NCBI GenBank assembly: GCA_017430225.1 | Contig: JAFRNK010000058.1 | Coordinates: 1-53,408 of the forward strand | Source of the DNA: Clostridia bacterium | GTDB lineage: Bacteria > Bacillota > Clostridia > Christensenellales > Aristaeellaceae | Reading direction: 5' to 3' | Length of the DNA stretch: 53,408 bases | Part shown: piece after piece, positions 1 to 53,408 of the stretch | Position numbering within the stretch: the stretch's first letter is position 1 | Layout of the letters: the number at the start of each line of letters is the position of its first letter | Position numbers and translations under genes: made by a program | Notes under the pieces: generated by a model | Told to the model about the DNA's origin: nothing | Database searches by the model: none | The model's input: only the letters and a program-made list of their open reading frames with translations

Positions 1-717
1 GTGGACGTGACCGGCGGCGCGACGATCAGCAAGACGGCGATCCTGAACGCCGTGAACGAGCTGGGCGCGGCGAACGCTCCCGCTCCAGCAGAAGAACCCG
101 CTGCGGAAGAACCCAAGGCGGAAGAGCCGGCAGCCGAGGGCACGACCGTGCAGGCGAAGGGCCTGACGGGCAGTTTCCCGGTGACCGTGGCCTTCAATGA
201 GGACGGCACCGTGAAGGCCGTGACGGTGGGCGAGAGCGACAGCGCTTCCGATACCGCTTTCCTAGCGATGGCGAACACCGAAGAATTCCTGGGCAAGTTT
301 ATCGGCAAGACTGTGCCTGTGGAAGGCGTGGACGTGACCGGCGGCGCGACGATCAGCAAGACGGCGATCCTGAACGCCGTGAACGAGCTGGGCGCGGCGA
401 ACGCTCCCGCTCCGGCAGCAGAGCCGGCTGCTGAAGCTGCGGCGCCTCTGACCGCGACCGCCAAGGGCTTCGCCGGCGATGTGACCGTGAATGTCACCTT
501 TACCGGGGACGGCAAGGTTGACACGCTGAGCATCAGCGAAGAAGGCTTCGCGGAGACGCCCGGCTTCGGCGCCCGCGCCCTGGACGCGGACGAGCTGAAG
601 GGCTTCATCGGCGCGCAGGCGCCGCTGACCGTGGAGGGAGTGGACGCGCTGACCGGCGCGACCTACACCAAGACGGCCATCGTGGAAGCCATCAACGCGG
701 CGTATAATAACAAATAA
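1..717 (+). CDS. Multi-domain FMN-binding (RnfG/NqrC-type) protein, 5' end outside window
   Basis: The gene enters from the left edge, so the N-terminus (signal or anchor) is not visible. What is seen is the end of one FMN_bind domain (residues 1-30), a second (about 48-136) and a third (about 149-238), separated by Ala/Pro/Glu linkers. Each domain carries the flavinylation signature: TGGAT with Thr at residues 8 and 117, and TGAT with Thr at 221. In this family the Thr of the GAT motif is covalently linked to FMN by ApbE, outside the membrane. Bases 1-90 recur almost unchanged at 328-417, so domains have been duplicated in register (327 bases, 109 residues). It ends 22 bases before rnfC and probably belongs to the same operon, where it may replace the missing RnfG. 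A stand-alone multi-flavin electron carrier is the alternative. Confidence 0.85.
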   Translation: MDVTGGATISKTAILNAVNELGAANAPAPAEEPAAEEPKAEEPAAEGTTVQAKGLTGSFPVTVAFNEDGTVKAVTVGESDSASDTAFLAMANTEEFLGKFIGKTVPVEGVDVTGGATISKTAILNAVNELGAANAPAPAAEPAAEAAAPLTATAKGFAGDVTVNVTFTGDGKVDTLSISEEGFAETPGFGARALDADELKGFIGAQAPLTVEGVDALTGATYTKTAIVEAINAAYNNK

Positions 718-739
718 CGGCAGGAGGAGAACATCAGCG

Positions 740-2062
740 ATGAAAAAGACATTTCCGGGCGGCGTTCATCCGCTGCCGTCACTGCACCAGGGCAAACCGC
801 TGACGAACGATTTGCCGGTCAAATCGTTCGTGTCGGATACGGTTTGCATCCCCATGAACATGCATATCGCGGCCGCGCCTTCCAAGCCGGTCGTCAAAAA
901 GGGCGATCACGTGCTGATGGGCCAGCTGATCGCGGAAGCGGTCGGCCCGCGCGGCGTGCCGGTGCACGCGTCCGTGAGTGGTACCGTCAAGGACATCGGC
1001 ATGGTGCAGCAGCTGGGCAAGACGACCTCCCAGTGCATCACGATTGAGAACGACTTCAACGACGAATGGGTCGAGCTCAAGGGTCTGGGCAACGTGGAAA
1101 ACTGCGATCCCGAGCAGATCATCCCCGCGATCCAGGCGGCCGGCATCATCGGCATGGGCGGCGCGGGTTTCCCGACGCACTTCAAGCTGCAGGTCCCGCC
1201 GGATAAAAAGGTGGATACCATCATCCTGAACGGCGCCGAATGCGAGACCTTCCTGAACGCGGACCACCGGCTGATGGTGGAAAACCCCGTCCGCATCGTG
1301 GACGGCCTGCGTGCGGCCATGCGCGCTGCGAAGGTGGAGCAGGGCTATATCGCCATTGAGGACAACAAGAAGGACGCCATCGCCGCGATGGAAGCGGCGG
1401 CGAAAGGGCGCAAGGGCGTGACGGTCGTGACGCTCAAGGCCAAGTATCCCCAGGGCGCTGAAAAGCAGATCATCAAGGCTGTGACCAAGCGCGAGGTGCC
1501 CTCCGGCAAGCTGCCGGCTGACGCGGGCTGCATCGTGATGAACGTCGCGACCGCCGCCGCCGTCGCGGACGCCGTGATCGACGGCAAGCCGCTGGTCGAG
1601 CGAGTGACGACCGTTACCGGCAAGGTGCGTGAGCCTGCCAACCTGATGCTGCGCGTGGGCACCATCTTCCTGGATGCCATCGGCGCGTGCGGCGGTTATT
1701 CGGTCGAGGAACCGGGCAAGATCATCGCCGGCGGCACGATGACCGGTATCTGCGCCCCGAACGACACGGTATCCATGACGAAGACCACCAACGGCATCGT
1801 GGTGTTGGACCAGCAGGAAGCGACTTCGCTGGAGGAGTCCAGCTGCATCCGCTGCGGGCGCTGCGTGGAGGTCTGCCCGATGCACCTGAATCCGTACCGG
1901 CTCAAGAACCTGTGCGACGCGAACCTGCTCAAGGAAGCGAAGGAAGACCATATCATGGACTGCATCCTTTGCTCCAGCTGCTCGTATATTTGCCCGGCGC
2001 GGCGGTGGATCATGTCGTCCATCAAGAACGCGCGCGAACTGATTGCGCAAAGGGGGATTTAA
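740..2062 (+). CDS. rnfC: Rnf complex subunit C (electron transport complex)
   Basis: RnfC is the peripheral NADH-side subunit of the Rnf ferredoxin:NAD+ oxidoreductase, which couples electron flow to Na+ or H+ export. The 440-residue protein has the usual bacillota length. A biotinyl-like N-terminal hammerhead (about 30-105) is followed by the Gly-rich nucleotide/FMN site GMGGAGFP (138-145), an SLBB-like region, and two 4Fe-4S motifs: Cys369-372-375-379 and Cys408-411-414-418, each ending CP. The start follows an AGGAGG box at about 722. It is first of five rnf genes in the order C-D-E-A-B, with rnfD starting 3 bases after its stop codon. Assignment is firm; which coupling ion is used cannot be told from the sequence. 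Confidence 0.96.
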   Translation: MKKTFPGGVHPLPSLHQGKPLTNDLPVKSFVSDTVCIPMNMHIAAAPSKPVVKKGDHVLMGQLIAEAVGPRGVPVHASVSGTVKDIGMVQQLGKTTSQCITIENDFNDEWVELKGLGNVENCDPEQIIPAIQAAGIIGMGGAGFPTHFKLQVPPDKKVDTIILNGAECETFLNADHRLMVENPVRIVDGLRAAMRAAKVEQGYIAIEDNKKDAIAAMEAAAKGRKGVTVVTLKAKYPQGAEKQIIKAVTKREVPSGKLPADAGCIVMNVATAAAVADAVIDGKPLVERVTTVTGKVREPANLMLRVGTIFLDAIGACGGYSVEEPGKIIAGGTMTGICAPNDTVSMTKTTNGIVVLDQQEATSLEESSCIRCGRCVEVCPMHLNPYRLKNLCDANLLKEAKEDHIMDCILCSSCSYICPARRWIMSSIKNARELIAQRGI

Positions 2063-2065
2063 GCA

Positions 2066-3007
2066 ATGGCGCTTCATATTTCAACCGGCCCGCATCTGCG
2101 CGCGAAGGCCGATACCCAGCGTCTGATGCTGGATGTCCTGATCGCGCTCTGCCCGGCCACAGCGGCTTCCATCTACTTCTACGGTATCAAAGCCGTGCTG
2201 ATCATCCTGGTCAGCGTGGCGGCGGCCGTGCTCTCTGAATTCGTGTGGCAGAAACTGGGGCACAAGACGCTCCGCGTAAACGACCTGTCCGCGGCGGTCA
2301 CGGGCCTGCTGCTGGCGCTCAACCTGCCGGCGAACGTGCCGCTGTGGATCCCGCTGATCGGCAGCGTGTTCGCGATCATCGTGGTCAAGCAGCTCTTCGG
2401 TGGCATCGGCCACAACTTCCTGAACCCGGCGCTGGCGGCCCGCGCGGTGCTGCTGACCAGCTGGCCGTCGCACATGACCAAGGCGTTCCTGCCGATGCGC
2501 ACGCTGCTGGAATCTGCGGCTGAGAAGGGCGTGGATACCCTGTCCTCCGCGACCCCGCTGCTGGTGCCCGGCATGACTGAAGTCAAGGACTTGCTGCTGG
2601 GCAACATCCCCGGCGCGATCGGCGAGACCTGCAAGATCGCCATCCTGATCGGCCTCGTCTACCTGCTGGTCCGCAAGGTCATCTCCTGGGAAATCCCGGT
2701 CATCATGGTCGGCACGGTGGCGCTGTGCAGCTGGGCGTTCGGTGCGGATCCGCTCAAGGCGATCCTTTCCGGCGGCCTGCTCTTCGGCGCGTGCTTCATG
2801 GCGACGGACTATGTGACCAGCCCCATGCTGAAGCTCGGCCATGTGATCTACGCCGTCGGCTGCGGCCTGATGGTGGCGCTGATCCGCCAGTTCGGCAACT
2901 ATCCGGAAGGCGTCACCTACGCCATCCTGCTGATGAACATCGTGACGCCGCTGCTCGACAGGGCGCTCAAACGCAAAGTCTACGGGGAGGTGAAGCAGCA
3001 TGGCTGA
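2066..3007 (+). CDS. rnfD: Rnf complex subunit D (membrane, covalent FMN)
   Basis: RnfD is an integral membrane subunit with a covalently bound FMN. The 313-residue product is highly hydrophobic, with many membrane spans, and shows the NqrB/RnfD hallmark stretch GIGHNFLNPALAARA (113-127). The flavin-attachment motif is SSAT with Thr163, a variant of the usual SGAT. Its last eight bases overlap rnfE, so the two are translationally coupled, and there is no room for an rnfG between them, which is where clostridial operons normally have it. Family assignment rests on length, hydrophobicity and these motifs. Confidence 0.95.
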   Translation: MALHISTGPHLRAKADTQRLMLDVLIALCPATAASIYFYGIKAVLIILVSVAAAVLSEFVWQKLGHKTLRVNDLSAAVTGLLLALNLPANVPLWIPLIGSVFAIIVVKQLFGGIGHNFLNPALAARAVLLTSWPSHMTKAFLPMRTLLESAAEKGVDTLSSATPLLVPGMTEVKDLLLGNIPGAIGETCKIAILIGLVYLLVRKVISWEIPVIMVGTVALCSWAFGADPLKAILSGGLLFGACFMATDYVTSPMLKLGHVIYAVGCGLMVALIRQFGNYPEGVTYAILLMNIVTPLLDRALKRKVYGEVKQHG

Positions 3008-3638
3008 AAAATCCAATAAGCCGACCATGCGCGGCGTATTCGTCAACGGTCTGCTCAATGAGAATCCGACCTTCCGCCTGGTGCTGGGCACCTGCCCGAC
3101 GCTGGCGGTCACCACGTCCGCGACCAACGGCATCGGCATGGGCCTCGCGGCGACCTTCGTGCTGATCTGCTCGAACGTCGTGATTTCGCTGGTGCGCAAG
3201 CTGATCCCGGACAAGGCGCGCATCCCGTCCTTTATCGTGATCATCGCGACCTTCGTGACCATCGTGCAGATGACCATGCAGGCGTTCCTGCCCTCCCTGT
3301 ACGAGTCGCTGGGCATCTTCATACCGCTGATCGTGGTCAACTGCATCATCCTGGCCCGCGCGGAAGCGTTCGCCAGCAAGAACGGGCCCCTGATCTCCGC
3401 GGTGGACGGCCTGGGCATGGGCCTCGGCTTCACCTGCGCGATCACCCTGATCGGTATCGTCCGCGAGCTGATCGGCAACGGCTCCGTGTTCGGCATCAAC
3501 ATCCTTGGCGCGGCCTATGAGCCGATGCTCCTCTTCGTGCTCGCTCCGGGCGGATTTATCACCTACGGCCTGCTGCTGGGCATCATCAACGCGCTGACCG
3601 CGCGCAGAGCTGCTAAGAAGGGAGGCGACCAGGCATGA
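3000..3638 (+). CDS. rnfE: Rnf complex subunit E (membrane)
   Basis: The 212-residue polytopic membrane protein belongs to the RnfE/NqrD family. It starts with a short cytosolic segment followed by the family motif NGLLNENPTFRLVLGTCPTL (17-36), including the conserved Cys that helps hold the intramembrane iron-sulfur centre between RnfA and RnfE. A GGGGAGGTG ribosome binding site lies inside the end of rnfD. The gene overlaps rnfD by eight bases and rnfA by four (ATGA). Together with RnfA it forms the inverted-repeat membrane pair that carries electrons across the membrane. Confidence 0.95.
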   Translation: MAEKSNKPTMRGVFVNGLLNENPTFRLVLGTCPTLAVTTSATNGIGMGLAATFVLICSNVVISLVRKLIPDKARIPSFIVIIATFVTIVQMTMQAFLPSLYESLGIFIPLIVVNCIILARAEAFASKNGPLISAVDGLGMGLGFTCAITLIGIVRELIGNGSVFGINILGAAYEPMLLFVLAPGGFITYGLLLGIINALTARRAAKKGGDQA

Positions 3639-4225
3639 GGATTGTCGACTTCACTTCCTTCCTGCTCTTCATGGTCTACTGCGTCTTCGTCAATAACTTT
3701 ATCTTCTCCCGCTTCCTGGGCTGCTGCCCGTTCCTGGGCGTATCCAGCAAGGTGGAGACGGCCACCGGCATGGGCCTGGCCGTGACCTTCGTCATGGGCC
3801 TTGCGTCCTTCTTCACTTACTTCGTGAATATGCTGCTGATGGCGCTGGGCCTCGAATACCTGCAGACCATCGCGTTCATCCTGGTCATCGCAGCGCTGGT
3901 GCAGTTCGTCGAGATGTTCATGAAGAAGTCCATGCCCGCCCTGTATTCGGCGCTGGGCATCTACCTGCCGCTGATCACCACCAACTGCGCGGTGCTGGCG
4001 GTCACCCTGCTGAACGTGCAGAACAATTACAACCTGTTCGAGTCCGTCTGCAACGGCGTTTTCGGCGCGCTGGGCTTCATGCTGGCCATCGTCCTGATGG
4101 CGGGCGTGCGCGAGCGCCTCGAGACTTCGGACATCCCGAAGAGCTTCAAGGGCTTCCCGTCCAGCCTTGTGATCGCCGGACTCTTGTCCATCGCGTTCAT
4201 GGGCTTCCAGGGCATGGTCAAGTAA
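3635..4225 (+). CDS. rnfA: Rnf complex subunit A (membrane)
   Basis: This 196-residue, almost wholly hydrophobic protein matches RnfA/NqrE. Its N-terminus has the family signature NNFIFSRFLGCCPFLGVS (20-37) with the conserved Cys, and a second conserved Cys-containing segment ITTNCAVL lies at about 113-120. It pairs with RnfE in the membrane. The start codon overlaps the rnfE stop (ATGA), preceded by a GGGAGG box, and rnfB follows after 12 bases with its own AAGGAGG site. Confidence 0.95.
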   Translation: MRIVDFTSFLLFMVYCVFVNNFIFSRFLGCCPFLGVSSKVETATGMGLAVTFVMGLASFFTYFVNMLLMALGLEYLQTIAFILVIAALVQFVEMFMKKSMPALYSALGIYLPLITTNCAVLAVTLLNVQNNYNLFESVCNGVFGALGFMLAIVLMAGVRERLETSDIPKSFKGFPSSLVIAGLLSIAFMGFQGMVK

Positions 4226-4237
4226 GGAGGAAACAAC

Positions 4238-5029
4238 ATGAATTTTATGCCGATTCTGTATGCCCTTCTCGCCTTGGGCGCGCTGGGCGCGATCTTCGGC
4301 CTGGTGCTGGATATCGCTGACAAGAAGTTTGCCGTGGAAACCGACGAGCGCGTGGCCGCCGTGCGCGAAGCCTGCGCCGGCGCGAACTGCGGCGCCTGCG
4401 GTTACCCCGGATGCGACGGCTTTGCCGCCGCGGTCGTCGCGGGCGAAGCCCCGATCAACGGCTGTTCTGCGGGCGGCGCGAAGACTGCCAACGCCATCGC
4501 CGCTATCATGGGCGCGGACGCCGGTTCCGCCGAACCGAGGGTTGCCCGGGTGCTCTGCCAGGGCGAAATCGGTACCGCCAAGGAGCGCTACCGCTACGAC
4601 GGCTACAAGTCCTGCCAGATGGCGGCCCAGATGGTGGGCGGGCCCAAGATGTGCCCCTACTCCTGCGTGGGCCTGGGCGACTGTATGGACGTCTGCAAGT
4701 TTGACGCCATCCACATCGAGAACGGCATCGCCGTGATCGATCCGGACAAGTGCACCGCCTGCGGCATGTGCGAAAAGGCTTGCCCGCGCCACGTCATCCG
4801 CGTAATGGCGAAGGACGCGAACGTCATCGTCCGCTGCCAGAACTCCGACACGGGCCGTGTCGCCCGCGAGGCCTGCATGAAGGCCTGCATCGGCTGCAAG
4901 CGCTGTGAAAAGACCTGCCAGTACGACGCTGTCCACGTCGAGAACGGCTTTGCCCGCATTGATCCGGACAAGTGCACGCGCTGCGGCGAGTGCGCCAAGA
5001 ACTGCCCCTGCGGGTGCATTACAATCTGA
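4238..5029 (+). CDS. rnfB: Rnf complex subunit B (polyferredoxin)
   Basis: RnfB receives electrons from reduced ferredoxin. A single N-terminal membrane helix (about 5-25) is followed by the RnfB-specific cluster motif Cys51-x2-Cys54-x4-Cys59 with Cys76 (CGACGYPGC). Then come several ferredoxin-type motifs: CPYSC...CMDVC, CTACGMCEKAC, CIGCKRCEKTC and CTRCGECAKNC near the C-terminus. At 263 residues it has more clusters than the short proteobacterial form and resembles the clostridial type. It is the last gene of the operon and a strong terminator follows 14 bases after the stop. Confidence 0.95.
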   Translation: MNFMPILYALLALGALGAIFGLVLDIADKKFAVETDERVAAVREACAGANCGACGYPGCDGFAAAVVAGEAPINGCSAGGAKTANAIAAIMGADAGSAEPRVARVLCQGEIGTAKERYRYDGYKSCQMAAQMVGGPKMCPYSCVGLGDCMDVCKFDAIHIENGIAVIDPDKCTACGMCEKACPRHVIRVMAKDANVIVRCQNSDTGRVAREACMKACIGCKRCEKTCQYDAVHVENGFARIDPDKCTRCGECAKNCPCGCITI

Positions 5030-5042
5030 TTATCTGATACGC

Positions 5043-5083
5043 AAACGCCCTCTGACGATCCGGTTCGTCAGAGGGCGTTTTTA
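5043..5083 (+). terminator. Rho-independent terminator of the rnf operon
   Basis: A perfect 15-bp stem (5043-5057 with 5066-5080) encloses an 8-base loop and ends in a T run. Its A-rich 5' side means it could also stop transcription of the convergent gene ending at 5097. Confidence 0.93.
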
Positions 5084-5096
5084 TATGACTTCAGGA

Positions 5097-5645
5097 TTAC
5101 AGGGAAAACGTCTGTTTGATCAGCTGTGCCGCGTCCGCGGCGGACATGTTCGAATTGTCGATGCGAAGATAGTTGCCGAAAGGAATCTCCCCTTCATTGC
5201 TGACCAGGCGGTACCGGTCTTCAGCCATCAGCCGCTGATTAGAGGCTTCGACGTCCTGCTTGGACGGCTTGTTCCTGAGCCGGTTTTCCGTCGCGTTGCG
5301 GGCCAGCCGGATCTCCTGCGGGGCGACCAGTTCGACGTAATAGAATTCCGTACCGTAAGGCGCGAAGATCTCCTTGACGTGCTTGATATAGTCCCAGTCC
5401 GCCTGCTGGTCGAACGCCCACATGTAGGTGAAGATCATTCCGTACTGGCCGGATGCGGCGAAATTCCGAAAAATGATCTCCCGGATCTCGGATACTGTTT
5501 TCCCGTCATAATGCCCGAACACGCTGATGACGGGCTCGATGGTCATGTGATTGTGGAACAGCCGGAGGTCGGTAATCTTCGTCAGTTCCTGCCCGACGGT
5601 CATCTTTCCGACCGCGCCGCTGCCGATAATGAATACGAGTTTCAT
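5097..5645 (-). CDS. Small P-loop kinase / AAA-type ATPase-like protein
   Basis: The 182-residue protein opens with a beta strand and a Walker A loop GSGAVGKMTVG (residues 8-18), as in shikimate kinase-like and nucleoside kinase-like P-loop proteins. An Arg-rich lid-like stretch (RLARNATENRLRNKPSKQD) follows in the second half. The substrate is not recognisable. The start at 5645 is chosen because AGGAGG stands 7 bases upstream and the ATG overlaps the metH stop as ATGA. It is therefore the last gene of the metF-metH transcript, but nothing in it shows a role in methionine metabolism. Confidence 0.8.
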   Translation of the reverse strand: MKLVFIIGSGAVGKMTVGQELTKITDLRLFHNHMTIEPVISVFGHYDGKTVSEIREIIFRNFAASGQYGMIFTYMWAFDQQADWDYIKHVKEIFAPYGTEFYYVELVAPQEIRLARNATENRLRNKPSKQDVEASNQRLMAEDRYRLVSNEGEIPFGNYLRIDNSNMSAADAAQLIKQTFSL

Positions 5646-8053
5646 GCGGGTCCTCCTGTCAGCTTCTCCGCCAGCCGTACGGCCGCCATCGCGTCCGGGG
5701 CGTAGCCGTCTGCGCCGATATCTTTGGCGTAGGCTTCGGTGAGGACAGCGCCGCCGACTATGACCTTGCACCAGGGGGCTTCGCGGTGGATCAGGGCGAC
5801 AGTCTCCGCCATCGCGGGGACGGTGGTAGTCATCAAGGCGCTCAGCCCGCAGAGCGGCGCGTGCAGGCGCTGTACGGCGGCGAGAATGTCTTCCGGCGGC
5901 ACGTCCTTGCCCAGGTCTGTCACGGCGAAGCCGTAGTTCTCCATCAGCAGGCGCACGATGTTCTTGCCGATGTCGTGTACGTCGCCGCGCACGGTGGCGA
6001 GCACCATGGCGTAGCGCGTCGCCTGCTGCTGTCCGCCCATGGCGGCTTTGATCTCTTTGAAGGCGGCTTCGGCGGCTTCCGCGCTCATCATCAGTTGGGG
6101 CAGGTAGATGGTTTTTGCTTCAAATCCCCGGCCCACCTCGTCGAGGGCGGGGATGATTTCTTCTTTGATGACACTGAGACCGTCCCTGCCTGCGTCCAGC
6201 GCGGCGCGGGTCCAGCGGGCGGCTTCTTCGCGCAGGCCTTTGACGACCGCGCGGTGCAGCCCTTCCTGCCCGGCCGTGTCAGGCGCGGCAGCGCCGGACG
6301 GGGCGGCGGATACGGCCTGGAGGGCCGGCAAAGCGCTTGCGAAACGGATATATTCGCCGCAGTTGGGGTCCTGGCCGTTGAGCGTCCGGCAGCTCAGCAT
6401 CGCGCCAAGCATCGCGTCGGAACAGGGATTCATGATCGCCGCGGACAGGCCGGACTGCAGGGCGGCTGTCAGGAAGGCGCTGCCGATCGTTTCGCGGGAG
6501 GGCAGGCCGAAGGACACGTTGCTGACGCCCAGCACTGTGCCGCAGCCGGTTCTGCATTGGATCAGGCGCAGGGCCTCAAGGGTCGTGCGAGCCGCGTTGC
6601 CGTCCGCGCTGACGGGCATGGTCAGCGTATCGAAAACGATGTTTTTGCGGGCGATGCCTTCCGCTTCCGCGCGCGCCAGGATGCGTTCCGCGATGGCCAG
6701 CCGGCCTTCCGCCGTGGCAGGGATGCCCTGCTCGTCCATGGTCAGCGCGACGAGCACGCCGCCGTATTTCTTCGCCAGGGGCAGCACCGCGTTCATGACT
6801 GCTTCGCTGCCGTTGACGGAATTGATCATCGCTTTGCCGTTATAGCGGCGGAGCGCCGGCTCCATGGCGGCGGGGTTCGCGGTGTCCAGCTGCAGGGGCA
6901 GGTCGGTGATGGCCTGCAGCTCCTCCGTCACGCGCGTGAGCAGGGCGGGCTCGTCCAGCCCGGGCACGCCGACGTTGACGTCCAGCACCTGCGCGCCGCG
7001 CTCCTCCTGTTTGATGGCCTCGTTCAGCACATAGGCCATATCGCCTTCCGTCAGCGCCTGGCGGAGGCGTTTTTTGCCGGTAGGGTTGATCCGCTCGCCG
7101 ATGATGACCGGCGCGCCGTTCAGCGCGACAGCCTGGCTGCGGGAACTGACCACTGTTTCACGTTTTTCGGCCAGCGGCGGAGGAACCATGTTGGCCGCGC
7201 AGTGGCGCAGGGCGCGGATGTACATGGGCGTGGTGCCGCAGCAGCCGCCCATGATCCTCAGGCCCAGGGGCACCAGCCCGACCACGCCGCGGACGAAGTC
7301 GTCCGCCGGGATATCATACACGGTCTGCCCGTTCACGTCCTTGGGCAGGCCGGCATTGGGCTTCATCAGCACGGGCACGGAGGCTGCCGCCAGATAGCGT
7401 TCCACGATGGGGCGCAGGGCTTTGGGGCCGAGGGAGCAGTTGACGCCGACCGCGTCCGCGCCAAGGCCTTCCAGCATGGCGACCATTGCTTCCGGGGTGC
7501 CGCCGGTCATCAGTTTGCCGTCCGCGCCGTATGCGTTGGAAACGAGCACGGGCAGATCACAGTTCTCTTTCGCCGCGAGCAACGCTGCCTTGGTCTCGTA
7601 ACCGTCGTTCATCGTTTCGATCATGACGGCGTCGACGCCGCAGGCAGCGCCGATCCGGACGATCTGCGCGAAATACCCGACAGCTTCTTCAAAATCCAGC
7701 GTGCCCAGCGGCTTGAGCAGCCGCCCGCAGGGCCCGATGTCCAGGCCGACAAAATGCTCGCCGCAGGCTGCGCAGGTGTCGCGGGCCGCCTTCGCGCAGT
7801 CCACCGCGGCGCGGATCATCGCTTCGCACTTGCTGAGCGGGTAGCGCAGCGGATGCACGCCGAAAGTGTTAGTCAGCACCATGTGGCTGCCCGCTTCGTA
7901 ATAGGCGCGGTGGATGCCGGTAATGACGTCCGGATGGGAGAGGCTCCAGGTTTCCGGCGCTTCGCCGGGCCGCAGGCCCGCGGCCTGCAGCAGGGTGCCC
8001 ATGCCCCCGTCCAGGAAGAAGGGGCCGGTGCGGAGTAAGTCTGTCAAACGCAT
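5642..8053 (-). CDS. metH: Cobalamin-dependent methionine synthase lacking the reactivation domain
   Basis: It transfers the methyl group of methyltetrahydrofolate to homocysteine through cobalamin. The 803 residues contain a homocysteine domain (about 1-285) with zinc ligands in GVNCS and GGCCGTTP. A pterin-binding domain (about 310-570, opening with ERINPTGKK) follows, then a B12 cap and a B12-binding domain with the base-off motif DVHDIG, whose His693 is the cobalt ligand. The C-terminal AdoMet/flavodoxin-responsive domain of the 1,200-residue enzymes is absent and is encoded next door (8044-8709). The two genes overlap by 10 bases and the AGGAGG site of metH lies inside the upstream gene, so synthesis is coupled. 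Confidence 0.94.
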   Translation of the reverse strand: MRLTDLLRTGPFFLDGGMGTLLQAAGLRPGEAPETWSLSHPDVITGIHRAYYEAGSHMVLTNTFGVHPLRYPLSKCEAMIRAAVDCAKAARDTCAACGEHFVGLDIGPCGRLLKPLGTLDFEEAVGYFAQIVRIGAACGVDAVMIETMNDGYETKAALLAAKENCDLPVLVSNAYGADGKLMTGGTPEAMVAMLEGLGADAVGVNCSLGPKALRPIVERYLAAASVPVLMKPNAGLPKDVNGQTVYDIPADDFVRGVVGLVPLGLRIMGGCCGTTPMYIRALRHCAANMVPPPLAEKRETVVSSRSQAVALNGAPVIIGERINPTGKKRLRQALTEGDMAYVLNEAIKQEERGAQVLDVNVGVPGLDEPALLTRVTEELQAITDLPLQLDTANPAAMEPALRRYNGKAMINSVNGSEAVMNAVLPLAKKYGGVLVALTMDEQGIPATAEGRLAIAERILARAEAEGIARKNIVFDTLTMPVSADGNAARTTLEALRLIQCRTGCGTVLGVSNVSFGLPSRETIGSAFLTAALQSGLSAAIMNPCSDAMLGAMLSCRTLNGQDPNCGEYIRFASALPALQAVSAAPSGAAAPDTAGQEGLHRAVVKGLREEAARWTRAALDAGRDGLSVIKEEIIPALDEVGRGFEAKTIYLPQLMMSAEAAEAAFKEIKAAMGGQQQATRYAMVLATVRGDVHDIGKNIVRLLMENYGFAVTDLGKDVPPEDILAAVQRLHAPLCGLSALMTTTVPAMAETVALIHREAPWCKVIVGGAVLTEAYAKDIGADGYAPDAMAAVRLAEKLTGGPA

Positions 8054-8709
8054 AGGGAGCGCCTCCTGTATAAGAGAATTGATCGTTTGCTTACAGTATC
8101 CGGTGCGTTATTTTTCTTCATCCCGATGATCGCCGTCACGCTCTTGCTGGGGCGCATCAGCAGGCTGTCGGTCAGGGTCACACCGATCAGGCGTTCACAG
8201 TCGAGGGCGGCGAAAACGTCGCGCTGGAGGGCGAGCGGCAGGTCTCCGTAGCCGGGGGAATAGCGCGGCGACAGCGTGTATTCCGGGAATAGCGCGGCCA
8301 GCTGTGCACACAGGGCATCGCAGGCGCCTTCCACCTGCTGGGCGCCGATGGCGTGCATCAGGAGCCCGTGGACGGGCGAACGCAGCGTGGCACGCGTGAT
8401 CAGGCGGTCCATCTCCGTTCCGGCCGTGCAGCAGAACAGCAGGACGGCTTCGCAGCCGGAAAGGCGTCTGCCGAGGTCCTTGGAACGGGTCACCGCGAAG
8501 CCCAGATCGAGCCCTTCTTCCGTCCGGATCAGCGGGAATTCACGCCAGACGGCCCGGCAGCGGATACGCCCGCGGATCTCCGCAAGGCAGGCGTCCAGCG
8601 GCAGGTCCGCGCCGTCCTGGGCGCTGCGCGGCAGCATGGCGTAGCGCAGGATCTCCGTCTCGTCTGGCGCGATTTCCCCGAGCTCGGCGGTGTGCAGCGC
8701 TGCCGCCAT
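8044..8709 (-). CDS. Methionine synthase activation-domain protein
   Basis: The 221-residue protein corresponds to the AdoMet-binding reactivation domain normally fused to MetH, which remethylates cob(II)alamin using S-adenosylmethionine. Recognisable parts are SPRYSPGYGDLPL (about 156-168), equivalent to the RxSPGYG AdoMet site, and the following MRPSKSVTAIIG segment (about 186-197). It begins on the last base of the metF stop (TGATG) and overlaps metH by 10 bases. This split arrangement of metH is known in several clostridia. Confidence 0.9.
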   Translation of the reverse strand: MAAALHTAELGEIAPDETEILRYAMLPRSAQDGADLPLDACLAEIRGRIRCRAVWREFPLIRTEEGLDLGFAVTRSKDLGRRLSGCEAVLLFCCTAGTEMDRLITRATLRSPVHGLLMHAIGAQQVEGACDALCAQLAALFPEYTLSPRYSPGYGDLPLALQRDVFAALDCERLIGVTLTDSLLMRPSKSVTAIIGMKKNNAPDTVSKRSILLYRRRSLCV

Positions 8710-9590
8710 CAGAAGGTCCTCCCCAGCATTTGGGAAAGGTGGCTCTGGATCGCCGCGGCGACATCGGGTTTGTTCATGGTATATACGTGCACGTGCCGGA
8801 TGCCGTTGGCGAACAGGTCGATGATCTGGTCCGCGGCGTAGAGGATGCCGGCCTGCTTCATGGCCTCCGGCGAGGTGCCGAAACGATCGACCAGGCTCGT
8901 GAACCGGCGCGGCATGAAGCTGCCGGACAGTTTCTGCGCGCGGATGACTTGGCTGGCGGCCGTGATCGGCATGATGCCGGGCACGACGGGCACGGTGATG
9001 CCCGCCTCGCGCAGTTTGTACAGGAAGTTGTACAGCACGTTGTTGTCAAAGAACATCTGCGTGGTCAGGAAATCCGCGCCGGCCTCGACCTTTTCGCGCA
9101 GGGAACGGATGTCCTCCGCCTGGTTCGCGCTCTCAGGGTGCACTTCCGGGTAGCAGGCGGCGCCGATGCAGAAATCGCCGCTCGCCCGGATCTCCCGGAT
9201 CAGGTCCGATGCGTGGGGGAAAGGACAGTCTTCCATCGCCTGCGGGTCCATGCCTTCGGGCAGGTCGCCGCGCAGGGCCATGATATTGGTGATGCCGCTT
9301 TCCCGGAGGGTGTCCAGGTAATCCCGGATGCCCTGCCGGTCCGCCCCGACGCAGGTCAGGTGGGCCAGGGTCTCCGTGGAGCTGCCGCACTGCAAGGCGC
9401 GCGCGACCTGTACCGTGTAGCGGCTCCCCGCGCCGCCCGCGCCGTAGGTGACGGAAATGTAAGACGGCTGCAGCCGCGCGATGGCGGAAGCCGCGATCAG
9501 GACGCCTTCGAAAGTGGCGTCCGTCTTCGGCGGAAATATCTCAAAGGAAAGGCTTAACGCCTGATCGCTGATCCTGTCGATGACCTTCAT
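8709..9590 (-). CDS. metF: Methylenetetrahydrofolate reductase
   Basis: MetF reduces 5,10-methylene- to 5-methyl-tetrahydrofolate, the methyl donor for the neighbouring metH. The 293-residue TIM-barrel enzyme shows the family motifs SFEIFPPKTD near the N-terminus, SVTYGAGG (about 52-59), an NIMALRGD segment, and FLTTQMFFDN in the middle. The start at 9590 is preferred over upstream in-frame codons because AGGAGG lies 9 bases before it. It is the first gene of the metF-activator-metH-kinase transcript, with a promoter at 9631-9659. Confidence 0.95.
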   Translation of the reverse strand: MKVIDRISDQALSLSFEIFPPKTDATFEGVLIAASAIARLQPSYISVTYGAGGAGSRYTVQVARALQCGSSTETLAHLTCVGADRQGIRDYLDTLRESGITNIMALRGDLPEGMDPQAMEDCPFPHASDLIREIRASGDFCIGAACYPEVHPESANQAEDIRSLREKVEAGADFLTTQMFFDNNVLYNFLYKLREAGITVPVVPGIMPITAASQVIRAQKLSGSFMPRRFTSLVDRFGTSPEAMKQAGILYAADQIIDLFANGIRHVHVYTMNKPDVAAAIQSHLSQMLGRTF

Positions 9591-9630
9591 GGCTGCGCCT
9601 CCTGTAATTGACTGTGGTTGCACACAGGAC

Positions 9631-9659
9631 AGTATAACGCAATCAGGGATCGGATTCAA
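9631..9659 (-). promoter_or_regulatory. Promoter of the metF-metH operon
   Basis: Reading leftward, a TTGAAT -35 box (9654-9659) and a TATACT -10 box (9631-9636) are separated by exactly 17 bases. The predicted leader to the metF start is only about 35 bases, too short for a SAM or cobalamin riboswitch. Confidence 0.7.
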
Positions 9660-9738
9660 TATCACGCGGTGATATAAACCAATTTAGCGCAAGATTTTAT
9701 GAATATTTTTTTCATATCCAGCAGGAATTTCGGAAGTA

Positions 9739-11928
9739 ATGGCGTATATTTATACGAATACCCTGAGGAAGGTGCGTGGAGACCTCTTGCCGTGTGAAGT
9801 CGCTCAGTTCGCGGGTTACTGCGATGGCGTGATGAAGGCGATCGCCACCGCGCGCCAGGCGGTGGCCGAAGCCCGTGAGAACGGACAGCCCGCCGTCATG
9901 CTCGGGGAGCTGATCCACAACGCGCAGGCCCTGGAGGAATTCACCGCGCAGGGCGTGAGCGTGGTCAGCCGGCCGGAGGACGCGCCGCAAGGCGCGCGGG
10001 TGATCCTGCGCAGCCATGGAGAACCGCCGGAAACCCTGAGGCGCTGCGAAAGCCTGGGCCTCACGGTCACGGACACGACCTGCGTGTTTGTGCGCGCGCT
10101 GCACGAAACGGTACGGCGCTGCGCCGAAGCGGGACGCCCCGTGATCCTGCTGGGGAATCCGGACCATCCCGAAATCATCGGGACGGCGGGCTACGGCGGA
10201 GAGTGGGTGCACGTCATCCCCGACGCCGGGGCGGCGGAAACGCTGCCGGACATGGCTTCGCCGGTGCTGGTTGCGCAGACGACCTATCCCCCGGACAAGT
10301 GGGAAGCCGCGCTGCCGGTACTCAAAGCGCGGTACCCGGACCTCGAAGCAAAGCGCACCATCTGCCAGGCGACGAGCCGGCGGCAGGCGGCGGCGCTGGA
10401 GCTGGCGAGGCGAGCCGACGCCATGATCGTGGTGGGCGGCAAAAAGAGCGCGAACACGCGCAAGCTGTTTGAGACCTGCAGGGCGGTCTGTCCGCGGACC
10501 CTGCTGGTGGAGACAGCGGCGGAAATTCCCCCGGATTTCTGTGACACGCGGACAGAATTACTTGGAATAGCCGCCGGTGCGTCCACACCGGATTGGTCAT
10601 ATAAGGAGGTTTTTACTGTTATGAACGAACTGGAACAGAACAAAGTCGCAGAAGCCGAGGCTGCCGTGGAAACTGCAGCGCAGGAAGCGGTCGAAGCCGT
10701 GCAGGAAACTGTCGCAGAAGCTGCGCAGGAAACTGCCGAGGCCGCAGAACAGGCAGTTGAGGTAGCCGCAGAGGAAGCCGCGTTGACCGAAGAGGAACAG
10801 AACAAGCGCAGCTTTATGGATGACATCGAGGCTACGCTGGTACGTATCCGTCCCGGTCAGACTGTTACCGGGTCGGTCGTGCAGGTGAGTGAAGATGAAG
10901 TCTGCGTCAACATCGGCTACAAGTCTGACGGCCTGATCAAGCGCAGCGACCTTTCCGACGAGGATGTCCATGTGGGCGACCAGATCGAAGTTGAGATCGT
11001 CAAAGTCAACGACGGCGACGGCAACGTGATCCTCTCCCAGCGGAACATCGTCAACCGCAAGGTTTGGGAAGAGCTCATGCAGAAGTTCGAGAACAACGAG
11101 TACATCGACGCGGTGGGCAAAGAAGCCGTCAAGGGCGGCCTGATCGCCGACGCGAACGGCGTGCGCGCTTTCGTTCCCGCTTCTCATCTGGCTCAGCACT
11201 ATGTCGAGAAGATCCAGCAGTTCGTGGGCCAGCCCATGAAGCTCAAGATCATCGACGTCAACAAGGAAAAGAAGCGCATCGTGGCTTCCCGCAAGGAATA
11301 CCTGCGTGAAGAATCCGCCCGCAAGAAGGACGAAGCCTGGTCCAAGCTGGAAGTCGGCGCTGTCGTCAAGGGCACCGTCCGCCGCTTCGCGGACTTCGGC
11401 GCTTTCGTTGATCTGGGCGGCGTGGACGGCCTGATCCACATCACCGATATGGCCTGGTACCGCATCGGCCATCCCAGCGAAGTGTTGAAGATCGGCGACG
11501 AGATCGAAGTCAAGATCCTTAACCTGGACAAGGAACGCGAGCGCATCCAGCTGGGGTACAAGCAGCTGCAGTCCCGCCCCTGGGATAACATCGAAGAGAA
11601 GTATCCCGTGGGCATGGTCCTGGAGCGCAAGGTCGTCCGCATCCGCCCCTTCGGCGCGTTCATCGAACTGGAGCCCGGCGTGGACGGTCTGGTCCACATC
11701 TCCCAGTGCGCGCTGACCCGCGTCGCGAAGGTCGAAGACGCTCTGCAGCCTGACCAGATGGTCAAGGTCAAGGTTCTGGGCGTGGATCCTGAAGCGCACC
11801 GCATCAGCCTGAGCGTCCGTGAAGCGCTGGCTGACGAAGCCCCCGCTGAAGAATCGGCCGCGGAAGAAGCTCCCGTTGAGGAAGCTCCTGCCGAGGAAGC
11901 CGCTCCCGAAGCGCCCGCTGAGGAATAA
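9739..11928 (+). CDS. ispH: IspH (HMBPP reductase) fused to a four-domain S1 RNA-binding protein
   Basis: Residues 1-294 are IspH, the 4Fe-4S enzyme that makes IPP and DMAPP in the last step of the MEP isoprenoid pathway. Cluster ligands are Cys28, Cys115 and Cys209; the SHGEPPE, DHPEIIG (Glu145) and GGKKSANT motifs are intact. An Ala/Glu-rich linker (about 300-355) leads to four S1 domains (about 372-437, 456-520, 538-608, 623-694) and an acidic Glu/Ala/Pro tail, resembling ribosomal protein S1. Such fusions are known in clostridia. An internal AAGGAGG before Met295 could also give free S1 protein. The exact N-terminus is uncertain: the ATG at 9739 has only a weak GGAAG site and adds about 15 residues before the usual IspH start. 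A terminator follows. Confidence 0.93.
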   Translation: MAYIYTNTLRKVRGDLLPCEVAQFAGYCDGVMKAIATARQAVAEARENGQPAVMLGELIHNAQALEEFTAQGVSVVSRPEDAPQGARVILRSHGEPPETLRRCESLGLTVTDTTCVFVRALHETVRRCAEAGRPVILLGNPDHPEIIGTAGYGGEWVHVIPDAGAAETLPDMASPVLVAQTTYPPDKWEAALPVLKARYPDLEAKRTICQATSRRQAAALELARRADAMIVVGGKKSANTRKLFETCRAVCPRTLLVETAAEIPPDFCDTRTELLGIAAGASTPDWSYKEVFTVMNELEQNKVAEAEAAVETAAQEAVEAVQETVAEAAQETAEAAEQAVEVAAEEAALTEEEQNKRSFMDDIEATLVRIRPGQTVTGSVVQVSEDEVCVNIGYKSDGLIKRSDLSDEDVHVGDQIEVEIVKVNDGDGNVILSQRNIVNRKVWEELMQKFENNEYIDAVGKEAVKGGLIADANGVRAFVPASHLAQHYVEKIQQFVGQPMKLKIIDVNKEKKRIVASRKEYLREESARKKDEAWSKLEVGAVVKGTVRRFADFGAFVDLGGVDGLIHITDMAWYRIGHPSEVLKIGDEIEVKILNLDKERERIQLGYKQLQSRPWDNIEEKYPVGMVLERKVVRIRPFGAFIELEPGVDGLVHISQCALTRVAKVEDALQPDQMVKVKVLGVDPEAHRISLSVREALADEAPAEESAAEEAPVEEAPAEEAAPEAPAEE
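10603..10623 (+). promoter_or_regulatory. Internal ribosome binding site at the ispH/S1 junction
   Basis: AAGGAGG (10603-10609) stands 11 bases before an in-frame ATG (10621) that is codon 295 of the fusion, exactly where the IspH domain ends. It could start a separate 435-residue S1 protein. Confidence 0.6.
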
Positions 11929-11940
11929 TCCTGATCACAC

Positions 11941-11976
11941 AAGGACTGCTGCCGATTGGCGGCAGTCCTTTTTTGT
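11941..11976 (+). terminator. Rho-independent terminator of ispH-S1
   Basis: A 13-bp stem with one G-T pair (11941-11953 with 11958-11970), a GATT loop and a run of six T. Confidence 0.9.
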
Positions 11977-12114
11977 TAATCTCATAAGAATAGAGCCGAC
12001 GTTTTTGTGAATGCGCACAGAAAAGCTCTGCGTTTTCAGGAAATGGTTTTTCAGCGATAGTACGGCTGTCGATTCGCGCAGGCTTCCAGTCGTCCGGTTC
12101 ACTTTTCCCTGGCT

Positions 12115-12149
12115 GCAGGAGATTCGGGATCAATCATAGAATACCGATT
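12115..12149 (+). repeat. 5' flank shared with the GNAT gene at 50.6 kb
   Basis: GCAGGAGATTCGG, ten variable bases, then AGAATACCGATT. The same arrangement with identical spacing occurs at 50548-50582. The rest of 11977-12189 holds nothing else I recognise. Confidence 0.6.
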
Positions 12150-12189
12150 GGCGGCTTTAGAACAAAACTTGGGACTTGGGGAGTTCATG

Positions 12190-12600
12190 ATGAAACGATA
12201 CGAATTGAACGATCAGGATAAAAAGCTGATTGGAACAGCTTTGGAAGTGCTGAAAGAGAATTTCGACGACGGCGTATATAATCACACGGTTGGCTGTGCC
12301 CTGCTGTGCAAAAACGGGAATGTTTACAAGGGCGTGAACTGTGACGGGATTCATGGTTCCTGTGCGGAATATATAACCATCGGCATGGCTATATCAGCAG
12401 GGGAACGGGAATTTGATACCATTATCGCGACACACGCACAGCATCTGAATTACGTAATTCCGCCTTGCGGGAACTGCAGGCAGATGCTGTATGAATACTG
12501 CCCGGATATCAAAGTAATCGTGAATGACGAGAACGGAAACCTGATCAAAGTGAAAGCAAAAGATTTGCTGCCCTTCGCCTGGAAGCCGGTAACAGTATAA
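12190..12600 (+). CDS. Cytidine/blasticidin-S deaminase-like zinc deaminase
   Basis: The 136-residue protein belongs to the cytidine deaminase fold. The zinc site is complete: Cys58-Ala-Glu60 (CAE, with Cys in the first ligand position) and PCGNC with Cys93 and Cys96. Length and layout suit a homotetrameric cytidine deaminase or blasticidin-S deaminase; the substrate cannot be decided. Two adjacent ATGs exist (12187, 12190); the second has the better spacing to GGGGAG. Base composition is clearly more AT-rich than the surrounding metabolic genes. Its flanks match those of the AT-rich GNAT gene at 50.6 kb, which suggests acquisition. Confidence 0.85.
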   Translation: MKRYELNDQDKKLIGTALEVLKENFDDGVYNHTVGCALLCKNGNVYKGVNCDGIHGSCAEYITIGMAISAGEREFDTIIATHAQHLNYVIPPCGNCRQMLYEYCPDIKVIVNDENGNLIKVKAKDLLPFAWKPVTV

Positions 12601-12605
12601 ATCCC

Positions 12606-12637
12606 AGTTTGCCGATCCACATCATAGTACCGGCCGG
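12606..12637 (+). repeat. 3' flank shared with the GNAT gene at 50.6 kb
   Basis: Five bases after the stop codon, AGTTTGCCGATCCACATCAT matches 51208-51227 (AGTTTGTCGATCTGCATGAT) with four differences. A following ATCATAG..TACCG segment also resembles the 5' flank of the same gene. Confidence 0.5.
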
Positions 12638-12663
12638 ACAAGAAGAAACGAGGAGTTTGGGAC

Positions 12664-13458
12664 ATGGAAAATTGGGAGGCTGAAGTAAAAAAGTACTGGA
12701 ATCAGGTGTCTGATTCCGATTGGTATCAGTCGTTGCGGACGGAAGAAAAGCTGAATGCCATCAGGGATAACCCACGAACCGCATTCCATCCGGCGATGCT
12801 CGCTTTAATAGAGAAATACATAGGCGGATTCAAGGACAAGAAAATACTGCTGCCATCCAGCGGCGACAATCACGCGGCGTTCGCTTTTGCGTTCATGGGC
12901 GCGAAGGTAACGTCTGCGGACATCAGTGAGCGGCAGCTGGAAAACGCGAAAAATATTTCTGACAAATGGGGATTGGAGATCGAGTATATTTGTGACAACA
13001 CGATGCATCTGTCAAAAATCGCGGATTCCGCTTACGACCTTGTGTATACGTCAAACGGAACGCTGACATGGATCAGCGATTTGAACGAAATGTACGGGAA
13101 TATCGCCAGGGTACTGAAAGAGGGCGGTTATTCTGCGGTATATGACATGCATCCCTTTAACAGGCCGTTTACCGGAGAGGCCTGGAAGGAGCCGGTCATC
13201 AGGAAATCATATGATGACGTCTTTCCGGATCTGCACTGGAGGGTACAGGATATTATCAACGCAAACGCGTCGTCCGGGCTGCGGATCGCAGAAATGGCAG
13301 AGCTTCCCGCAGTCGATGCTTCTTTCTGGTTCAGGTATGATGAATTGAAAACAAAAACAGAAAAGGAAACAAAAGGCCTCAACGATTGGAAACGGAATCC
13401 TATGGCTGCCCTCCCGGCATGGCTTGCCCTGATTTCCCGAAAACAAACCGTCAAATGA
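12664..13458 (+). CDS. Class I SAM-dependent methyltransferase
   Basis: The 264-residue protein has a Rossmann methyltransferase core: motif I ILLPSSGDNHAAFAFA (about 60-75), the acidic strand-2 end TSADIS, and a later DLVYTSNG segment with ARVLKEGGYSAVYDMHP (motif post-III, about 149-165). Motif I has Ser-Ser-Gly-Asp-Asn instead of the common GxGxG, as in a subgroup of small-molecule methyltransferases. The substrate is unknown. An AGGAG box lies about 9 bases upstream. It lies 63 bases after the deaminase gene on the same strand and is also moderately AT-rich. Confidence 0.85.
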   Translation: MENWEAEVKKYWNQVSDSDWYQSLRTEEKLNAIRDNPRTAFHPAMLALIEKYIGGFKDKKILLPSSGDNHAAFAFAFMGAKVTSADISERQLENAKNISDKWGLEIEYICDNTMHLSKIADSAYDLVYTSNGTLTWISDLNEMYGNIARVLKEGGYSAVYDMHPFNRPFTGEAWKEPVIRKSYDDVFPDLHWRVQDIINANASSGLRIAEMAELPAVDASFWFRYDELKTKTEKETKGLNDWKRNPMAALPAWLALISRKQTVK

Positions 13459-13569
13459 TTTGTACCGAGGGGATTCTGACTGTCTCTTGACGTCCGGCGA
13501 GGAAAGTGCTATCTTGCTTGCGTAAACAGGATCATCGGTGCCGTAATGGCCGGAGAGGAGAGGGTGAAC

Positions 13570-14913
13570 GTGTCGCAATACCTGATGACGGAAGGGAACA
13601 TCCACAGCAAGATCATCCGGTTCGCCGTTCCCGTCTTCATCGGCCATTTTTTCCAGCAAATGTACAATACCGTGGACTCCCTGATCGTCGGCAATCTGAT
13701 CAACGCGGAAGCGCTGGCGGCGGTTGCGTCCACGGCTTCCTATATTTACCTGATGACCGCCTTTTTCATGGGCTTCGCCATGGGTGCCGGCGTCGTCATT
13801 GCCCGGCATATCGGCGCGCGCGACGAAACGGAGACGGGAAAAGCGGTCCATACGGCGGTCGGTCTGGGCCTGGTGTTCAGCCTGCTGATGACCCTCTGCG
13901 GCATCTTCCTGTCACCGGTCGTGCTCGGCTGGATGGGGACGCCCGAAAACGTCATGGACCAGGCGAGCCGCTACCTGCGGGTCTATTTTTCCGGCTCCGT
14001 CGCCATCGTCATGTACAACGTGTTCGTGGGCATTCTCCAGGCGGCCGGCGACAGCAAGCATCCCCTGGTGTACCTGGTCATCAGTTCGGTCACGAACATC
14101 GCGCTGGACCTGCTGTTCATCGGGGTCTTCCATATGGGCGTCGAAGGCGCGGCGCTGGCCACGGTGTTCTCCCAGATCCTGAGCATGGTGCTGGTGGCGC
14201 GGCTGCTCCTGACTACCCGCGAGAGCTTCCGCCTGCGGCCGCGGGCCATCCGGTTTGACCGCGACAACATGCGCCAGATCTTCCGCTTCGGCATCCCGAC
14301 GGCGCTGCAGGGCTGCGTGATCGACCTCTCCAACATGCTGATCCAGTCCTACATCAACAGCTTCGGCAGCCAGGCCATGGCCGGCCTCGGCGCGAGCTCG
14401 AAGATCGAGGGCTTCGCCTTTCTGCCCGTCACGGCGTTTTCCATGGCGCTGACGACGTTCATCTCCCAGAACATAGGCGCACAAAGAAAAGAGCGCATCC
14501 GTGAGGGCATGCGCTTCGGGCTGGGCTGTACGGCGGGAATGCTTCTGGTCACAGGCGCGCTGATGCATATTTTCGCGCCGCAGCTGATTACGCTTTTCAA
14601 CCGAGAGCCGGAAATCATCGCCTACGGCGTCACGCGTACGCGCATCTGTGCGCTGTTCTATTGCCTGGTCGGATTCTCGCACACCGCGTCCGCGGTCGCG
14701 CGCGGCCTCGGCAAGCCGATGACGCCCATGGTGGTCATGCTGGTCTGCTGGTGCTTCGTGCGCGTGGCGGTGCTGCTGACCATCGGGCGGGTCTGGCACG
14801 ACATCCGCCTGGTCTGCTGGATCTATCCCTTCACGTGGACGCTGTCCACGATCGTCTATGTGGTGTACCTGAACAGGACGACGAAAAGGATGCTGAATCC
14901 ATTAACGGAATAG
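13570..14913 (+). CDS. MATE family multidrug/toxin efflux transporter
   Basis: A cation-coupled exporter with two repeats of six membrane segments, about 447 residues. Typical MATE elements include the N-terminal FAVPVFIGHFFQQMYNTVDS stretch, GILQAAGDSKHPL at the end of the first half and the matching FRFGIPTALQGCVID at the start of the second half. The start is uncertain: GTG 13570 is well placed behind GAGGAGAGG (13555-13563), whereas the upstream in-frame ATG at 13546 has no good ribosome binding site. Three other MATE-fold genes or fusions are not needed to explain it; the window holds two more (17795-19186 and 23048-24817), and the three are diverged. Substrate unknown. Confidence 0.92.
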   Translation: MSQYLMTEGNIHSKIIRFAVPVFIGHFFQQMYNTVDSLIVGNLINAEALAAVASTASYIYLMTAFFMGFAMGAGVVIARHIGARDETETGKAVHTAVGLGLVFSLLMTLCGIFLSPVVLGWMGTPENVMDQASRYLRVYFSGSVAIVMYNVFVGILQAAGDSKHPLVYLVISSVTNIALDLLFIGVFHMGVEGAALATVFSQILSMVLVARLLLTTRESFRLRPRAIRFDRDNMRQIFRFGIPTALQGCVIDLSNMLIQSYINSFGSQAMAGLGASSKIEGFAFLPVTAFSMALTTFISQNIGAQRKERIREGMRFGLGCTAGMLLVTGALMHIFAPQLITLFNREPEIIAYGVTRTRICALFYCLVGFSHTASAVARGLGKPMTPMVVMLVCWCFVRVAVLLTIGRVWHDIRLVCWIYPFTWTLSTIVYVVYLNRTTKRMLNPLTE

Positions 14914-14915
14914 CG

Positions 14916-14944
14916 TTGCAAAAACGATAGAATTATGATAATAT
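14916..14944 (+). promoter_or_regulatory. Promoter of the toxin-antitoxin pair
   Basis: TTGCAA (14916-14921), a 17-base spacer and TATAAT-like TAATAT (14939-14944). It starts three bases after the MATE stop codon. Confidence 0.75.
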
Positions 14945-14946
14945 TA

Positions 14947-14959
14947 CAATAGTATATTG
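14947..14959 (+). promoter_or_regulatory. Possible antitoxin operator
   Basis: A perfect inverted repeat CAATA-GTA-TATTG just after the -10 box, covering the expected transcription start. Phd-type antitoxins bind short palindromes in their own promoters; that this one is bound is inference. Confidence 0.4.
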
Positions 14960-14975
14960 ATAAGAGGTGCTGCGT

Positions 14976-15248
14976 ATGATTCAGATCCGTCCTGTATCAG
15001 ACCTGAGAAACAAATTCCCGGAGGTCGAAACCCTTGTGCTCAAGAGCAATCAGCCGGTATATCTGACAAAAAACGGCTACGGTTCCATGGTGCTGCTGAG
15101 CCTTGAGCAATACTCGATGCTGACAGAGAATATCGAAGCCAAACTGGACGAAGCGGATGCGGTAGCGCAGGCGTCATCAGAGCGTCTGGGCGATGAGGAA
15201 GTGTTTAGCAGTCTCAAGGAGCGGGTCCATGGACACAAAGCGGTATAA
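14976..15248 (+). CDS. Phd/YefM-family antitoxin
   Basis: The 90-residue protein has the Phd/YefM N-terminal DNA-binding and dimer region: IRPVSDLRNKFPEV, then VYLTKNGYGSMVLLSLEQY (about 29-47). An acidic, Ala-rich tail follows that would wrap the toxin. It neutralises the downstream ParE/RelE-type toxin and probably represses the shared promoter. ATG 14976 is chosen because AGAGG lies 8 bases upstream. The end of the gene overlaps the toxin start by 20 bases, the usual antitoxin-first order. Confidence 0.9.
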   Translation: MIQIRPVSDLRNKFPEVETLVLKSNQPVYLTKNGYGSMVLLSLEQYSMLTENIEAKLDEADAVAQASSERLGDEEVFSSLKERVHGHKAV

Positions 15249-15543
15249 GCTGGTTTATCTGCCTCTGTTCCTGGAGGACATGAACCGGATCGTGGATTAT
15301 ATCAGCATAACGCTCAATAATCCGGAAGCGGCAGACCGTCTGATCGACGATGTAAGGCAGGCGATACATGTCCGGCTGCAGAATCCGGAATCAAATGAAA
15401 AATGGGCCTCTCCCAAACAGCGGCCCCTTCCGTATTACCGGATCTATGTGCGGAACTACATTGTGTTTTATGTTGTGTATGACCAAACCATGGAAGTGCG
15501 CCGGATCCTGTACAAAAGGCAGGACTGGACCAATACGCTGTAA
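15229..15543 (+). CDS. ParE/RelE-superfamily toxin
   Basis: The 104-residue basic protein fits the RelE/ParE fold: KLVYLPLFLEDMNRIVDYI near the N-terminus, an alpha-helical hairpin, and the C-terminal strand pattern RIYVRNYIVFYVVYD followed by VRRILYKRQDW. Family members either cleave mRNA at the ribosome or block gyrase; the C-terminal segment VRRILYKRQDW is closer to the ParE side, but the target cannot be decided. ATG 15229 has AAGGAG 7 bases upstream, inside the antitoxin gene. Confidence 0.88.
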   Translation: MDTKRYKLVYLPLFLEDMNRIVDYISITLNNPEAADRLIDDVRQAIHVRLQNPESNEKWASPKQRPLPYYRIYVRNYIVFYVVYDQTMEVRRILYKRQDWTNTL

Positions 15544-15551
15544 AGGTTAAC

Positions 15552-15875
15552 TCAGAATACCGCCTGAACCAAAACCATATAAGCCACTGTCCCTGCCAGG
15601 ATACTGAGCAGGGAATTTCTTTTCCACGCCTGGAGCACGACGACGATGGCCGCGGCGACCAGTTCGGGCAGGCCGTGGGGGTAAGCGGCAGGGGTCACAT
15701 CCTTCAGGCAGTAGATCACCAGCAGGCCGATCATCGCGGGCGGCAGCACCCTGCCCAGGTACAGGACGAAGGGCGGGGTATGCTTCCGGAAGACGATGAA
15801 AGGCAGAAAGCGCAGGAGGATGGTGACGGCGGACATGATCGCCACCAGGATCGCCGCGTGGCCCGTGTTCGTCAT
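15552..15875 (-). CDS. azlD: AzlD family branched-chain amino acid export subunit
   Basis: A 107-residue hydrophobic protein with about four membrane spans and the AzlD pattern [10 protein letters not shown]...[20 protein letters not shown]. With AzlC it forms a two-component exporter of branched-chain amino acids (AzlCD, BrnFE type). Its ATG overlaps the azlC stop (ATGA at 15872-15875). The converging toxin gene ends only 8 bases away, with no clear terminator between them. Confidence 0.9.
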
Positions 15876-16570
15876 GGCTGTTCCTTCCCGGGCCCGGAGA
15901 GCTGGCCGCGCAGCAGGGTCAGGACCAGCGTGATCAGCAGCATATCGGGGATCAGAAAGCGCTCCGGTCCGAATGCCAGCAGGCAAACGAGCGAGCACAG
16001 CAGGCCCGCCAGCGCCGGGATGTGCTCCTTTGTGGAGAGCCACTGCTCCGTGAAGCTGGCGATGAACAGCGCGGTCATGGAAAACTCGATGCCCACCGTG
16101 GAAAACGGGAGCATAGAACCCAGCAGACTGCCCAGTACGCTGCCCGTGACCCAGTAGCAATGATTGAACAGCGACAGCAGGAAGCGGTACAGGTGTTCGT
16201 CCGCCCCTTCAGGGACTTTGCCGTCGCACAGGATCGAATAGGTTTCGTCCGTCAGGGCGAAGATCATATAGGGCTTGTAACGGCCCGCGTCTTTGTATTT
16301 CCCGATCATGGAGATGCTGTAGAACAGGTGCCGGGCGTTGACCATCAGGGAAGTCAGGACGGCCGTAAGGGCGGTCGCGCCGCCGGTGATCAGGCTCACA
16401 CCCACGAACTGCAAAGAGCCCGCGTAGATCAGCAGGCTCATGGCGAACGCCCATCCCGCGCCGTATCCGGCGTTGCGCAGCAGGATGCCGAAACCGGTGC
16501 CCAGCACAAGATACCCCGCCATCACGGGGACCGAATGATAAAAGGCCTGTTTGACGGTTACGGAGCGCAT
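15872..16570 (-). CDS. azlC: AzlC family branched-chain amino acid permease
   Basis: The 232-residue polytopic protein carries the AzlC signature in order: [19 protein letters not shown] near the N-terminus, [13 protein letters not shown] (about 49-61), [14 protein letters not shown] (about 74-87) and ALTDETYSI (about 104-112). It is the large subunit of the AzlCD exporter. It starts one base after the DUF554 gene ends, so all three genes are one transcript. Confidence 0.93.
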
Positions 16571-16571
16571 A

Positions 16572-17297
16572 TCAGAAGCTCCACGGGAGATACGCCGCAG
16601 CGACCGCCAGGATCAGGGCCGGGAGCATGTTCGCCACGCGCAGCCGCCTGCCCCAGACCAGGTTGACGCCCACGCAGAAGATCAGCACGGAACCAATCAG
16701 GGAGAGGTACTGGACCGCCGTCTGCGTCATCACCGGCGCGACCACACTGGCCAGCAGGGTCACGCCGCCCTGCAGCAGGAACACGGGAATGGCGGAGAAA
16801 GCGCAGCCCTTGCCCATAGAAGAGGTCATGACCGCGATGATGACGAAGTCGAGCACCGCCTTGACGGCGAGGGTGGAATAATCGCCCATGATGCCGTCGC
16901 GGATCGAGCCGACGATGGCCATCGCGCCGACGCAGACGGTCAGCGAGGCGGTCACGAAAGCGTTCACAAAGCCTTTGTCGCCGCTGTTGCCGGTACGGTT
17001 TTTCAACCACTCGCCGAAGCGTTCGATGCCGCGTTCGAGACGCAGGGCTTCGCCGATCATCGTGCCGAGCGCGAGGCAGAGGACCACGAGAAGGGATTTC
17101 GCGCTGCTGACAGCGCCTTCGCGAATGCTCAGCATGCCTTCCATGGCGCCGGCAATGGCGATGAAAACGGTGCTGACGCCGCAGGCCTTGGTCAGCGCGT
17201 CCTGCTGTTCTTCCTTGAAGAGTTTTCCCGTAAAGTGGCCGACGAGCCCGCCGCCCACGATGGCGCCGCAGTTGATCAGTGTTCCGAGTCCCAGCAT
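16572..17297 (-). CDS. DUF554 family membrane protein
   Basis: The 241-residue membrane protein opens with GLGTLINCGAIVGGGLVGHF and continues with QQDALTKACGVSTVFIAIAGAMEGML, the pattern of the DUF554 (YqgA/YdfK) family of about seven membrane spans. No function is established for this family. It is first in the transcript with azlC and azlD. A GGAGGGA site lies just upstream and a promoter at 17331-17359. Confidence 0.88.
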   Translation of the reverse strand: MLGLGTLINCGAIVGGGLVGHFTGKLFKEEQQDALTKACGVSTVFIAIAGAMEGMLSIREGAVSSAKSLLVVLCLALGTMIGEALRLERGIERFGEWLKNRTGNSGDKGFVNAFVTASLTVCVGAMAIVGSIRDGIMGDYSTLAVKAVLDFVIIAVMTSSMGKGCAFSAIPVFLLQGGVTLLASVVAPVMTQTAVQYLSLIGSVLIFCVGVNLVWGRRLRVANMLPALILAVAAAYLPWSF

Positions 17298-17330
17298 ACC
17301 GTCCCTCCGCGCTTCGAAAAATCCGCGCCA

Positions 17331-17359
17331 ATCATACCATAGATCATGAATTTACTCAA
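17331..17359 (-). promoter_or_regulatory. Promoter of the DUF554-azlCD operon
   Basis: Leftward TTGAGT (17354-17359), 17 bases, TATGAT (17331-17336). Confidence 0.7.
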
Positions 17360-17379
17360 TTCCAGTACAGCGAATGAAC

Positions 17380-17712
17380 AGGGGTTGTTGCACAACCCCT
17401 TCGATCAAATGGACACTCCATTTGATCGACAAAACGCCTTTTCCTCTCGTCCCTTCCTCAATTCGGCATTGTCGCGCTTCGCGCTCTGTGCCTCATTGCG
17501 GCTTCACCCGCCTTCATCGCCCACTGGGCGCGGCGGCCTCCGCCGCCCGGGCGGAAAAGGCGCAAGGAAAGCATTTTTGCTCTCGCAGGGCAAACTCTGC
17601 TTCGCAAAAATGCTCCTCGCACCGCACATGTCGCTGCTGCGGATTACAGTTGGAGGGACTGCGGTCCCTCCAAACCTCCCAGAGTTTTCCGATTACCCAG
17701 TAATCTGTGTCG
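17380..17712 (+). repeat. Dispersed multi-hairpin intergenic element, copy A
   Basis: This fills the gene-free 17298-17794. In order: a 9-bp hairpin (17380-17400); a perfect 13-bp hairpin starting TCGAT (17401-17429); a long outer stem CGCCTTTTCC/GGAAAAGGCG (17435-17444 with 17553-17562) enclosing smaller GC hairpins; a stem GCATTTTTGC/GCAAAAATGC (17571-17580 with 17604-17613); and a 10-bp stem with TGCG loop (17650-17673). Copy B is at 31935-32150; parts recur inverted at 22830-22872. Open frames exist on both strands but are poor coding candidates because stem bases covary between copies. Confidence 0.85.
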
Positions 17713-17794
17713 CACAATCATTTTGAAAAATCAAGACACGTGTAAAGAGAAAGGATGCTGCAGATGCTCTTCAGCAACATCCCTGGGAAGATTC

Positions 17795-19186
17795 TTATGA
17801 TACGATGTTCCTCACCCATACGCCCTTACGCACCAGGTGGAAGCCGAAAGCGCACTTGATCAGCTCTGCGCAGTTTACGCAGACCAGCATCCAGACGATG
17901 TACATTTGGGTGTACCGGCTCAGGACGAAGGCGACAGGAATGCACAATACCCAGAGGCAGACGGAGTCGAAGAGGAACGTGATCCATGTTTTGCCGCCGG
18001 ACCGGAGGGTGAAATAACAGGCGTTGGCAAAGGCGTTCATGGGCATGAAGACGGCGTTTACGATCATCAGCCTGGTCGCCAGTGCGCGGATATCGGCGCC
18101 CGTCTGGTAGAAGCGCGGGAAGAACGGCGCCGCGCAGATCAGCAGCAGGGCGGTCGCCGCGCTCATCACGATCGACATGACGATCAGCTTGCGGGCGGAA
18201 TCTTTCGCTTCATCGAGGCGGTTCGCGCCGAGGCGCTGGCCGAGAATGATGGCGATCGCCGTGCCCATGGAGATGAACACCACGTTGAACAGGTTGGTGA
18301 TCGTCGAGGAGATATTCTGCGCCGTGACCACGCTCAGGCCGCGCATGGAATAGCACTGGTTCAGCGTAGCGATCCCGCTGGACCAGAGGGCCTCGTTGAT
18401 GAGAAGGGGGAAGCCTTTGCGGAAGAACTCCTTCGTCCGGCTGAAGGGAATGCGCATCGTGCTGAACAGGCCGGTCACCCAGGGGTTCTTTTCTTTGTGC
18501 AGGTGGGTCCACAGGACCACGATCAGCAGTTCCACGTACCGGCTGAACACTGTGGCGATGGCCGCGCCGTCCACGCCGAGCTTCGGGAAGCCCCAGTGGC
18601 CGTAGATCAGCAGCCAGTTGCCAACAAGGTTCACAAGCACGGCAGCGATGCCGGCGCGCATGGGCAGGAGCGTCTCGCCGCACTCGCGCAGGCTGCTGGC
18701 GTACGCCTGCGCCAGCATGAAGGCCGGAAGCCCGATGAGCATGATGCGCAGGTAGGATTGTCCGAAGCGCAGCGTACTCGCGAGATCCCCGCCTTCTGCG
18801 GACTCGTTCAGGTACAGGCCGATCAGCGGCTCGCCCGCGGCCATCAGCACGGCGCAGGCGGCCAATGTCAGCAGGACGCCGATCCACAGCTTGTAGCGGA
18901 AGGTCTGGCGGATGCCCTCGTGGTCGCCCTGGCCGTAAAACTGCGCGGTGAATATGCCCGCGCCTGCCAGCCCGCCGAAGATGCAGAGGCTGTATACAAA
19001 GATCAGCTGGTTGACGATGGCGACGCCGGACATCGGCTCCGTGCCGACCTGGCCGACCATGATGTTGTCCAGGAGGCTCACGAAGTTGGTGATGCCGTTC
19101 TGCACCATCACCGGCACCGCGATGCGCAGCACCATGCGGCGGAAAGACCGGTCGCCCAGGTATTTTTCTCTCAGACTGATGGACAT
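17795..19186 (-). CDS. MATE family efflux transporter
   Basis: A 463-residue exporter with twelve predicted membrane segments. MATE features include RIAVPVMVQNGITNFVSLLDNIMVG at the N-terminus, FYGQGDHEG in the first repeat and FRKGFPLLINEALWSSG at the start of the second. The start at 19186 has AAGGAG 7 bases upstream. It lies 32 bases after the M16C peptidase gene on the same strand, so the two are probably co-transcribed; co-transcription gives no clear clue to its substrate. A weak stem-loop (about 17755-17785) follows the gene. Confidence 0.93.
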   Translation of the reverse strand: MSISLREKYLGDRSFRRMVLRIAVPVMVQNGITNFVSLLDNIMVGQVGTEPMSGVAIVNQLIFVYSLCIFGGLAGAGIFTAQFYGQGDHEGIRQTFRYKLWIGVLLTLAACAVLMAAGEPLIGLYLNESAEGGDLASTLRFGQSYLRIMLIGLPAFMLAQAYASSLRECGETLLPMRAGIAAVLVNLVGNWLLIYGHWGFPKLGVDGAAIATVFSRYVELLIVVLWTHLHKEKNPWVTGLFSTMRIPFSRTKEFFRKGFPLLINEALWSSGIATLNQCYSMRGLSVVTAQNISSTITNLFNVVFISMGTAIAIILGQRLGANRLDEAKDSARKLIVMSIVMSAATALLLICAAPFFPRFYQTGADIRALATRLMIVNAVFMPMNAFANACYFTLRSGGKTWITFLFDSVCLWVLCIPVAFVLSRYTQMYIVWMLVCVNCAELIKCAFGFHLVRKGVWVRNIVS

Positions 19187-19218
19187 GCAAACTCCTTGGA
19201 AGTCGGTGGAGCGTAGGA

Positions 19219-22107
19219 TCAGGACAGGTTGGTGGTCAACAGCAGGTCCTCGCACTTCCCGATCGCGTCCGCGTGGCCGACGATGCAGATGGCGCCGTCT
19301 TCCGCGAGGGCGTTCAGGGTGCCGAGCCACGCCTTAAGGTCGTCCGCGGTCATATGCAGGACGCGCTCGCGGTCCGCGCGGCGTTTTTCGTCCGTGATGC
19401 CCTTGAACCAGCGCACGTCCGCGATCTTGCCTTTCTGGCGCGGGGTGGAGAGCGGTTCGCCCTGCCCGATCGTGGAAATGATATAGGGGGTCAGCGCTTC
19501 GCCGCCTTCTGTGAACGTGCGGATGAATTCTGGCATGGCGCGGTAGGCTTCGAGGGTGTGCGCGGGGTTCGGGTCGCGGTAGGAAGCCGCGGACACGGAG
19601 CCGGAGCTGCGCAGCGAGAAGCTGACGCCGTACGCGCCGCCCTGAACGCGGACGGTATTCCACAGATAGCCGAAGCTCAGAATGTTGGAAAGCACGGCCG
19701 CGGTGCTGTTGTAGGGCATGTCGCCGCGGTGCAGGGACCAGCCCATCGCCGCGTAAGCGATCTGCGCGGGCACAATGAAGGCTTCCTTCATGGCCGCGTA
19801 ATAGGGCACTTCGCGCATCGCCGGCGCGGGCTCGCTCTGGGGCAGGCCCCGCAGCAGCAGGGAAGCGTCCAGGCGCTCGCCGGTGACGCTGAGGGTCAGC
19901 CTGCTCAGGCAGACCGTCTCGCTCAGGACGCGCTGCCACAATTCGCGCAGCTTGGGCAGGAAGGCCGGAAGGTCGGCGCAGATCTCATGCGAGCGCTGCA
20001 CCAGCGTGATGCCGGACAGGCATTCGCCGGCGGCTGCCAGAGCGCTGTAATGCGCGCTGACGCGCTGGGTCGCGTAACGGCTGCCGCCCATGATTACGGA
20101 CTGGCGCAGGTCGTCGTCCGTCTGCATCAGGATCTCGCGAATCAGCTGGTCGCTCGAAAAGTCGGTCTCGGTCAGGATCTCGGTCAGCAGGTCGGCCGCC
20201 TTTTCAGCGTTCTCCTTCAATGCGGAGAAAGAGGCGGTCAGGTATACGGCGCAGTGCGCCGGGTCGTCGTCCTTCGCGATGGGCTCGAGTTCGATGTCCA
20301 GCGCGCCGGTATACAGCTTGATCTCGCGCTGCAGTTCGGTCACGGTATGCCGCGCAGTCGGCAGTTCGCCGAGCAGGTCCGGCAGCAGGGCGATGTCGGT
20401 CAGCTCCTTGGGCGTCAGCTCGCCGAGCAGGTAATACATGTTCACGTGCGCGATGCCGGGGCAGGGCGCCTCGTGGTAGAGCACGGTCACGCCGTCAGCC
20501 TCGGAGACCTCGGTCATCGTCTTTTCGGGGATCGGGTTGACCTCGTCCAGCGTCAGCTGCGGCAGGGTCGCGAGGGTTTCCGGGCTGTCGGGAGTCTGCT
20601 GCCAGCGGACGAGGGCGTGATTGTCGGCGATCAGCTGTTCGTAAGCGGTATCGTCCAGCTTGCTGAGCCGCTCGTCCAGGCGCGCCTGCTCTTCCTCGCG
20701 CAGGCGGTCGTCCATGGCCGCGTCGGGCGTGAGGATGATCTCGTGCGTATCCTCGGGCGAGAGGAATATCTCGCGCAGCAGCTGTTCGTAGCCGTCCGTC
20801 GCGAGCATTTCGCGCAGCTCGCCGAGCTCCTTGTCGTAGGTCAGGTACAGGGCGGGATCGCCGCCGTACAGCCAGGCGTTCTGCGCCATGATCGCGCGCA
20901 CCAGACCCTGCGGCTCGGTCGGCTCCTTCAGGCGGAAAGCCAGGCGGTTGATGGAGGCTTCCAGGTCCTTGCGGTCGATGCCGTCAGCCAGCAGCTTTTC
21001 CGCCGTCCTGCGCAGCGCGTCGCGGATGGCGTCCAGCTTTTCCGGCTCCGTATTGCGGATCCAGACCGCCGAAACGGTCTGCAGGATGCCGTCCTGCAGG
21101 GAGGCGTTCAGGTCCTGGCCCAGCTCCGCGTCGAGGATCGCGCGCTTGAAGGGGGAGTCGTTCCCGCCGGCGACCGCGTCCAGCAGCACCGAAACGGCCA
21201 GGGCGCGCGTCTTGTCCTGCCAGCCGTGCAGGAGGCGGGTAAACATGATGTGGGCCTTGTCCGAGGGGTCCTCATCCCTGGCGATGGCGTACTGCGCCCG
21301 CACCTGCCGCGCCGTCTGCGGCGCCTGGAAAGGCAGGTCGATCGTCCGGCCGCTCGCCTGGAAGCGGTTCAGGTAGCTTTCCAGCAGGGCAAACGTTTCC
21401 TCGGCGGGAATGTCGCCGTCCAGCCAGATGCGCGCGTTGTCCGGATGGTAATAGCGTTTGTAAGTGTCGATGAACTGCTCGTAGGTCAATTCGGGAATGA
21501 CCGTGGGGTCGCCGCCGGAGTTATAGCCGTAGCAGTTGTCGGGGAAGATCAGGGACGCGGCGGTCTGCTCCATGACCTCGTCCACAGAAGACATGGCGCC
21601 TTTCATCTCGTTGAGCACGACGCCCTTCAGAGATGCGGGCTTGCCGCGGCCTTCCAGTTCCACGTGCCAGCCTTCCTGCATGAAGATGTTGCGGTTGTGC
21701 AGGATCGCGGGCGCGAATACCGCGTCCAGATAGACTTCCGTTAGGTTCAGGAAGTCCTGGCGGTTGCGGCTTGAAACCGGGTACATGGTCTTGTCCGAGA
21801 AGGTCATCGCGTTCAGGAAGGTGTTCATGGAGCCTTTGAGCAGTTCCACGAACGGCTCCCGGACCGGGAATCTGTCGCTGCCGCAGAGCACAGAGTGCTC
21901 CAGAATGTGGAAAACGCCGGTCGAATCTTCTGGCAGGGTTTTGAAAGTCACGGAGAAGAGCTTGTTCTGCTCCTCGCTTTTGCACCAGCACAGCTGCGCG
22001 CCTGACTGGGTATGCGTCATCTCGATCAGGGTCGCGTGGATCTCGTCCAGTTCACGCACCCGTGTCACTGTAAAGCCGTGGTATTGATCGCCTGTTTGAA
22101 ACAGCAT
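19219..22107 (-). CDS. M16C zinc metallopeptidase (presequence protease-like), cytoplasmic
   Basis: The 962-residue protein has the length and four-domain layout of M16C peptidases such as PreP and HypA. The inverted zinc motif is HILEH (His67, Glu70, His71), followed by SVLCGSDRFPVREPFVELLKG-type family sequence and the downstream acidic segment containing the third ligand (QEGWHVE, about 140-146). These enzymes form a closed chamber and degrade short unfolded peptides. No signal sequence is visible, so it should act in the cytoplasm. The start has AGGAGG 6 bases upstream and a near-consensus promoter at 22166-22194. Confidence 0.93.
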   Translation of the reverse strand: MLFQTGDQYHGFTVTRVRELDEIHATLIEMTHTQSGAQLCWCKSEEQNKLFSVTFKTLPEDSTGVFHILEHSVLCGSDRFPVREPFVELLKGSMNTFLNAMTFSDKTMYPVSSRNRQDFLNLTEVYLDAVFAPAILHNRNIFMQEGWHVELEGRGKPASLKGVVLNEMKGAMSSVDEVMEQTAASLIFPDNCYGYNSGGDPTVIPELTYEQFIDTYKRYYHPDNARIWLDGDIPAEETFALLESYLNRFQASGRTIDLPFQAPQTARQVRAQYAIARDEDPSDKAHIMFTRLLHGWQDKTRALAVSVLLDAVAGGNDSPFKRAILDAELGQDLNASLQDGILQTVSAVWIRNTEPEKLDAIRDALRRTAEKLLADGIDRKDLEASINRLAFRLKEPTEPQGLVRAIMAQNAWLYGGDPALYLTYDKELGELREMLATDGYEQLLREIFLSPEDTHEIILTPDAAMDDRLREEEQARLDERLSKLDDTAYEQLIADNHALVRWQQTPDSPETLATLPQLTLDEVNPIPEKTMTEVSEADGVTVLYHEAPCPGIAHVNMYYLLGELTPKELTDIALLPDLLGELPTARHTVTELQREIKLYTGALDIELEPIAKDDDPAHCAVYLTASFSALKENAEKAADLLTEILTETDFSSDQLIREILMQTDDDLRQSVIMGGSRYATQRVSAHYSALAAAGECLSGITLVQRSHEICADLPAFLPKLRELWQRVLSETVCLSRLTLSVTGERLDASLLLRGLPQSEPAPAMREVPYYAAMKEAFIVPAQIAYAAMGWSLHRGDMPYNSTAAVLSNILSFGYLWNTVRVQGGAYGVSFSLRSSGSVSAASYRDPNPAHTLEAYRAMPEFIRTFTEGGEALTPYIISTIGQGEPLSTPRQKGKIADVRWFKGITDEKRRADRERVLHMTADDLKAWLGTLNALAEDGAICIVGHADAIGKCEDLLLTTNLS

Positions 22108-22165
22108 GTCGTTCCTCCTGTAGGGTCAGTGGCCCGCAGCCGGTCTCGGCCGCGAAAACGCCCCT

Positions 22166-22194
22166 ATTGTAGCAGGAAATCGTGTTTTTATCAA
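22166..22194 (-). promoter_or_regulatory. Promoter of the M16C peptidase gene
   Basis: Leftward TTGATA (22189-22194), 17 bases, TACAAT (22166-22171). Confidence 0.8.
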
Positions 22195-22234
22195 GCGAAT
22201 CGGGGGATTACAAAATTCTGACACAATGCATATA

Positions 22235-22263
22235 TTGACGCCGGATTTCCGTTGTGGTATTTT
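22235..22263 (+). promoter_or_regulatory. Promoter driving the manganese riboswitch
   Basis: TTGACG (22235-22240), 17 bases, TATTTT (22258-22263). The predicted start falls at the first bases of the aptamer. Confidence 0.7.
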
Positions 22264-22270
22264 ATATGTG

Positions 22271-22405
22271 TGCAAGGGAGTAGCCGATCGCCGGGCAGCC
22301 GGCGGGTTTGCATTCCGTCAACCGTCCGCAGAAAGCGGACCGGAACAAATGAGATGGCAAGACTTGCGCTGTGACAATGGCCACGGCGCGAGTCTTTTTT
22401 CGTAC
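22271..22405 (+). promoter_or_regulatory. yybP-ykoY manganese riboswitch with terminator platform
   Basis: The aptamer shows the class signature: stem P1 GCAAG/CTTGC (22272-22276 with 22363-22367), the conserved GGGAGTAGCC (22277-22286), two internal hairpins (22287-22308 region and GTCCGC-AGAAA-GCGGAC at 22324-22340), a CCGTCAAC segment, and the closing GGCAAGAC. In this class a Mn2+ ion bridges the two conserved loops. The 3' side of P1 also belongs to a terminator stem GACTTGCGC/GCGCGAGTC (22361-22369 with 22385-22393) followed by six T. Ligand-bound P1 would therefore break the terminator and switch the downstream gene on. The regulated gene is the small protein at 22444. Confidence 0.88.
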
Positions 22406-22443
22406 CGGGGCCGGCAGAATCGACCCATATGGAGGTACAGAAA

Positions 22444-22683
22444 ATGCTTGAATTCATCTTCATCATCTGGCTCGTTTCCCGTCTCCTGCTTCCCCGCTGG
22501 GGATATCGCCGCTATTATCGCCCGTTCTTCGGCCTGGGCTGGCTGCCCCTCGGGATGTTTATCGGCAGCCGGATGCGCCGCCCGCACTATGGCGAAGGCC
22601 CGCGCAACAGCCATGACAGCTTCTGCGGCCGCGGCCCCGAAGGCTTCGGTGAGCCGCATAACGGCAACGGATGGTGGTTCTGA
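22444..22683 (+). CDS. Small membrane protein under manganese riboswitch control, unknown function
   Basis: The 79-residue product has a hydrophobic N-terminal helix (about 1-18, MLEFIFIIW...), an Arg/Tyr-rich segment, a second short hydrophobic stretch (about 28-42, FFGLGWLPLGMFIG) and a Gly-rich polar tail with several His and one Cys. I do not recognise a family, and it does not resemble known genes of this riboswitch class (MntP, TerC/UPF0016-type or P-type ATPases). Start chosen because GGAGG lies 8 bases upstream of 22444. Its transcript is governed by the riboswitch, so a link to Mn2+ handling is a reasonable inference. It stands alone: a perfect 16-bp hairpin follows at once. Confidence 0.75.
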   Translation: MLEFIFIIWLVSRLLLPRWGYRRYYRPFFGLGWLPLGMFIGSRMRRPHYGEGPRNSHDSFCGRGPEGFGEPHNGNGWWF

Positions 22684-22684
22684 C

Positions 22685-22740
22685 GGGGCAGTAGCACTGC
22701 CCTTCGATCCGGTGGAAACATACAGTTTCCACCGGATCGA
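22685..22740 (+). repeat. Paired hairpins after the small protein (TCGAT hairpin module, copy C)
   Basis: A small GGGCAGT/ACTGCCC hairpin (22685-22702) is followed by a perfect 16-bp stem (22704-22719 with 22725-22740) that opens TCGAT and closes ATCGA. The outer bases match the hairpins at 17401 and 31935 while the inner stem differs on both sides. No T tract follows. Confidence 0.75.
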
Positions 22741-22759
22741 CAGAATAGGTAGATTACAT

Positions 22760-22918
22760 GCAAAAAGCCTTCCCCCGATTTCGGGGGCGGCGAAGTCCGC
22801 CGCGCCTTGCAGGCGAAACAGGCGGACATAGCCGCAATGAGGCACAGAGCACGAAGTGCGACAATGCCGAATTGAGGAACGGTCTGGTCGAACGCAGTGA
22901 GGTCGGATGAGGGTTGAT
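22760..22918 (-). repeat. Dispersed palindromic repeat, inverted copy with inner module
   Basis: Read leftward it starts CCCTCATCCGACC as at 53287, contains a 43-base module (22830-22872) shared with 17461-17503, and ends in a CCCCGA/TCGGGG hairpin and a T run. The module's small hairpin is GCAC/GTGC here and GCGC/GCGC in the other copy. Confidence 0.8.
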
Positions 22919-22945
22919 ATGCAACCGTTCTCTCCAACCTTTATC

Positions 22946-22974
22946 TTGACAAAATGCGGCAATCCACATAGAAT
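22946..22974 (+). promoter_or_regulatory. Promoter of the MATE-ATPase fusion gene
   Basis: Consensus TTGACA (22946-22951), 17-base spacer, TAGAAT (22969-22974). Confidence 0.85.
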
Positions 22975-23005
22975 CAGGGCGTTGAAAATCAGGAGGATCT
23001 CTTGT

Positions 23006-23023
23006 ATGAAAGACCCTTTCTGA
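23006..23023 (+). CDS. Five-codon leader reading frame before the MATE-ATPase gene
   Basis: A perfect AGGAGG (22991-22996) stands 9 bases before ATG-AAA-GAC-CCT-TTC-TGA (MKDPF). The TGA abuts an in-frame ATG (23024). It may be a translated leader coupling to the main gene, or the remains of a longer N-terminus cut by a stop codon. Confidence 0.45.
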   Translation: MKDPF

Positions 23024-23047
23024 ATGGAAAAAGGAGAGATCGGGCCT

Positions 23048-24817
23048 ATGAAAAAGGGATCGTCTGACTATAAGCTGCTGACCGGGCTGTTTTTCCGGCT
23101 GCTGCCCTATCATATCCTGCTGATCGTGATCAACGCGGTCAACGGCATCGTGGACAGCCTGTACGCCAGCAACGCGATCGGAAAAACCGCCATGAGCGCC
23201 ATCGGGCTGTTCGGCCCGCTGAATCATTTCCTGTACGCGGCGAGCATCATGTTCGTCAGCGGTTCGCAGATGCTGTACGGCCGTTACCTGGCCAAAGACC
23301 GGGAAAAGATCCACGGCCTGTTTACCGTCAACCTGCTCATTTCGGGTGGGCTGGCCCTGCTGACCTCCGTACTGCTGGTAGCGGGCGTGCTTACCAACGC
23401 GACCCGGATCCTGGTATCGCAGGAGCCTGACCTGCAGATGCTGAACCAGTACATCCTAGGGCAGTCGATCGGGATCCCGGCGCTGGTGCTCGGGCAGCAG
23501 CTGTTCGCGTTCCTTTCCCTGGAAAACCAGACGAAGCGCACCATGGTGGCCAGCATCGTCTGTTTTGCGGTGAACGGCGTCCTGGACCATCTCTTTATCG
23601 TCACCTTTCCCATGGGCACCTTCGGGCTCGGCCTCAGCTCCTCCATTGCCGCCTGGGTCTTCCTTGCGGTGCAGGCGGTCTATTATCTGGCCGGCAAGTC
23701 GGAATGGAAGTTCTCCCTGCGCGCCTGCCGCTGGCAGGACGCGCCGCAGATCGCGAAGCTCGGGTATCCCGGCGCGCTTTCCCGGTTTGTGGAAATGTTC
23801 CGCTGCCTGATTGTGAACGGCCTGATACTCCAATATGTCGGTTCCGTCGGCCTTTCCGCGTTCGCGGCGTCGAACTCGCTGCTCGCGGTCGTCTGGGCGG
23901 TCCCCTTCGGCATGGTGGCTGTCTCCCGGATGCTGTTCAGCATCAGCATCGGCGAGGAGGACCGCAGATCGCTGGTCAACGTCATGAAGATCGCGCTGAC
24001 CAAAGGCATGCTGTTGATGTGCGGCATCGTGGTGCTGCTGATAGTCCTGGCAGAGCCGCTGACCCGGCTGTTCTACCGTGATCCGGCAGATCCCGTATAT
24101 CAGATGACGGTCATGGGATTCCGCATCCTGCCCCTGTGCATGCCGCCGGCGATGATCAGCCTGCATTTCGCCAGTTACGCGCAGACCATGGAAAAACGGG
24201 TCATGTCCACGGTGCTTCCGATCATTGACGGGATGGTCGGCGTGGTGCTCTTCAGCTTCATCCTGATCCCCGCGCTGAAAATGAACGGCCTGTACATTTC
24301 GAACGTCCTGAACGGCGTGCTGTGCTTTGCGGTCATCCTGGCCGGCGCGTGGATCGTGCTGAAACGCTGTCCCCGCTCGCTGGAGGAACTGATGGCGATC
24401 CCGGGCAGCTTCGGCGTCTCGGCGGACGAGCGCATCGACATTGCTGTGCGGAGCATGGAAGAAGTCATGGACGTTTCCCGGCAGGTCACCGCCTTCTGTG
24501 ACGGGCGGGGGATCGACCGGCGCAGGGCGTACCTCGCCGGCCTGTGCATGGAGGAGATGGCCGGGAATGTCGTCGCCCACGGCTTTACCAAGGATCAGAA
24601 ACAGCATTCCATCGATATCCGAGTGGCGCATAAAGGGGATGACATCATCCTGCGGCTCCGGGACAACTGCAAGGCCTTCAACCCGTCCGACCGCATGAAA
24701 GCGATGGAACCGGGGGAACTGGGCAAGAACGTTGGCATTCATCTGGTTTATGAAATGGCCAGCGAAGTCAGCTATCAGAATCTGCTGGGCATGAATGTAC
24801 TGACAATACATATATAA
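23048..24817 (+). CDS. MATE-type transporter fused to an RsbW/SpoIIAB-like ATPase domain
   Basis: Residues about 10-430 of 589 form a twelve-helix MATE transporter (for example LNHFLYAASIMFVSGSQMLYGRYLA in the first repeat and YPGALSRFVEMFRC at the start of the second). After a linker, residues about 455-589 are a GHKL ATPase of the anti-sigma-factor type: N box EEMAGNVVAHGF (Glu502-Asn507), G1 box LRDNCKAFNP (Asp539) and G2 box GKNVGIHLVYEM (559 onward). The latter domains bind ATP and act as Ser/Thr kinases or partner-switch proteins in RsbW and SpoIIAB. A transporter carrying one could be gated by, or signal through, such a partner; that is inference. The start is either ATG 23048 (AAGGAG upstream) or ATG 23024 coupled to the leader frame. 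Confidence 0.88.
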   Translation: MKKGSSDYKLLTGLFFRLLPYHILLIVINAVNGIVDSLYASNAIGKTAMSAIGLFGPLNHFLYAASIMFVSGSQMLYGRYLAKDREKIHGLFTVNLLISGGLALLTSVLLVAGVLTNATRILVSQEPDLQMLNQYILGQSIGIPALVLGQQLFAFLSLENQTKRTMVASIVCFAVNGVLDHLFIVTFPMGTFGLGLSSSIAAWVFLAVQAVYYLAGKSEWKFSLRACRWQDAPQIAKLGYPGALSRFVEMFRCLIVNGLILQYVGSVGLSAFAASNSLLAVVWAVPFGMVAVSRMLFSISIGEEDRRSLVNVMKIALTKGMLLMCGIVVLLIVLAEPLTRLFYRDPADPVYQMTVMGFRILPLCMPPAMISLHFASYAQTMEKRVMSTVLPIIDGMVGVVLFSFILIPALKMNGLYISNVLNGVLCFAVILAGAWIVLKRCPRSLEELMAIPGSFGVSADERIDIAVRSMEEVMDVSRQVTAFCDGRGIDRRRAYLAGLCMEEMAGNVVAHGFTKDQKQHSIDIRVAHKGDDIILRLRDNCKAFNPSDRMKAMEPGELGKNVGIHLVYEMASEVSYQNLLGMNVLTIHI

Positions 24818-24857
24818 AAGCAAAATGATAAAAGGGCTATTCAACAAGTGGTTGAAT

Positions 24858-24918
24858 GCCCTCATCTGTCACGCCTTCGGCGCGACACCTTCTCCCGAGA
24901 TCGGGAGAAGGCTTTTTA
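24858..24918 (+). terminator. Palindromic repeat acting as terminator
   Basis: CCCTCATCTGTC, a small TTCG hairpin, then the perfect palindrome CCTTCTCCCGA/TCGGGAGAAGG (24888-24911) and TTTTTAT. It belongs to the same dispersed family as 53287-53352 and would end the MATE-ATPase transcript. Confidence 0.75.
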
Positions 24919-24980
24919 TTTGCTTTTCATCGCAAATATATCAGTATCAAAAAAAGAAATTATTTGAGAAAGCAATACGC

Positions 24981-25040
24981 CAAAAGGCTTCCCCCGATCT
25001 CGGGGGAAGCTGTCAGGCAGAGCCTGACTGATGAGGGCTT
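24981..25040 (-). repeat. Palindromic repeat, inverted copy
   Basis: Read leftward: AGCCCTCATCAGTCAGGC, CTGACAG, then CTTCCCCCGA/TCGGGGGAAG and a T-rich end. It faces the copy at 24858 and would end the leftward gene that finishes at 25076. Confidence 0.75.
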
Positions 25041-25075
25041 TCTTCAGCGTCAGCGGTCTCTTAGTATTAAACGAT

Positions 25076-25714
25076 TCAGGTACTGCTTCCAGACAACCCT
25101 GTGCCGTTCTGTATGGCTGTGATCGCGTCAAACTCAGCCTGGGTGATGATATTGGCCTGCAACAGTTCGATCAGCAGGCTGGCGTTCTGCGCGGTCGCTT
25201 TCTTCTGCTTTTTGGTCTGCTGGCCGTCCTTCTGCGTCGCGCCGGCGGTTGTGTCTGTACTGTCTTCTGCGGCGTTCGCGTCGGACGTGTCTGCGCTGTC
25301 GCGCGCATCCATATAAGCCTTGATCTTTTCGCGGGTCTCCTGCGAGATCACGCCCTGGGCGAGAAGTGCGTCAAAGTCGATGGCTGCAGTGGCGGATGTG
25401 CTCTTCTTGCCTTGCTTTTGGCTGCGCTGGCCGCCCGCTGCGCCGCTGCCGCCTTTGGCTTGCCCTTCAGCAGGCGCCGCGCCGCCGGGCTGTCCGGGGA
25501 CTCCGGTGCGCTTTTTGCCGCCCTTGCTTCGGCTGCTTTCCCCGGATTGCTGGCCCTGCTGCTGGCGGCGGCCGCGGGCCTGCGCGTTCGGGGCCGGCTG
25601 TACTTCCTGCTGCTCCTGAACGGCAGCGCCCGCTGTTCCGGTGTCCTCCGCGAAAGCGCCTGTGGCGCCGACGGCCAGTACAAGCGCCAGTATCCATACG
25701 ATCATTCTTTTCAT
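25076..25714 (-). CDS. Secreted low-complexity protein with two SHOCT-like helical repeats
   Basis: The 212-residue product has a clear Sec signal peptide (MKRMIVWILALVLAVGATGAFA, cleavage near 21) and a long Gln/Gly/Lys/Ser-rich stretch with low-complexity basic patches (about 40-110). Two similar short helical units follow: FDALLAQGVISQETREKIKAY (about 112-132) and LLIELLQANIITQAEFDAI in the last 40 residues. These resemble the SHOCT pattern (Gly/Asn-Ile-Ile-Thr/Ser-x-Glu). I know no function for such an arrangement. The start at 25714 is set by AAGGAGG 8 bases upstream, dismissing an ATG six codons earlier. It is monocistronic and ends in a palindromic repeat. Confidence 0.75.
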   Translation of the reverse strand: MKRMIVWILALVLAVGATGAFAEDTGTAGAAVQEQQEVQPAPNAQARGRRQQQGQQSGESSRSKGGKKRTGVPGQPGGAAPAEGQAKGGSGAAGGQRSQKQGKKSTSATAAIDFDALLAQGVISQETREKIKAYMDARDSADTSDANAAEDSTDTTAGATQKDGQQTKKQKKATAQNASLLIELLQANIITQAEFDAITAIQNGTGLSGSST

Positions 25715-25842
25715 CGGTATATCCTCCTTCATGCTTATGAAACATCTTCAGCCGAACGGGAATGTGCACTGTTCCTCTCCGGCGGTATCATCATACGGGA
25801 AGATACTTAAAGAAAGATTGAAAAAACCGGAAAATACCGCTC

Positions 25843-25871
25843 TTTTCATCCCCCGGAATCTATGCTATAAT
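25843..25871 (+). promoter_or_regulatory. Probable promoter of the glycosidase cluster
   Basis: A perfect TATAAT (25866-25871) with only a weak TTTTCA (25843-25848) 17 bases upstream. A weak -35 box suggests an activator, but none is seen nearby. Confidence 0.5.
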
Positions 25872-25925
25872 CGCATCGACAGACGGCGCGGATGGCGCAA
25901 AGAAACAAAACAGGGAGGCACGGTT

Positions 25926-27959
25926 ATGCAGTACCCACCCATCATGAAAGGTTTTCCGGTTCTGCTGCACGGCGGCGACTATAATCCCGAGCAGTGGCTG
26001 CACATGAAAGAGGAGATCTGGCCCCGCGATATGGAACTGGCGAAAGCGGCCGGCATCAATACCCTGTCTGTGGGGATTTTCTCCTGGGCGGTGCTCGAGC
26101 CGCGCGAGGGCGAGTACGATTTCAGTTTCCTGGACGAGATCATGGATATGCTGGCAGCCAACGGCCTGAAGGCCGTGCTGGCGACCCCCAGCGGCGCGAA
26201 ACCGCAGTGGATGGCGGAAAAATATCCCGAGACGCTGCGGGTGGATGCGGACCGGAGACGGAGACTGTACGGCACGCGGCACAACCACTGCCTGTCTTCA
26301 CCCGTCTATCGCGAGAAGATCTGCGCGATCAATGCCGCGCTGGCGGAGCGTTACAAGGATCATCCGGCGCTGGGGATGTGGCATGTCTCCAACGAATACG
26401 GCGGCGAGTGCCATTGCCCGCTGTGCCAGCAGCGCTTTCACACATGGCTCGAAAAGCGGTACGGGACCATCGACAGGCTCAACGCGGCCTGGTGGAACAC
26501 TTTCTGGAGCCATCTCTATACCTCGTTCGACGCCGTGGAAAGCCCTTCGCCCATCGGGGAATGTGATAATCCGGCCCTCAGCCTCAACTGGCGGCGTTTC
26601 ACTTCCGATCAGTTCCGGGACTTTTATGAGTGCGAGAGCGCGCCGCTGAAGGCGATCACTCCGGGTGTTCCCTGCACCGCCAACCTGATGGCGACCTATG
26701 AGGGCATCGACTACTTTAATCTGGGCCGCGCGCTGGACGTTTCTTCCTGGGATAACTATCCGCAGTGGACGGGCGATGCCCGGGACGCGGACGTGCTGAT
26801 GGACACAGCGTTCAATCACGATCTGATGCGCGGTGTCGGCGGACAGAAGCCGTTCATGATGATGGAATCTTCTCCCAGTGCGGTCAACTGGCAGCCGGTC
26901 AACCGCCTGCGCCGGCCCGGCATATTGATGCTGCAGGGCATGCAGGCCGTCGCCCACGGCTCGGACAGCGTGCAGTATTTCCAGTTCCGCAAGGGCCGCG
27001 GCGGCACAGAAAAATACCACGGCGCGGTGGTGGACCATGCCGGCACGAAGGAGACCCGCGTCTACCGTGAGGTATCGGAAGTCGGCAAGCGGCTCGGAGA
27101 GCTGAGCGCCATCACGGGCAGCGCTCCGGAAAGCCGGATCGCGCTCATCTATGACTGGGAGAACCGCTGGGCGCTGAAAACCGCCGCTTTCGGACATCGT
27201 AACAATCACCGCTATGAGGCGACCGTACGCGCGCATTACTGTGCGCTGCGCGGGCTGGCCTATGACGTGGACCTGATCGACCAGACTTGCGCGTTAGAGG
27301 GCTACCGTGTAGTCGTCGGGCCCATGACTTACATGCTCCGGCCGGGATTTGCGGAGCGTGTGCAGCGCTTTGTCGCGGATGGGGGCGTGTATGTAGGCAC
27401 TTATATTTCCGGCTGGGTGGACGAGGATGACAAGTGCTTCCTCGGCGGCTGGCCGGGTCCGCTCAAGGACGTTTTCGGCCTCTGGGACGAGGAGACCGAC
27501 GCGCTGGATGAGACGCAGCACAACCATTTCAGCTGGCAGGGCAAGACCTACCGGGTGGATGATTACGCCGCGCTGATCCACGCCCGCGGGGCGGAAGCGC
27601 TGGCGCAGTACGATGAAAACTTCTACCGTGGCTTTCCTGTGCTGACCCGTCACGCGTACGGCAAAGGGCTCGCCTATTACATCGCTGCCCGTACCGGCGG
27701 GGATTTCCTGCGTGACTTCTTCGCGGCGCTCCTGCAAGAGCAGGGCCTTCGGCCGCTGGTTCCCGATCTCCCCGCCGGGGTGGACTGCACCTCGCGCGTG
27801 GGCAGCGAAGGACGGTTCCTGTTCCTGCTGAACGGGAATCCGCACGCCGTGACCGTCTGCGTGCCTTCGGGCGTCCGGGAGGAGGACGGGACGCCGGTCC
27901 GCGGCCAGACCGAGCTTCAGCCATGGGAAGCGCTCGTCGTCAGGACAGACGGCGAGTGA
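25926..27959 (+). CDS. GH42 beta-galactosidase
   Basis: The 677-residue enzyme has the GH42 three-domain length. The catalytic acid/base is Glu157 in NEYGGEC and the nucleophile is Glu314 in MMESSPSAVNW. The zinc-binding cysteines Cys122, Cys162, Cys164 and Cys167 (ECHCPLC) are complete. GH42 enzymes remove terminal beta-galactosyl residues, often from galactan or arabinogalactan oligosaccharides. There is no signal peptide, so it acts on imported oligosaccharides. The start has AGGGAGG 8 bases upstream. It leads a same-strand group with a lipase, a GH127 and a serine hydrolase; no sugar transporter is present in the group. Confidence 0.95.
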   Translation: MQYPPIMKGFPVLLHGGDYNPEQWLHMKEEIWPRDMELAKAAGINTLSVGIFSWAVLEPREGEYDFSFLDEIMDMLAANGLKAVLATPSGAKPQWMAEKYPETLRVDADRRRRLYGTRHNHCLSSPVYREKICAINAALAERYKDHPALGMWHVSNEYGGECHCPLCQQRFHTWLEKRYGTIDRLNAAWWNTFWSHLYTSFDAVESPSPIGECDNPALSLNWRRFTSDQFRDFYECESAPLKAITPGVPCTANLMATYEGIDYFNLGRALDVSSWDNYPQWTGDARDADVLMDTAFNHDLMRGVGGQKPFMMMESSPSAVNWQPVNRLRRPGILMLQGMQAVAHGSDSVQYFQFRKGRGGTEKYHGAVVDHAGTKETRVYREVSEVGKRLGELSAITGSAPESRIALIYDWENRWALKTAAFGHRNNHRYEATVRAHYCALRGLAYDVDLIDQTCALEGYRVVVGPMTYMLRPGFAERVQRFVADGGVYVGTYISGWVDEDDKCFLGGWPGPLKDVFGLWDEETDALDETQHNHFSWQGKTYRVDDYAALIHARGAEALAQYDENFYRGFPVLTRHAYGKGLAYYIAARTGGDFLRDFFAALLQEQGLRPLVPDLPAGVDCTSRVGSEGRFLFLLNGNPHAVTVCVPSGVREEDGTPVRGQTELQPWEALVVRTDGE

Positions 27960-27980
27960 ATCTACGGGGAGAACTGAAGC

Positions 27981-28769
27981 ATGAAAACCCGTTATCCCCT
28001 ACTGCTGGTGCATGGTTTTGCCATGAAGGACACCTTCTTCATGCGCTCTTTCGGACGCATCGATCGCATCCTGCGCATCCAGGGGCACCAGGTCTTCACC
28101 AGCAAGATCGACGCTGTTGGAAACGTGGAAAGCAACGCACAGCAGCTGAAGGAGGAGATCGACCGCATCTGCGCGGAAACCGGCGCGGAGAAGGTCAATA
28201 TCATCGCGCACTCCAAGGGCGGCTTGGATGCCAAATACATGATCCAACACCTCGGCATGGCGGACCGCGTGGCGTCGCTGACGACGCTTTGCACCCCGTT
28301 CAAGGGCTCTCCGATCGCCAGCTTCATCCTGCGGTTCCCGGAGTTTGCGGTGCGCTACGCCGCCTGGTGGGTCAACCTGGCCTACCGGATCCTGGGCGAC
28401 CGCGCGCCGGACAGCTTTACCGCATGCCAGGAAATGCGCCGCGTGACGGACGAAACCACCGAAACGCTGAACTGCGCCGGACAGGTCTTCTGCCAGAGTT
28501 TTTCTTCTGCGGTCCGCAAGGGGGAAAAGGGACAGGACTTCGTGATGAGCATTCCGCTGGCCTTTTCCCGCTGGCTGGAGAAGAATCGCATCACGGACGG
28601 ACTGGTCCCGAAAGATTCCGCGATTTTCGGCAATTATCGCGGCGACTGCGTGGACGGCTCGATCTCGCATACCGAGATCGTGGACTTTATGGTCGCTGAC
28701 AAAAAGCGGGACAAAATCTACGCTTTCTATTCCGCCCTGTGCGAAGAACTGGTCAACGCCGGGTACTGA
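27981..28769 (+). CDS. Alpha/beta hydrolase, triacylglycerol lipase-like
   Basis: A 262-residue hydrolase without signal peptide. The N-terminal strand ends YPLLLVHGF with the oxyanion His-Gly, and the nucleophile elbow is AHSKGG with Ser about 76, as in bacterial lipases of the LipA/EstA (family I-like) type. Asp/His candidates lie in DGLVP (about 213-217) and SISHTEIVDFM (His about 235). It follows GH42 by 21 bases with a GGGGAG site. An esterase removing acyl groups from sugars or lipids is possible; the substrate is not evident. Confidence 0.85.
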   Translation: MKTRYPLLLVHGFAMKDTFFMRSFGRIDRILRIQGHQVFTSKIDAVGNVESNAQQLKEEIDRICAETGAEKVNIIAHSKGGLDAKYMIQHLGMADRVASLTTLCTPFKGSPIASFILRFPEFAVRYAAWWVNLAYRILGDRAPDSFTACQEMRRVTDETTETLNCAGQVFCQSFSSAVRKGEKGQDFVMSIPLAFSRWLEKNRITDGLVPKDSAIFGNYRGDCVDGSISHTEIVDFMVADKKRDKIYAFYSALCEELVNAGY

Positions 28770-28825
28770 GCAACCGGAACCCGCACAAAACCGAAACTGC
28801 AAGCAGCTGACAAGGAGTCTGTTGT

Positions 28826-30766
28826 ATGAACAAGAACGATTTCACCCATCCCCTGCCCCTTCGCAGCGTCCGGGTCACGGACGGGTTCTGGGGCAGCTAT
28901 CAGCGCAGGGTGCTGGACAAGGTGATCCCCTACCAGTGGGAAGCGCTGAACGACCGTGTGCCCGGCGCGGATAAAAGCGGCTGCATCCGGAATTTCGAAA
29001 TCGCCGCGGGCCGCAGACAGGGCGAACATTACGGCTGGGTGTTCCAGGACAGCGACTTGGCGAAATGGCTGGAGGCCGTCGCCTATGCCCTGACGGTGCG
29101 GCCGGATCCTGAGCTTGAGCGCACGGCGGACGAAGCGATCGAACTCGTCTGCGCCGCGCAGCAGCCGGACGGATACCTGAACACGTATTACATCATCAAC
29201 GGGCTGGAGAAGCGCTTCACCAACCTCCAGGACCATCACGAGCTGTACTGTTTCGGGCATATGCTGGAGGCGGCGGTCGCCTATTACCAGGCGACGGGCA
29301 AGGACGCGCTCCTGCAGGCCATGATCCGCTACGCGGACTGCATCGACCGCTGCATCGGCCCGGAAGAAGGCAAGCTGCACGGCTATCCGGGCCACGAGGT
29401 CGCGGAAATGGCGCTCATGCGCCTGTATGCGATCACGCATGACGAAAAACACCTGAGGCTGGCAAAGTATTTCATCGATCAGCGCGGCCAGGCGCCGCTG
29501 TACTTCGAGGAGGAGGGGCGCCGGAACGGCAACCGCTTCTATTGGGAGAACAGCCCGTTCCGCTATAACTATTACCAGGCGGGGATGCCCGTGCGCAAGC
29601 AGAAAGAGGCGATGGGCCACGCGGTGCGTGCCGCTTACCTGATGAGCGGCATTGCGGATGTCGCGCGGGAAACCGGTGACGAGGAGCTGTACAGGACCGC
29701 GCTCACGCTGTGGGAAAGCGCGACCCGCAGGCGCATGTACATCACCGGCGCGATCGGTTCCTCCCACTACGGCGAGGCCTTCACCTTCGACTACGATTTG
29801 CCGAACGATACCGTCTACGGCGAGACCTGTGCGGCGATCGGCCTGGTCTTCTTCGCGCGGAGGATGCTGGAGATCCGGCCGAAAGCCGAATACGCGGACG
29901 TGATGGAGCGCGTGCTGTACAACGGGGTCATCAGCGGCATGTCGCTGGACGGGACGCGGTTCTTCTATGTGAATCCGCTGGAGGTCGTGCCGGAGGCGTG
30001 CGAAAAGGATGAGGGCAAGCGCCATGTGAAGCCCGAGCGCCAGAAGTGGTTCGGCTGCGCCTGCTGCCCGCCCAACCTCGTGCGGCTGCTGGCTTCCGTG
30101 GGGCAGTATATGGTCACCGCACGGGACGGAGCGGCCTACATTCACCTGTATATCGGCGCGGACCTGGTGCTGGAGCTGAACGGCCGGCCGCTGAAGGTCA
30201 GCCTCCGATCCGGATTCCCGTGGCAGGGCAAGGTCAGCCTGTCGGTGACAGACGGCCAGGCGGGCGGATGCATCGCGCTGCGCATACCCGGCTGGTGCGG
30301 CCGTTATACGCTGGTTGTCAACGGCCGGCCTCCGGAAGCGTCTGTCAAGGACGGATATCTTCTGCTGGACCGCACTTGGCAGCCGGGGGATACTGTAGAA
30401 CTGGACTTCGATATGCCGGTCACGCGGATGGCCGCGGACCCGCGCGTGCGTGAGGATATCGGAAAGGTGGCCGTCACGCGCGGCCCGCTCGTTTACTGCC
30501 TGGAGGAAAAGGACAACGGCAAAAACCTGCACCTGCTGCGGCTGCCGCGGGAAGCGGAGTTTGAGATCCGCGAAGCGCCGGACCTGCTCGGCGGTGTGAC
30601 GGTGCTGACCGCGGAAGGCCTGCGCCGCAGTGAAAACTGGGCCGCCGATGCCCTGTACGCGCCGGCGGGACAGTCCGAAGAGACGCCCTGTCCGCTGACC
30701 TTTATCCCGTATTACGCCTGGGCGAACCGCGGGATTGGGGAAATGAGCGTGTGGACCAGGGAATGA
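28826..30766 (+). CDS. GH127 beta-L-arabinofuranosidase
   Basis: The 646-residue protein matches the GH127 family (formerly DUF1680), which cleaves terminal beta-L-arabinofuranose from plant glycoproteins and pectic side chains by a cysteine nucleophile held by zinc. The metal site is visible: Glu333 and Cys335 in GETCAA, and Cys413-Cys414 in CACCPPN (with an additional Cys411). The (alpha/alpha)6 barrel region is followed by a beta-sandwich domain from about 440. No signal peptide. It lies 56 bases after the lipase with an AAGGAG site. With GH42 next door it fits breakdown of arabinogalactan-type material. A palindrome-rich stretch follows the stop. Confidence 0.94.
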   Translation: MNKNDFTHPLPLRSVRVTDGFWGSYQRRVLDKVIPYQWEALNDRVPGADKSGCIRNFEIAAGRRQGEHYGWVFQDSDLAKWLEAVAYALTVRPDPELERTADEAIELVCAAQQPDGYLNTYYIINGLEKRFTNLQDHHELYCFGHMLEAAVAYYQATGKDALLQAMIRYADCIDRCIGPEEGKLHGYPGHEVAEMALMRLYAITHDEKHLRLAKYFIDQRGQAPLYFEEEGRRNGNRFYWENSPFRYNYYQAGMPVRKQKEAMGHAVRAAYLMSGIADVARETGDEELYRTALTLWESATRRRMYITGAIGSSHYGEAFTFDYDLPNDTVYGETCAAIGLVFFARRMLEIRPKAEYADVMERVLYNGVISGMSLDGTRFFYVNPLEVVPEACEKDEGKRHVKPERQKWFGCACCPPNLVRLLASVGQYMVTARDGAAYIHLYIGADLVLELNGRPLKVSLRSGFPWQGKVSLSVTDGQAGGCIALRIPGWCGRYTLVVNGRPPEASVKDGYLLLDRTWQPGDTVELDFDMPVTRMAADPRVREDIGKVAVTRGPLVYCLEEKDNGKNLHLLRLPREAEFEIREAPDLLGGVTVLTAEGLRRSENWAADALYAPAGQSEETPCPLTFIPYYAWANRGIGEMSVWTRE

Positions 30767-30772
30767 TAATTC

Positions 30773-30843
30773 AAGGTATAGTGCATCAGGAAAAAGGCAT
30801 AGAGCAATTCTGCTTATGCCTTATACCTTCTCCCTTATACCTT
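30773..30843 (+). repeat. Palindrome of repeated words AAGGTATA / AAGGCATA
   Basis: AAGGTATA and AAGGCATAGAGCA face TGCTTATGCCTT and two copies of TATACCTT around an ATTC loop. It can fold into a long stem after the GH127 gene and just before the next start codon. It shares words with 52119-52202. Confidence 0.7.
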
Positions 30844-30862
30844 AATGATTGTTGGGGGTTTT

Positions 30863-31915
30863 ATGAAGAACATTCAAGCTATGCTGGACGCCGCGCTTGT
30901 CCGCGGCCGTGAAACGGGCTGTTTCCCTGCTGCCGCCGCGGCGGTGGGAATCAGGGATACGGTTCTCGCGCGCAGCTTCACAGGCGAAACGCCGCTGCCG
31001 GGCGATGAGCCGGTCAACGAGCATACGCGCTTTGATATGGCGTCGCTCTCCAAGGTGCTGGGGCCGACCATGATCGCGCTGAAGGCGCTGGAAGCAGGCA
31101 CGCTGCGGCTCGAGGACAAAGTAGGCGATTTCTTCCCCGACGCGCCGGCCGACAAGCGGGACATCACCGTGTTCATGCTGATGACGCACACGGGCGGGTT
31201 CAATCCGTCCTTCCGGTTGGACCGGATGGGCATCCGCCCGGAGGAAACCGCGCGGGCGATCCTCAATTATCCGCTGACCGAGAAGCCGGGAACACGGCCG
31301 ATCTATTCCTGCATGGGCTATATCCTGCTGACGAAATGCCTGGAGCGGCGCTTCGGGCAGCCGCTCGACGTCCTCGCGCGGGAGCGCGTATTTATGCCGC
31401 TGGGCATGACGGAGACGGGGTACTGCCCGCCCGCGGCAGCGGTCTGCGCCGCGACTGAAGTGGATCCTGAGACCGGGAGGCCCTGGATCGGGATCGTGCA
31501 CGACGAAAACGCCCGTTTCCAGGGCGGGGTGTCCGGGAACGCGGGCGTGTTCATGCCGCTCACGGACGGTATCCGTTTCGCGAAAATGCTGGCGAACATG
31601 GGCGACGGGTACCTGCGGCGTGATACCATGGAGAAGGCGATCCACAATTATACACCCGGGCAGGAACAGCACCGGGGGCTGGGCTTCCACCTCGCGGGAA
31701 CACCGGACTGCTTCTTCTCTTCGGCGGTGCCGGATGCGTGCTTCGGCCATACCGGCTTTACCGGCACCAGCCTGCTGGTCGAGCCGGGCACCGGCTTCTG
31801 GGTGCTGCTGCTGACCAACCGCGTCTATCCCACTCGCGACACGTCGCTCCTCTTCCCCTTCAGGCGCGATCTGCATGCGACGATGTGGAAAGCGGTCACA
31901 CAGCGGGACGGGTGA
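30863..31915 (+). CDS. Serine hydrolase, class C beta-lactamase family
   Basis: The 350-residue protein belongs to the beta-lactamase/DD-peptidase-like fold. The active-site Ser is in SLSK (Ser61 to Lys64), a Tyr motif YSC (about 152) replaces the canonical YxN, and HTG (about 298-300) stands in for KTG. Such variants are mostly esterases or peptidases, not beta-lactamases. No signal peptide is seen. The start is uncertain: ATG 30863 follows GGGGG closely, and an upstream in-frame ATG (30845) is possible. It is preceded by a palindromic repeat, so it may be transcribed separately from the glycosidases. A multi-hairpin repeat follows it. Confidence 0.87.
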   Translation: MKNIQAMLDAALVRGRETGCFPAAAAAVGIRDTVLARSFTGETPLPGDEPVNEHTRFDMASLSKVLGPTMIALKALEAGTLRLEDKVGDFFPDAPADKRDITVFMLMTHTGGFNPSFRLDRMGIRPEETARAILNYPLTEKPGTRPIYSCMGYILLTKCLERRFGQPLDVLARERVFMPLGMTETGYCPPAAAVCAATEVDPETGRPWIGIVHDENARFQGGVSGNAGVFMPLTDGIRFAKMLANMGDGYLRRDTMEKAIHNYTPGQEQHRGLGFHLAGTPDCFFSSAVPDACFGHTGFTGTSLLVEPGTGFWVLLLTNRVYPTRDTSLLFPFRRDLHATMWKAVTQRDG

Positions 31916-31933
31916 TCAGGGGGCTGGCGCTTC

Positions 31934-32150
31934 TTCGATGAAATGAAAACCTGTTTTCATTTCATCGATAAAACGCCTTTTCCTCTCGCACCTTTGGTGC
32001 TCCCGGGCGGAAAAGGCGCAAGGAATGAATTTTTGCTCCCGCAGGGCAAGCTCTGCTTCGCAAAAATTCTCCTCGCACCGCGCATGTCGCTGCTGCGGAT
32101 TTATATTCGAAGGGCTTTGCCCTCCGAGCCACCTAAAACTAGTTGACTCT
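31934..32150 (+). repeat. Dispersed multi-hairpin intergenic element, copy B
   Basis: Same order of modules as copy A (17380-17712): a perfect 15-bp TCGAT hairpin (31935-31949 with 31954-31968), a conserved AAAACGCCTTTTCC stem with GGAAAAGGCG, a stem GAATTTTTGC/GCAAAAATTC (32027-32036 with 32060-32069), then CTCCTCGCACCGCGCATGTC and a final AGGGC/GCCCT hairpin. Stem bases differ from copy A but stay paired. Confidence 0.85.
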
Positions 32151-32225
32151 GTTTTCTGTATCGATTCGCCATCAGTCATATTAAAACAGGGCGGTTGCAG
32201 GATCATGTCTGCAATCGCTCTATTT

Positions 32226-33851
32226 TTACTTCTTTGTTCTTGAAGCAGCCAGCAGCCGGATAACGGTCGCGTAGCGCGAGAGGCGGTTCAGCGCTTTCGA
32301 AGGGAGTCCGGCCGGCTGTGAAGGTGCCGGCGTCACAGGCATCTTCAGCTTTGGCGCCGAATTCGGGGTGGGTAAAACGAGCTTGGGAGCCGGACGGGGC
32401 CGGTAAGTATGGCCGGCGGGCCTGCCGGGGAAGGCGGGCTGCGTCGCAGTTTCTGCGGTCGGCTGCCGGTTTAGCGTCATCCTGTGCTGAAGGCGGTCCA
32501 GCCCTTCGTTGACGATGTAGCGGTAAGCGGGGAATTCGTCCGCGGTGATCCTGTACAGCCGATGCGGCAGCAGGCACGCGTCCTTGATGGCGCGTATCCA
32601 CGCGGACAGGCCGTACAGGCTGAGCAGCATATTCCATTCGGCGGTCAGGGATGTCATCGGCGGGACGCAATCCTCGCCGGAGACGGCGATATAGCCGTGC
32701 TCCAGACGCTCGGTCAGGTTGTCCACGTTGTCCAGAAACCGGATGATGCTGTCCTCCCCGACGTTCAGCAGGTCGGCCAGCGGCGATTGATCGGGTTCGC
32801 CCAGTACGCGGCGCAGGGACGTTTCGGACTGCATGTGCAGTACTCGCAGGATCGCCAGGCCGTTCAGCAGCGCCTCCGGCGCGGTTTGCGCGCGCATCAG
32901 CAGGTCGTGCGCTTCGCGATGGCAGGGGTCTTCCACGGCGGAACCGTACATCTGGCGCCGGTCGTACTCGCTGGGGGTGAAGACCAGGTATTCACCCATG
33001 TGCTGCCAGGCGCCGAGCCGGGGCACGAGGTCGTCTTCGTTCAGGATATGCGTGATGGGGTATCCGCCTTCCGGCAGCGGGCGGCCCGGATGCGCGACCG
33101 AAGGTGACGCGAAGCCGATGCCGCTCAGGTATTCCCGGCGGACGCCTTCGCGCAGCAGTTGGTCGATGAACACCTGCATGACCGCTCCGCCCTGGCTGTG
33201 GCCGCACACCCAGAGCCGGAAACGGCAGTCCGGCTTTTTCATCGCCTCGATGATGTCCGCTAGGGTCAGGCGGCCGAGTTTCAGTTCGCTCGCGGCATAG
33301 GGAAACTGGATCTGCCCGGTGCGGCTGACGAACTCCTGCGTAAGCTGCAGGAAGCCCGCGTGAAGCCCGTCCTGCACGTCCATGCGCAGGTTGGCTGTCC
33401 AGTCGCCCAGCTGTTTTCCGGTGCCCATGAAGCTGATGCCCACGATCATCAGCCCGTCCTGGGGCATGAGCATCACGATGGCCTTCAGGGAGTTGGTTTC
33501 TTCTTCGGACTGGCGAAGCCCGAGGATCTGCTCTACGGGATTCAGGGCGGACATTTTCAGCTTGGCCAGCGTCTGCAGGGTGCTGCGCGTCAGATCGGTG
33601 ATTGCCGATCCCGTGCTGTTCAGCATCGCACCGGTGAGCAGCGTGCGGTTGATCAGCATGGAAAAATCCCGCCATCCGGCCTCGGCCCAGTTGTCCTGGT
33701 CCATGGTATAAGCGGCGGCGGCGAGCTCGTAGGACAGGCGGAGCGTGCGCTGGGAGCAGTTCGGCGCGCCTTCCGCGGCGCTGCCGGTTTGCTGGAAGAG
33801 CGTGGAGACGTCAGACAGTCTCACGCCGGTATATGGGCCTTTTGCAGTCAT
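32226..33851 (-). CDS. Lipase class 3-like alpha/beta hydrolase, large
   Basis: The 541-residue protein contains a lipase (class 3-like) core. The segment GLMIVGISFMGTGKQLGDW (about 132-150) corresponds to the oxyanion strand, and the nucleophile elbow is WVCGHSQGGAVMQ with Ser about 219. A following IGFASPSVAHPG and the later NEDDLVPRLGAWQHMG segment supply the likely acid (Asp in DLVPR) and surroundings; this last motif is typical of the family. The C-terminal 100 residues are Pro/Thr-rich and basic. No signal peptide. The start at 33851 follows GGAGG; an alternative ATG at 33863 overlaps the cvpA stop. The substrate is unknown. Confidence 0.8.
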   Translation of the reverse strand: MTAKGPYTGVRLSDVSTLFQQTGSAAEGAPNCSQRTLRLSYELAAAAYTMDQDNWAEAGWRDFSMLINRTLLTGAMLNSTGSAITDLTRSTLQTLAKLKMSALNPVEQILGLRQSEEETNSLKAIVMLMPQDGLMIVGISFMGTGKQLGDWTANLRMDVQDGLHAGFLQLTQEFVSRTGQIQFPYAASELKLGRLTLADIIEAMKKPDCRFRLWVCGHSQGGAVMQVFIDQLLREGVRREYLSGIGFASPSVAHPGRPLPEGGYPITHILNEDDLVPRLGAWQHMGEYLVFTPSEYDRRQMYGSAVEDPCHREAHDLLMRAQTAPEALLNGLAILRVLHMQSETSLRRVLGEPDQSPLADLLNVGEDSIIRFLDNVDNLTERLEHGYIAVSGEDCVPPMTSLTAEWNMLLSLYGLSAWIRAIKDACLLPHRLYRITADEFPAYRYIVNEGLDRLQHRMTLNRQPTAETATQPAFPGRPAGHTYRPRPAPKLVLPTPNSAPKLKMPVTPAPSQPAGLPSKALNRLSRYATVIRLLAASRTKK

Positions 33852-33862
33852 GCCGGCCTCCA

Positions 33863-34561
33863 TCAGGCAAAGTAGATTCCGGTAAAGTAGGATGTGTTCA
33901 TAAAGTGCGCGGCCAGACTGCTCTCATTCAGCAGATCCCTGAAAAAGTCCAGGGGGATCGCTGTCAGCATCAGCGGCACCAGCAGGAAGAGGAGCGCCAG
34001 CAGCATGGCCCCGCGAGCCAGTCCGAACACCGTGGCGATCGCCCAGTCCACCCCGCGCACCAACGGGAAATGAAATACATAATTCAACAGGCTGATCAGC
34101 AGCGCCAGCGCGATATAGAGCGCGAAGACGCAGAGGAAATAGCTCAGTATCCGGATGGCGGAGGCCAGGACGGCGCTCTTGACGTAGTCGTTCACCGTCA
34201 TGTCGGATTCGATCTTCGCGCCGCTGGACAGGTTCCTGCGCAGGATCTCCGTCAGCGCGGGGGGCAGGCCGACGCTGTCGAGCACTTTGTCCACCGTCTC
34301 CGGCGCGATGCCCGTCACGGGCGTGTTCGCGAGTTCCACGTCGCCGACGCGCGCGAGCGCGTCCGTATAGGTGAGCAGCTGCGAGGTGATGGCCGTGTTG
34401 CCCGCCACGGCGTCGGAAAGCGGCGCGCTCAGGGGATAGGCCAGCAGCACCGCCAGGATCAGCGCGGCGGTGTTCATGACGGTTTGTACCGCGCCGCGGT
34501 ATATCGCGTATGCGACGCTCAGCAGCAGCACGGCGATAATAACAAGGTCAAATGGATTCAT
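33863..34561 (-). CDS. CvpA family membrane protein
   Basis: The 232-residue protein has the CvpA pattern: N-terminal NPFDLVIIAVLLLSVAYAIYRGAV, several membrane spans (about 5-45, 130-160 and 175-205) and an extracytoplasmic loop between the second and third. In other bacteria CvpA is linked to colicin V export and envelope stress; its molecular role is unclear. AAGGGG precedes the start. The lipase gene overlaps its stop codon (TGATG), so the two are co-transcribed. Confidence 0.85.
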   Translation of the reverse strand: MNPFDLVIIAVLLLSVAYAIYRGAVQTVMNTAALILAVLLAYPLSAPLSDAVAGNTAITSQLLTYTDALARVGDVELANTPVTGIAPETVDKVLDSVGLPPALTEILRRNLSSGAKIESDMTVNDYVKSAVLASAIRILSYFLCVFALYIALALLISLLNYVFHFPLVRGVDWAIATVFGLARGAMLLALLFLLVPLMLTAIPLDFFRDLLNESSLAAHFMNTSYFTGIYFA

Positions 34562-34691
34562 GAAAACCCCTTTTCCCGAAGAAATTCGTTATCAGCAGGT
34601 CAGAATGGCGGTTGATATGCTTAAGACGCTTCGGACATAAACAGGCGGAGCAATATTATAATTCAAAGCCGGTCATATGGCAAGCGGGCTT

Positions 34692-35285
34692 TCATTCGTA
34701 CAGGGGCCTTTCCATCTCCAGCGTCGTCTGCGGGCCGTGGCCGGGATAGACCGGGTGGTCCTCCGGCAGGGTCAGGAGTTTCCGGATGGAGGCCATCTCT
34801 GTGGCCAGGCTTCCGCCGGGGAAGTCCGTGCGCCCGTAAGACCCCTGGAACAGGGTATCGCCGGTAAACAGCGCGTCCCCGATCCGATAGGTGACGCTGC
34901 CCGGCGTATGGCCGGGGGTGTGGATGACGCGGATCTCGAGGCCGGCGATATTGAGTACTGTGCCGTCTTCTACGAGGTCGGTGGCTTCCGGGCGCGGCTT
35001 GCGGTCGTGCACTAGGTCAGCGACGCTCAGGTGCGGGTCGCTGAGCATCGGCGCGTCCAGCCGGTGGATGTAGATCGGCAGACCGGCAAACTCGCTGAGC
35101 GCGCCGGTATGGTCGAAGTGCCCGTGCGTCAGCAGCACAGCTGCGGCTGTTTTTTCACCGAGCGCTTCACGGATGCGGTCGGGATGTCCGGCGGGATCGA
35201 TAATGACCGCTTCCCGGCTGCCGTCTGCGGACACGATATAGCAGTTCGTCCCGATCAGGCCGAGAACGAGGGGAATGATCGTCAT
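34692..35285 (-). CDS. MBL-fold metallo-hydrolase, glyoxalase II-like
   Basis: A 197-residue metallo-beta-lactamase-fold hydrolase with the zinc motif THGHFDH (His54, His56, Asp58, His59). The later His is in HTPGHTPGS, the Asp in FTGDTLFQGSYGRTDF, and the last His in YPGHGPQT. This pattern is typical of the small hydroxyacylglutathione hydrolase-like proteins of Bacillota, whose true thioester substrates are mostly unknown. No signal peptide. GAGGT lies 6 bases upstream. It is separated from the cvpA gene by 130 bases, so it may have its own promoter. Confidence 0.92.
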   Translation of the reverse strand: MTIIPLVLGLIGTNCYIVSADGSREAVIIDPAGHPDRIREALGEKTAAAVLLTHGHFDHTGALSEFAGLPIYIHRLDAPMLSDPHLSVADLVHDRKPRPEATDLVEDGTVLNIAGLEIRVIHTPGHTPGSVTYRIGDALFTGDTLFQGSYGRTDFPGGSLATEMASIRKLLTLPEDHPVYPGHGPQTTLEMERPLYE

Positions 35286-35746
35286 GGGTGGTACCTCATA
35301 CGCTTCTTTGATGCAGCGGAAGTGCTGTTCACGGGTTTTGTTCCGACATTTGTACCGACATTTATTCCGTCATTGTTCCGACATGCCGGAACGTCGGCGG
35401 GATACAATCCGATAAGAAAGGCCAATAATGCATAGGCTCGTCGTGCATCGAATATTTTATCATAGCCCGCCCGTTTTCTCAAGTAAAAACAGGGATCCCC
35501 TATATTATCAATGGAAAATGCAAGCTGATTTTGCTTTCGGAGAACACTGTCATCACAAAAACCGCTGCTGCCTTATCCCCTAAAATATATCAGGCACAGA
35601 GCATGCGACATTGTTTCTGCCTGATATCACATGGATTTTGATCATGTTGGACAATTTATTTATGTGGCCATGCCTGTGATTCTGAAATATGGACGCATTT
35701 GAATGGGAGGCAGATTGAAAACCGTTGGTTTTGCACAAAAAAACGC
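35286..35746 (+). other. Gene-free stretch with short tandem repeats and a hairpin
   Basis: No convincing gene. Between 35339 and 35390 there are four imperfect copies of a roughly 12-base unit, TTCCGACATT or close, which on the minus strand would read Asn-Val-Gly-Thr repeats. That pattern resembles the N-V-G linker seen in some Schlafen/AlbA-type ATP-binding proteins, so a gene remnant is possible. A perfect 10-bp hairpin ATATCAGGCA/TGCCTGATAT spans 35587-35627. Confidence 0.5.
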
Positions 35747-35774
35747 TTGACATTTTCCCCGGAAGCCGTATAAA
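35747..35774 (+). promoter_or_regulatory. Promoter of the exported flavin reductase
   Basis: Consensus TTGACA (35747-35752), 16-base spacer, TATAAA (35769-35774). Confidence 0.82.
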
Positions 35775-35841
35775 ATGAAAGCGTCTCTGATACAATGATC
35801 GCCTGAAAAGCGGTTCGACAACTGAAAAGGAGGATGTGCTC

Positions 35842-37941
35842 ATGAAGAGAACCCTGTCTCTGCTCCTTGTCCTGAGCCTCGTGCTGGGCATGGCGTCTTT
35901 TGCCGCTGCTGAGCTTGCTTTTTATGACAGCAGCGCGCAGGGCTTTGCCAGCCTGGTGAGGGTCAAGGTGAATCTGGAAGCCGGCAAGATCGTCAGCATC
36001 GAGGTCGATGATTCCGGTGAATCCTACGCCCAGATCGGCGTCACCCGCGAAAACAGCGTCGACAAGTATATCGCCGCCGTTGTGGAAGCGGGCAGCGCGG
36101 CCGATGTGGACGTCCACACCGGCGCGACCTACACCTGCACCGCGATCAAGGAAGTCGTGAACGAGGCCCTGGCCGGCGGTGGGGCTGAAGTTTCTACCGA
36201 AACCACCCTGGCCGACGGCACCTACACCGCGACCGTTCCCTCCCTGATCGACCTGGAAGGCCTGGTCAACGTGGGCGAAATGACCCTCGAGGCTACTTTC
36301 AAGGACAATAAAATCGAGAGTATCACAGTGCCGAAGTACACGGATACGCAGGTCATCGGCGGCATCGCGTTTGAGGAACTGGCCAAGAAGATCGTGGAGA
36401 ACCAGTCCACCGCAGTGGACGCGCTCTCCGGTGCGACCGTATCCTCCCGTGCTTTCCTGAACGCGCTTGACCTGTGCATCGAGCAGGCCGGCGGCGATCC
36501 CGCGGCCTTGAAGGCCCGTGAACTGCCTGCCTATGTGCCCGAGACCAAGACCTACGAGACTGACGTCGTCGTCGTCGGCGCCGGTATGGCGGGCCTCTCC
36601 TGCGCGATTGAAGCGGTGGACAAGGGCGCCAGGGTCATCGTCTGCGAGGCGCAGGACGTGTTCTCCAACTCCACCAGCCGTTCCGTCGGCGAAGTCATGG
36701 GCGCCAACACGAAGGCCCAGAAGGAAGCCGGCATCGAAGACACCGTGGAAGCGTTCTATGACGACATCTACAACCTGTACAAGGACGAGCCGGCGCTGGA
36801 TCCCGTGGTCCTGAAGAAAATGGTCTTCGAATCCACGTCCCTGAACGACTTCCTGCTGGACAACGGCTGGGAGGTCGGTGCGCTGGTCAACGTCTCCAAC
36901 AAGGGCGTCCGTGCGACCAAGCGCGGCCATATCTCCAAGGGTTCCGGCTCCGGCCTGACCAACGCGCTGGTCAATTCCGCCCGCAAGAAGGGCGTGGAGA
37001 TCCTGCTGGGCACCACCGTTGACACCCTGATCCAGGATGAAAACGGCGCGTATGTCGGCGTGCACGCCACCACCAAGGCCGGCGACGACATCACCGTCAT
37101 GGGCAAGGGCGTCCTGGTCGCCACGCGTTCCTACTCCGCGAACCCCGAAATGCTCGCCCGCCTGAACCCGAAGATGGACAATATCGAGATCCTGGTCGGC
37201 AGCGGCGACGGCTCCGGTTATAACATGCTGGAAAAGGCTGGCGCGGACATGATCCAGATCGACTATATCGCCATGATGTACTACTTCTACGGCCAGGGCT
37301 GGACCGAGTTCCCCGAACTGATCCCCGAGTCCCCGACTATCCCGAACTGCGAAGTGCTGTCCGTGGATGGCGCCGGCAAGCGCATCGTCTCCGAGGACGA
37401 CTTCACTTTCGAGTACACCAAAATCAACTATGAGGAAGGCTATCACGAGGGCTACTGCGTCTACGGTCAGGCGACCGCCGACAAGTATCCCATCATGACC
37501 CGCCTGGGCCTGACCACCAAGACGCACAACGGCGACGACTTCGGTTACAAGGAAGATACCATTGAAGCGCTGGCCGCGCATGTGGGCTTCGACCCCGAAG
37601 TGCTGAAGGCAACGGTCGAACGCTACAATGAGCTGTGCGACAAGGGCGTGGACGATGACTTCGGCAAGGATCCGCAGTACCTGGTCAAGATCGAAGCGCC
37701 GTATTACCTGCTGAGAATGCCCATGATCTGCACGGACGGCTATAACGGCGCCCGCATCAACGAGTTTGCGCAGGTCATCGACACCAACGGCCAGCCCATC
37801 CCCGGCCTGTACGCCGCCGGCGCTGTTGCCAGCGCGCAGGTGACCAACATCAACTACTTCGGCTGCGGCACCATGCTGCTCAACTGCGGCGTCTATGGAC
37901 GCGCTGCGGCGGACCACATTGTGGACGTGCTGATGAAGTAA
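35842..37941 (+). CDS. Exported FMN/FAD-dependent reductase (fumarate/urocanate reductase family)
   Basis: The 699-residue protein has a Sec signal peptide (1-23, ending FAAA). Two FMN_bind domains follow, each with a flavinylation motif: HTGAT (Thr96) and LSGAT (Thr199). Next comes a fumarate reductase-like FAD domain starting with VVVVGAGMAGLSCA (about 242-255), and a C-terminal FAD segment GLYAAGAVA. Relatives (UrdA, extracellular flavin-linked reductases) pass electrons from membrane quinol or Rnf-like carriers through covalent FMN to an organic acceptor outside the cell. The acceptor here cannot be named, because I cannot place the catalytic Arg/His set with confidence. AAGGAGG lies 8 bases before the ATG. 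It is monocistronic, between a strong promoter and a strong terminator. ApbE, needed for flavinylation, is not in the window. Confidence 0.9.
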   Translation: MKRTLSLLLVLSLVLGMASFAAAELAFYDSSAQGFASLVRVKVNLEAGKIVSIEVDDSGESYAQIGVTRENSVDKYIAAVVEAGSAADVDVHTGATYTCTAIKEVVNEALAGGGAEVSTETTLADGTYTATVPSLIDLEGLVNVGEMTLEATFKDNKIESITVPKYTDTQVIGGIAFEELAKKIVENQSTAVDALSGATVSSRAFLNALDLCIEQAGGDPAALKARELPAYVPETKTYETDVVVVGAGMAGLSCAIEAVDKGARVIVCEAQDVFSNSTSRSVGEVMGANTKAQKEAGIEDTVEAFYDDIYNLYKDEPALDPVVLKKMVFESTSLNDFLLDNGWEVGALVNVSNKGVRATKRGHISKGSGSGLTNALVNSARKKGVEILLGTTVDTLIQDENGAYVGVHATTKAGDDITVMGKGVLVATRSYSANPEMLARLNPKMDNIEILVGSGDGSGYNMLEKAGADMIQIDYIAMMYYFYGQGWTEFPELIPESPTIPNCEVLSVDGAGKRIVSEDDFTFEYTKINYEEGYHEGYCVYGQATADKYPIMTRLGLTTKTHNGDDFGYKEDTIEALAAHVGFDPEVLKATVERYNELCDKGVDDDFGKDPQYLVKIEAPYYLLRMPMICTDGYNGARINEFAQVIDTNGQPIPGLYAAGAVASAQVTNINYFGCGTMLLNCGVYGRAAADHIVDVLMK

Positions 37942-37964
37942 GCTGTAAGTCATCAAGAATAAAA

Positions 37965-38003
37965 CTGCCGTGATGCCGAAAGGCATCGCGGCAGCTTTTT
38001 TAT
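37965..38003 (+). terminator. Rho-independent terminator
   Basis: A 13-bp stem with one G-T pair (37965-37977 with 37982-37994), a GAAA loop and six T. Confidence 0.92.
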
Positions 38004-38036
38004 TCGGATACGGGAGTAGTGTCAGCCTGCGTGAAG

Positions 38037-38357
38037 TCACTTCTCTTCATACCTGAGCAGGATGCGGTGATAGGCGACGGGCAGCGCGATGGTGATGACG
38101 ACGACACCCAGGATGATCGGCAGGAAGCCCGCGGCGTTCTGCTTCAGAAAGAGAAACGGGATCCCGAGCAGTTCAAACAGGGCCGCGTAAACGAACCACA
38201 GGATCGCGACCGCGTGGTTATACTTCTGTACGTCGCGGACTTTCGGCGGCGTAACGCCGGTGAAAAAGCCGGCTGGTTGTTTTGAGCGCCAGGTCAGGAT
38301 GCCGATCACCAGTATCATGACAGCGATCACGCTCCAGATCACAAACCCGATCATCAT
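38037..38357 (-). CDS. Small integral membrane protein, unknown function
   Basis: The 106-residue product has three hydrophobic segments (about 4-22, 48-70 and 77-95) with a short basic loop between the first and second (WRSKQPAGFFTGVTPPKVRDVQKYN) and a basic C-terminus. The loop GFFTGVTPPKV...YN resembles small membrane proteins of Bacillota with no assigned role. The start at 38357 follows AGGAGG by 7 bases. It lies after the surface peptidase gene on the same strand, but a hairpin between them suggests separate or attenuated transcription. Confidence 0.75.
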   Translation of the reverse strand: MMIGFVIWSVIAVMILVIGILTWRSKQPAGFFTGVTPPKVRDVQKYNHAVAILWFVYAALFELLGIPFLFLKQNAAGFLPIILGVVVITIALPVAYHRILLRYEEK

Positions 38358-38382
38358 GGCACACCCTCCTATTGAAACACTT

Positions 38383-38428
38383 TGGAAAATACACAGGGGC
38401 TGCCGGCAGGCAATACCGGCAGCCCCTG
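38383..38428 (-). terminator. Terminator of the surface M16C peptidase gene
   Basis: A perfect 13-bp stem CAGGGGCTGCCGG/CCGGCAGCCCCTG (38394-38406 with 38416-38428). Read leftward it is followed by a modest T-rich stretch. Confidence 0.7.
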
Positions 38429-38441
38429 GTTTGTTCTGTGA

Positions 38442-41400
38442 TTATTCCGCGTTCAGCATATTCTGCAGCAGCGCGATCTGCTCGGCGAGTTCGCCGCGGG
38501 TCATGACCACGTCAGCGGTTTCTTCGGTGACGTCAGACTCAAGCTGTGCGCCGAAGGCGGCTGCGACGAAGTCGATGATGATCTTGTCGGACAGCGCGTT
38601 GGTCAGCGGGGTATCGACTGTGCTGTCCGCGGGCACCAGTTCATAGCTGGCAAGGAAAGCGTGTGCTTCTTCCGGCGCGTTCGGGCCGCCGCCGATCAAT
38701 ATGTACAGCGGCGCGCACAGGTCGCCCACGGTGGCTTCGCTGTCTACGCCGAAGGTATCTTCGCTCTTGGGGGCCATCAGGCCGTTCTCAAAGACGAAGC
38801 GCACGGCGGCGTAATGCGGGTGTTCTTCAGGCAGGTCGGTCAGCTCGATCTTGGAAGGATCCTGCGCGTTGAAGGGGTTCAGGATCACATCGTACAGCTC
38901 GGCGTTCGCATTGATGGCGGAAGCGGAGCCGGCGGTGGAGCGGATGCCGTTCTCGCACAGCTTCTGGTACATGTCCGCGGCGGCCTTGACGGCTTCCGGG
39001 GTCACGGCCTTCAGTTCGCGCATGTATTCCACGTTCAGGTCCTGCGGATCGCCGTTCAGGATGTTGATGAGGGCGTTCATCGCGCCGGTCAGTTCGCCGG
39101 AGGATTTCGCGTAAGCGGCATAGGAGGACATGATGTAGCCGTCCAGCGTTTCCTGCGTCACGTCGAGCGTGCGCAGCTGCTCCGCCAGCCCTTCGTACAC
39201 GGCAAAGGTCTCGCGTACGTTGGGGTCACGGTAGGTCAGCAGGTAGACGCCGCCGTCCGTCAGCGCGCCGGTCCAGGGCGCGTACACGCCGTACTGGTCG
39301 CGCAGCTGGGGTACCAGGAAGATGTCGGATACCAGGGAGGAAATCGCGTCCAGGCTGGCGTCATATTCTTCCATGCCCAGGTTCTTGTAATCGGCCACGA
39401 TACCGTTGAACTGCACCTGCTGGTCCACGATCAGGCCTTCGCGCTGCGCGGGCACAGGCAGGTCGTATTCGGCCTTCTGGATGGGAGTGCAGTCCAGCCT
39501 GGCGAGGAAGGCGTCCGCCAGCGGGTCATTCGCGGCTTTGCTCTGTTCGTTGCCGGCGAAGGCGACCATCGCGTGGTAACGGTTCCTGAGCGTCTGCTGG
39601 ATGGCGGTCAATGCTGCGATGACCGCTTCAGGGGTGGTTTCCATGGCAGCTTCGACCTGCTCGAGGAAAGCGTAGTATTCGAGGAAGTTTGCGTAGTTGT
39701 AGTAGCGGTACAGCGCGTTGTTGACAGCCAGAGCGCGGTACAGCTGGATGTTGTATGCGTTCTGGTTGATGTTCGAGCGCAGTGCGGTCTTGATGGCAGA
39801 AATTTTCTCCGCCAGATGTTCGTCGGTATAGTCGGTCTCAAATACCCGTTCGTACATCAGGTCGTAGGAGGTCGCCATGTCTTCGTCCATGCCGGTCCAG
39901 CCCATACGCAGCCAGGGGGAGAAGTTATCGTTTTGGCCCAGCAGGGAAATGCGCAGTTCGAGGCTGTTCAGGTAACGGGCGGTCAGCACGTCCAATTCTT
40001 CCTTGGTATGGTTGGCAGTGTTCAGTTCGCCGGCCAACTGGGTGAAAAGCTTGAACCAGTGGATGCTTTCCTGCGGCAGGCCGGAAGCGTCCAGGAACAT
40101 GGCCACGCGGCCGATGCCTTCGACACCCGCTTTCGCGCTGATGCGGCGGATCTCGTCGTCGCCGGTTTCATCAGTCACGTCATAGATCTTCATTTCCTCG
40201 GGCAGGGAGGAGACGGTCACGGCGGTCAGATCAGCCACCATGGCGGAGGTATCTTCTTCTTCGGCAGCAGCGTTGGTCGTGTCGATGATCGCCTGCAGTT
40301 CTTCTTCGCTCATCGCGGCCTTGACGGCGGCGAGCTTTTCAGCCAGCGCAGCGTCCTTGACTTCCTTCTGGCCGGGTTCTGGATATGTGGTGACCAGCGC
40401 AGTGGTCTGGCTGTTGATCAGCCATTTTTCTACGCCGGCTTTGTACAGGCCCTGGCTGTTCCAGTCTTTCAGGCTGGACAGGGCTTCCACATAGTCGAAG
40501 TAGTTGAAGGGATTGCCGCTGGTCGCGTAGGAATAGGCGATCTCGGGAATGACGTTCGTACCGACATCCGAATCTTCGCTGGTCAGGCGGATAGCCAGGG
40601 ACAGGCTGGCCATCACGGCATCCACCACGTCATCGGCAAAGCCTTTTTCGGCGATGTCCTTGAGCGCGGCGTCCACGGTGGCTTTGAAGACTTCGGCGTC
40701 GCCCTCGTTCACGTTGGAAGCGGAGAAGACGATCGCGTCGTCCGGGGCGGTGGTGTCGATATAGCAGGAGAACTTGCCGGTGGGCAAAGCGCGCTTGAGA
40801 GCTTGCTTCAGCGGGGAGCTGTCGGAAACCAGCAGGTCGGTCAGGGTGTTCATGACCAGTTCCTGCTCGTCCGCACGCAGGCCGGAGCAGACCACGTAGT
40901 ATTTGATTTCAGACTGGTTCGCGGGGTCCGTGCCGGCTTCCATCGGGAAGCCCAGGCTGGCCACGACAGGCTCGGTAATGGGGGTATAGCCGCTGTCCTC
41001 AAATTTGAAATCAGCTTTCTCGAAAGGCGCGAACGCGTCGTCCAGCAGCTTCAGGAAAGCGGTATAATCCTCAAAATCGCCGTACAGGAAGGCGATGCAG
41101 TTGGAGGGATGATAGAACAGGTTGTGGTAGTTCTTCAGGCTTTCAAAGGTCATGTCCGGGATGTAGTCCGGATCGCCGCCCTGGTCCATGCCGACCACGG
41201 AGCCGGGAAAAGCCGCGCGGTATGCGTTCATACCGGCCATGCGCGCAAGGGTGGTCGCGCCGAGCATTTCGGAATAGACGGTGCCTTCGATGGTCAGCGG
41301 GTCGTCCATGCTGGCCATGCGGTAGCGCCAGGCTTCCTCGCGGAAGATGCTTTCGTCCTCCATGATCATGGGGTTGAAGCAGCTGTCCGTATAATAATCA

Positions 41401-41870
41401 GCGTATTTCAGCAGCTGCGCTTCGCTCAGCGAGGCGATGGGATAGGTGGTCATCACGCTGTAGGTCGAAGCGTTCATATAGGTATTGTAGGTCTGGTAGC
41501 TCAGGTTGAAGAACAGCGCCTTGGACGGATATTTTTTGCTGCCGTCCAGGGTGGAGTGCTCGAACACGTGGGGCAGGCCCGTGTTGTCTGTCGGCCTGGT
41601 CAGGAAGGTCAGGTCGAAGACGCGGTTGGTATCCTCGTTCGCGATGTACATCAGCTTGGCGCCGGTGCGCGGGTGCTCGAACAGCACCGCCTGCGCGCCG
41701 ACCAGCGCGAAATCGCGGATTTCTTTGGCTTCGAAGCCGTAAACAACGTCGCCGATCTGCGGCAGGCCGACCGCGGCCGGGGCTTCCGCCGGCTCAGCCA
41801 GCGTGCCGGCGCAGCTCAGCAGCATGGCCAGGGCCATCAGCAGGGACAGGCATTTCTGCAGGTTCTTCAT
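38442..41870 (-). CDS. Exported M16C metallopeptidase with C-terminal SLH-like anchor
   Basis: The 1,142-residue protein starts with a signal peptide (MKNLQKCLSLLMALAMLLSC); Cys20 could make it a lipoprotein, or cleavage may follow AGTLA. The zinc motif of M16 is HVFEH (His101, Glu104, His105), and the M16C halves extend to about residue 1000. The last 140 residues look like S-layer homology sequence: HYAAVRFVFENGLM...FGVDSEATVGDLCAPLYIL and a second, weaker unit ending TRGELAEQIALL. This suggests an enzyme tethered to cell-wall polymers that degrades peptides outside the cell. AAGGAGG precedes the start by about 12 bases, and a promoter sits at 41911-41939. Confidence 0.88.
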   Translation of the reverse strand: MKNLQKCLSLLMALAMLLSCAGTLAEPAEAPAAVGLPQIGDVVYGFEAKEIRDFALVGAQAVLFEHPRTGAKLMYIANEDTNRVFDLTFLTRPTDNTGLPHVFEHSTLDGSKKYPSKALFFNLSYQTYNTYMNASTYSVMTTYPIASLSEAQLLKYADYYTDSCFNPMIMEDESIFREEAWRYRMASMDDPLTIEGTVYSEMLGATTLARMAGMNAYRAAFPGSVVGMDQGGDPDYIPDMTFESLKNYHNLFYHPSNCIAFLYGDFEDYTAFLKLLDDAFAPFEKADFKFEDSGYTPITEPVVASLGFPMEAGTDPANQSEIKYYVVCSGLRADEQELVMNTLTDLLVSDSSPLKQALKRALPTGKFSCYIDTTAPDDAIVFSASNVNEGDAEVFKATVDAALKDIAEKGFADDVVDAVMASLSLAIRLTSEDSDVGTNVIPEIAYSYATSGNPFNYFDYVEALSSLKDWNSQGLYKAGVEKWLINSQTTALVTTYPEPGQKEVKDAALAEKLAAVKAAMSEEELQAIIDTTNAAAEEEDTSAMVADLTAVTVSSLPEEMKIYDVTDETGDDEIRRISAKAGVEGIGRVAMFLDASGLPQESIHWFKLFTQLAGELNTANHTKEELDVLTARYLNSLELRISLLGQNDNFSPWLRMGWTGMDEDMATSYDLMYERVFETDYTDEHLAEKISAIKTALRSNINQNAYNIQLYRALAVNNALYRYYNYANFLEYYAFLEQVEAAMETTPEAVIAALTAIQQTLRNRYHAMVAFAGNEQSKAANDPLADAFLARLDCTPIQKAEYDLPVPAQREGLIVDQQVQFNGIVADYKNLGMEEYDASLDAISSLVSDIFLVPQLRDQYGVYAPWTGALTDGGVYLLTYRDPNVRETFAVYEGLAEQLRTLDVTQETLDGYIMSSYAAYAKSSGELTGAMNALINILNGDPQDLNVEYMRELKAVTPEAVKAAADMYQKLCENGIRSTAGSASAINANAELYDVILNPFNAQDPSKIELTDLPEEHPHYAAVRFVFENGLMAPKSEDTFGVDSEATVGDLCAPLYILIGGGPNAPEEAHAFLASYELVPADSTVDTPLTNALSDKIIIDFVAAAFGAQLESDVTEETADVVMTRGELAEQIALLQNMLNAE

Positions 41871-41910
41871 GGGTAAATGTTTCCTCCTTTGGTGATAGAC
41901 GTTGCTCATG

Positions 41911-41939
41911 ATTTTACCGCGAATCGGCAAAAGATGCAA
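41911..41939 (-). promoter_or_regulatory. Promoter of the surface M16C peptidase
   Basis: Leftward TTGCAT (41934-41939), 17 bases, TAAAAT (41911-41916). Confidence 0.75.
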
Positions 41940-41977
41940 CAGAAAAACAATTTGAAACCAATTTTAGGCGTTTTACG

Positions 41978-42006
41978 TTGACCGGGACCGCGGAAAGTGC
42001 TATTCT
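41978..42006 (+). promoter_or_regulatory. Promoter of the aldose epimerase gene
   Basis: TTGACC (41978-41983), 17 bases, TATTCT (42001-42006); divergent from the peptidase promoter. Confidence 0.75.
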
Positions 42007-42042
42007 AAGATCACAGAAATACCATCATTCACGGAGGTCAAT

Positions 42043-42888
42043 ATGCTGGTTACGATCAAAAACGAAGCGCTGACTGTCGATATATCCACCATGGGAGCGG
42101 AATTGCAGTCCATCCGCGAGGCGGACGGCACCGAGCGCCTCTGGCAGGGCGATCCCGCGTTCTGGACCGGCCGCGCGCCGATCATGTTTCCGGTCTGCGG
42201 CGGCCTGAAAGAGGACGCTTACTACCTGGACGGCGTGCGCTATACCATGACCAAGCACGGCTTCGCGAAGCTCGTGGAATGGACCGTCGAAAAGGCGGAA
42301 GAGGACTGCGCCGTTTTCCTGCTGACGGAACAGCATCCCGGCTTTCCGTTCCGGTACGAGTTCCGCGCAGTCTACCGTCTGACCGGGAACGCGCTGGACA
42401 TCACCTTCTCGGTGAAAAACGCCGATGAGCGCGTTTTCTGGTTCTCCGTCGGCTCCCACGAGGCATGGGCGACGCCGGGCGGGCTCGAGAAGTATACGGT
42501 CGTCTTCGAACAGCCGGAGACGCTCGCCGTCAGCCAGCTGGACGGCAGCCTGATCCTGCCCGAACCTGTGGTGATGGCCGAGAACGCCGCTGAACTGCCG
42601 CTGAAAACGGAATACTTCGCGGTGGACGCCCTGGTCTTCCCCGCGCTCAAAAGCCGCAGCGTGACCCTGAAAAACAGTGTGAATAACAAGAACCTCCGTG
42701 TCGACTACGAGGGCATGGGCATCCTGATGCTGTGGACGAAGCCCGGCGCTGATTATATCTGCATCGAGCCCTGGTGCAACCTGCCGGACCGTACGGATAC
42801 CGACATGCAGATCGCGCACAAGCCGGGCATGATCTGCCTGCAGCCCAGGGAAGAGACAGCAAAGAGCCACCGCATCACATTCTTCTGA
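42043..42888 (+). CDS. Aldose 1-epimerase family protein
   Basis: The 281-residue protein fits the galactose mutarotase-like fold, in the LacX/YeaD-like subgroup common in Bacillota. Landmarks are GAELQSI near the N-terminus, the RAPIMFPVCGGL segment (about 45-56), MTKHGFAK with the conserved His (about 72), and WFSVGSHEAW (second His about 144). The C-terminal half has CIEPWCNLPD containing the probable catalytic Glu. It would interconvert sugar anomers. GGAGG lies 7 bases upstream. It is monocistronic, with its own promoter and terminator. Confidence 0.9.
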   Translation: MLVTIKNEALTVDISTMGAELQSIREADGTERLWQGDPAFWTGRAPIMFPVCGGLKEDAYYLDGVRYTMTKHGFAKLVEWTVEKAEEDCAVFLLTEQHPGFPFRYEFRAVYRLTGNALDITFSVKNADERVFWFSVGSHEAWATPGGLEKYTVVFEQPETLAVSQLDGSLILPEPVVMAENAAELPLKTEYFAVDALVFPALKSRSVTLKNSVNNKNLRVDYEGMGILMLWTKPGADYICIEPWCNLPDRTDTDMQIAHKPGMICLQPREETAKSHRITFF

Positions 42889-42917
42889 TCAATTTGTCAG
42901 CACAGGACAGTATGACG

Positions 42918-42946
42918 AAAGCCGCCCGGAAGAGGGCGGCTTTTGT
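42918..42946 (+). terminator. Terminator, probably bidirectional
   Basis: AAAGCCGCCC/GGGCGGCTTT (42918-42927 with 42934-42943) between the convergent epimerase and GNAT genes. Confidence 0.85.
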
Positions 42947-42966
42947 GATACGGCAGACAGTAAGCA

Positions 42967-43494
42967 TTATGTGTGTTCCCCGATCATCTTTTCCATCCAG
43001 ATCATGTTGTACCATCGGCCGAATTTATACCCGCAGCGGTGGAATTCGCCGACCTTCGTGTAGCCCATGTGCCGATGGAACTGCTCGCTGTTGCGGGTCA
43101 GGGTCTCATCCTCGACGATCGGGTCGCCGATGCACGCGTACAGGTTCAGGATGCCCCTCTTCCCGAGTTCGGCCTCTAGGGCCTCGTACAGCAGGCGGCC
43201 ATAGCCCCTGCCCTTCGCGGCGGGGTCCAGGTAGATGCTCATTTCGCAGGAAAACCGGTACGCGGCGCGGCCCTTGAAAGGCCCGGCGTATGCGTAACCC
43301 CGGATGACGCCGTCCTCTTCGAGGACGAGATAGGGATACTGTTCCAGCGTGTGAACGATGCGGCTCCTGAATTCTTCCGGAGAGGGCACTTCATATTCGA
43401 AGCTGATCGCCGTATGCTCCACGTAGTAAGCGTATATCCCGAGCAGGCTTTCCGCGTCTTCCGGCGCGGCGGGCCTGATGCTGGCTCTGCTCAT
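42967..43494 (-). CDS. GNAT N-acetyltransferase, phosphinothricin/methionine-derivative type
   Basis: The 175-residue acetyltransferase begins SIRPAAPEDAESLLGIYAYYVEHTAISFE, the N-terminal pattern of the Pat/YncA (MnaT) subgroup. The acetyl-CoA loop is AAKGRGYGRLLYEALE (about 91-106, Q/RxxGxG/A type). The C-terminal part has FHRHMGYTKVGEFHRCGYKFGRWYNMIWM, also typical. These enzymes acetylate the amino group of phosphinothricin-like or methionine sulfoximine-like compounds. GGGAGG stands 6 bases before ATG 43494. It follows recX by 15 bases and is co-transcribed. Confidence 0.9.
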   Translation of the reverse strand: MSRASIRPAAPEDAESLLGIYAYYVEHTAISFEYEVPSPEEFRSRIVHTLEQYPYLVLEEDGVIRGYAYAGPFKGRAAYRFSCEMSIYLDPAAKGRGYGRLLYEALEAELGKRGILNLYACIGDPIVEDETLTRNSEQFHRHMGYTKVGEFHRCGYKFGRWYNMIWMEKMIGEHT

Positions 43495-43509
43495 GCTGCC
43501 TCCCGTCAA

Positions 43510-44136
43510 TTATTGATCGTATTCTTCGCTGCCGCCGGCCAGGCTGTCCACGGCGGCTTTCGCGGCGTCCCAGCCGAACCCGCGGCGGACGAGCGCCTGC
43601 ACTGCTTTCCGGCGGACGTCGGGATCAGAGACGTCCTTGCGGGCAAGCAGTTTTTCGGCCTGCCTGAGGGCAGAGGCGGCTTCGTCTTCCGGGCTGAGCT
43701 CTTCGAGCGCTTCGCGGGCGACTTCCTCGCTGACGCCCTTGCGCCGCAGTTCCCCGTACAGCCGCCGGCTGCCGTAACGGCTGCTCCGGCTTTCGACATA
43801 GTGTCCGGCGTAACGCGTATCGTCCACGTAGCCCGCCTGTGTCAGCATCTGCATCACGCGGGCCACGACTTCCTCCGGATACCCGCTTTTGCGCAGGCGG
43901 TCTGCCGTCTCGTGCTCGCTCGCGTCGCGGACGCTCAGCAGCGCGGCCGCCCGTTCCAGCGCGAAGGGATAGGCCTGGGCCTGCCACCTGGCGCGCCAGG
44001 CATCCGGCTCGATACGTTCTCCGACGCGCACTTTGAACTGCTGGAACAGCGGCGTCGGCACGTCGGCATGGGTCCCGTCGTCAAAACTCACCCGTACACA
44101 GCCAGGCAAACGGCGGAGATCAGAAACAACGGACAT
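43510..44136 (-). CDS. recX: RecX family regulatory protein
   Basis: The 208-residue protein shows the three tandem three-helix units of RecX: ALERAAALLSVRDASEHETADRLRKSGY (about 60-87), VMQMLTQAGYVDDTRYA, and SRYGSRRLYGELRRKGVSEEVAREAL (about 118-143), with a further acidic repeat to the C-terminus. RecX binds RecA filaments and limits recombination; recA itself is not in this window. AGGGAGG precedes the start by 6 bases. The next gene, a GNAT acetyltransferase, follows after 15 bases. Confidence 0.9.
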   Translation of the reverse strand: MSVVSDLRRLPGCVRVSFDDGTHADVPTPLFQQFKVRVGERIEPDAWRARWQAQAYPFALERAAALLSVRDASEHETADRLRKSGYPEEVVARVMQMLTQAGYVDDTRYAGHYVESRSSRYGSRRLYGELRRKGVSEEVAREALEELSPEDEAASALRQAEKLLARKDVSDPDVRRKAVQALVRRGFGWDAAKAAVDSLAGGSEEYDQ

Positions 44137-44198
44137 AACAGCCTCCCTAAATCTGTGTTCTTTGAGGTTGTTTGAAACCGGGGTCAGGACCGGGGCAG

Positions 44199-44262
44199 GG
44201 ATGAGTTATGAATGATGAGTTCAGACAACAATTCATCACTCCTCACTCATCACTCTCTGAAA
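44199..44262 (+). repeat. Word-like palindromic stretch
   Basis: GAGTTATGAATGATGAGT faces ATTCATCACTCCTCACTCATCACT across a short CAGACAAC loop, an imperfect inverted repeat built of repeated words. It covers the end of the serine hydrolase gene (last 13 bases) and the gap before recX. Confidence 0.55.
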
Positions 44263-45380
44263 ACCTCCCTCGCCACGTCCCGGTTCAGCGCCGTGATCAC
44301 CCCGTCGCGCTGCTCGGAGGCGGCGGAGGTCAGCAGGGCGAAAGCGGTGAACCCGTTCTCCGCATCGTCGCGGAAGAACAGGCCGTGCACCGCTCCGTAG
44401 GCGAGGCCCTGGTGCCCGTACAACGGGAAAGGCAGGTCAGGATCGCGGTAGATGAAGCAGCCGAGGCCCTCCTGCAGATGCGGGTCTCGCTGCCCGAAGT
44501 CCGAAATCGGGATCCGCATGGCGGCGCAGGCGGGGTCGGACAGGGTAAACGCGGCGATGCGCAGCAGCTCTTCCGCGGTCACGCACAGGCCGCCGTGGGC
44601 GGTCAGGTAGTCGCGCTCGGGGTCCATCGGCGGGATCTGCCTTGCGATGCGTTCTTCCGCGTCGTACAGCGGCGCGCCGGAGGGCGGCATGATCCGCCAC
44701 GCGTCCGCGAGCGTATGGGGGACGTGCTGGGGCAGGTAGGTCGCCCGGACGCCGGCAGGATCCAGGATCGCTTCGCGCATCAGGGTTTCGAAAGGCTGGC
44801 GGAGGGCGGCTTCCAGCACCGCGCCGACCAGGCCGGCGCCGAGGTTGCTGTACTCGAAGCCTTCGTCCGGCAGGTGATCCGTATAGCAGTCCGGATGCGC
44901 CAGGAGCTCCTGCAGGGGGGTAGGCCGGGTCAGCGCCGCCAGGTAGGACGCGCCGTCCCGCAGGCCTGCACGGTGGGCGAGCAGCATGCGCAGGGTCACC
45001 GGCCGGTCCGGCGCTTTCGGGTGCCGGACGGGATAGCCCATGTATTCCGAGATATCGCGGTCCAGGCTGATTCTTCCGGCGGCGGCCAGGCGCAGGACAC
45101 CCGCGGCGGTCACGAATTTGGAGACGGACGCGCTGCGGAAACTGTCTTCCGGTTCAGAGGGCTTCCGGGTGCGAAAGCACGAGCGGCCGAAGGCGGCCGC
45201 GCTCGTCAGGCCTTCGCGGTTCATCAGCGCCAGCACGCCGCCCTGGACGCGTTCGTGCTCCAGGACACGGATCAGGCGTCCGGCGAGCCCTTCGGAAACA
45301 GAAAAGCCCGTCCAGCCGCCGAACCGGAGCTTCGGCTTCGGCACGGCTTTGACGAGCAGGCGATAAAGCGTTTTATTCAA
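44250..45380 (-). CDS. Serine hydrolase, class C beta-lactamase family
   Basis: A 376-residue member of the penicillin-binding beta-lactamase-like family. The active-site motif is SVSK (Ser85 to Lys88), the second motif YSN is in FEYSNLGAG (about 171-173), and GHQG near residue 332 replaces KTG. No signal peptide is evident; the N-terminus is basic and mildly amphipathic. It overlaps lgt by four bases (ATGA), so the two are translationally coupled. Envelope-related substrates are likely because lgt and an LCP gene precede it, but this is inferred from context only. Confidence 0.87.
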   Translation of the reverse strand: MNKTLYRLLVKAVPKPKLRFGGWTGFSVSEGLAGRLIRVLEHERVQGGVLALMNREGLTSAAAFGRSCFRTRKPSEPEDSFRSASVSKFVTAAGVLRLAAAGRISLDRDISEYMGYPVRHPKAPDRPVTLRMLLAHRAGLRDGASYLAALTRPTPLQELLAHPDCYTDHLPDEGFEYSNLGAGLVGAVLEAALRQPFETLMREAILDPAGVRATYLPQHVPHTLADAWRIMPPSGAPLYDAEERIARQIPPMDPERDYLTAHGGLCVTAEELLRIAAFTLSDPACAAMRIPISDFGQRDPHLQEGLGCFIYRDPDLPFPLYGHQGLAYGAVHGLFFRDDAENGFTAFALLTSAASEQRDGVITALNRDVAREVFRE

Positions 45381-46108
45381 GGTGACTTCCTCCGTCTGAT
45401 CAGGTAGCGGTACAGGAAGTGCCCGCAGCCCAGCAGCACCAGCAAGGCGCTCAGCGCCTGTGAAACACGGATGCCGGTATTGCCGACGTACAGGCTGTCG
45501 CTGCGCAGGCCTTCGATGATGAAGCGGGGGATGCCGTACACGATCGCGTACAGCGGCAGGCCGTCCCCGCTTTGCCAGCGTTTGCGCGTCAGGAAGAGGA
45601 TCAGAAAGCCGACGAGATCGGCCATGGACTCATAAAAGAACGTGGCCTGGTACCAGCTGCCGCCGATGTTCACCGCGTAGGGAAAGAACTGCAGCGCCGC
45701 GTCCGTGACCGCCTGGCCGTAGGCTTCGCCGTTGAAGAAGTTGCCCCAGCGCCCGATGGCCTGGGCCAGCAGCACGTAGGGGATGACCAGGTCGAACAGC
45801 GAGGCGAGCTTCAGGTGCTTGAATTTCGCGAGCAGGACAGCGCCGAGCGCGCCGCCGATCAGCCCGCCGTAGATGGCCAGGCCGCCTTCCCACACGTAGA
45901 GCGCGGAGATGGGGTTGCCCGCGTAGATATCCCAGCGGAACAGGACATAATAGAGCCGCGCGCCGATCACGCCGAGCGGCACCACGCACAGCGCCATGTC
46001 GATGGACGTATCCCTGGGCAGGCCCAGGCGCTCCTCGTCGCGGTGCGCGAGGACCACCACCGCCAGGATGCCCAGGGCGATCAGCAGGCCGTATACCGGT
46101 AATCTCAT
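45377..46108 (-). CDS. lgt: Prolipoprotein diacylglyceryl transferase
   Basis: Lgt transfers diacylglycerol from phosphatidylglycerol to the lipobox cysteine of prelipoproteins at the membrane. The 243-residue, seven-span protein has the Lgt signature GRWGNFFNGEAYG (119-131), the preceding WEGGLAIYGGLIGG loop (73-86, with Tyr where proteobacteria have His, as usual in Bacillota) and the conserved FFYESM segment. AGGAG lies 8 bases upstream. It lies 28 bases after the LCP gene in the same direction. Confidence 0.94.
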   Translation of the reverse strand: MRLPVYGLLIALGILAVVVLAHRDEERLGLPRDTSIDMALCVVPLGVIGARLYYVLFRWDIYAGNPISALYVWEGGLAIYGGLIGGALGAVLLAKFKHLKLASLFDLVIPYVLLAQAIGRWGNFFNGEAYGQAVTDAALQFFPYAVNIGGSWYQATFFYESMADLVGFLILFLTRKRWQSGDGLPLYAIVYGIPRFIIEGLRSDSLYVGNTGIRVSQALSALLVLLGCGHFLYRYLIRRRKSP

Positions 46109-46136
46109 TTTCCGGCTCCTATTGATATACTGTTTG

Positions 46137-47249
46137 TTATTCCTCGCGGACCACGAAGCTGTTGTAACCCAGGTAATCCCACAGCGCGTCGCGGTTGGCC
46201 GGGAAGTCGATCTCCTCGCAGGAACCGCTGGAATAGCTGATGGTCCTGTGCGTCCCGTCCACGGGGATGCGGAACTGGTCGATATCGCACTGCTTCAGGT
46301 CGAAGGCCAGGTCGGCCGCTTCCAGCAGGTCCATCGCGGACATGTCGGTCACCAGCACGTTGTTGACCACGATATCGAGAAGCTCCATGCACTGGTCATA
46401 GGAGATGGTCGAAAGGTTGTTCTTCAGGGAGACGAGCACGTTCCTGGCGCGGGTGGTGCGGCGGTAGTCGTACTTTTCGCCGTTGATGGCGGAAGCCGAT
46501 TTGCGGCAGCGCATATAGATGACCGCGGCGTGCGGGCTCAGCAGGTAGGTGCCCGCGCCTTTCAGGTTCGGGGTCGCCCAGCTGGAGGTATAGGCGTCCT
46601 TGCCGCGCAGGTATTCGCACTCGCCCTTGGTCAGTTCGAGCTCCACGCGCCCCACACCGTTCGCGTCCTTGACGCCCGCGGCGTTGATGATATTGCGGAC
46701 CATGGACCAGTTCACGACGACATAGTGGTCGATTTTCACGCCGAAGTGGGAGGCGTAGATATCGATCAGCTTTTCGACCGCTTCCTGATTGTTGCCGTTG
46801 TTGGGCACGAAGCGGGAGAGGCGGTTGAATTTGCCGTCGGGACGCTCGATCAGCAGGTCGCGGATAAAGGAGGTCAGCATCACGCGGTTCAGGTAGGTAT
46901 CCACCGTCACCAGGATCATGCCGTCGGTGTTCCCCAGGGATCTGGGCGTGGAGATGTTCTGCACCGCGGTTTCGATCTCGTCGATGTAGGCGGCGTAATT
47001 GCTGTCCACGGTCGTCACGTCGCCGGAGGGCGGTTCTTCCTCGTCCGAAGCGTCCATCTTTCCGCCCTGCGCGGCGTCCTCCTTGTTGCCCCAGGAGTCC
47101 ACGCACAAAAGCAGGTAATTCCTGATGCCGGGCGGGGTGTCGGGGATCTCTTCCGGCTTCAGCACGGGGATCTCCTTCGGCTGGTCCGCGAGCGCCGCCA
47201 GGGGCAGCGCGATCATCAGGCACAAAAGGCAGGCTAAAATCCGTTTCAT
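46137..47249 (-). CDS. LytR-CpsA-Psr (LCP) family wall-polymer transferase-like protein
   Basis: The 370-residue protein has a signal sequence or anchor (1-21, ending ALA). An LCP domain follows: NTDGMILVTVDTYLNRVMLTSFIRD (about 107-131), with the Asp and Arg expected to bind the polyprenyl-diphosphate, and later MRCRKSAS...RRTTRARNVL (about 248-272) with the conserved Arg run. An acidic insert (about 60-80) interrupts the beginning of the domain. LCP enzymes attach teichoic acids or polysaccharides to peptidoglycan outside the membrane. It follows the dCMP deaminase gene by 18 bases with an AAGGAGA site. Confidence 0.9.
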   Translation of the reverse strand: MKRILACLLCLMIALPLAALADQPKEIPVLKPEEIPDTPPGIRNYLLLCVDSWGNKEDAAQGGKMDASDEEEPPSGDVTTVDSNYAAYIDEIETAVQNISTPRSLGNTDGMILVTVDTYLNRVMLTSFIRDLLIERPDGKFNRLSRFVPNNGNNQEAVEKLIDIYASHFGVKIDHYVVVNWSMVRNIINAAGVKDANGVGRVELELTKGECEYLRGKDAYTSSWATPNLKGAGTYLLSPHAAVIYMRCRKSASAINGEKYDYRRTTRARNVLVSLKNNLSTISYDQCMELLDIVVNNVLVTDMSAMDLLEAADLAFDLKQCDIDQFRIPVDGTHRTISYSSGSCEEIDFPANRDALWDYLGYNSFVVREE

Positions 47250-47267
47250 GGGCTAAGGGTTCTCCTT

Positions 47268-47741
47268 TCAGGAGTTTTTCTCTGTTTCCGGCTCCATCTT
47301 TTCCAGCAGCATGCCGGTCTCGCCGAAGATCTCATGCGTGAAATCGTCCGGATATCCCTGCTCGTACACCACGCGCTTGATGCCCGCGTTGACGATCATC
47401 TTTGCGCAGACGGAGCAGGGCTGGTGCGTGCAGTACAGGGTCGCGCCTTCGATGCACACGCCCAGTTTCGCGGCCTGGATGATGGCGTTCTGTTCGGCGT
47501 GGATGGCGTAGCAGACCTCCGCGCGGGTGCCGGAGGGGATGTTCATCCGCCTGCGCAGGCAGTAGCCGCGCTCCTTGCAGGTCTTCATGCCCGCGGGCGC
47601 GCCGTTGTAGCCGGTGGTCATGATGCGCTTGTCACGCACGATGACCGCGCCGATCGCCCGTCCGGGGGCGAAGCAGCTGGTCCAGCCGGCGATGATATGC
47701 GCCATCTCCATAAAGCGGTGATCCCATTTGTCAAAGCTCAT
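47268..47741 (-). CDS. dCMP deaminase (ComEB-type)
   Basis: The 157-residue zinc deaminase has HAEQNAI (His81, catalytic Glu83) and PCSVC (Cys109, Cys112), plus the ComEB-family extra segment GYCLRRRMNIPSG (about 59-71). Length and the RAIGAVIVRDKRIMTTGYNGAP opening are typical of bacterial dCMP deaminases, which supply dUMP for thymidylate synthesis. It overlaps the nucleosidase gene upstream by 11 bases, so the two are co-translated. Confidence 0.92.
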   Translation of the reverse strand: MSFDKWDHRFMEMAHIIAGWTSCFAPGRAIGAVIVRDKRIMTTGYNGAPAGMKTCKERGYCLRRRMNIPSGTRAEVCYAIHAEQNAIIQAAKLGVCIEGATLYCTHQPCSVCAKMIVNAGIKRVVYEQGYPDDFTHEIFGETGMLLEKMEPETEKNS

Positions 47742-48438
47742 AGGCTTCCTCCCTGAGGTCGTTCAGGAACGCGGTGAGCAGCCGTATGCTGGCGCCAGCG
47801 GCGCGGTCCGCGTTGAGCGCGTATTCCTGCCCGTTCCCGCGCAGCGTGTCCGAAATGGCGCGGTACGCGGCGTACGGGACGCCCGCGGTCATGGCGACCT
47901 GCGCGATGGCGCCGCCCTCCATATCGCAGGCGGCAGCGCAGAAGTCGCGGGCGATGCGCTGCTTGTCCTCCAAGTGTTCGATGAACTGGTCGCCGGTCGC
48001 GATCGCCGCGGTCACGGTATGGCAGCCGAGGCTCTTTGCCGCGCGGGCGATCCCCGCGGCTGCGGCCGCGTTCACCGGCATATGCACAACGTTCGGGCCG
48101 GAAATCAGCCCCGGCGGGTCGCCGATGGGCGTCGTGTCCATATCGTGCTCCACCGCGCTGTCCGCGATGACGATGTCGGCGATGTCCAGGCCGTCCGTGA
48201 GCGCGCCGGCGACGCCGATGTTCAGGATCAGGTCCGGGTGCCAGTGCTCGATCATCAGCGCGGCGCATAGGGCGGCGAAGACTTTGCCGATGCCGCACTG
48301 CGCCGCCACGACCGGTACGCCTTCGAGCGTGCCTTTGCAGTAGCGGATGCCGCAGACGGTGTCCGTCTCGGGGCTGCTGATGCGGGCGATGACCGCGTCT
48401 GTTTCCCGGGCCATGGCCCCGATGATTCCGATAAGCAT
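47731..48438 (-). CDS. mtnN: 5'-methylthioadenosine/S-adenosylhomocysteine nucleosidase
   Basis: MtnN splits MTA and SAH to adenine and the thioribose moiety, clearing the products of SAM use. The 235-residue protein begins IGIIGAMARETDAV, has CGIGKVFAA (about 48-56) and NIGVAGAL (about 73-80), and ends its active-site set with CDMEGGAIAQVA (Glu about 173) and ISDTLRG (catalytic Asp about 196). The start at 48438 follows GGGAGA; upstream in-frame codons lack a ribosome site. It heads a run with dCMP deaminase, LCP, lgt and a serine hydrolase. Confidence 0.94.
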   Translation of the reverse strand: MLIGIIGAMARETDAVIARISSPETDTVCGIRYCKGTLEGVPVVAAQCGIGKVFAALCAALMIEHWHPDLILNIGVAGALTDGLDIADIVIADSAVEHDMDTTPIGDPPGLISGPNVVHMPVNAAAAAGIARAAKSLGCHTVTAAIATGDQFIEHLEDKQRIARDFCAAACDMEGGAIAQVAMTAGVPYAAYRAISDTLRGNGQEYALNADRAAGASIRLLTAFLNDLREEAYEL

Positions 48439-48483
48439 TTCGATGATCTCCCAGTAGATTGAGTGCGCTTGGGTTCCTTGTCT

Positions 48484-48512
48484 ATTGTACATGGAACGGC
48501 CTGTGTTTTCAA
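48484..48512 (-). promoter_or_regulatory. Promoter P1 of the mtnN operon
   Basis: Leftward TTGAAA (48507-48512), 17 bases, TACAAT (48484-48489). Confidence 0.78.
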
Positions 48513-48545
48513 GCGCCGGCGAAGGAAATTTACAGGAATGGCAAG

Positions 48546-48574
48546 AGTATACCATATCGAACCGGCTTGTTCAA
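48546..48574 (-). promoter_or_regulatory. Possible second promoter P2 of the mtnN operon
   Basis: Leftward TTGAAC (48569-48574), 17 bases, TATACT (48546-48551), 62 bases upstream of P1. Confidence 0.6.
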
Positions 48575-48610
48575 GTTTTCCCGGCAGTTCAATTCATGTA
48601 TGACCGGCGG

Positions 48611-48639
48611 TTGAGATCGTCCGTTTTCTGTGCTATGAT
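48611..48639 (+). promoter_or_regulatory. Promoter of the YcaQ-type gene
   Basis: TTGAGA (48611-48616), 17 bases, TATGAT (48634-48639), divergent from the mtnN promoters. Confidence 0.75.
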
Positions 48640-48672
48640 AGGCACATACGATCGGGAAGGGGGGACGCCGGC

Positions 48673-49881
48673 ATGCTGACGGTCACACGGCGCCAGGCGC
48701 GGCAGTTCATCCTCAGCAGGCAGGGCCTGCTGGGCAGATACCGTTTCACCGGCAAGGACGGCGCGTACCGCTATGTCCGGCAGGCCGGCTGCATCCAGTA
48801 CGATCCCGTGGACGTCTGCGGCAAGAACGCCGAACTGACCCTGCAGTCCCGCGTGAAGGGGTTCACGAAGCAGACCCTCAGCGATCTGCTGTACCGGGAC
48901 CGCCTGCTCGTGGACTACACCGACAAGGAGCTGGCGATCTGGCCGCGGGAGGACTGGCCGTATTTTTCCGGCTACCGGCAGCAGAGCCAGGAGCACGCAA
49001 AGCAGTTCCCAGGCATCCCGGAGTTGGAGGAGCGGGCGGTCGCCTATATCCGGGAGCACGGCCCCGTCAGCAGCGACACGCTGCCCATCGGGGGAAAGGT
49101 CTTCTGGCATTCGTCCATCCATTGGAGCGGTAACTGGCATAAGGATTCCCAGGCGGCCCGATCCGTGCTGGAACAGCTGTATACGGACGGCGTCCTGCTC
49201 ATTCATCACAAGAGCGGCTCGCGCAAATACTACGACCTCGCGGAGAAATATTTCAGCCCGGAACTCCTGCGGGCCGAAAACCCGTGCCCGGACGAAGACG
49301 CGTTCATCCGTTGGCGCGTCCTGCGGCGGATCGGAGCGGTCGGGCTCATGTGGAACCGGCGTTCGGACGCCTGGCTCGGCATCGGCATGAGCACCGGGCA
49401 GCGGGAGGCGGCGTTCGCTGCCCTGTCGGAATCCGGGGCGATCGCCGCCGTGCAGGTGGAAGGCATCCGTTCCCCGCTGTACATGAAGACGGAAGATCTC
49501 TCCCTGATGGAGGCAGTGCTGGCAGGCGGGATCGACACGAAGGCGCGCCTGGAGTTCCTGGCGCCGCTCGACCCCATGCTGTGGGATCGGAAACTGATCG
49601 AAGCGCTGTGGGACTACCGGTATTCCTGGGAGATCTATACCCCGGCGGCCAAGCGGAAATACGGGTATTACGTGCTGCCAATGCTGTGGGGCGAGAGCTT
49701 TGCCGGCAGGATCGAGGCGGCCGTGGACCGGAAATCGGAAACGCTCGTCGTGAAAAACATCTGGTATGAGGACGGCGTACGCCGGACGAAAAAGCTGTCA
49801 GGGGCGGTGGACAAAGCGGTTGCCCGGCTGGCGGCGTTCAATCATTGCAGCCGGGTCAGCAGGATGGACCGGGAGACTTGA
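48673..49881 (+). CDS. Winged-helix DNA glycosylase of the YcaQ/AlkX (HTH_42) family
   Basis: The 402-residue protein aligns by motif with the HTH_42 superfamily of monofunctional glycosylases that unhook DNA interstrand crosslinks. The catalytic Q-x-D motif is Gln42-Tyr-Asp44 in CIQYDPVDV, as in YcaQ (AlkX); AlkZ relatives have QxQ. The middle contains winged-helix repeats (for example ERAVAYIREHGPVSSDTL, about 116-133), and the C-terminal domain has LEFLAPLDPMLWDRK and KYGYYVLPMLWGE, both family hallmarks. GGGGGG lies upstream of the start. Repair of alkylation or natural-product crosslinks is the expected role. It is monocistronic. Confidence 0.9.
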   Translation: MLTVTRRQARQFILSRQGLLGRYRFTGKDGAYRYVRQAGCIQYDPVDVCGKNAELTLQSRVKGFTKQTLSDLLYRDRLLVDYTDKELAIWPREDWPYFSGYRQQSQEHAKQFPGIPELEERAVAYIREHGPVSSDTLPIGGKVFWHSSIHWSGNWHKDSQAARSVLEQLYTDGVLLIHHKSGSRKYYDLAEKYFSPELLRAENPCPDEDAFIRWRVLRRIGAVGLMWNRRSDAWLGIGMSTGQREAAFAALSESGAIAAVQVEGIRSPLYMKTEDLSLMEAVLAGGIDTKARLEFLAPLDPMLWDRKLIEALWDYRYSWEIYTPAAKRKYGYYVLPMLWGESFAGRIEAAVDRKSETLVVKNIWYEDGVRRTKKLSGAVDKAVARLAAFNHCSRVSRMDRET

Positions 49882-49909
49882 AAAAATACATGAGAGTAAC
49901 GCGAAACAT

Positions 49910-50540
49910 TGCGTACGTGCGTATCAATTACACTCAGACCCCTGCGGACGCATGAAAGTGCGGAGTGCGGAATGCGGAGTTAGGAGTTCCGGAGGAAACT
50001 TCTCCGCTTCGCTGCGAAGTATTCCCCGACTGTTGCGGCGGCTTTGCCGCGATATGGTGTTTGTGAACTGCTTACGACCGGACGCATGGGGACGTATCCT
50101 GCCGCCCGCAGTGCGGGATACAGGCAGGAGGAGTCCCAGTGAACAAAGGAGCGTCGCAAGCGGCAGCGCAGCGAGGCGACTATTGTGAACTGAGGGCGCG
50201 AAAAATGGCATTTTTCATGTATTGCGCGAATTCTCCGTTTTGTGAGGACTGCCTCTGACCGGTACGTTCGTACGCAGGAAAACGAGGGCTTATTCCCCAC
50301 AACGCGCGAAACAAACCGCCAGGCACCTGCTTTTATTCTGATTATATGGAGAATAACAGAAAAATAAAGCGTGCCGTGCGTGCCAAACGTGCCGGTTTCC
50401 ATCGGATCGATTTTTCTTTTTTCTGATCCCACAATGGTTTTAGCAAACAAAGCACTTTGGCACGCACGGCACGGATAAAAACGGGGTTTTTCCCAAAACA
50501 AATGGGAGGAATCCGCGGGATACCTTGCAGTTAGTCTCAC
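49910..50540 (+). repeat. Repeat mosaic left of the AT-rich GNAT gene
   Basis: No gene is supported in 49882-50624. Recognisable parts: TGCGTACGTGCG (49910-49921); a 45-base block (49944-49988) inverted at 52220-52257; CTTACGACCGGACGCATGG (50071-50089) and the GGCAGGAGGAGTCCCAGT, CAGCGCAGCGAGGCGACTAT and AATGGCATTTTTCATG blocks (50123-50219), all inverted at 51470-51759; and an 18-bp perfect inverted repeat of CGTGCCGTGCGTGCCAAA (50370-50387 with 50456-50473). Reading frames here are by-products of the repeats. Confidence 0.8.
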
Positions 50541-50547
50541 TTTGATT

Positions 50548-50582
50548 GCAGGAGATTCGGTAAAGATGGCAGAATACTGATT
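50548..50582 (+). repeat. 5' flank shared with the deaminase gene at 12.2 kb
   Basis: GCAGGAGATTCGG, ten bases, AGAATACTGATT; compare 12115-12149. It includes a possible weak promoter (TTGCAG, 18 bases, CAGAAT). Confidence 0.6.
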
Positions 50583-50624
50583 AGGAGCCTCGGCACGGCA
50601 AACCGGAATTTGACGGAGGAAACT

Positions 50625-51203
50625 ATGTTAAAAGATTATGAGATAGATAAACCAATTCTTGAAACAGACAGATTGATTATTCGTGTGCTTAACGAAAACG
50701 ATGTAGCTGATTTAAAAGAGTGGCTGGGGAGAGATGAAATCTATACCTATTGGGGAAGAAAAGCAAGCAAGGGCGAGAAAAATCCTGAACTTATGTTTAT
50801 TGATCCCCGCCCTTGGGTAAAAAGAAAACCTTCTCCTGATTTTGATTGGGGAATTGTATTGAAAGAGTCCAATAAAGTGGTAGGCATGATTGATGTATTT
50901 GATATCCAAAATGCCAGAATGGGCGATATAGCATACAGAGTCAATCCGGAGTACTGGAATAAAGGGATTACTACAGAAGCTTTAAAGGAAGTGGTACGGT
51001 TTATATTTGAGAACACGGAAATCGACCGATTGAATGGGCGTGCGGATGTAAGAAACATTGCCTCAAATAAGGTTATGGAAAAATGTGGTTTTATAAAAGA
51101 AGGAACCGTTCGCCAGGGGAAAATGGTTTCTGTTTATTGCGACTATAATATTTATGGTATGCTTAGAAATGATTATTTGGGCTTGCATGGTATAAATAGT
51201 TAA
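50625..51203 (+). CDS. GNAT N-acetyltransferase (RimJ/RimL-like), AT-rich, probably acquired
   Basis: The 192-residue protein opens with the RimJ-type ETDRLIIRVLNENDVADLKEWL and has the acetyl-CoA region YRVNPEYWNKGITTEALKEVV (about 105-125), then RADVRNIASNKVMEKCGFIKEG (about 139-160). Family members acetylate N-terminal Ala/Ser of proteins or small amines; the target is unknown. Codons are strikingly AT-rich (AAA, GAT, ATA, TTT) against the GC-rich surroundings, and the gene sits alone inside inverted-repeat blocks, so acquisition is likely. ATG 50625 is chosen for GGAGG 6 bases upstream. Confidence 0.9.
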   Translation: MLKDYEIDKPILETDRLIIRVLNENDVADLKEWLGRDEIYTYWGRKASKGEKNPELMFIDPRPWVKRKPSPDFDWGIVLKESNKVVGMIDVFDIQNARMGDIAYRVNPEYWNKGITTEALKEVVRFIFENTEIDRLNGRADVRNIASNKVMEKCGFIKEGTVRQGKMVSVYCDYNIYGMLRNDYLGLHGINS

Positions 51204-51207
51204 TTCA

Positions 51208-51232
51208 AGTTTGTCGATCTGCATGATCCCGG
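51208..51232 (+). repeat. 3' flank shared with the deaminase gene at 12.6 kb
   Basis: AGTTTGTCGATCTGCATGAT begins 4 bases after the stop codon; compare 12606-12625. Confidence 0.5.
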
Positions 51233-51236
51233 TTTC

Positions 51237-51283
51237 ACCCCCGGCCAGGCTTCGTCAATGAAGCGCTGCCGGGGCTTTTTCTG
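51237..51283 (+). terminator. Terminator after the GNAT gene
   Basis: CCCCCGGC and GGCTTC pair, with interruptions, with GAAGC and GCCGGGG around a TCAA loop, followed by CTTTTT. Confidence 0.7.
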
Positions 51284-51340
51284 CCCTGCTCCCTGGTTGT
51301 ATTCTATGCCCGCAGGCGCAGGAAACCCAGCATGTTCATC

Positions 51341-51960
51341 CGTGCCGGCACGCTTGGCACGCACGGCACGCTTATTTTTTATGTTATTCCGCAAACAATC
51401 GGAGAGATGGTTGTTGGTCGGCTCCTATGTTTATATACGTGGTACCGGATGGACGCTTTTTTTGCGCCATCAGTTCACAATAGTCGCCTCGCTGCGCTGC
51501 CGCAATCGGTTTCGCGCGCGCACCGCGGTCGCAAGCTCCTCGCGCACCGCGCACGGTATGCTTCCTTGTTCACTGGGACTCCTCCTGCCTTCATCCTCCT
51601 GGGCTACCGCCCGTTCTCCGCTGAAAACTGTCCACTGGACAGTTTTCCGGGCGCTGCGAACCCACTGGCGGCGGCAGGATACGTCCCCGAGCGTCCGGCA
51701 GAAATTCGCGCGATCCATGAAAAATGCCATTTTGATGCGTCCATGCGTCCGGTCGTAAGTAATTTCCGCGCGTTGTGGAGTATAACCCCCATTTTTCTGC
51801 GTACGTGCGGGTATGTGTACAACTCTGGAAGACGCAACCAAAAAAGCGCTGATAATACAAGCGCTTTGTTTTCGAGACATTATTTCGCAGTGTCTACATT
51901 TTCGATCACTGCGTGTAACTAACACGCACGTACGCAGGATTTTGCGTTATTCCCCCGTAC
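51341..51960 (-). repeat. Repeat mosaic right of the AT-rich GNAT gene (inverted relative to left)
   Basis: Contains the inverted partners of the left blocks: CCGGCACGCTTGGCACGCAC (51345 onward), TCAGTTCACAATAGTCGCCT (51470 onward), TTGTTCACTGGGACTCCTCC (51566 onward), GGCGGCAGGATACGTC (51670-51685) and CCATGCGTCCGGTCGTAAG (51741-51759), in a partly shuffled order. It also has an AAAACTGTCC/GGACAGTTTT hairpin (51624-51646), an AAAGCGC/GCGCTTT hairpin (about 51843-51867), and TGCGTACGTGCG at 51798 and inverted at 51925. No gene is supported in 51204-52245. Confidence 0.8.
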
Positions 51961-52061
51961 AATCTGAATAATGTTTATTGACCTTTGAACAGCAGAACAG
52001 ATCCTTCGCTCGCTTCGCTGGCTCAGGATGACAGCGGGAGGGAGAGAAAAATAATAAGGCA

Positions 52062-52118
52062 TACCCATAAAGGGCACAGGTACCCATGAAGGGCACAGGT
52101 ACCCATAAAGGGCACAGG
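52062..52118 (+). repeat. Three tandem 19-base repeats
   Basis: TACCCATAAAGGGCACAGG three times (52062-52080, 52081-52099 with one change, 52100-52118) without spacers. Confidence 0.9.
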
Positions 52119-52220
52119 TAAGTAATAAGGCATAAGGAGATTTTGTCCGATCATATCATCGACAAACTCTACTTATGCCTATTACTTATTACTTATGCCT
52201 TACTTGTGCCCTTTATGCGA
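52100..52220 (+). repeat. Long inverted repeat built on the tandem repeat
   Basis: The last tandem unit plus TAAGTAATAAGGCATAAGGAG faces ACTTATGCCTATTACTTATTACTTATGCC and TTGTGCCCTTTATG (52204-52217), giving a long imperfect hairpin with a loop around 52140-52170. It lies just beyond the lacI stop codon on the minus strand. Confidence 0.75.
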
Positions 52221-52245
52221 ACTCCTAACTCCGCACTCCGCACTA

Positions 52246-53241
52246 TCATGCGTCCGCCAGTGTTTCGCCGGGAATGAATTCTCCGGTGACGAACGTTTCC
52301 GCCGCTTGGCGGATGTCGGCGCCGCCGGGATCGGCAGTCACCGCGTCCAGCACCGCGTCGCTGATGGCGGCGATGTTCTGCCGATAGGTGGTCAGGCGCG
52401 GGGAAAGCCGCTGCGCCCAGTCGATGCCGTCATACCCCATGCAGCTGAAATCGCGCGGGGCGGAAATATTCTGCTCCCGCAGGATCTGCAGGGCGTTCAG
52501 CGCGGAAAAATCGTCCGGCATCAGGATGCAGGTCGGCGGTTCGGGCAGCGCGAGCAGCTTCAGCGTTTCCTCGGCGCAGAGCCGGGCATCGTTGAAACGG
52601 ACGGGGCGGAGGTATTCGCGCTTCGCTTCCAGCCCGTTTTCCGCCAGCGCCTCGTGGAAGCCCAGCAGGCGTTCGTGTGTGGCGTAGCCCATCTGGCCGT
52701 GCAGGAAAGCGATGCGGCGGTGGCCCTTCGCGACGGCGGCCCCGACTTGTGTTCTGGTGCCCTGTCGGTAATCGCTGGACACGCTGCGGCACTCCCGGTC
52801 GCAGCGGTCTACCGAAATGACCGGTATATTGCCCGTCAGCAGTCTATGGAGGCCGTACGCGCCCGGATCAGCGTAGACGATGATCACGCCGTCCATCTGC
52901 CGGCTGAGCGCGGTCTCGGAATAATCCAGCCGCCCGTTTTTCCGGATTCTGGAGAGGAGCAGCAGGTCATAGCCCCGCTTTTCCGCGCCGGAACGGACAG
53001 CTTCGAACAGGAGCGAAAAGTATGGGTGGTCGAATCGCGTCTCATAGAGGATGCCGAGCGTCATGGAGCGCTTCGTCTTCAGCGTCCGCGCGACGGCGTT
53101 CGGCGCATAGCCCATTTCCCGCGCGGCGGCGCGGATTTCCTCCGCCCGATCGGCGTTGATCAGCTCCACGCCGTTCATGGCGCGCGATACCGTGGAGACG
53201 GACACGCCGCATTTTTCCGCCACGTCCTTCAGTGTGACCAT
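52246..53241 (-). CDS. LacI-family transcriptional regulator
   Basis: The 331-residue regulator starts with the LacI helix-turn-helix and hinge: TLKDVAEKCGVSVSTVSRAMNG (3-24) and the hinge region ending PNAVARTLKTKRS (about 48-60). A periplasmic-binding-like sugar sensor domain follows, with MTLGILYETRFDHPYFSLLFEAV, GVIIVYADP, and the typical late segment CMGYDGIDWAQRLSPRLTT (about 264-282). It probably binds a sugar and controls carbohydrate genes; the target could lie beyond the right edge. The start at 53241 is set by AAGGGATGG and by the normal family N-terminus. Confidence 0.93.
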   Translation of the reverse strand: MVTLKDVAEKCGVSVSTVSRAMNGVELINADRAEEIRAAAREMGYAPNAVARTLKTKRSMTLGILYETRFDHPYFSLLFEAVRSGAEKRGYDLLLLSRIRKNGRLDYSETALSRQMDGVIIVYADPGAYGLHRLLTGNIPVISVDRCDRECRSVSSDYRQGTRTQVGAAVAKGHRRIAFLHGQMGYATHERLLGFHEALAENGLEAKREYLRPVRFNDARLCAEETLKLLALPEPPTCILMPDDFSALNALQILREQNISAPRDFSCMGYDGIDWAQRLSPRLTTYRQNIAAISDAVLDAVTADPGGADIRQAAETFVTGEFIPGETLADA

Positions 53242-53282
53242 GCAAGCACCATCCCTTTGTAAGAGGAGTTGCTGCACGTCGT

Positions 53283-53352
53283 TACAGAACAGCCCTCATC
53301 CGACCTCACTGCGTTCGGCCACCTTCCCCCGAGATCGGGGGAAGGCTTCCGG
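53283..53352 (+). repeat. Dispersed palindromic repeat, full copy
   Basis: CAGCCCTCATCCGACCTCAC, a TGCGTTCGGCCA segment and the perfect palindrome CCTTCCCCCGA/TCGGGGGAAGG. Same family as 22760-22918, 24858-24918 and 24981-25040. The remaining bases to 53408 show nothing recognisable. Confidence 0.8.
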
Positions 53353-53408
53353 CTTGTACTCTCATCGAATTGAAAAGGCCTCTGAATATTCAGAAATGAC
53401 AATATACA

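Follow-up and report, generated by a model that had tools for sequence, protein, structure and literature searches.

A putative P4-less relative of the yybP-ykoY riboswitch precedes genes for small membrane proteins in a lineage of Clostridia

Organization of the locus

The window, i.e., the whole 53.4-kb stretch of DNA analyzed here, carries on its forward strand a promoter-like site, a structured leader, an intrinsic terminator and a gene for a membrane protein of 79 amino acids. The promoter-like site is of the sigma-70 type (TTGACG and TATTTT separated by 17 nt, with a TG extension; 22235..22263), and two genomes of the same genus (G004 and G007) have TTGACA-18-TATATT at the corresponding place upstream of the small gene. 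The stretch TTCTGACACAATGCATATATTGAC (22216-22239), which reaches into the -35 box and is nearly retained in the copies of G004 and G007, is possibly an operator or an UP element.

The leader contains an aptamer that resembles yybP-ykoY but lacks P4, delimited on the forward strand by the outer pairs of P1.1 (22270..22369) with our own covariance models and covariation. In the switch helix P1.1, the 5' strand GTGCAAG (22270..22276) is partnered with CTTGCGC (22363-22369). The word GGGAGTAGCC is read at 22276-22285; the L1 motif GGGAGTAG (22276..22283) lies opposite GGCAAGAC (22356-22363), shows little or no variation among 54 sequences, and is flanked by P1.2 (GCC/GGC, 22283-22285 with 22356-22358). 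The P2 hairpin follows (22287..22307, with a bulged G at 22304), then P3 (22308..22348), which is made of P3a (22308-22310 and 22314-22315 with 22343-22344 and 22346-22348), L3 and P3b (22324-22329 with 22335-22340); the word CGTCAACC is read at 22316-22323. The register of L3 with A41 is set by the L. lactis sequence. It fits the numbering published in PMC9190785, and makes the adenosine at 22320 the putative counterpart of the Mn2+-coordinating A41 of L. lactis and A48 of X. oryzae described in the cited sections of PMC9190785 and PMC6754395. The place of P4 is taken by a junction linker of seven unpaired bases, ATGAGAT (22349..22355), of which 22351-22354 form the GARA part.

The intrinsic terminator (22359..22400) includes the 3' strand of P1.1 in its 5' arm and ends in a T-run; its hairpin (22359-22396) has a stem of 15 pairs that takes in the P1 3' strand. 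All of the aptamer words, P1 arms, terminator and promoter that the first-pass annotation had claimed for this leader can be read in the sequence. Downstream, a Shine-Dalgarno sequence (GGAGG, 22431..22435) precedes the small gene (ATG at 22444 to TGA at 22683), which has homologues following this riboswitch in other genomes, G004 and G007 among them. An alternative ATG at 22429 stands 5' of the GGAGG ribosome site, and the start codon is at 22444. The small gene is followed by a perfect 15-bp inverted repeat devoid of T-run, the arms of which were read from the sequence (22705..22739). It is probably transcribed alone, since the gene that follows it on this strand, starting at 23024 and encoding MatE plus HATPase domains, has a promoter-like site of its own (22946-22974). 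A dispersed repeat of 98 bases also occurs in the window in inverted orientation, at 17451-17548 and 22785-22882, with 84% complementarity.

Relatives of the aptamer and covariation

When 250 genomes of the window's bacterial family were searched with a word pattern made of L1 and L3, 35 were matched, against a single match with the reversed control pattern. These matches split into two groups, group A resembling the window and group B having mostly TCAACATACTGG as L3. A covariance model, R1, was built from seven group-A sequences; at E<=0.01 it detected 55 sites, spread over 45 of the 308 family genomes and 8 of 50 genera. A second model, R2, searched in other families of the class, matched 30 of 391 genomes, the window's genome included. 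The window aptamer itself scores 123.6 bits with R1 and 100.3 bits with R2, and belongs to the training alignments of both. Evidence drawn from R1, R2 and the protein profile A4 described below is in part circular, as all three were made from riboswitch-linked loci.

Alignment A3 comprises 54 of the 55 sites; the weakest, L098 (G005:C171), was left out. Across these sequences the R1 structure is paired in 88.1% of cells, with both sides changed in 22 of 26 pairs. The covariation score of 0.467 compares with 0.190 after shuffling and at most 0.068 with slid partners, and none of 500 shuffles reaches the observed value, with the caveat that the alignment was fitted to R1. The two halves of P1.1 are paired in 78.9% and 94.9% of cells (both sides changed in 6 of 7 pairs), P1.2 in 97.5%, P2 in 86.3% (6 of 8 pairs changed on both sides), P3a in 96.6% and 81.3%, and P3b in 88.4%, with both-side changes in 10 of 11 pairs of P3. 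L3 reads CGNCA, its metal-site A and the preceding C being present in 54/54 sequences. P4 is absent from all 54 aligned sequences, which have between P3 and P1.2 a short linker of the GARA type (G in 51/54, A in 54/54, R in 54/54 and A in 54/54).

Covariation also carries the inner structure of the aptamer, because minimum-energy folds of the window lack the consensus P3a and pair part of L1 near L3. The first-pass annotation had proposed a mutually exclusive terminator, and the 3' strand of P1.1 is indeed predicted to be used in the terminator at 54 of 55 sites, the 5' arm lying at or beside the P1 3' strand; the lone site devoid of terminator is L098. Shuffled downstream sequence gives such an overlap at 8.3 sites on average (range 3-13). 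When the full leader of the window is folded, the terminator forms and P1.1 does not (z -3.98 versus shuffles). When the leader is cut before the 3' arm of the terminator, P1.1 closes, a less striking result (z -2.15, with 11 of 200 shuffles equally good). Taken together, the two folds match what an ON switch requires. A promoter-like pair lies at most 60 bases upstream at 26 of the 55 sites (shuffled mean, 2.16).

Group B, found in the same bacterial family, comprises 27 loci, of which 17 precede mntP-like genes (assigned by eye, one Pfam-tested). It shares L1, P1-P3 and the lack of P4 with the window type, but differs from it by its L3, which is mostly TCAACATACTGG as in the RF00080 consensus, by another linker, and by the apparent lack of the small protein behind it. 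At six group-B loci (L018, L020, L022, L024, L031 and L032), the P4-less riboswitch stands before a gene for a protein that looks SRPBCC-like by eye rather than before mntP.

Comparison with known riboswitches and Rfam models

The four-way yybP-ykoY RNAs (RF00080; L. lactis yoaB, X. oryzae, E. coli mntP and alx) share with the window an L1 GGGAGUAG opposite GCAAGAC, helices P1.1/P1.2, P2, and P3 with the invariant adenosine in L3, as well as a P1.1 switch helix competing with a terminator. Unlike these RNAs, the window type has no P4, carries a GARA linker instead, is missed by RF00080 and has a small protein as its main target. According to the cited sections of PMC9190785, PMC6754395 and PMC11087558, helices P1-P4 of the yybP-ykoY aptamer dock at L1 and L3, and phosphates hold the Mn2+ together with N7 of the invariant adenosine, A41 or A48.

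The search with RF00080, in which the first-pass annotation had named the lack of a significant match as a refutation of its reading, came out negative to the letter. On 611 and 141 bases of the window, no match was found at the gathering cut-off (45 bits), nor even at E<=10, and no Rfam model exceeded its threshold. RF00080 likewise gave no match at E<=0.001 in the window's own genome, and none at E<=1 at 14 other group-A loci. Searched on 20 loci, it matched eight at E<=1, and seven of these eight have an mntP-like gene next (by eye); of the 29 P4-less sites from class families other than that of the window, two matched at E<=0.1 and none reached the cut-off. RF00080 is a poor test for P4-less forms, as even mntP-linked P4-less copies score no more than 20-29 bits where 45 are required.

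A three-way junction is already known in kind. The cited parts of PMC9495176 describe a three-way-junction yybP-ykoY aptamer that responds to Mn2+ and Ca2+ at mgtA of S. pneumoniae, and the title of a work cited in PMC9331361 refers to a Mn-sensing riboswitch activating a Mn2+/Ca2+ ATPase in Streptococcus. The mgtA switch has its three-way junction in common with the window, and precedes a gene for a cation transporter. We regard the window RNA, as judged from its sequence and those of its relatives, as a real yybP-ykoY-type aptamer that has a predicted three-way junction and no P4. The attribution to yybP-ykoY made in the first-pass annotation holds for L1, P1.1/P1.2, the L3 adenosine and the competition with the terminator, and fails for the RF00080 score and P4. 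Since anatomy and switching layout fit but model score and P4 do not, the element, which likely works like a yybP-ykoY switch, would best be named a P4-less relative.

The sole end-to-end Rfam match of the window aptamer, terminator included, is to RF02617 (SSRC10) and is insignificant: 17.5 bits (E 0.97), or 13.4 bits on a shorter stretch, for a gathering cut-off of 56 bits. SSRC10 of S. pyogenes has a different target gene; it is reported as an sRNA with a Northern signal, encoded immediately 5' of a gene for a putative calcium transporter (PMC3675131, cited part). Four of 29 related class sites match RF02617 at E<=0.1 (29-41 bits, at most 40.5), all under the cut-off. These four sites (L173, L181, L195 and L197) are P4-less and precede exchanger and ATPase genes. 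A second SSRC10 match in L173 (2626-2752, reverse strand; 45.1 bits, E 3.5e-5) lies outside the site that brought this locus in. Given its position and its matches to P4-less sites before exchanger and ATPase genes, SSRC10, although filed as an sRNA, may be a streptococcal metal riboswitch of the mgtA type.

The small protein family

The small protein is encoded behind 38 of the 55 R1 sites, in 37 genomes and in each of the eight genera that have the RNA, so that the recurrence of homologues behind the same riboswitch, suggested as a check in the first-pass annotation, is borne out. Thirty-five of these genes were found by a rule for open reading frames (ORFs), one (G001) after correction of its start, and two that are cut by contig ends (G005:C214 and G494:C146) by eye. 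The ORF rule found none at the 29 sites from elsewhere in the class, outside the window's family, and none at 30 sites of the other P4-less type (26 group-B loci and four sites from other families of the order, some with little downstream sequence; L017 with none). On both strands of the 53.4-kb window it picks out this small gene only. Differences between same-genus copies fall at the three codon positions as 46/32/79 (sum of three pairwise comparisons), the third-position excess expected for a coding gene. Weak further matches appeared in the homologue search in G084, G091 and G096.

The 36 aligned members begin with ML (MF in three) and all have a hydrophobic N-terminal segment of 15 residues. 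The first-pass annotation had counted one or two hydrophobic segments: the first is universal, while a second passes the cut in only 1 of 36 members and falls just under it in the window protein. The tail, described there as rich in His, Cys and Gly, is rich in Gly and moderately so in His but not in Cys, and is better described as rich in Gly, Pro, Arg and aromatic residues (G 28%, P 14%, R 13%, F 11%, H 8%, M 7%, W 6%, C 0.6%, D+E 1.7% and K 0.1% in the family); the window protein has one Cys and three His.

As the first-pass annotation had remarked, the protein belongs to no known family, in so far as no credible match was found among Pfam (36 members), NCBIfam (three members) or PHROGs (four members). 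The window protein has no Pfam match at E<=1, and a match of one of the 36 members to DUF4131 (E 0.01) was rejected as not credible. When the 308 family genomes were searched with profile A4, made from the 36 proteins, 49 of them yielded 55 matches in total. By our own reading, 37 of these are located at the riboswitch and 18 elsewhere, a proportion biased upward because linked members had gone into the profile. Among the 18 unlinked matches, at least seven (L152, L153, L154, L156, L158, L159 and L164) are clear small genes, and the RNA model gave no match at E<=1 in their retrieved flanks.

Over 299 genomes of the phylum, A4 matched six, the window's included, and yielded no convincing relative outside the bacterial family; matches in the five other genomes lie inside open frames of 273-825 aa, look compositional and were not retained as relatives. 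A pattern search for the small protein in genome contigs returned 41 stretches, none of which was confirmed. A stricter pattern, applied to 84,980 named genomes, gave 22 stretches, all from Clostridia, Clostridiales or Christensenella metagenome assemblies, 13 of which have a rule-positive ORF behind the site; these overlap the 308-genome family set and thus do not constitute independent evidence. A search of open-licence papers found no small-protein family as the main target of such a riboswitch, and nothing on this small protein under SPFH proteins, flotillin, OAD, small proteins under riboswitch control or three-way junctions.

Other genes behind the switch

First genes were classified by eye, both at the 17 remaining family sites and at the 29 sites found elsewhere in the class, and ten proteins were Pfam-tested. 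At the 17 family sites (one exchanger and one MntP tested), six encode an exchanger, two MntP, three other small membrane proteins, two an SPFH protein in first position, two an RALNSL protein unaccompanied by the small gene, one an ArsB/CitMHS-like protein, and one is unclear; 9 of the 17 stand before transporters. The 29 class sites (three representatives tested) precede genes for exchanger-like (13), OAD beta-like (eight), P-type ATPase-like (seven) and SPFH-like (one) proteins. In Clostridia, OAD beta-type Na+-pump subunits were seen behind P4-less yybP-like aptamers at L170, L171, L183, L188-L190, L193 and L198, and also at L015; a membrane protein of 40-47 aa comes next in seven of the eight class loci (Pfam PF03977 for L170, assignment by eye for the remaining loci).

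In the window's genome the RNA occurs three times, before the small protein gene, before a Na_Ca_ex exchanger gene (C106) and, as a weaker copy, before a gene for a CitMHS-type transporter (C39); no such switch was found at mntP of this genome. In G001, the small gene, a gene for a 663-aa protein and an exchanger gene follow one switch on the same strand. A flotillin-like SPFH protein is encoded 3' of the small gene in five loci (one Pfam-tested). More generally, SPFH/flotillin-like genes lie directly behind the riboswitch or the small gene at L119, L121, L115, L084, L086, L095, L079 and L192 (Pfam PF01145 for L121 and L079, assignment by eye for the rest).

At all 10 sites of genus g16 the first gene encodes a 136-139-aa protein with the motif RALNSLR or RALNNLR, or a closely similar one, and such a protein occurs also in G106; the small gene is kept at eight of the ten g16 sites despite the intervening protein. 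This helical-looking protein, with the signature REAR..G.RALN.LR, is encoded behind the riboswitch, and 5' of the small gene where the latter is present, at L099, L101, L102, L104, L105, L107, L111, L112 and L123-L125; one member searched against Pfam gave weak sub-threshold matches only.

The commonest L3 core, CGTCAG, is found before 26 of 38 small-protein genes and 5 of 6 exchanger genes, and L3 at the two mntP-linked window-type sites reads CGACA, not CGTCA. Since the commonest letters at the metal site do not differ between switches of small-protein genes and those of exchanger genes, the switches of these two kinds of targets likely have one ligand.

Proposed mechanism and alternative explanations

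Transcription from the promoter-like site (22235-22263) would produce a P4-less aptamer consisting of P1, P2 and P3. At high levels of Mn2+ or of a similar divalent ion, L1 and L3 would dock around the ion and hold P1.1 shut. P1.1 would then be unavailable to the terminator and RNA polymerase would read through, whereas scarcity of the ion would let the P1.1 3' strand pair into the terminator and transcription stop. The protein produced would have a single membrane segment at its N terminus, followed by a cationic, aromatic tail rich in Gly and Pro, which is probably cytoplasmic according to the positive-inside rule. The small protein would belong to a cation-overload regulon of the cell, shared with the exchangers and further transporters that copies of the switch precede. 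It would most likely act as a membrane accessory, either modulating an exporter or scaffolding with neighbouring SPFH proteins. We consider this account as a whole, a yybP-ykoY-type transcriptional ON switch feeding a small membrane accessory of a cation response, to be probable. As far as sequences can tell, the switch is well supported, the ligand moderately and the role of the small protein weakly.

The natural ligand of the same RNA architecture could instead be Ca2+ or another divalent ion, the small protein then serving a calcium or general cation response. Na+/Ca2+-exchanger-type targets (6/55 sites in the family and 13/29 outside, by eye) outnumber MntP (2/55 and 0/29), the three-way-junction mgtA aptamer binds Ca2+ tighter than Mn2+, and yet is activated more by Mn2+ (PMC9495176, cited part), and yybP variants with other divalent ligands are expected according to the cited part of PMC7266159. 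Against Ca2+ stand the retention in 54/54 sequences of the adenosine whose N7 selects Mn2+ and the presence of MntP among the targets, and annotation as an exchanger family leaves the ion unfixed. We thus regard Ca2+ or another ion as an unlikely but serious candidate, and Mn2+, with moderate confidence, as likelier than Ca2+.

It is about equally unlikely, in our estimation, that the riboswitch is real and the small protein a general envelope or stress protein placed under its control, with a role unrelated to metal. Such a role would agree with the relatives devoid of switch in their retrieved flanks (at least seven), with the SPFH proteins next to the small gene in five loci, and with a tail (G 28%, P 14%, R 13%, K 0.1%) that is unlike that of a metal-binding protein and lacks typical Mn2+ ligands. 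It is opposed by the presence of the gene at 38 of 55 switches in eight genera and by the transporters that follow 9 of the 17 other sites. The composition of the tail bears equally on the metal chaperone envisioned in the first-pass annotation: a Mn2+ chaperone is unlikely given the scarcity of acidic and Cys residues (D+E 1.7%, C 0.6%, for H 7.7%).

Much less probably, the product could be the terminated leader itself, acting in trans as an sRNA like SSRC10 of S. pyogenes, with an incidental ORF. SSRC10 provides the only full-length Rfam match of the window (17.5 bits, E 0.97) and reaches E<=0.1, below its cut-off, at 4 of 29 class sites, but the third-position excess within the ORF and the maintenance of the small gene behind another protein at eight of ten g16 sites argue against it. 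A chance resemblance, with no riboswitch but just a terminator and a GGGAGTAGC word, would agree with the absent RF00080 match and is nonetheless hardly tenable, as it is contradicted outright by covariation and disfavoured by the 55 sites, the conserved metal-site letters and the terminator overlap.

Our best guess for the role of the small protein remains a membrane accessory of a cation-efflux regulon. The link to an exporter is suggested solely by the shared putative riboswitch control and by gene order in a single genome, G001. A conceptual precedent exists in E. coli, where MntS has 42 aa. This very small Mn2+-homeostasis protein may inhibit the exporter MntP (PMC4361602, cited part) and would be the closest analogue; unlike the window protein with its proposed ON control, MntS is made at low Mn2+.

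Significance

The compact P4-less form is missed by the standard Rfam model, and because RF00080 misses P4-less sites (0/29 at the cut-off), SPFH proteins and Na+-pump subunits, among other targets, stay hidden. A single genome with three copies of the RNA makes a change of ligand among yybP variants testable.

Mn2+ riboswitches in the reviewed literature control mainly exporters, whereas here a small protein is encoded by the first or second gene at most sites. On the sequence evidence, this undescribed protein family appears to be the main target of the P4-less switch in one bacterial family. We tentatively envision, with rather less than even confidence, that these tiny cationic, aromatic, single-pass proteins are not metal binders but a dedicated effector of Mn2+/Ca2+ overload, working with exchangers and SPFH scaffolds. 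They would then form the main target of a three-way-junction switch in a Clostridia lineage known here mostly from metagenome assemblies, and would act by controlling exporters or membrane organization. The linkage to a riboswitch offers a direct handle on what the small protein responds to.
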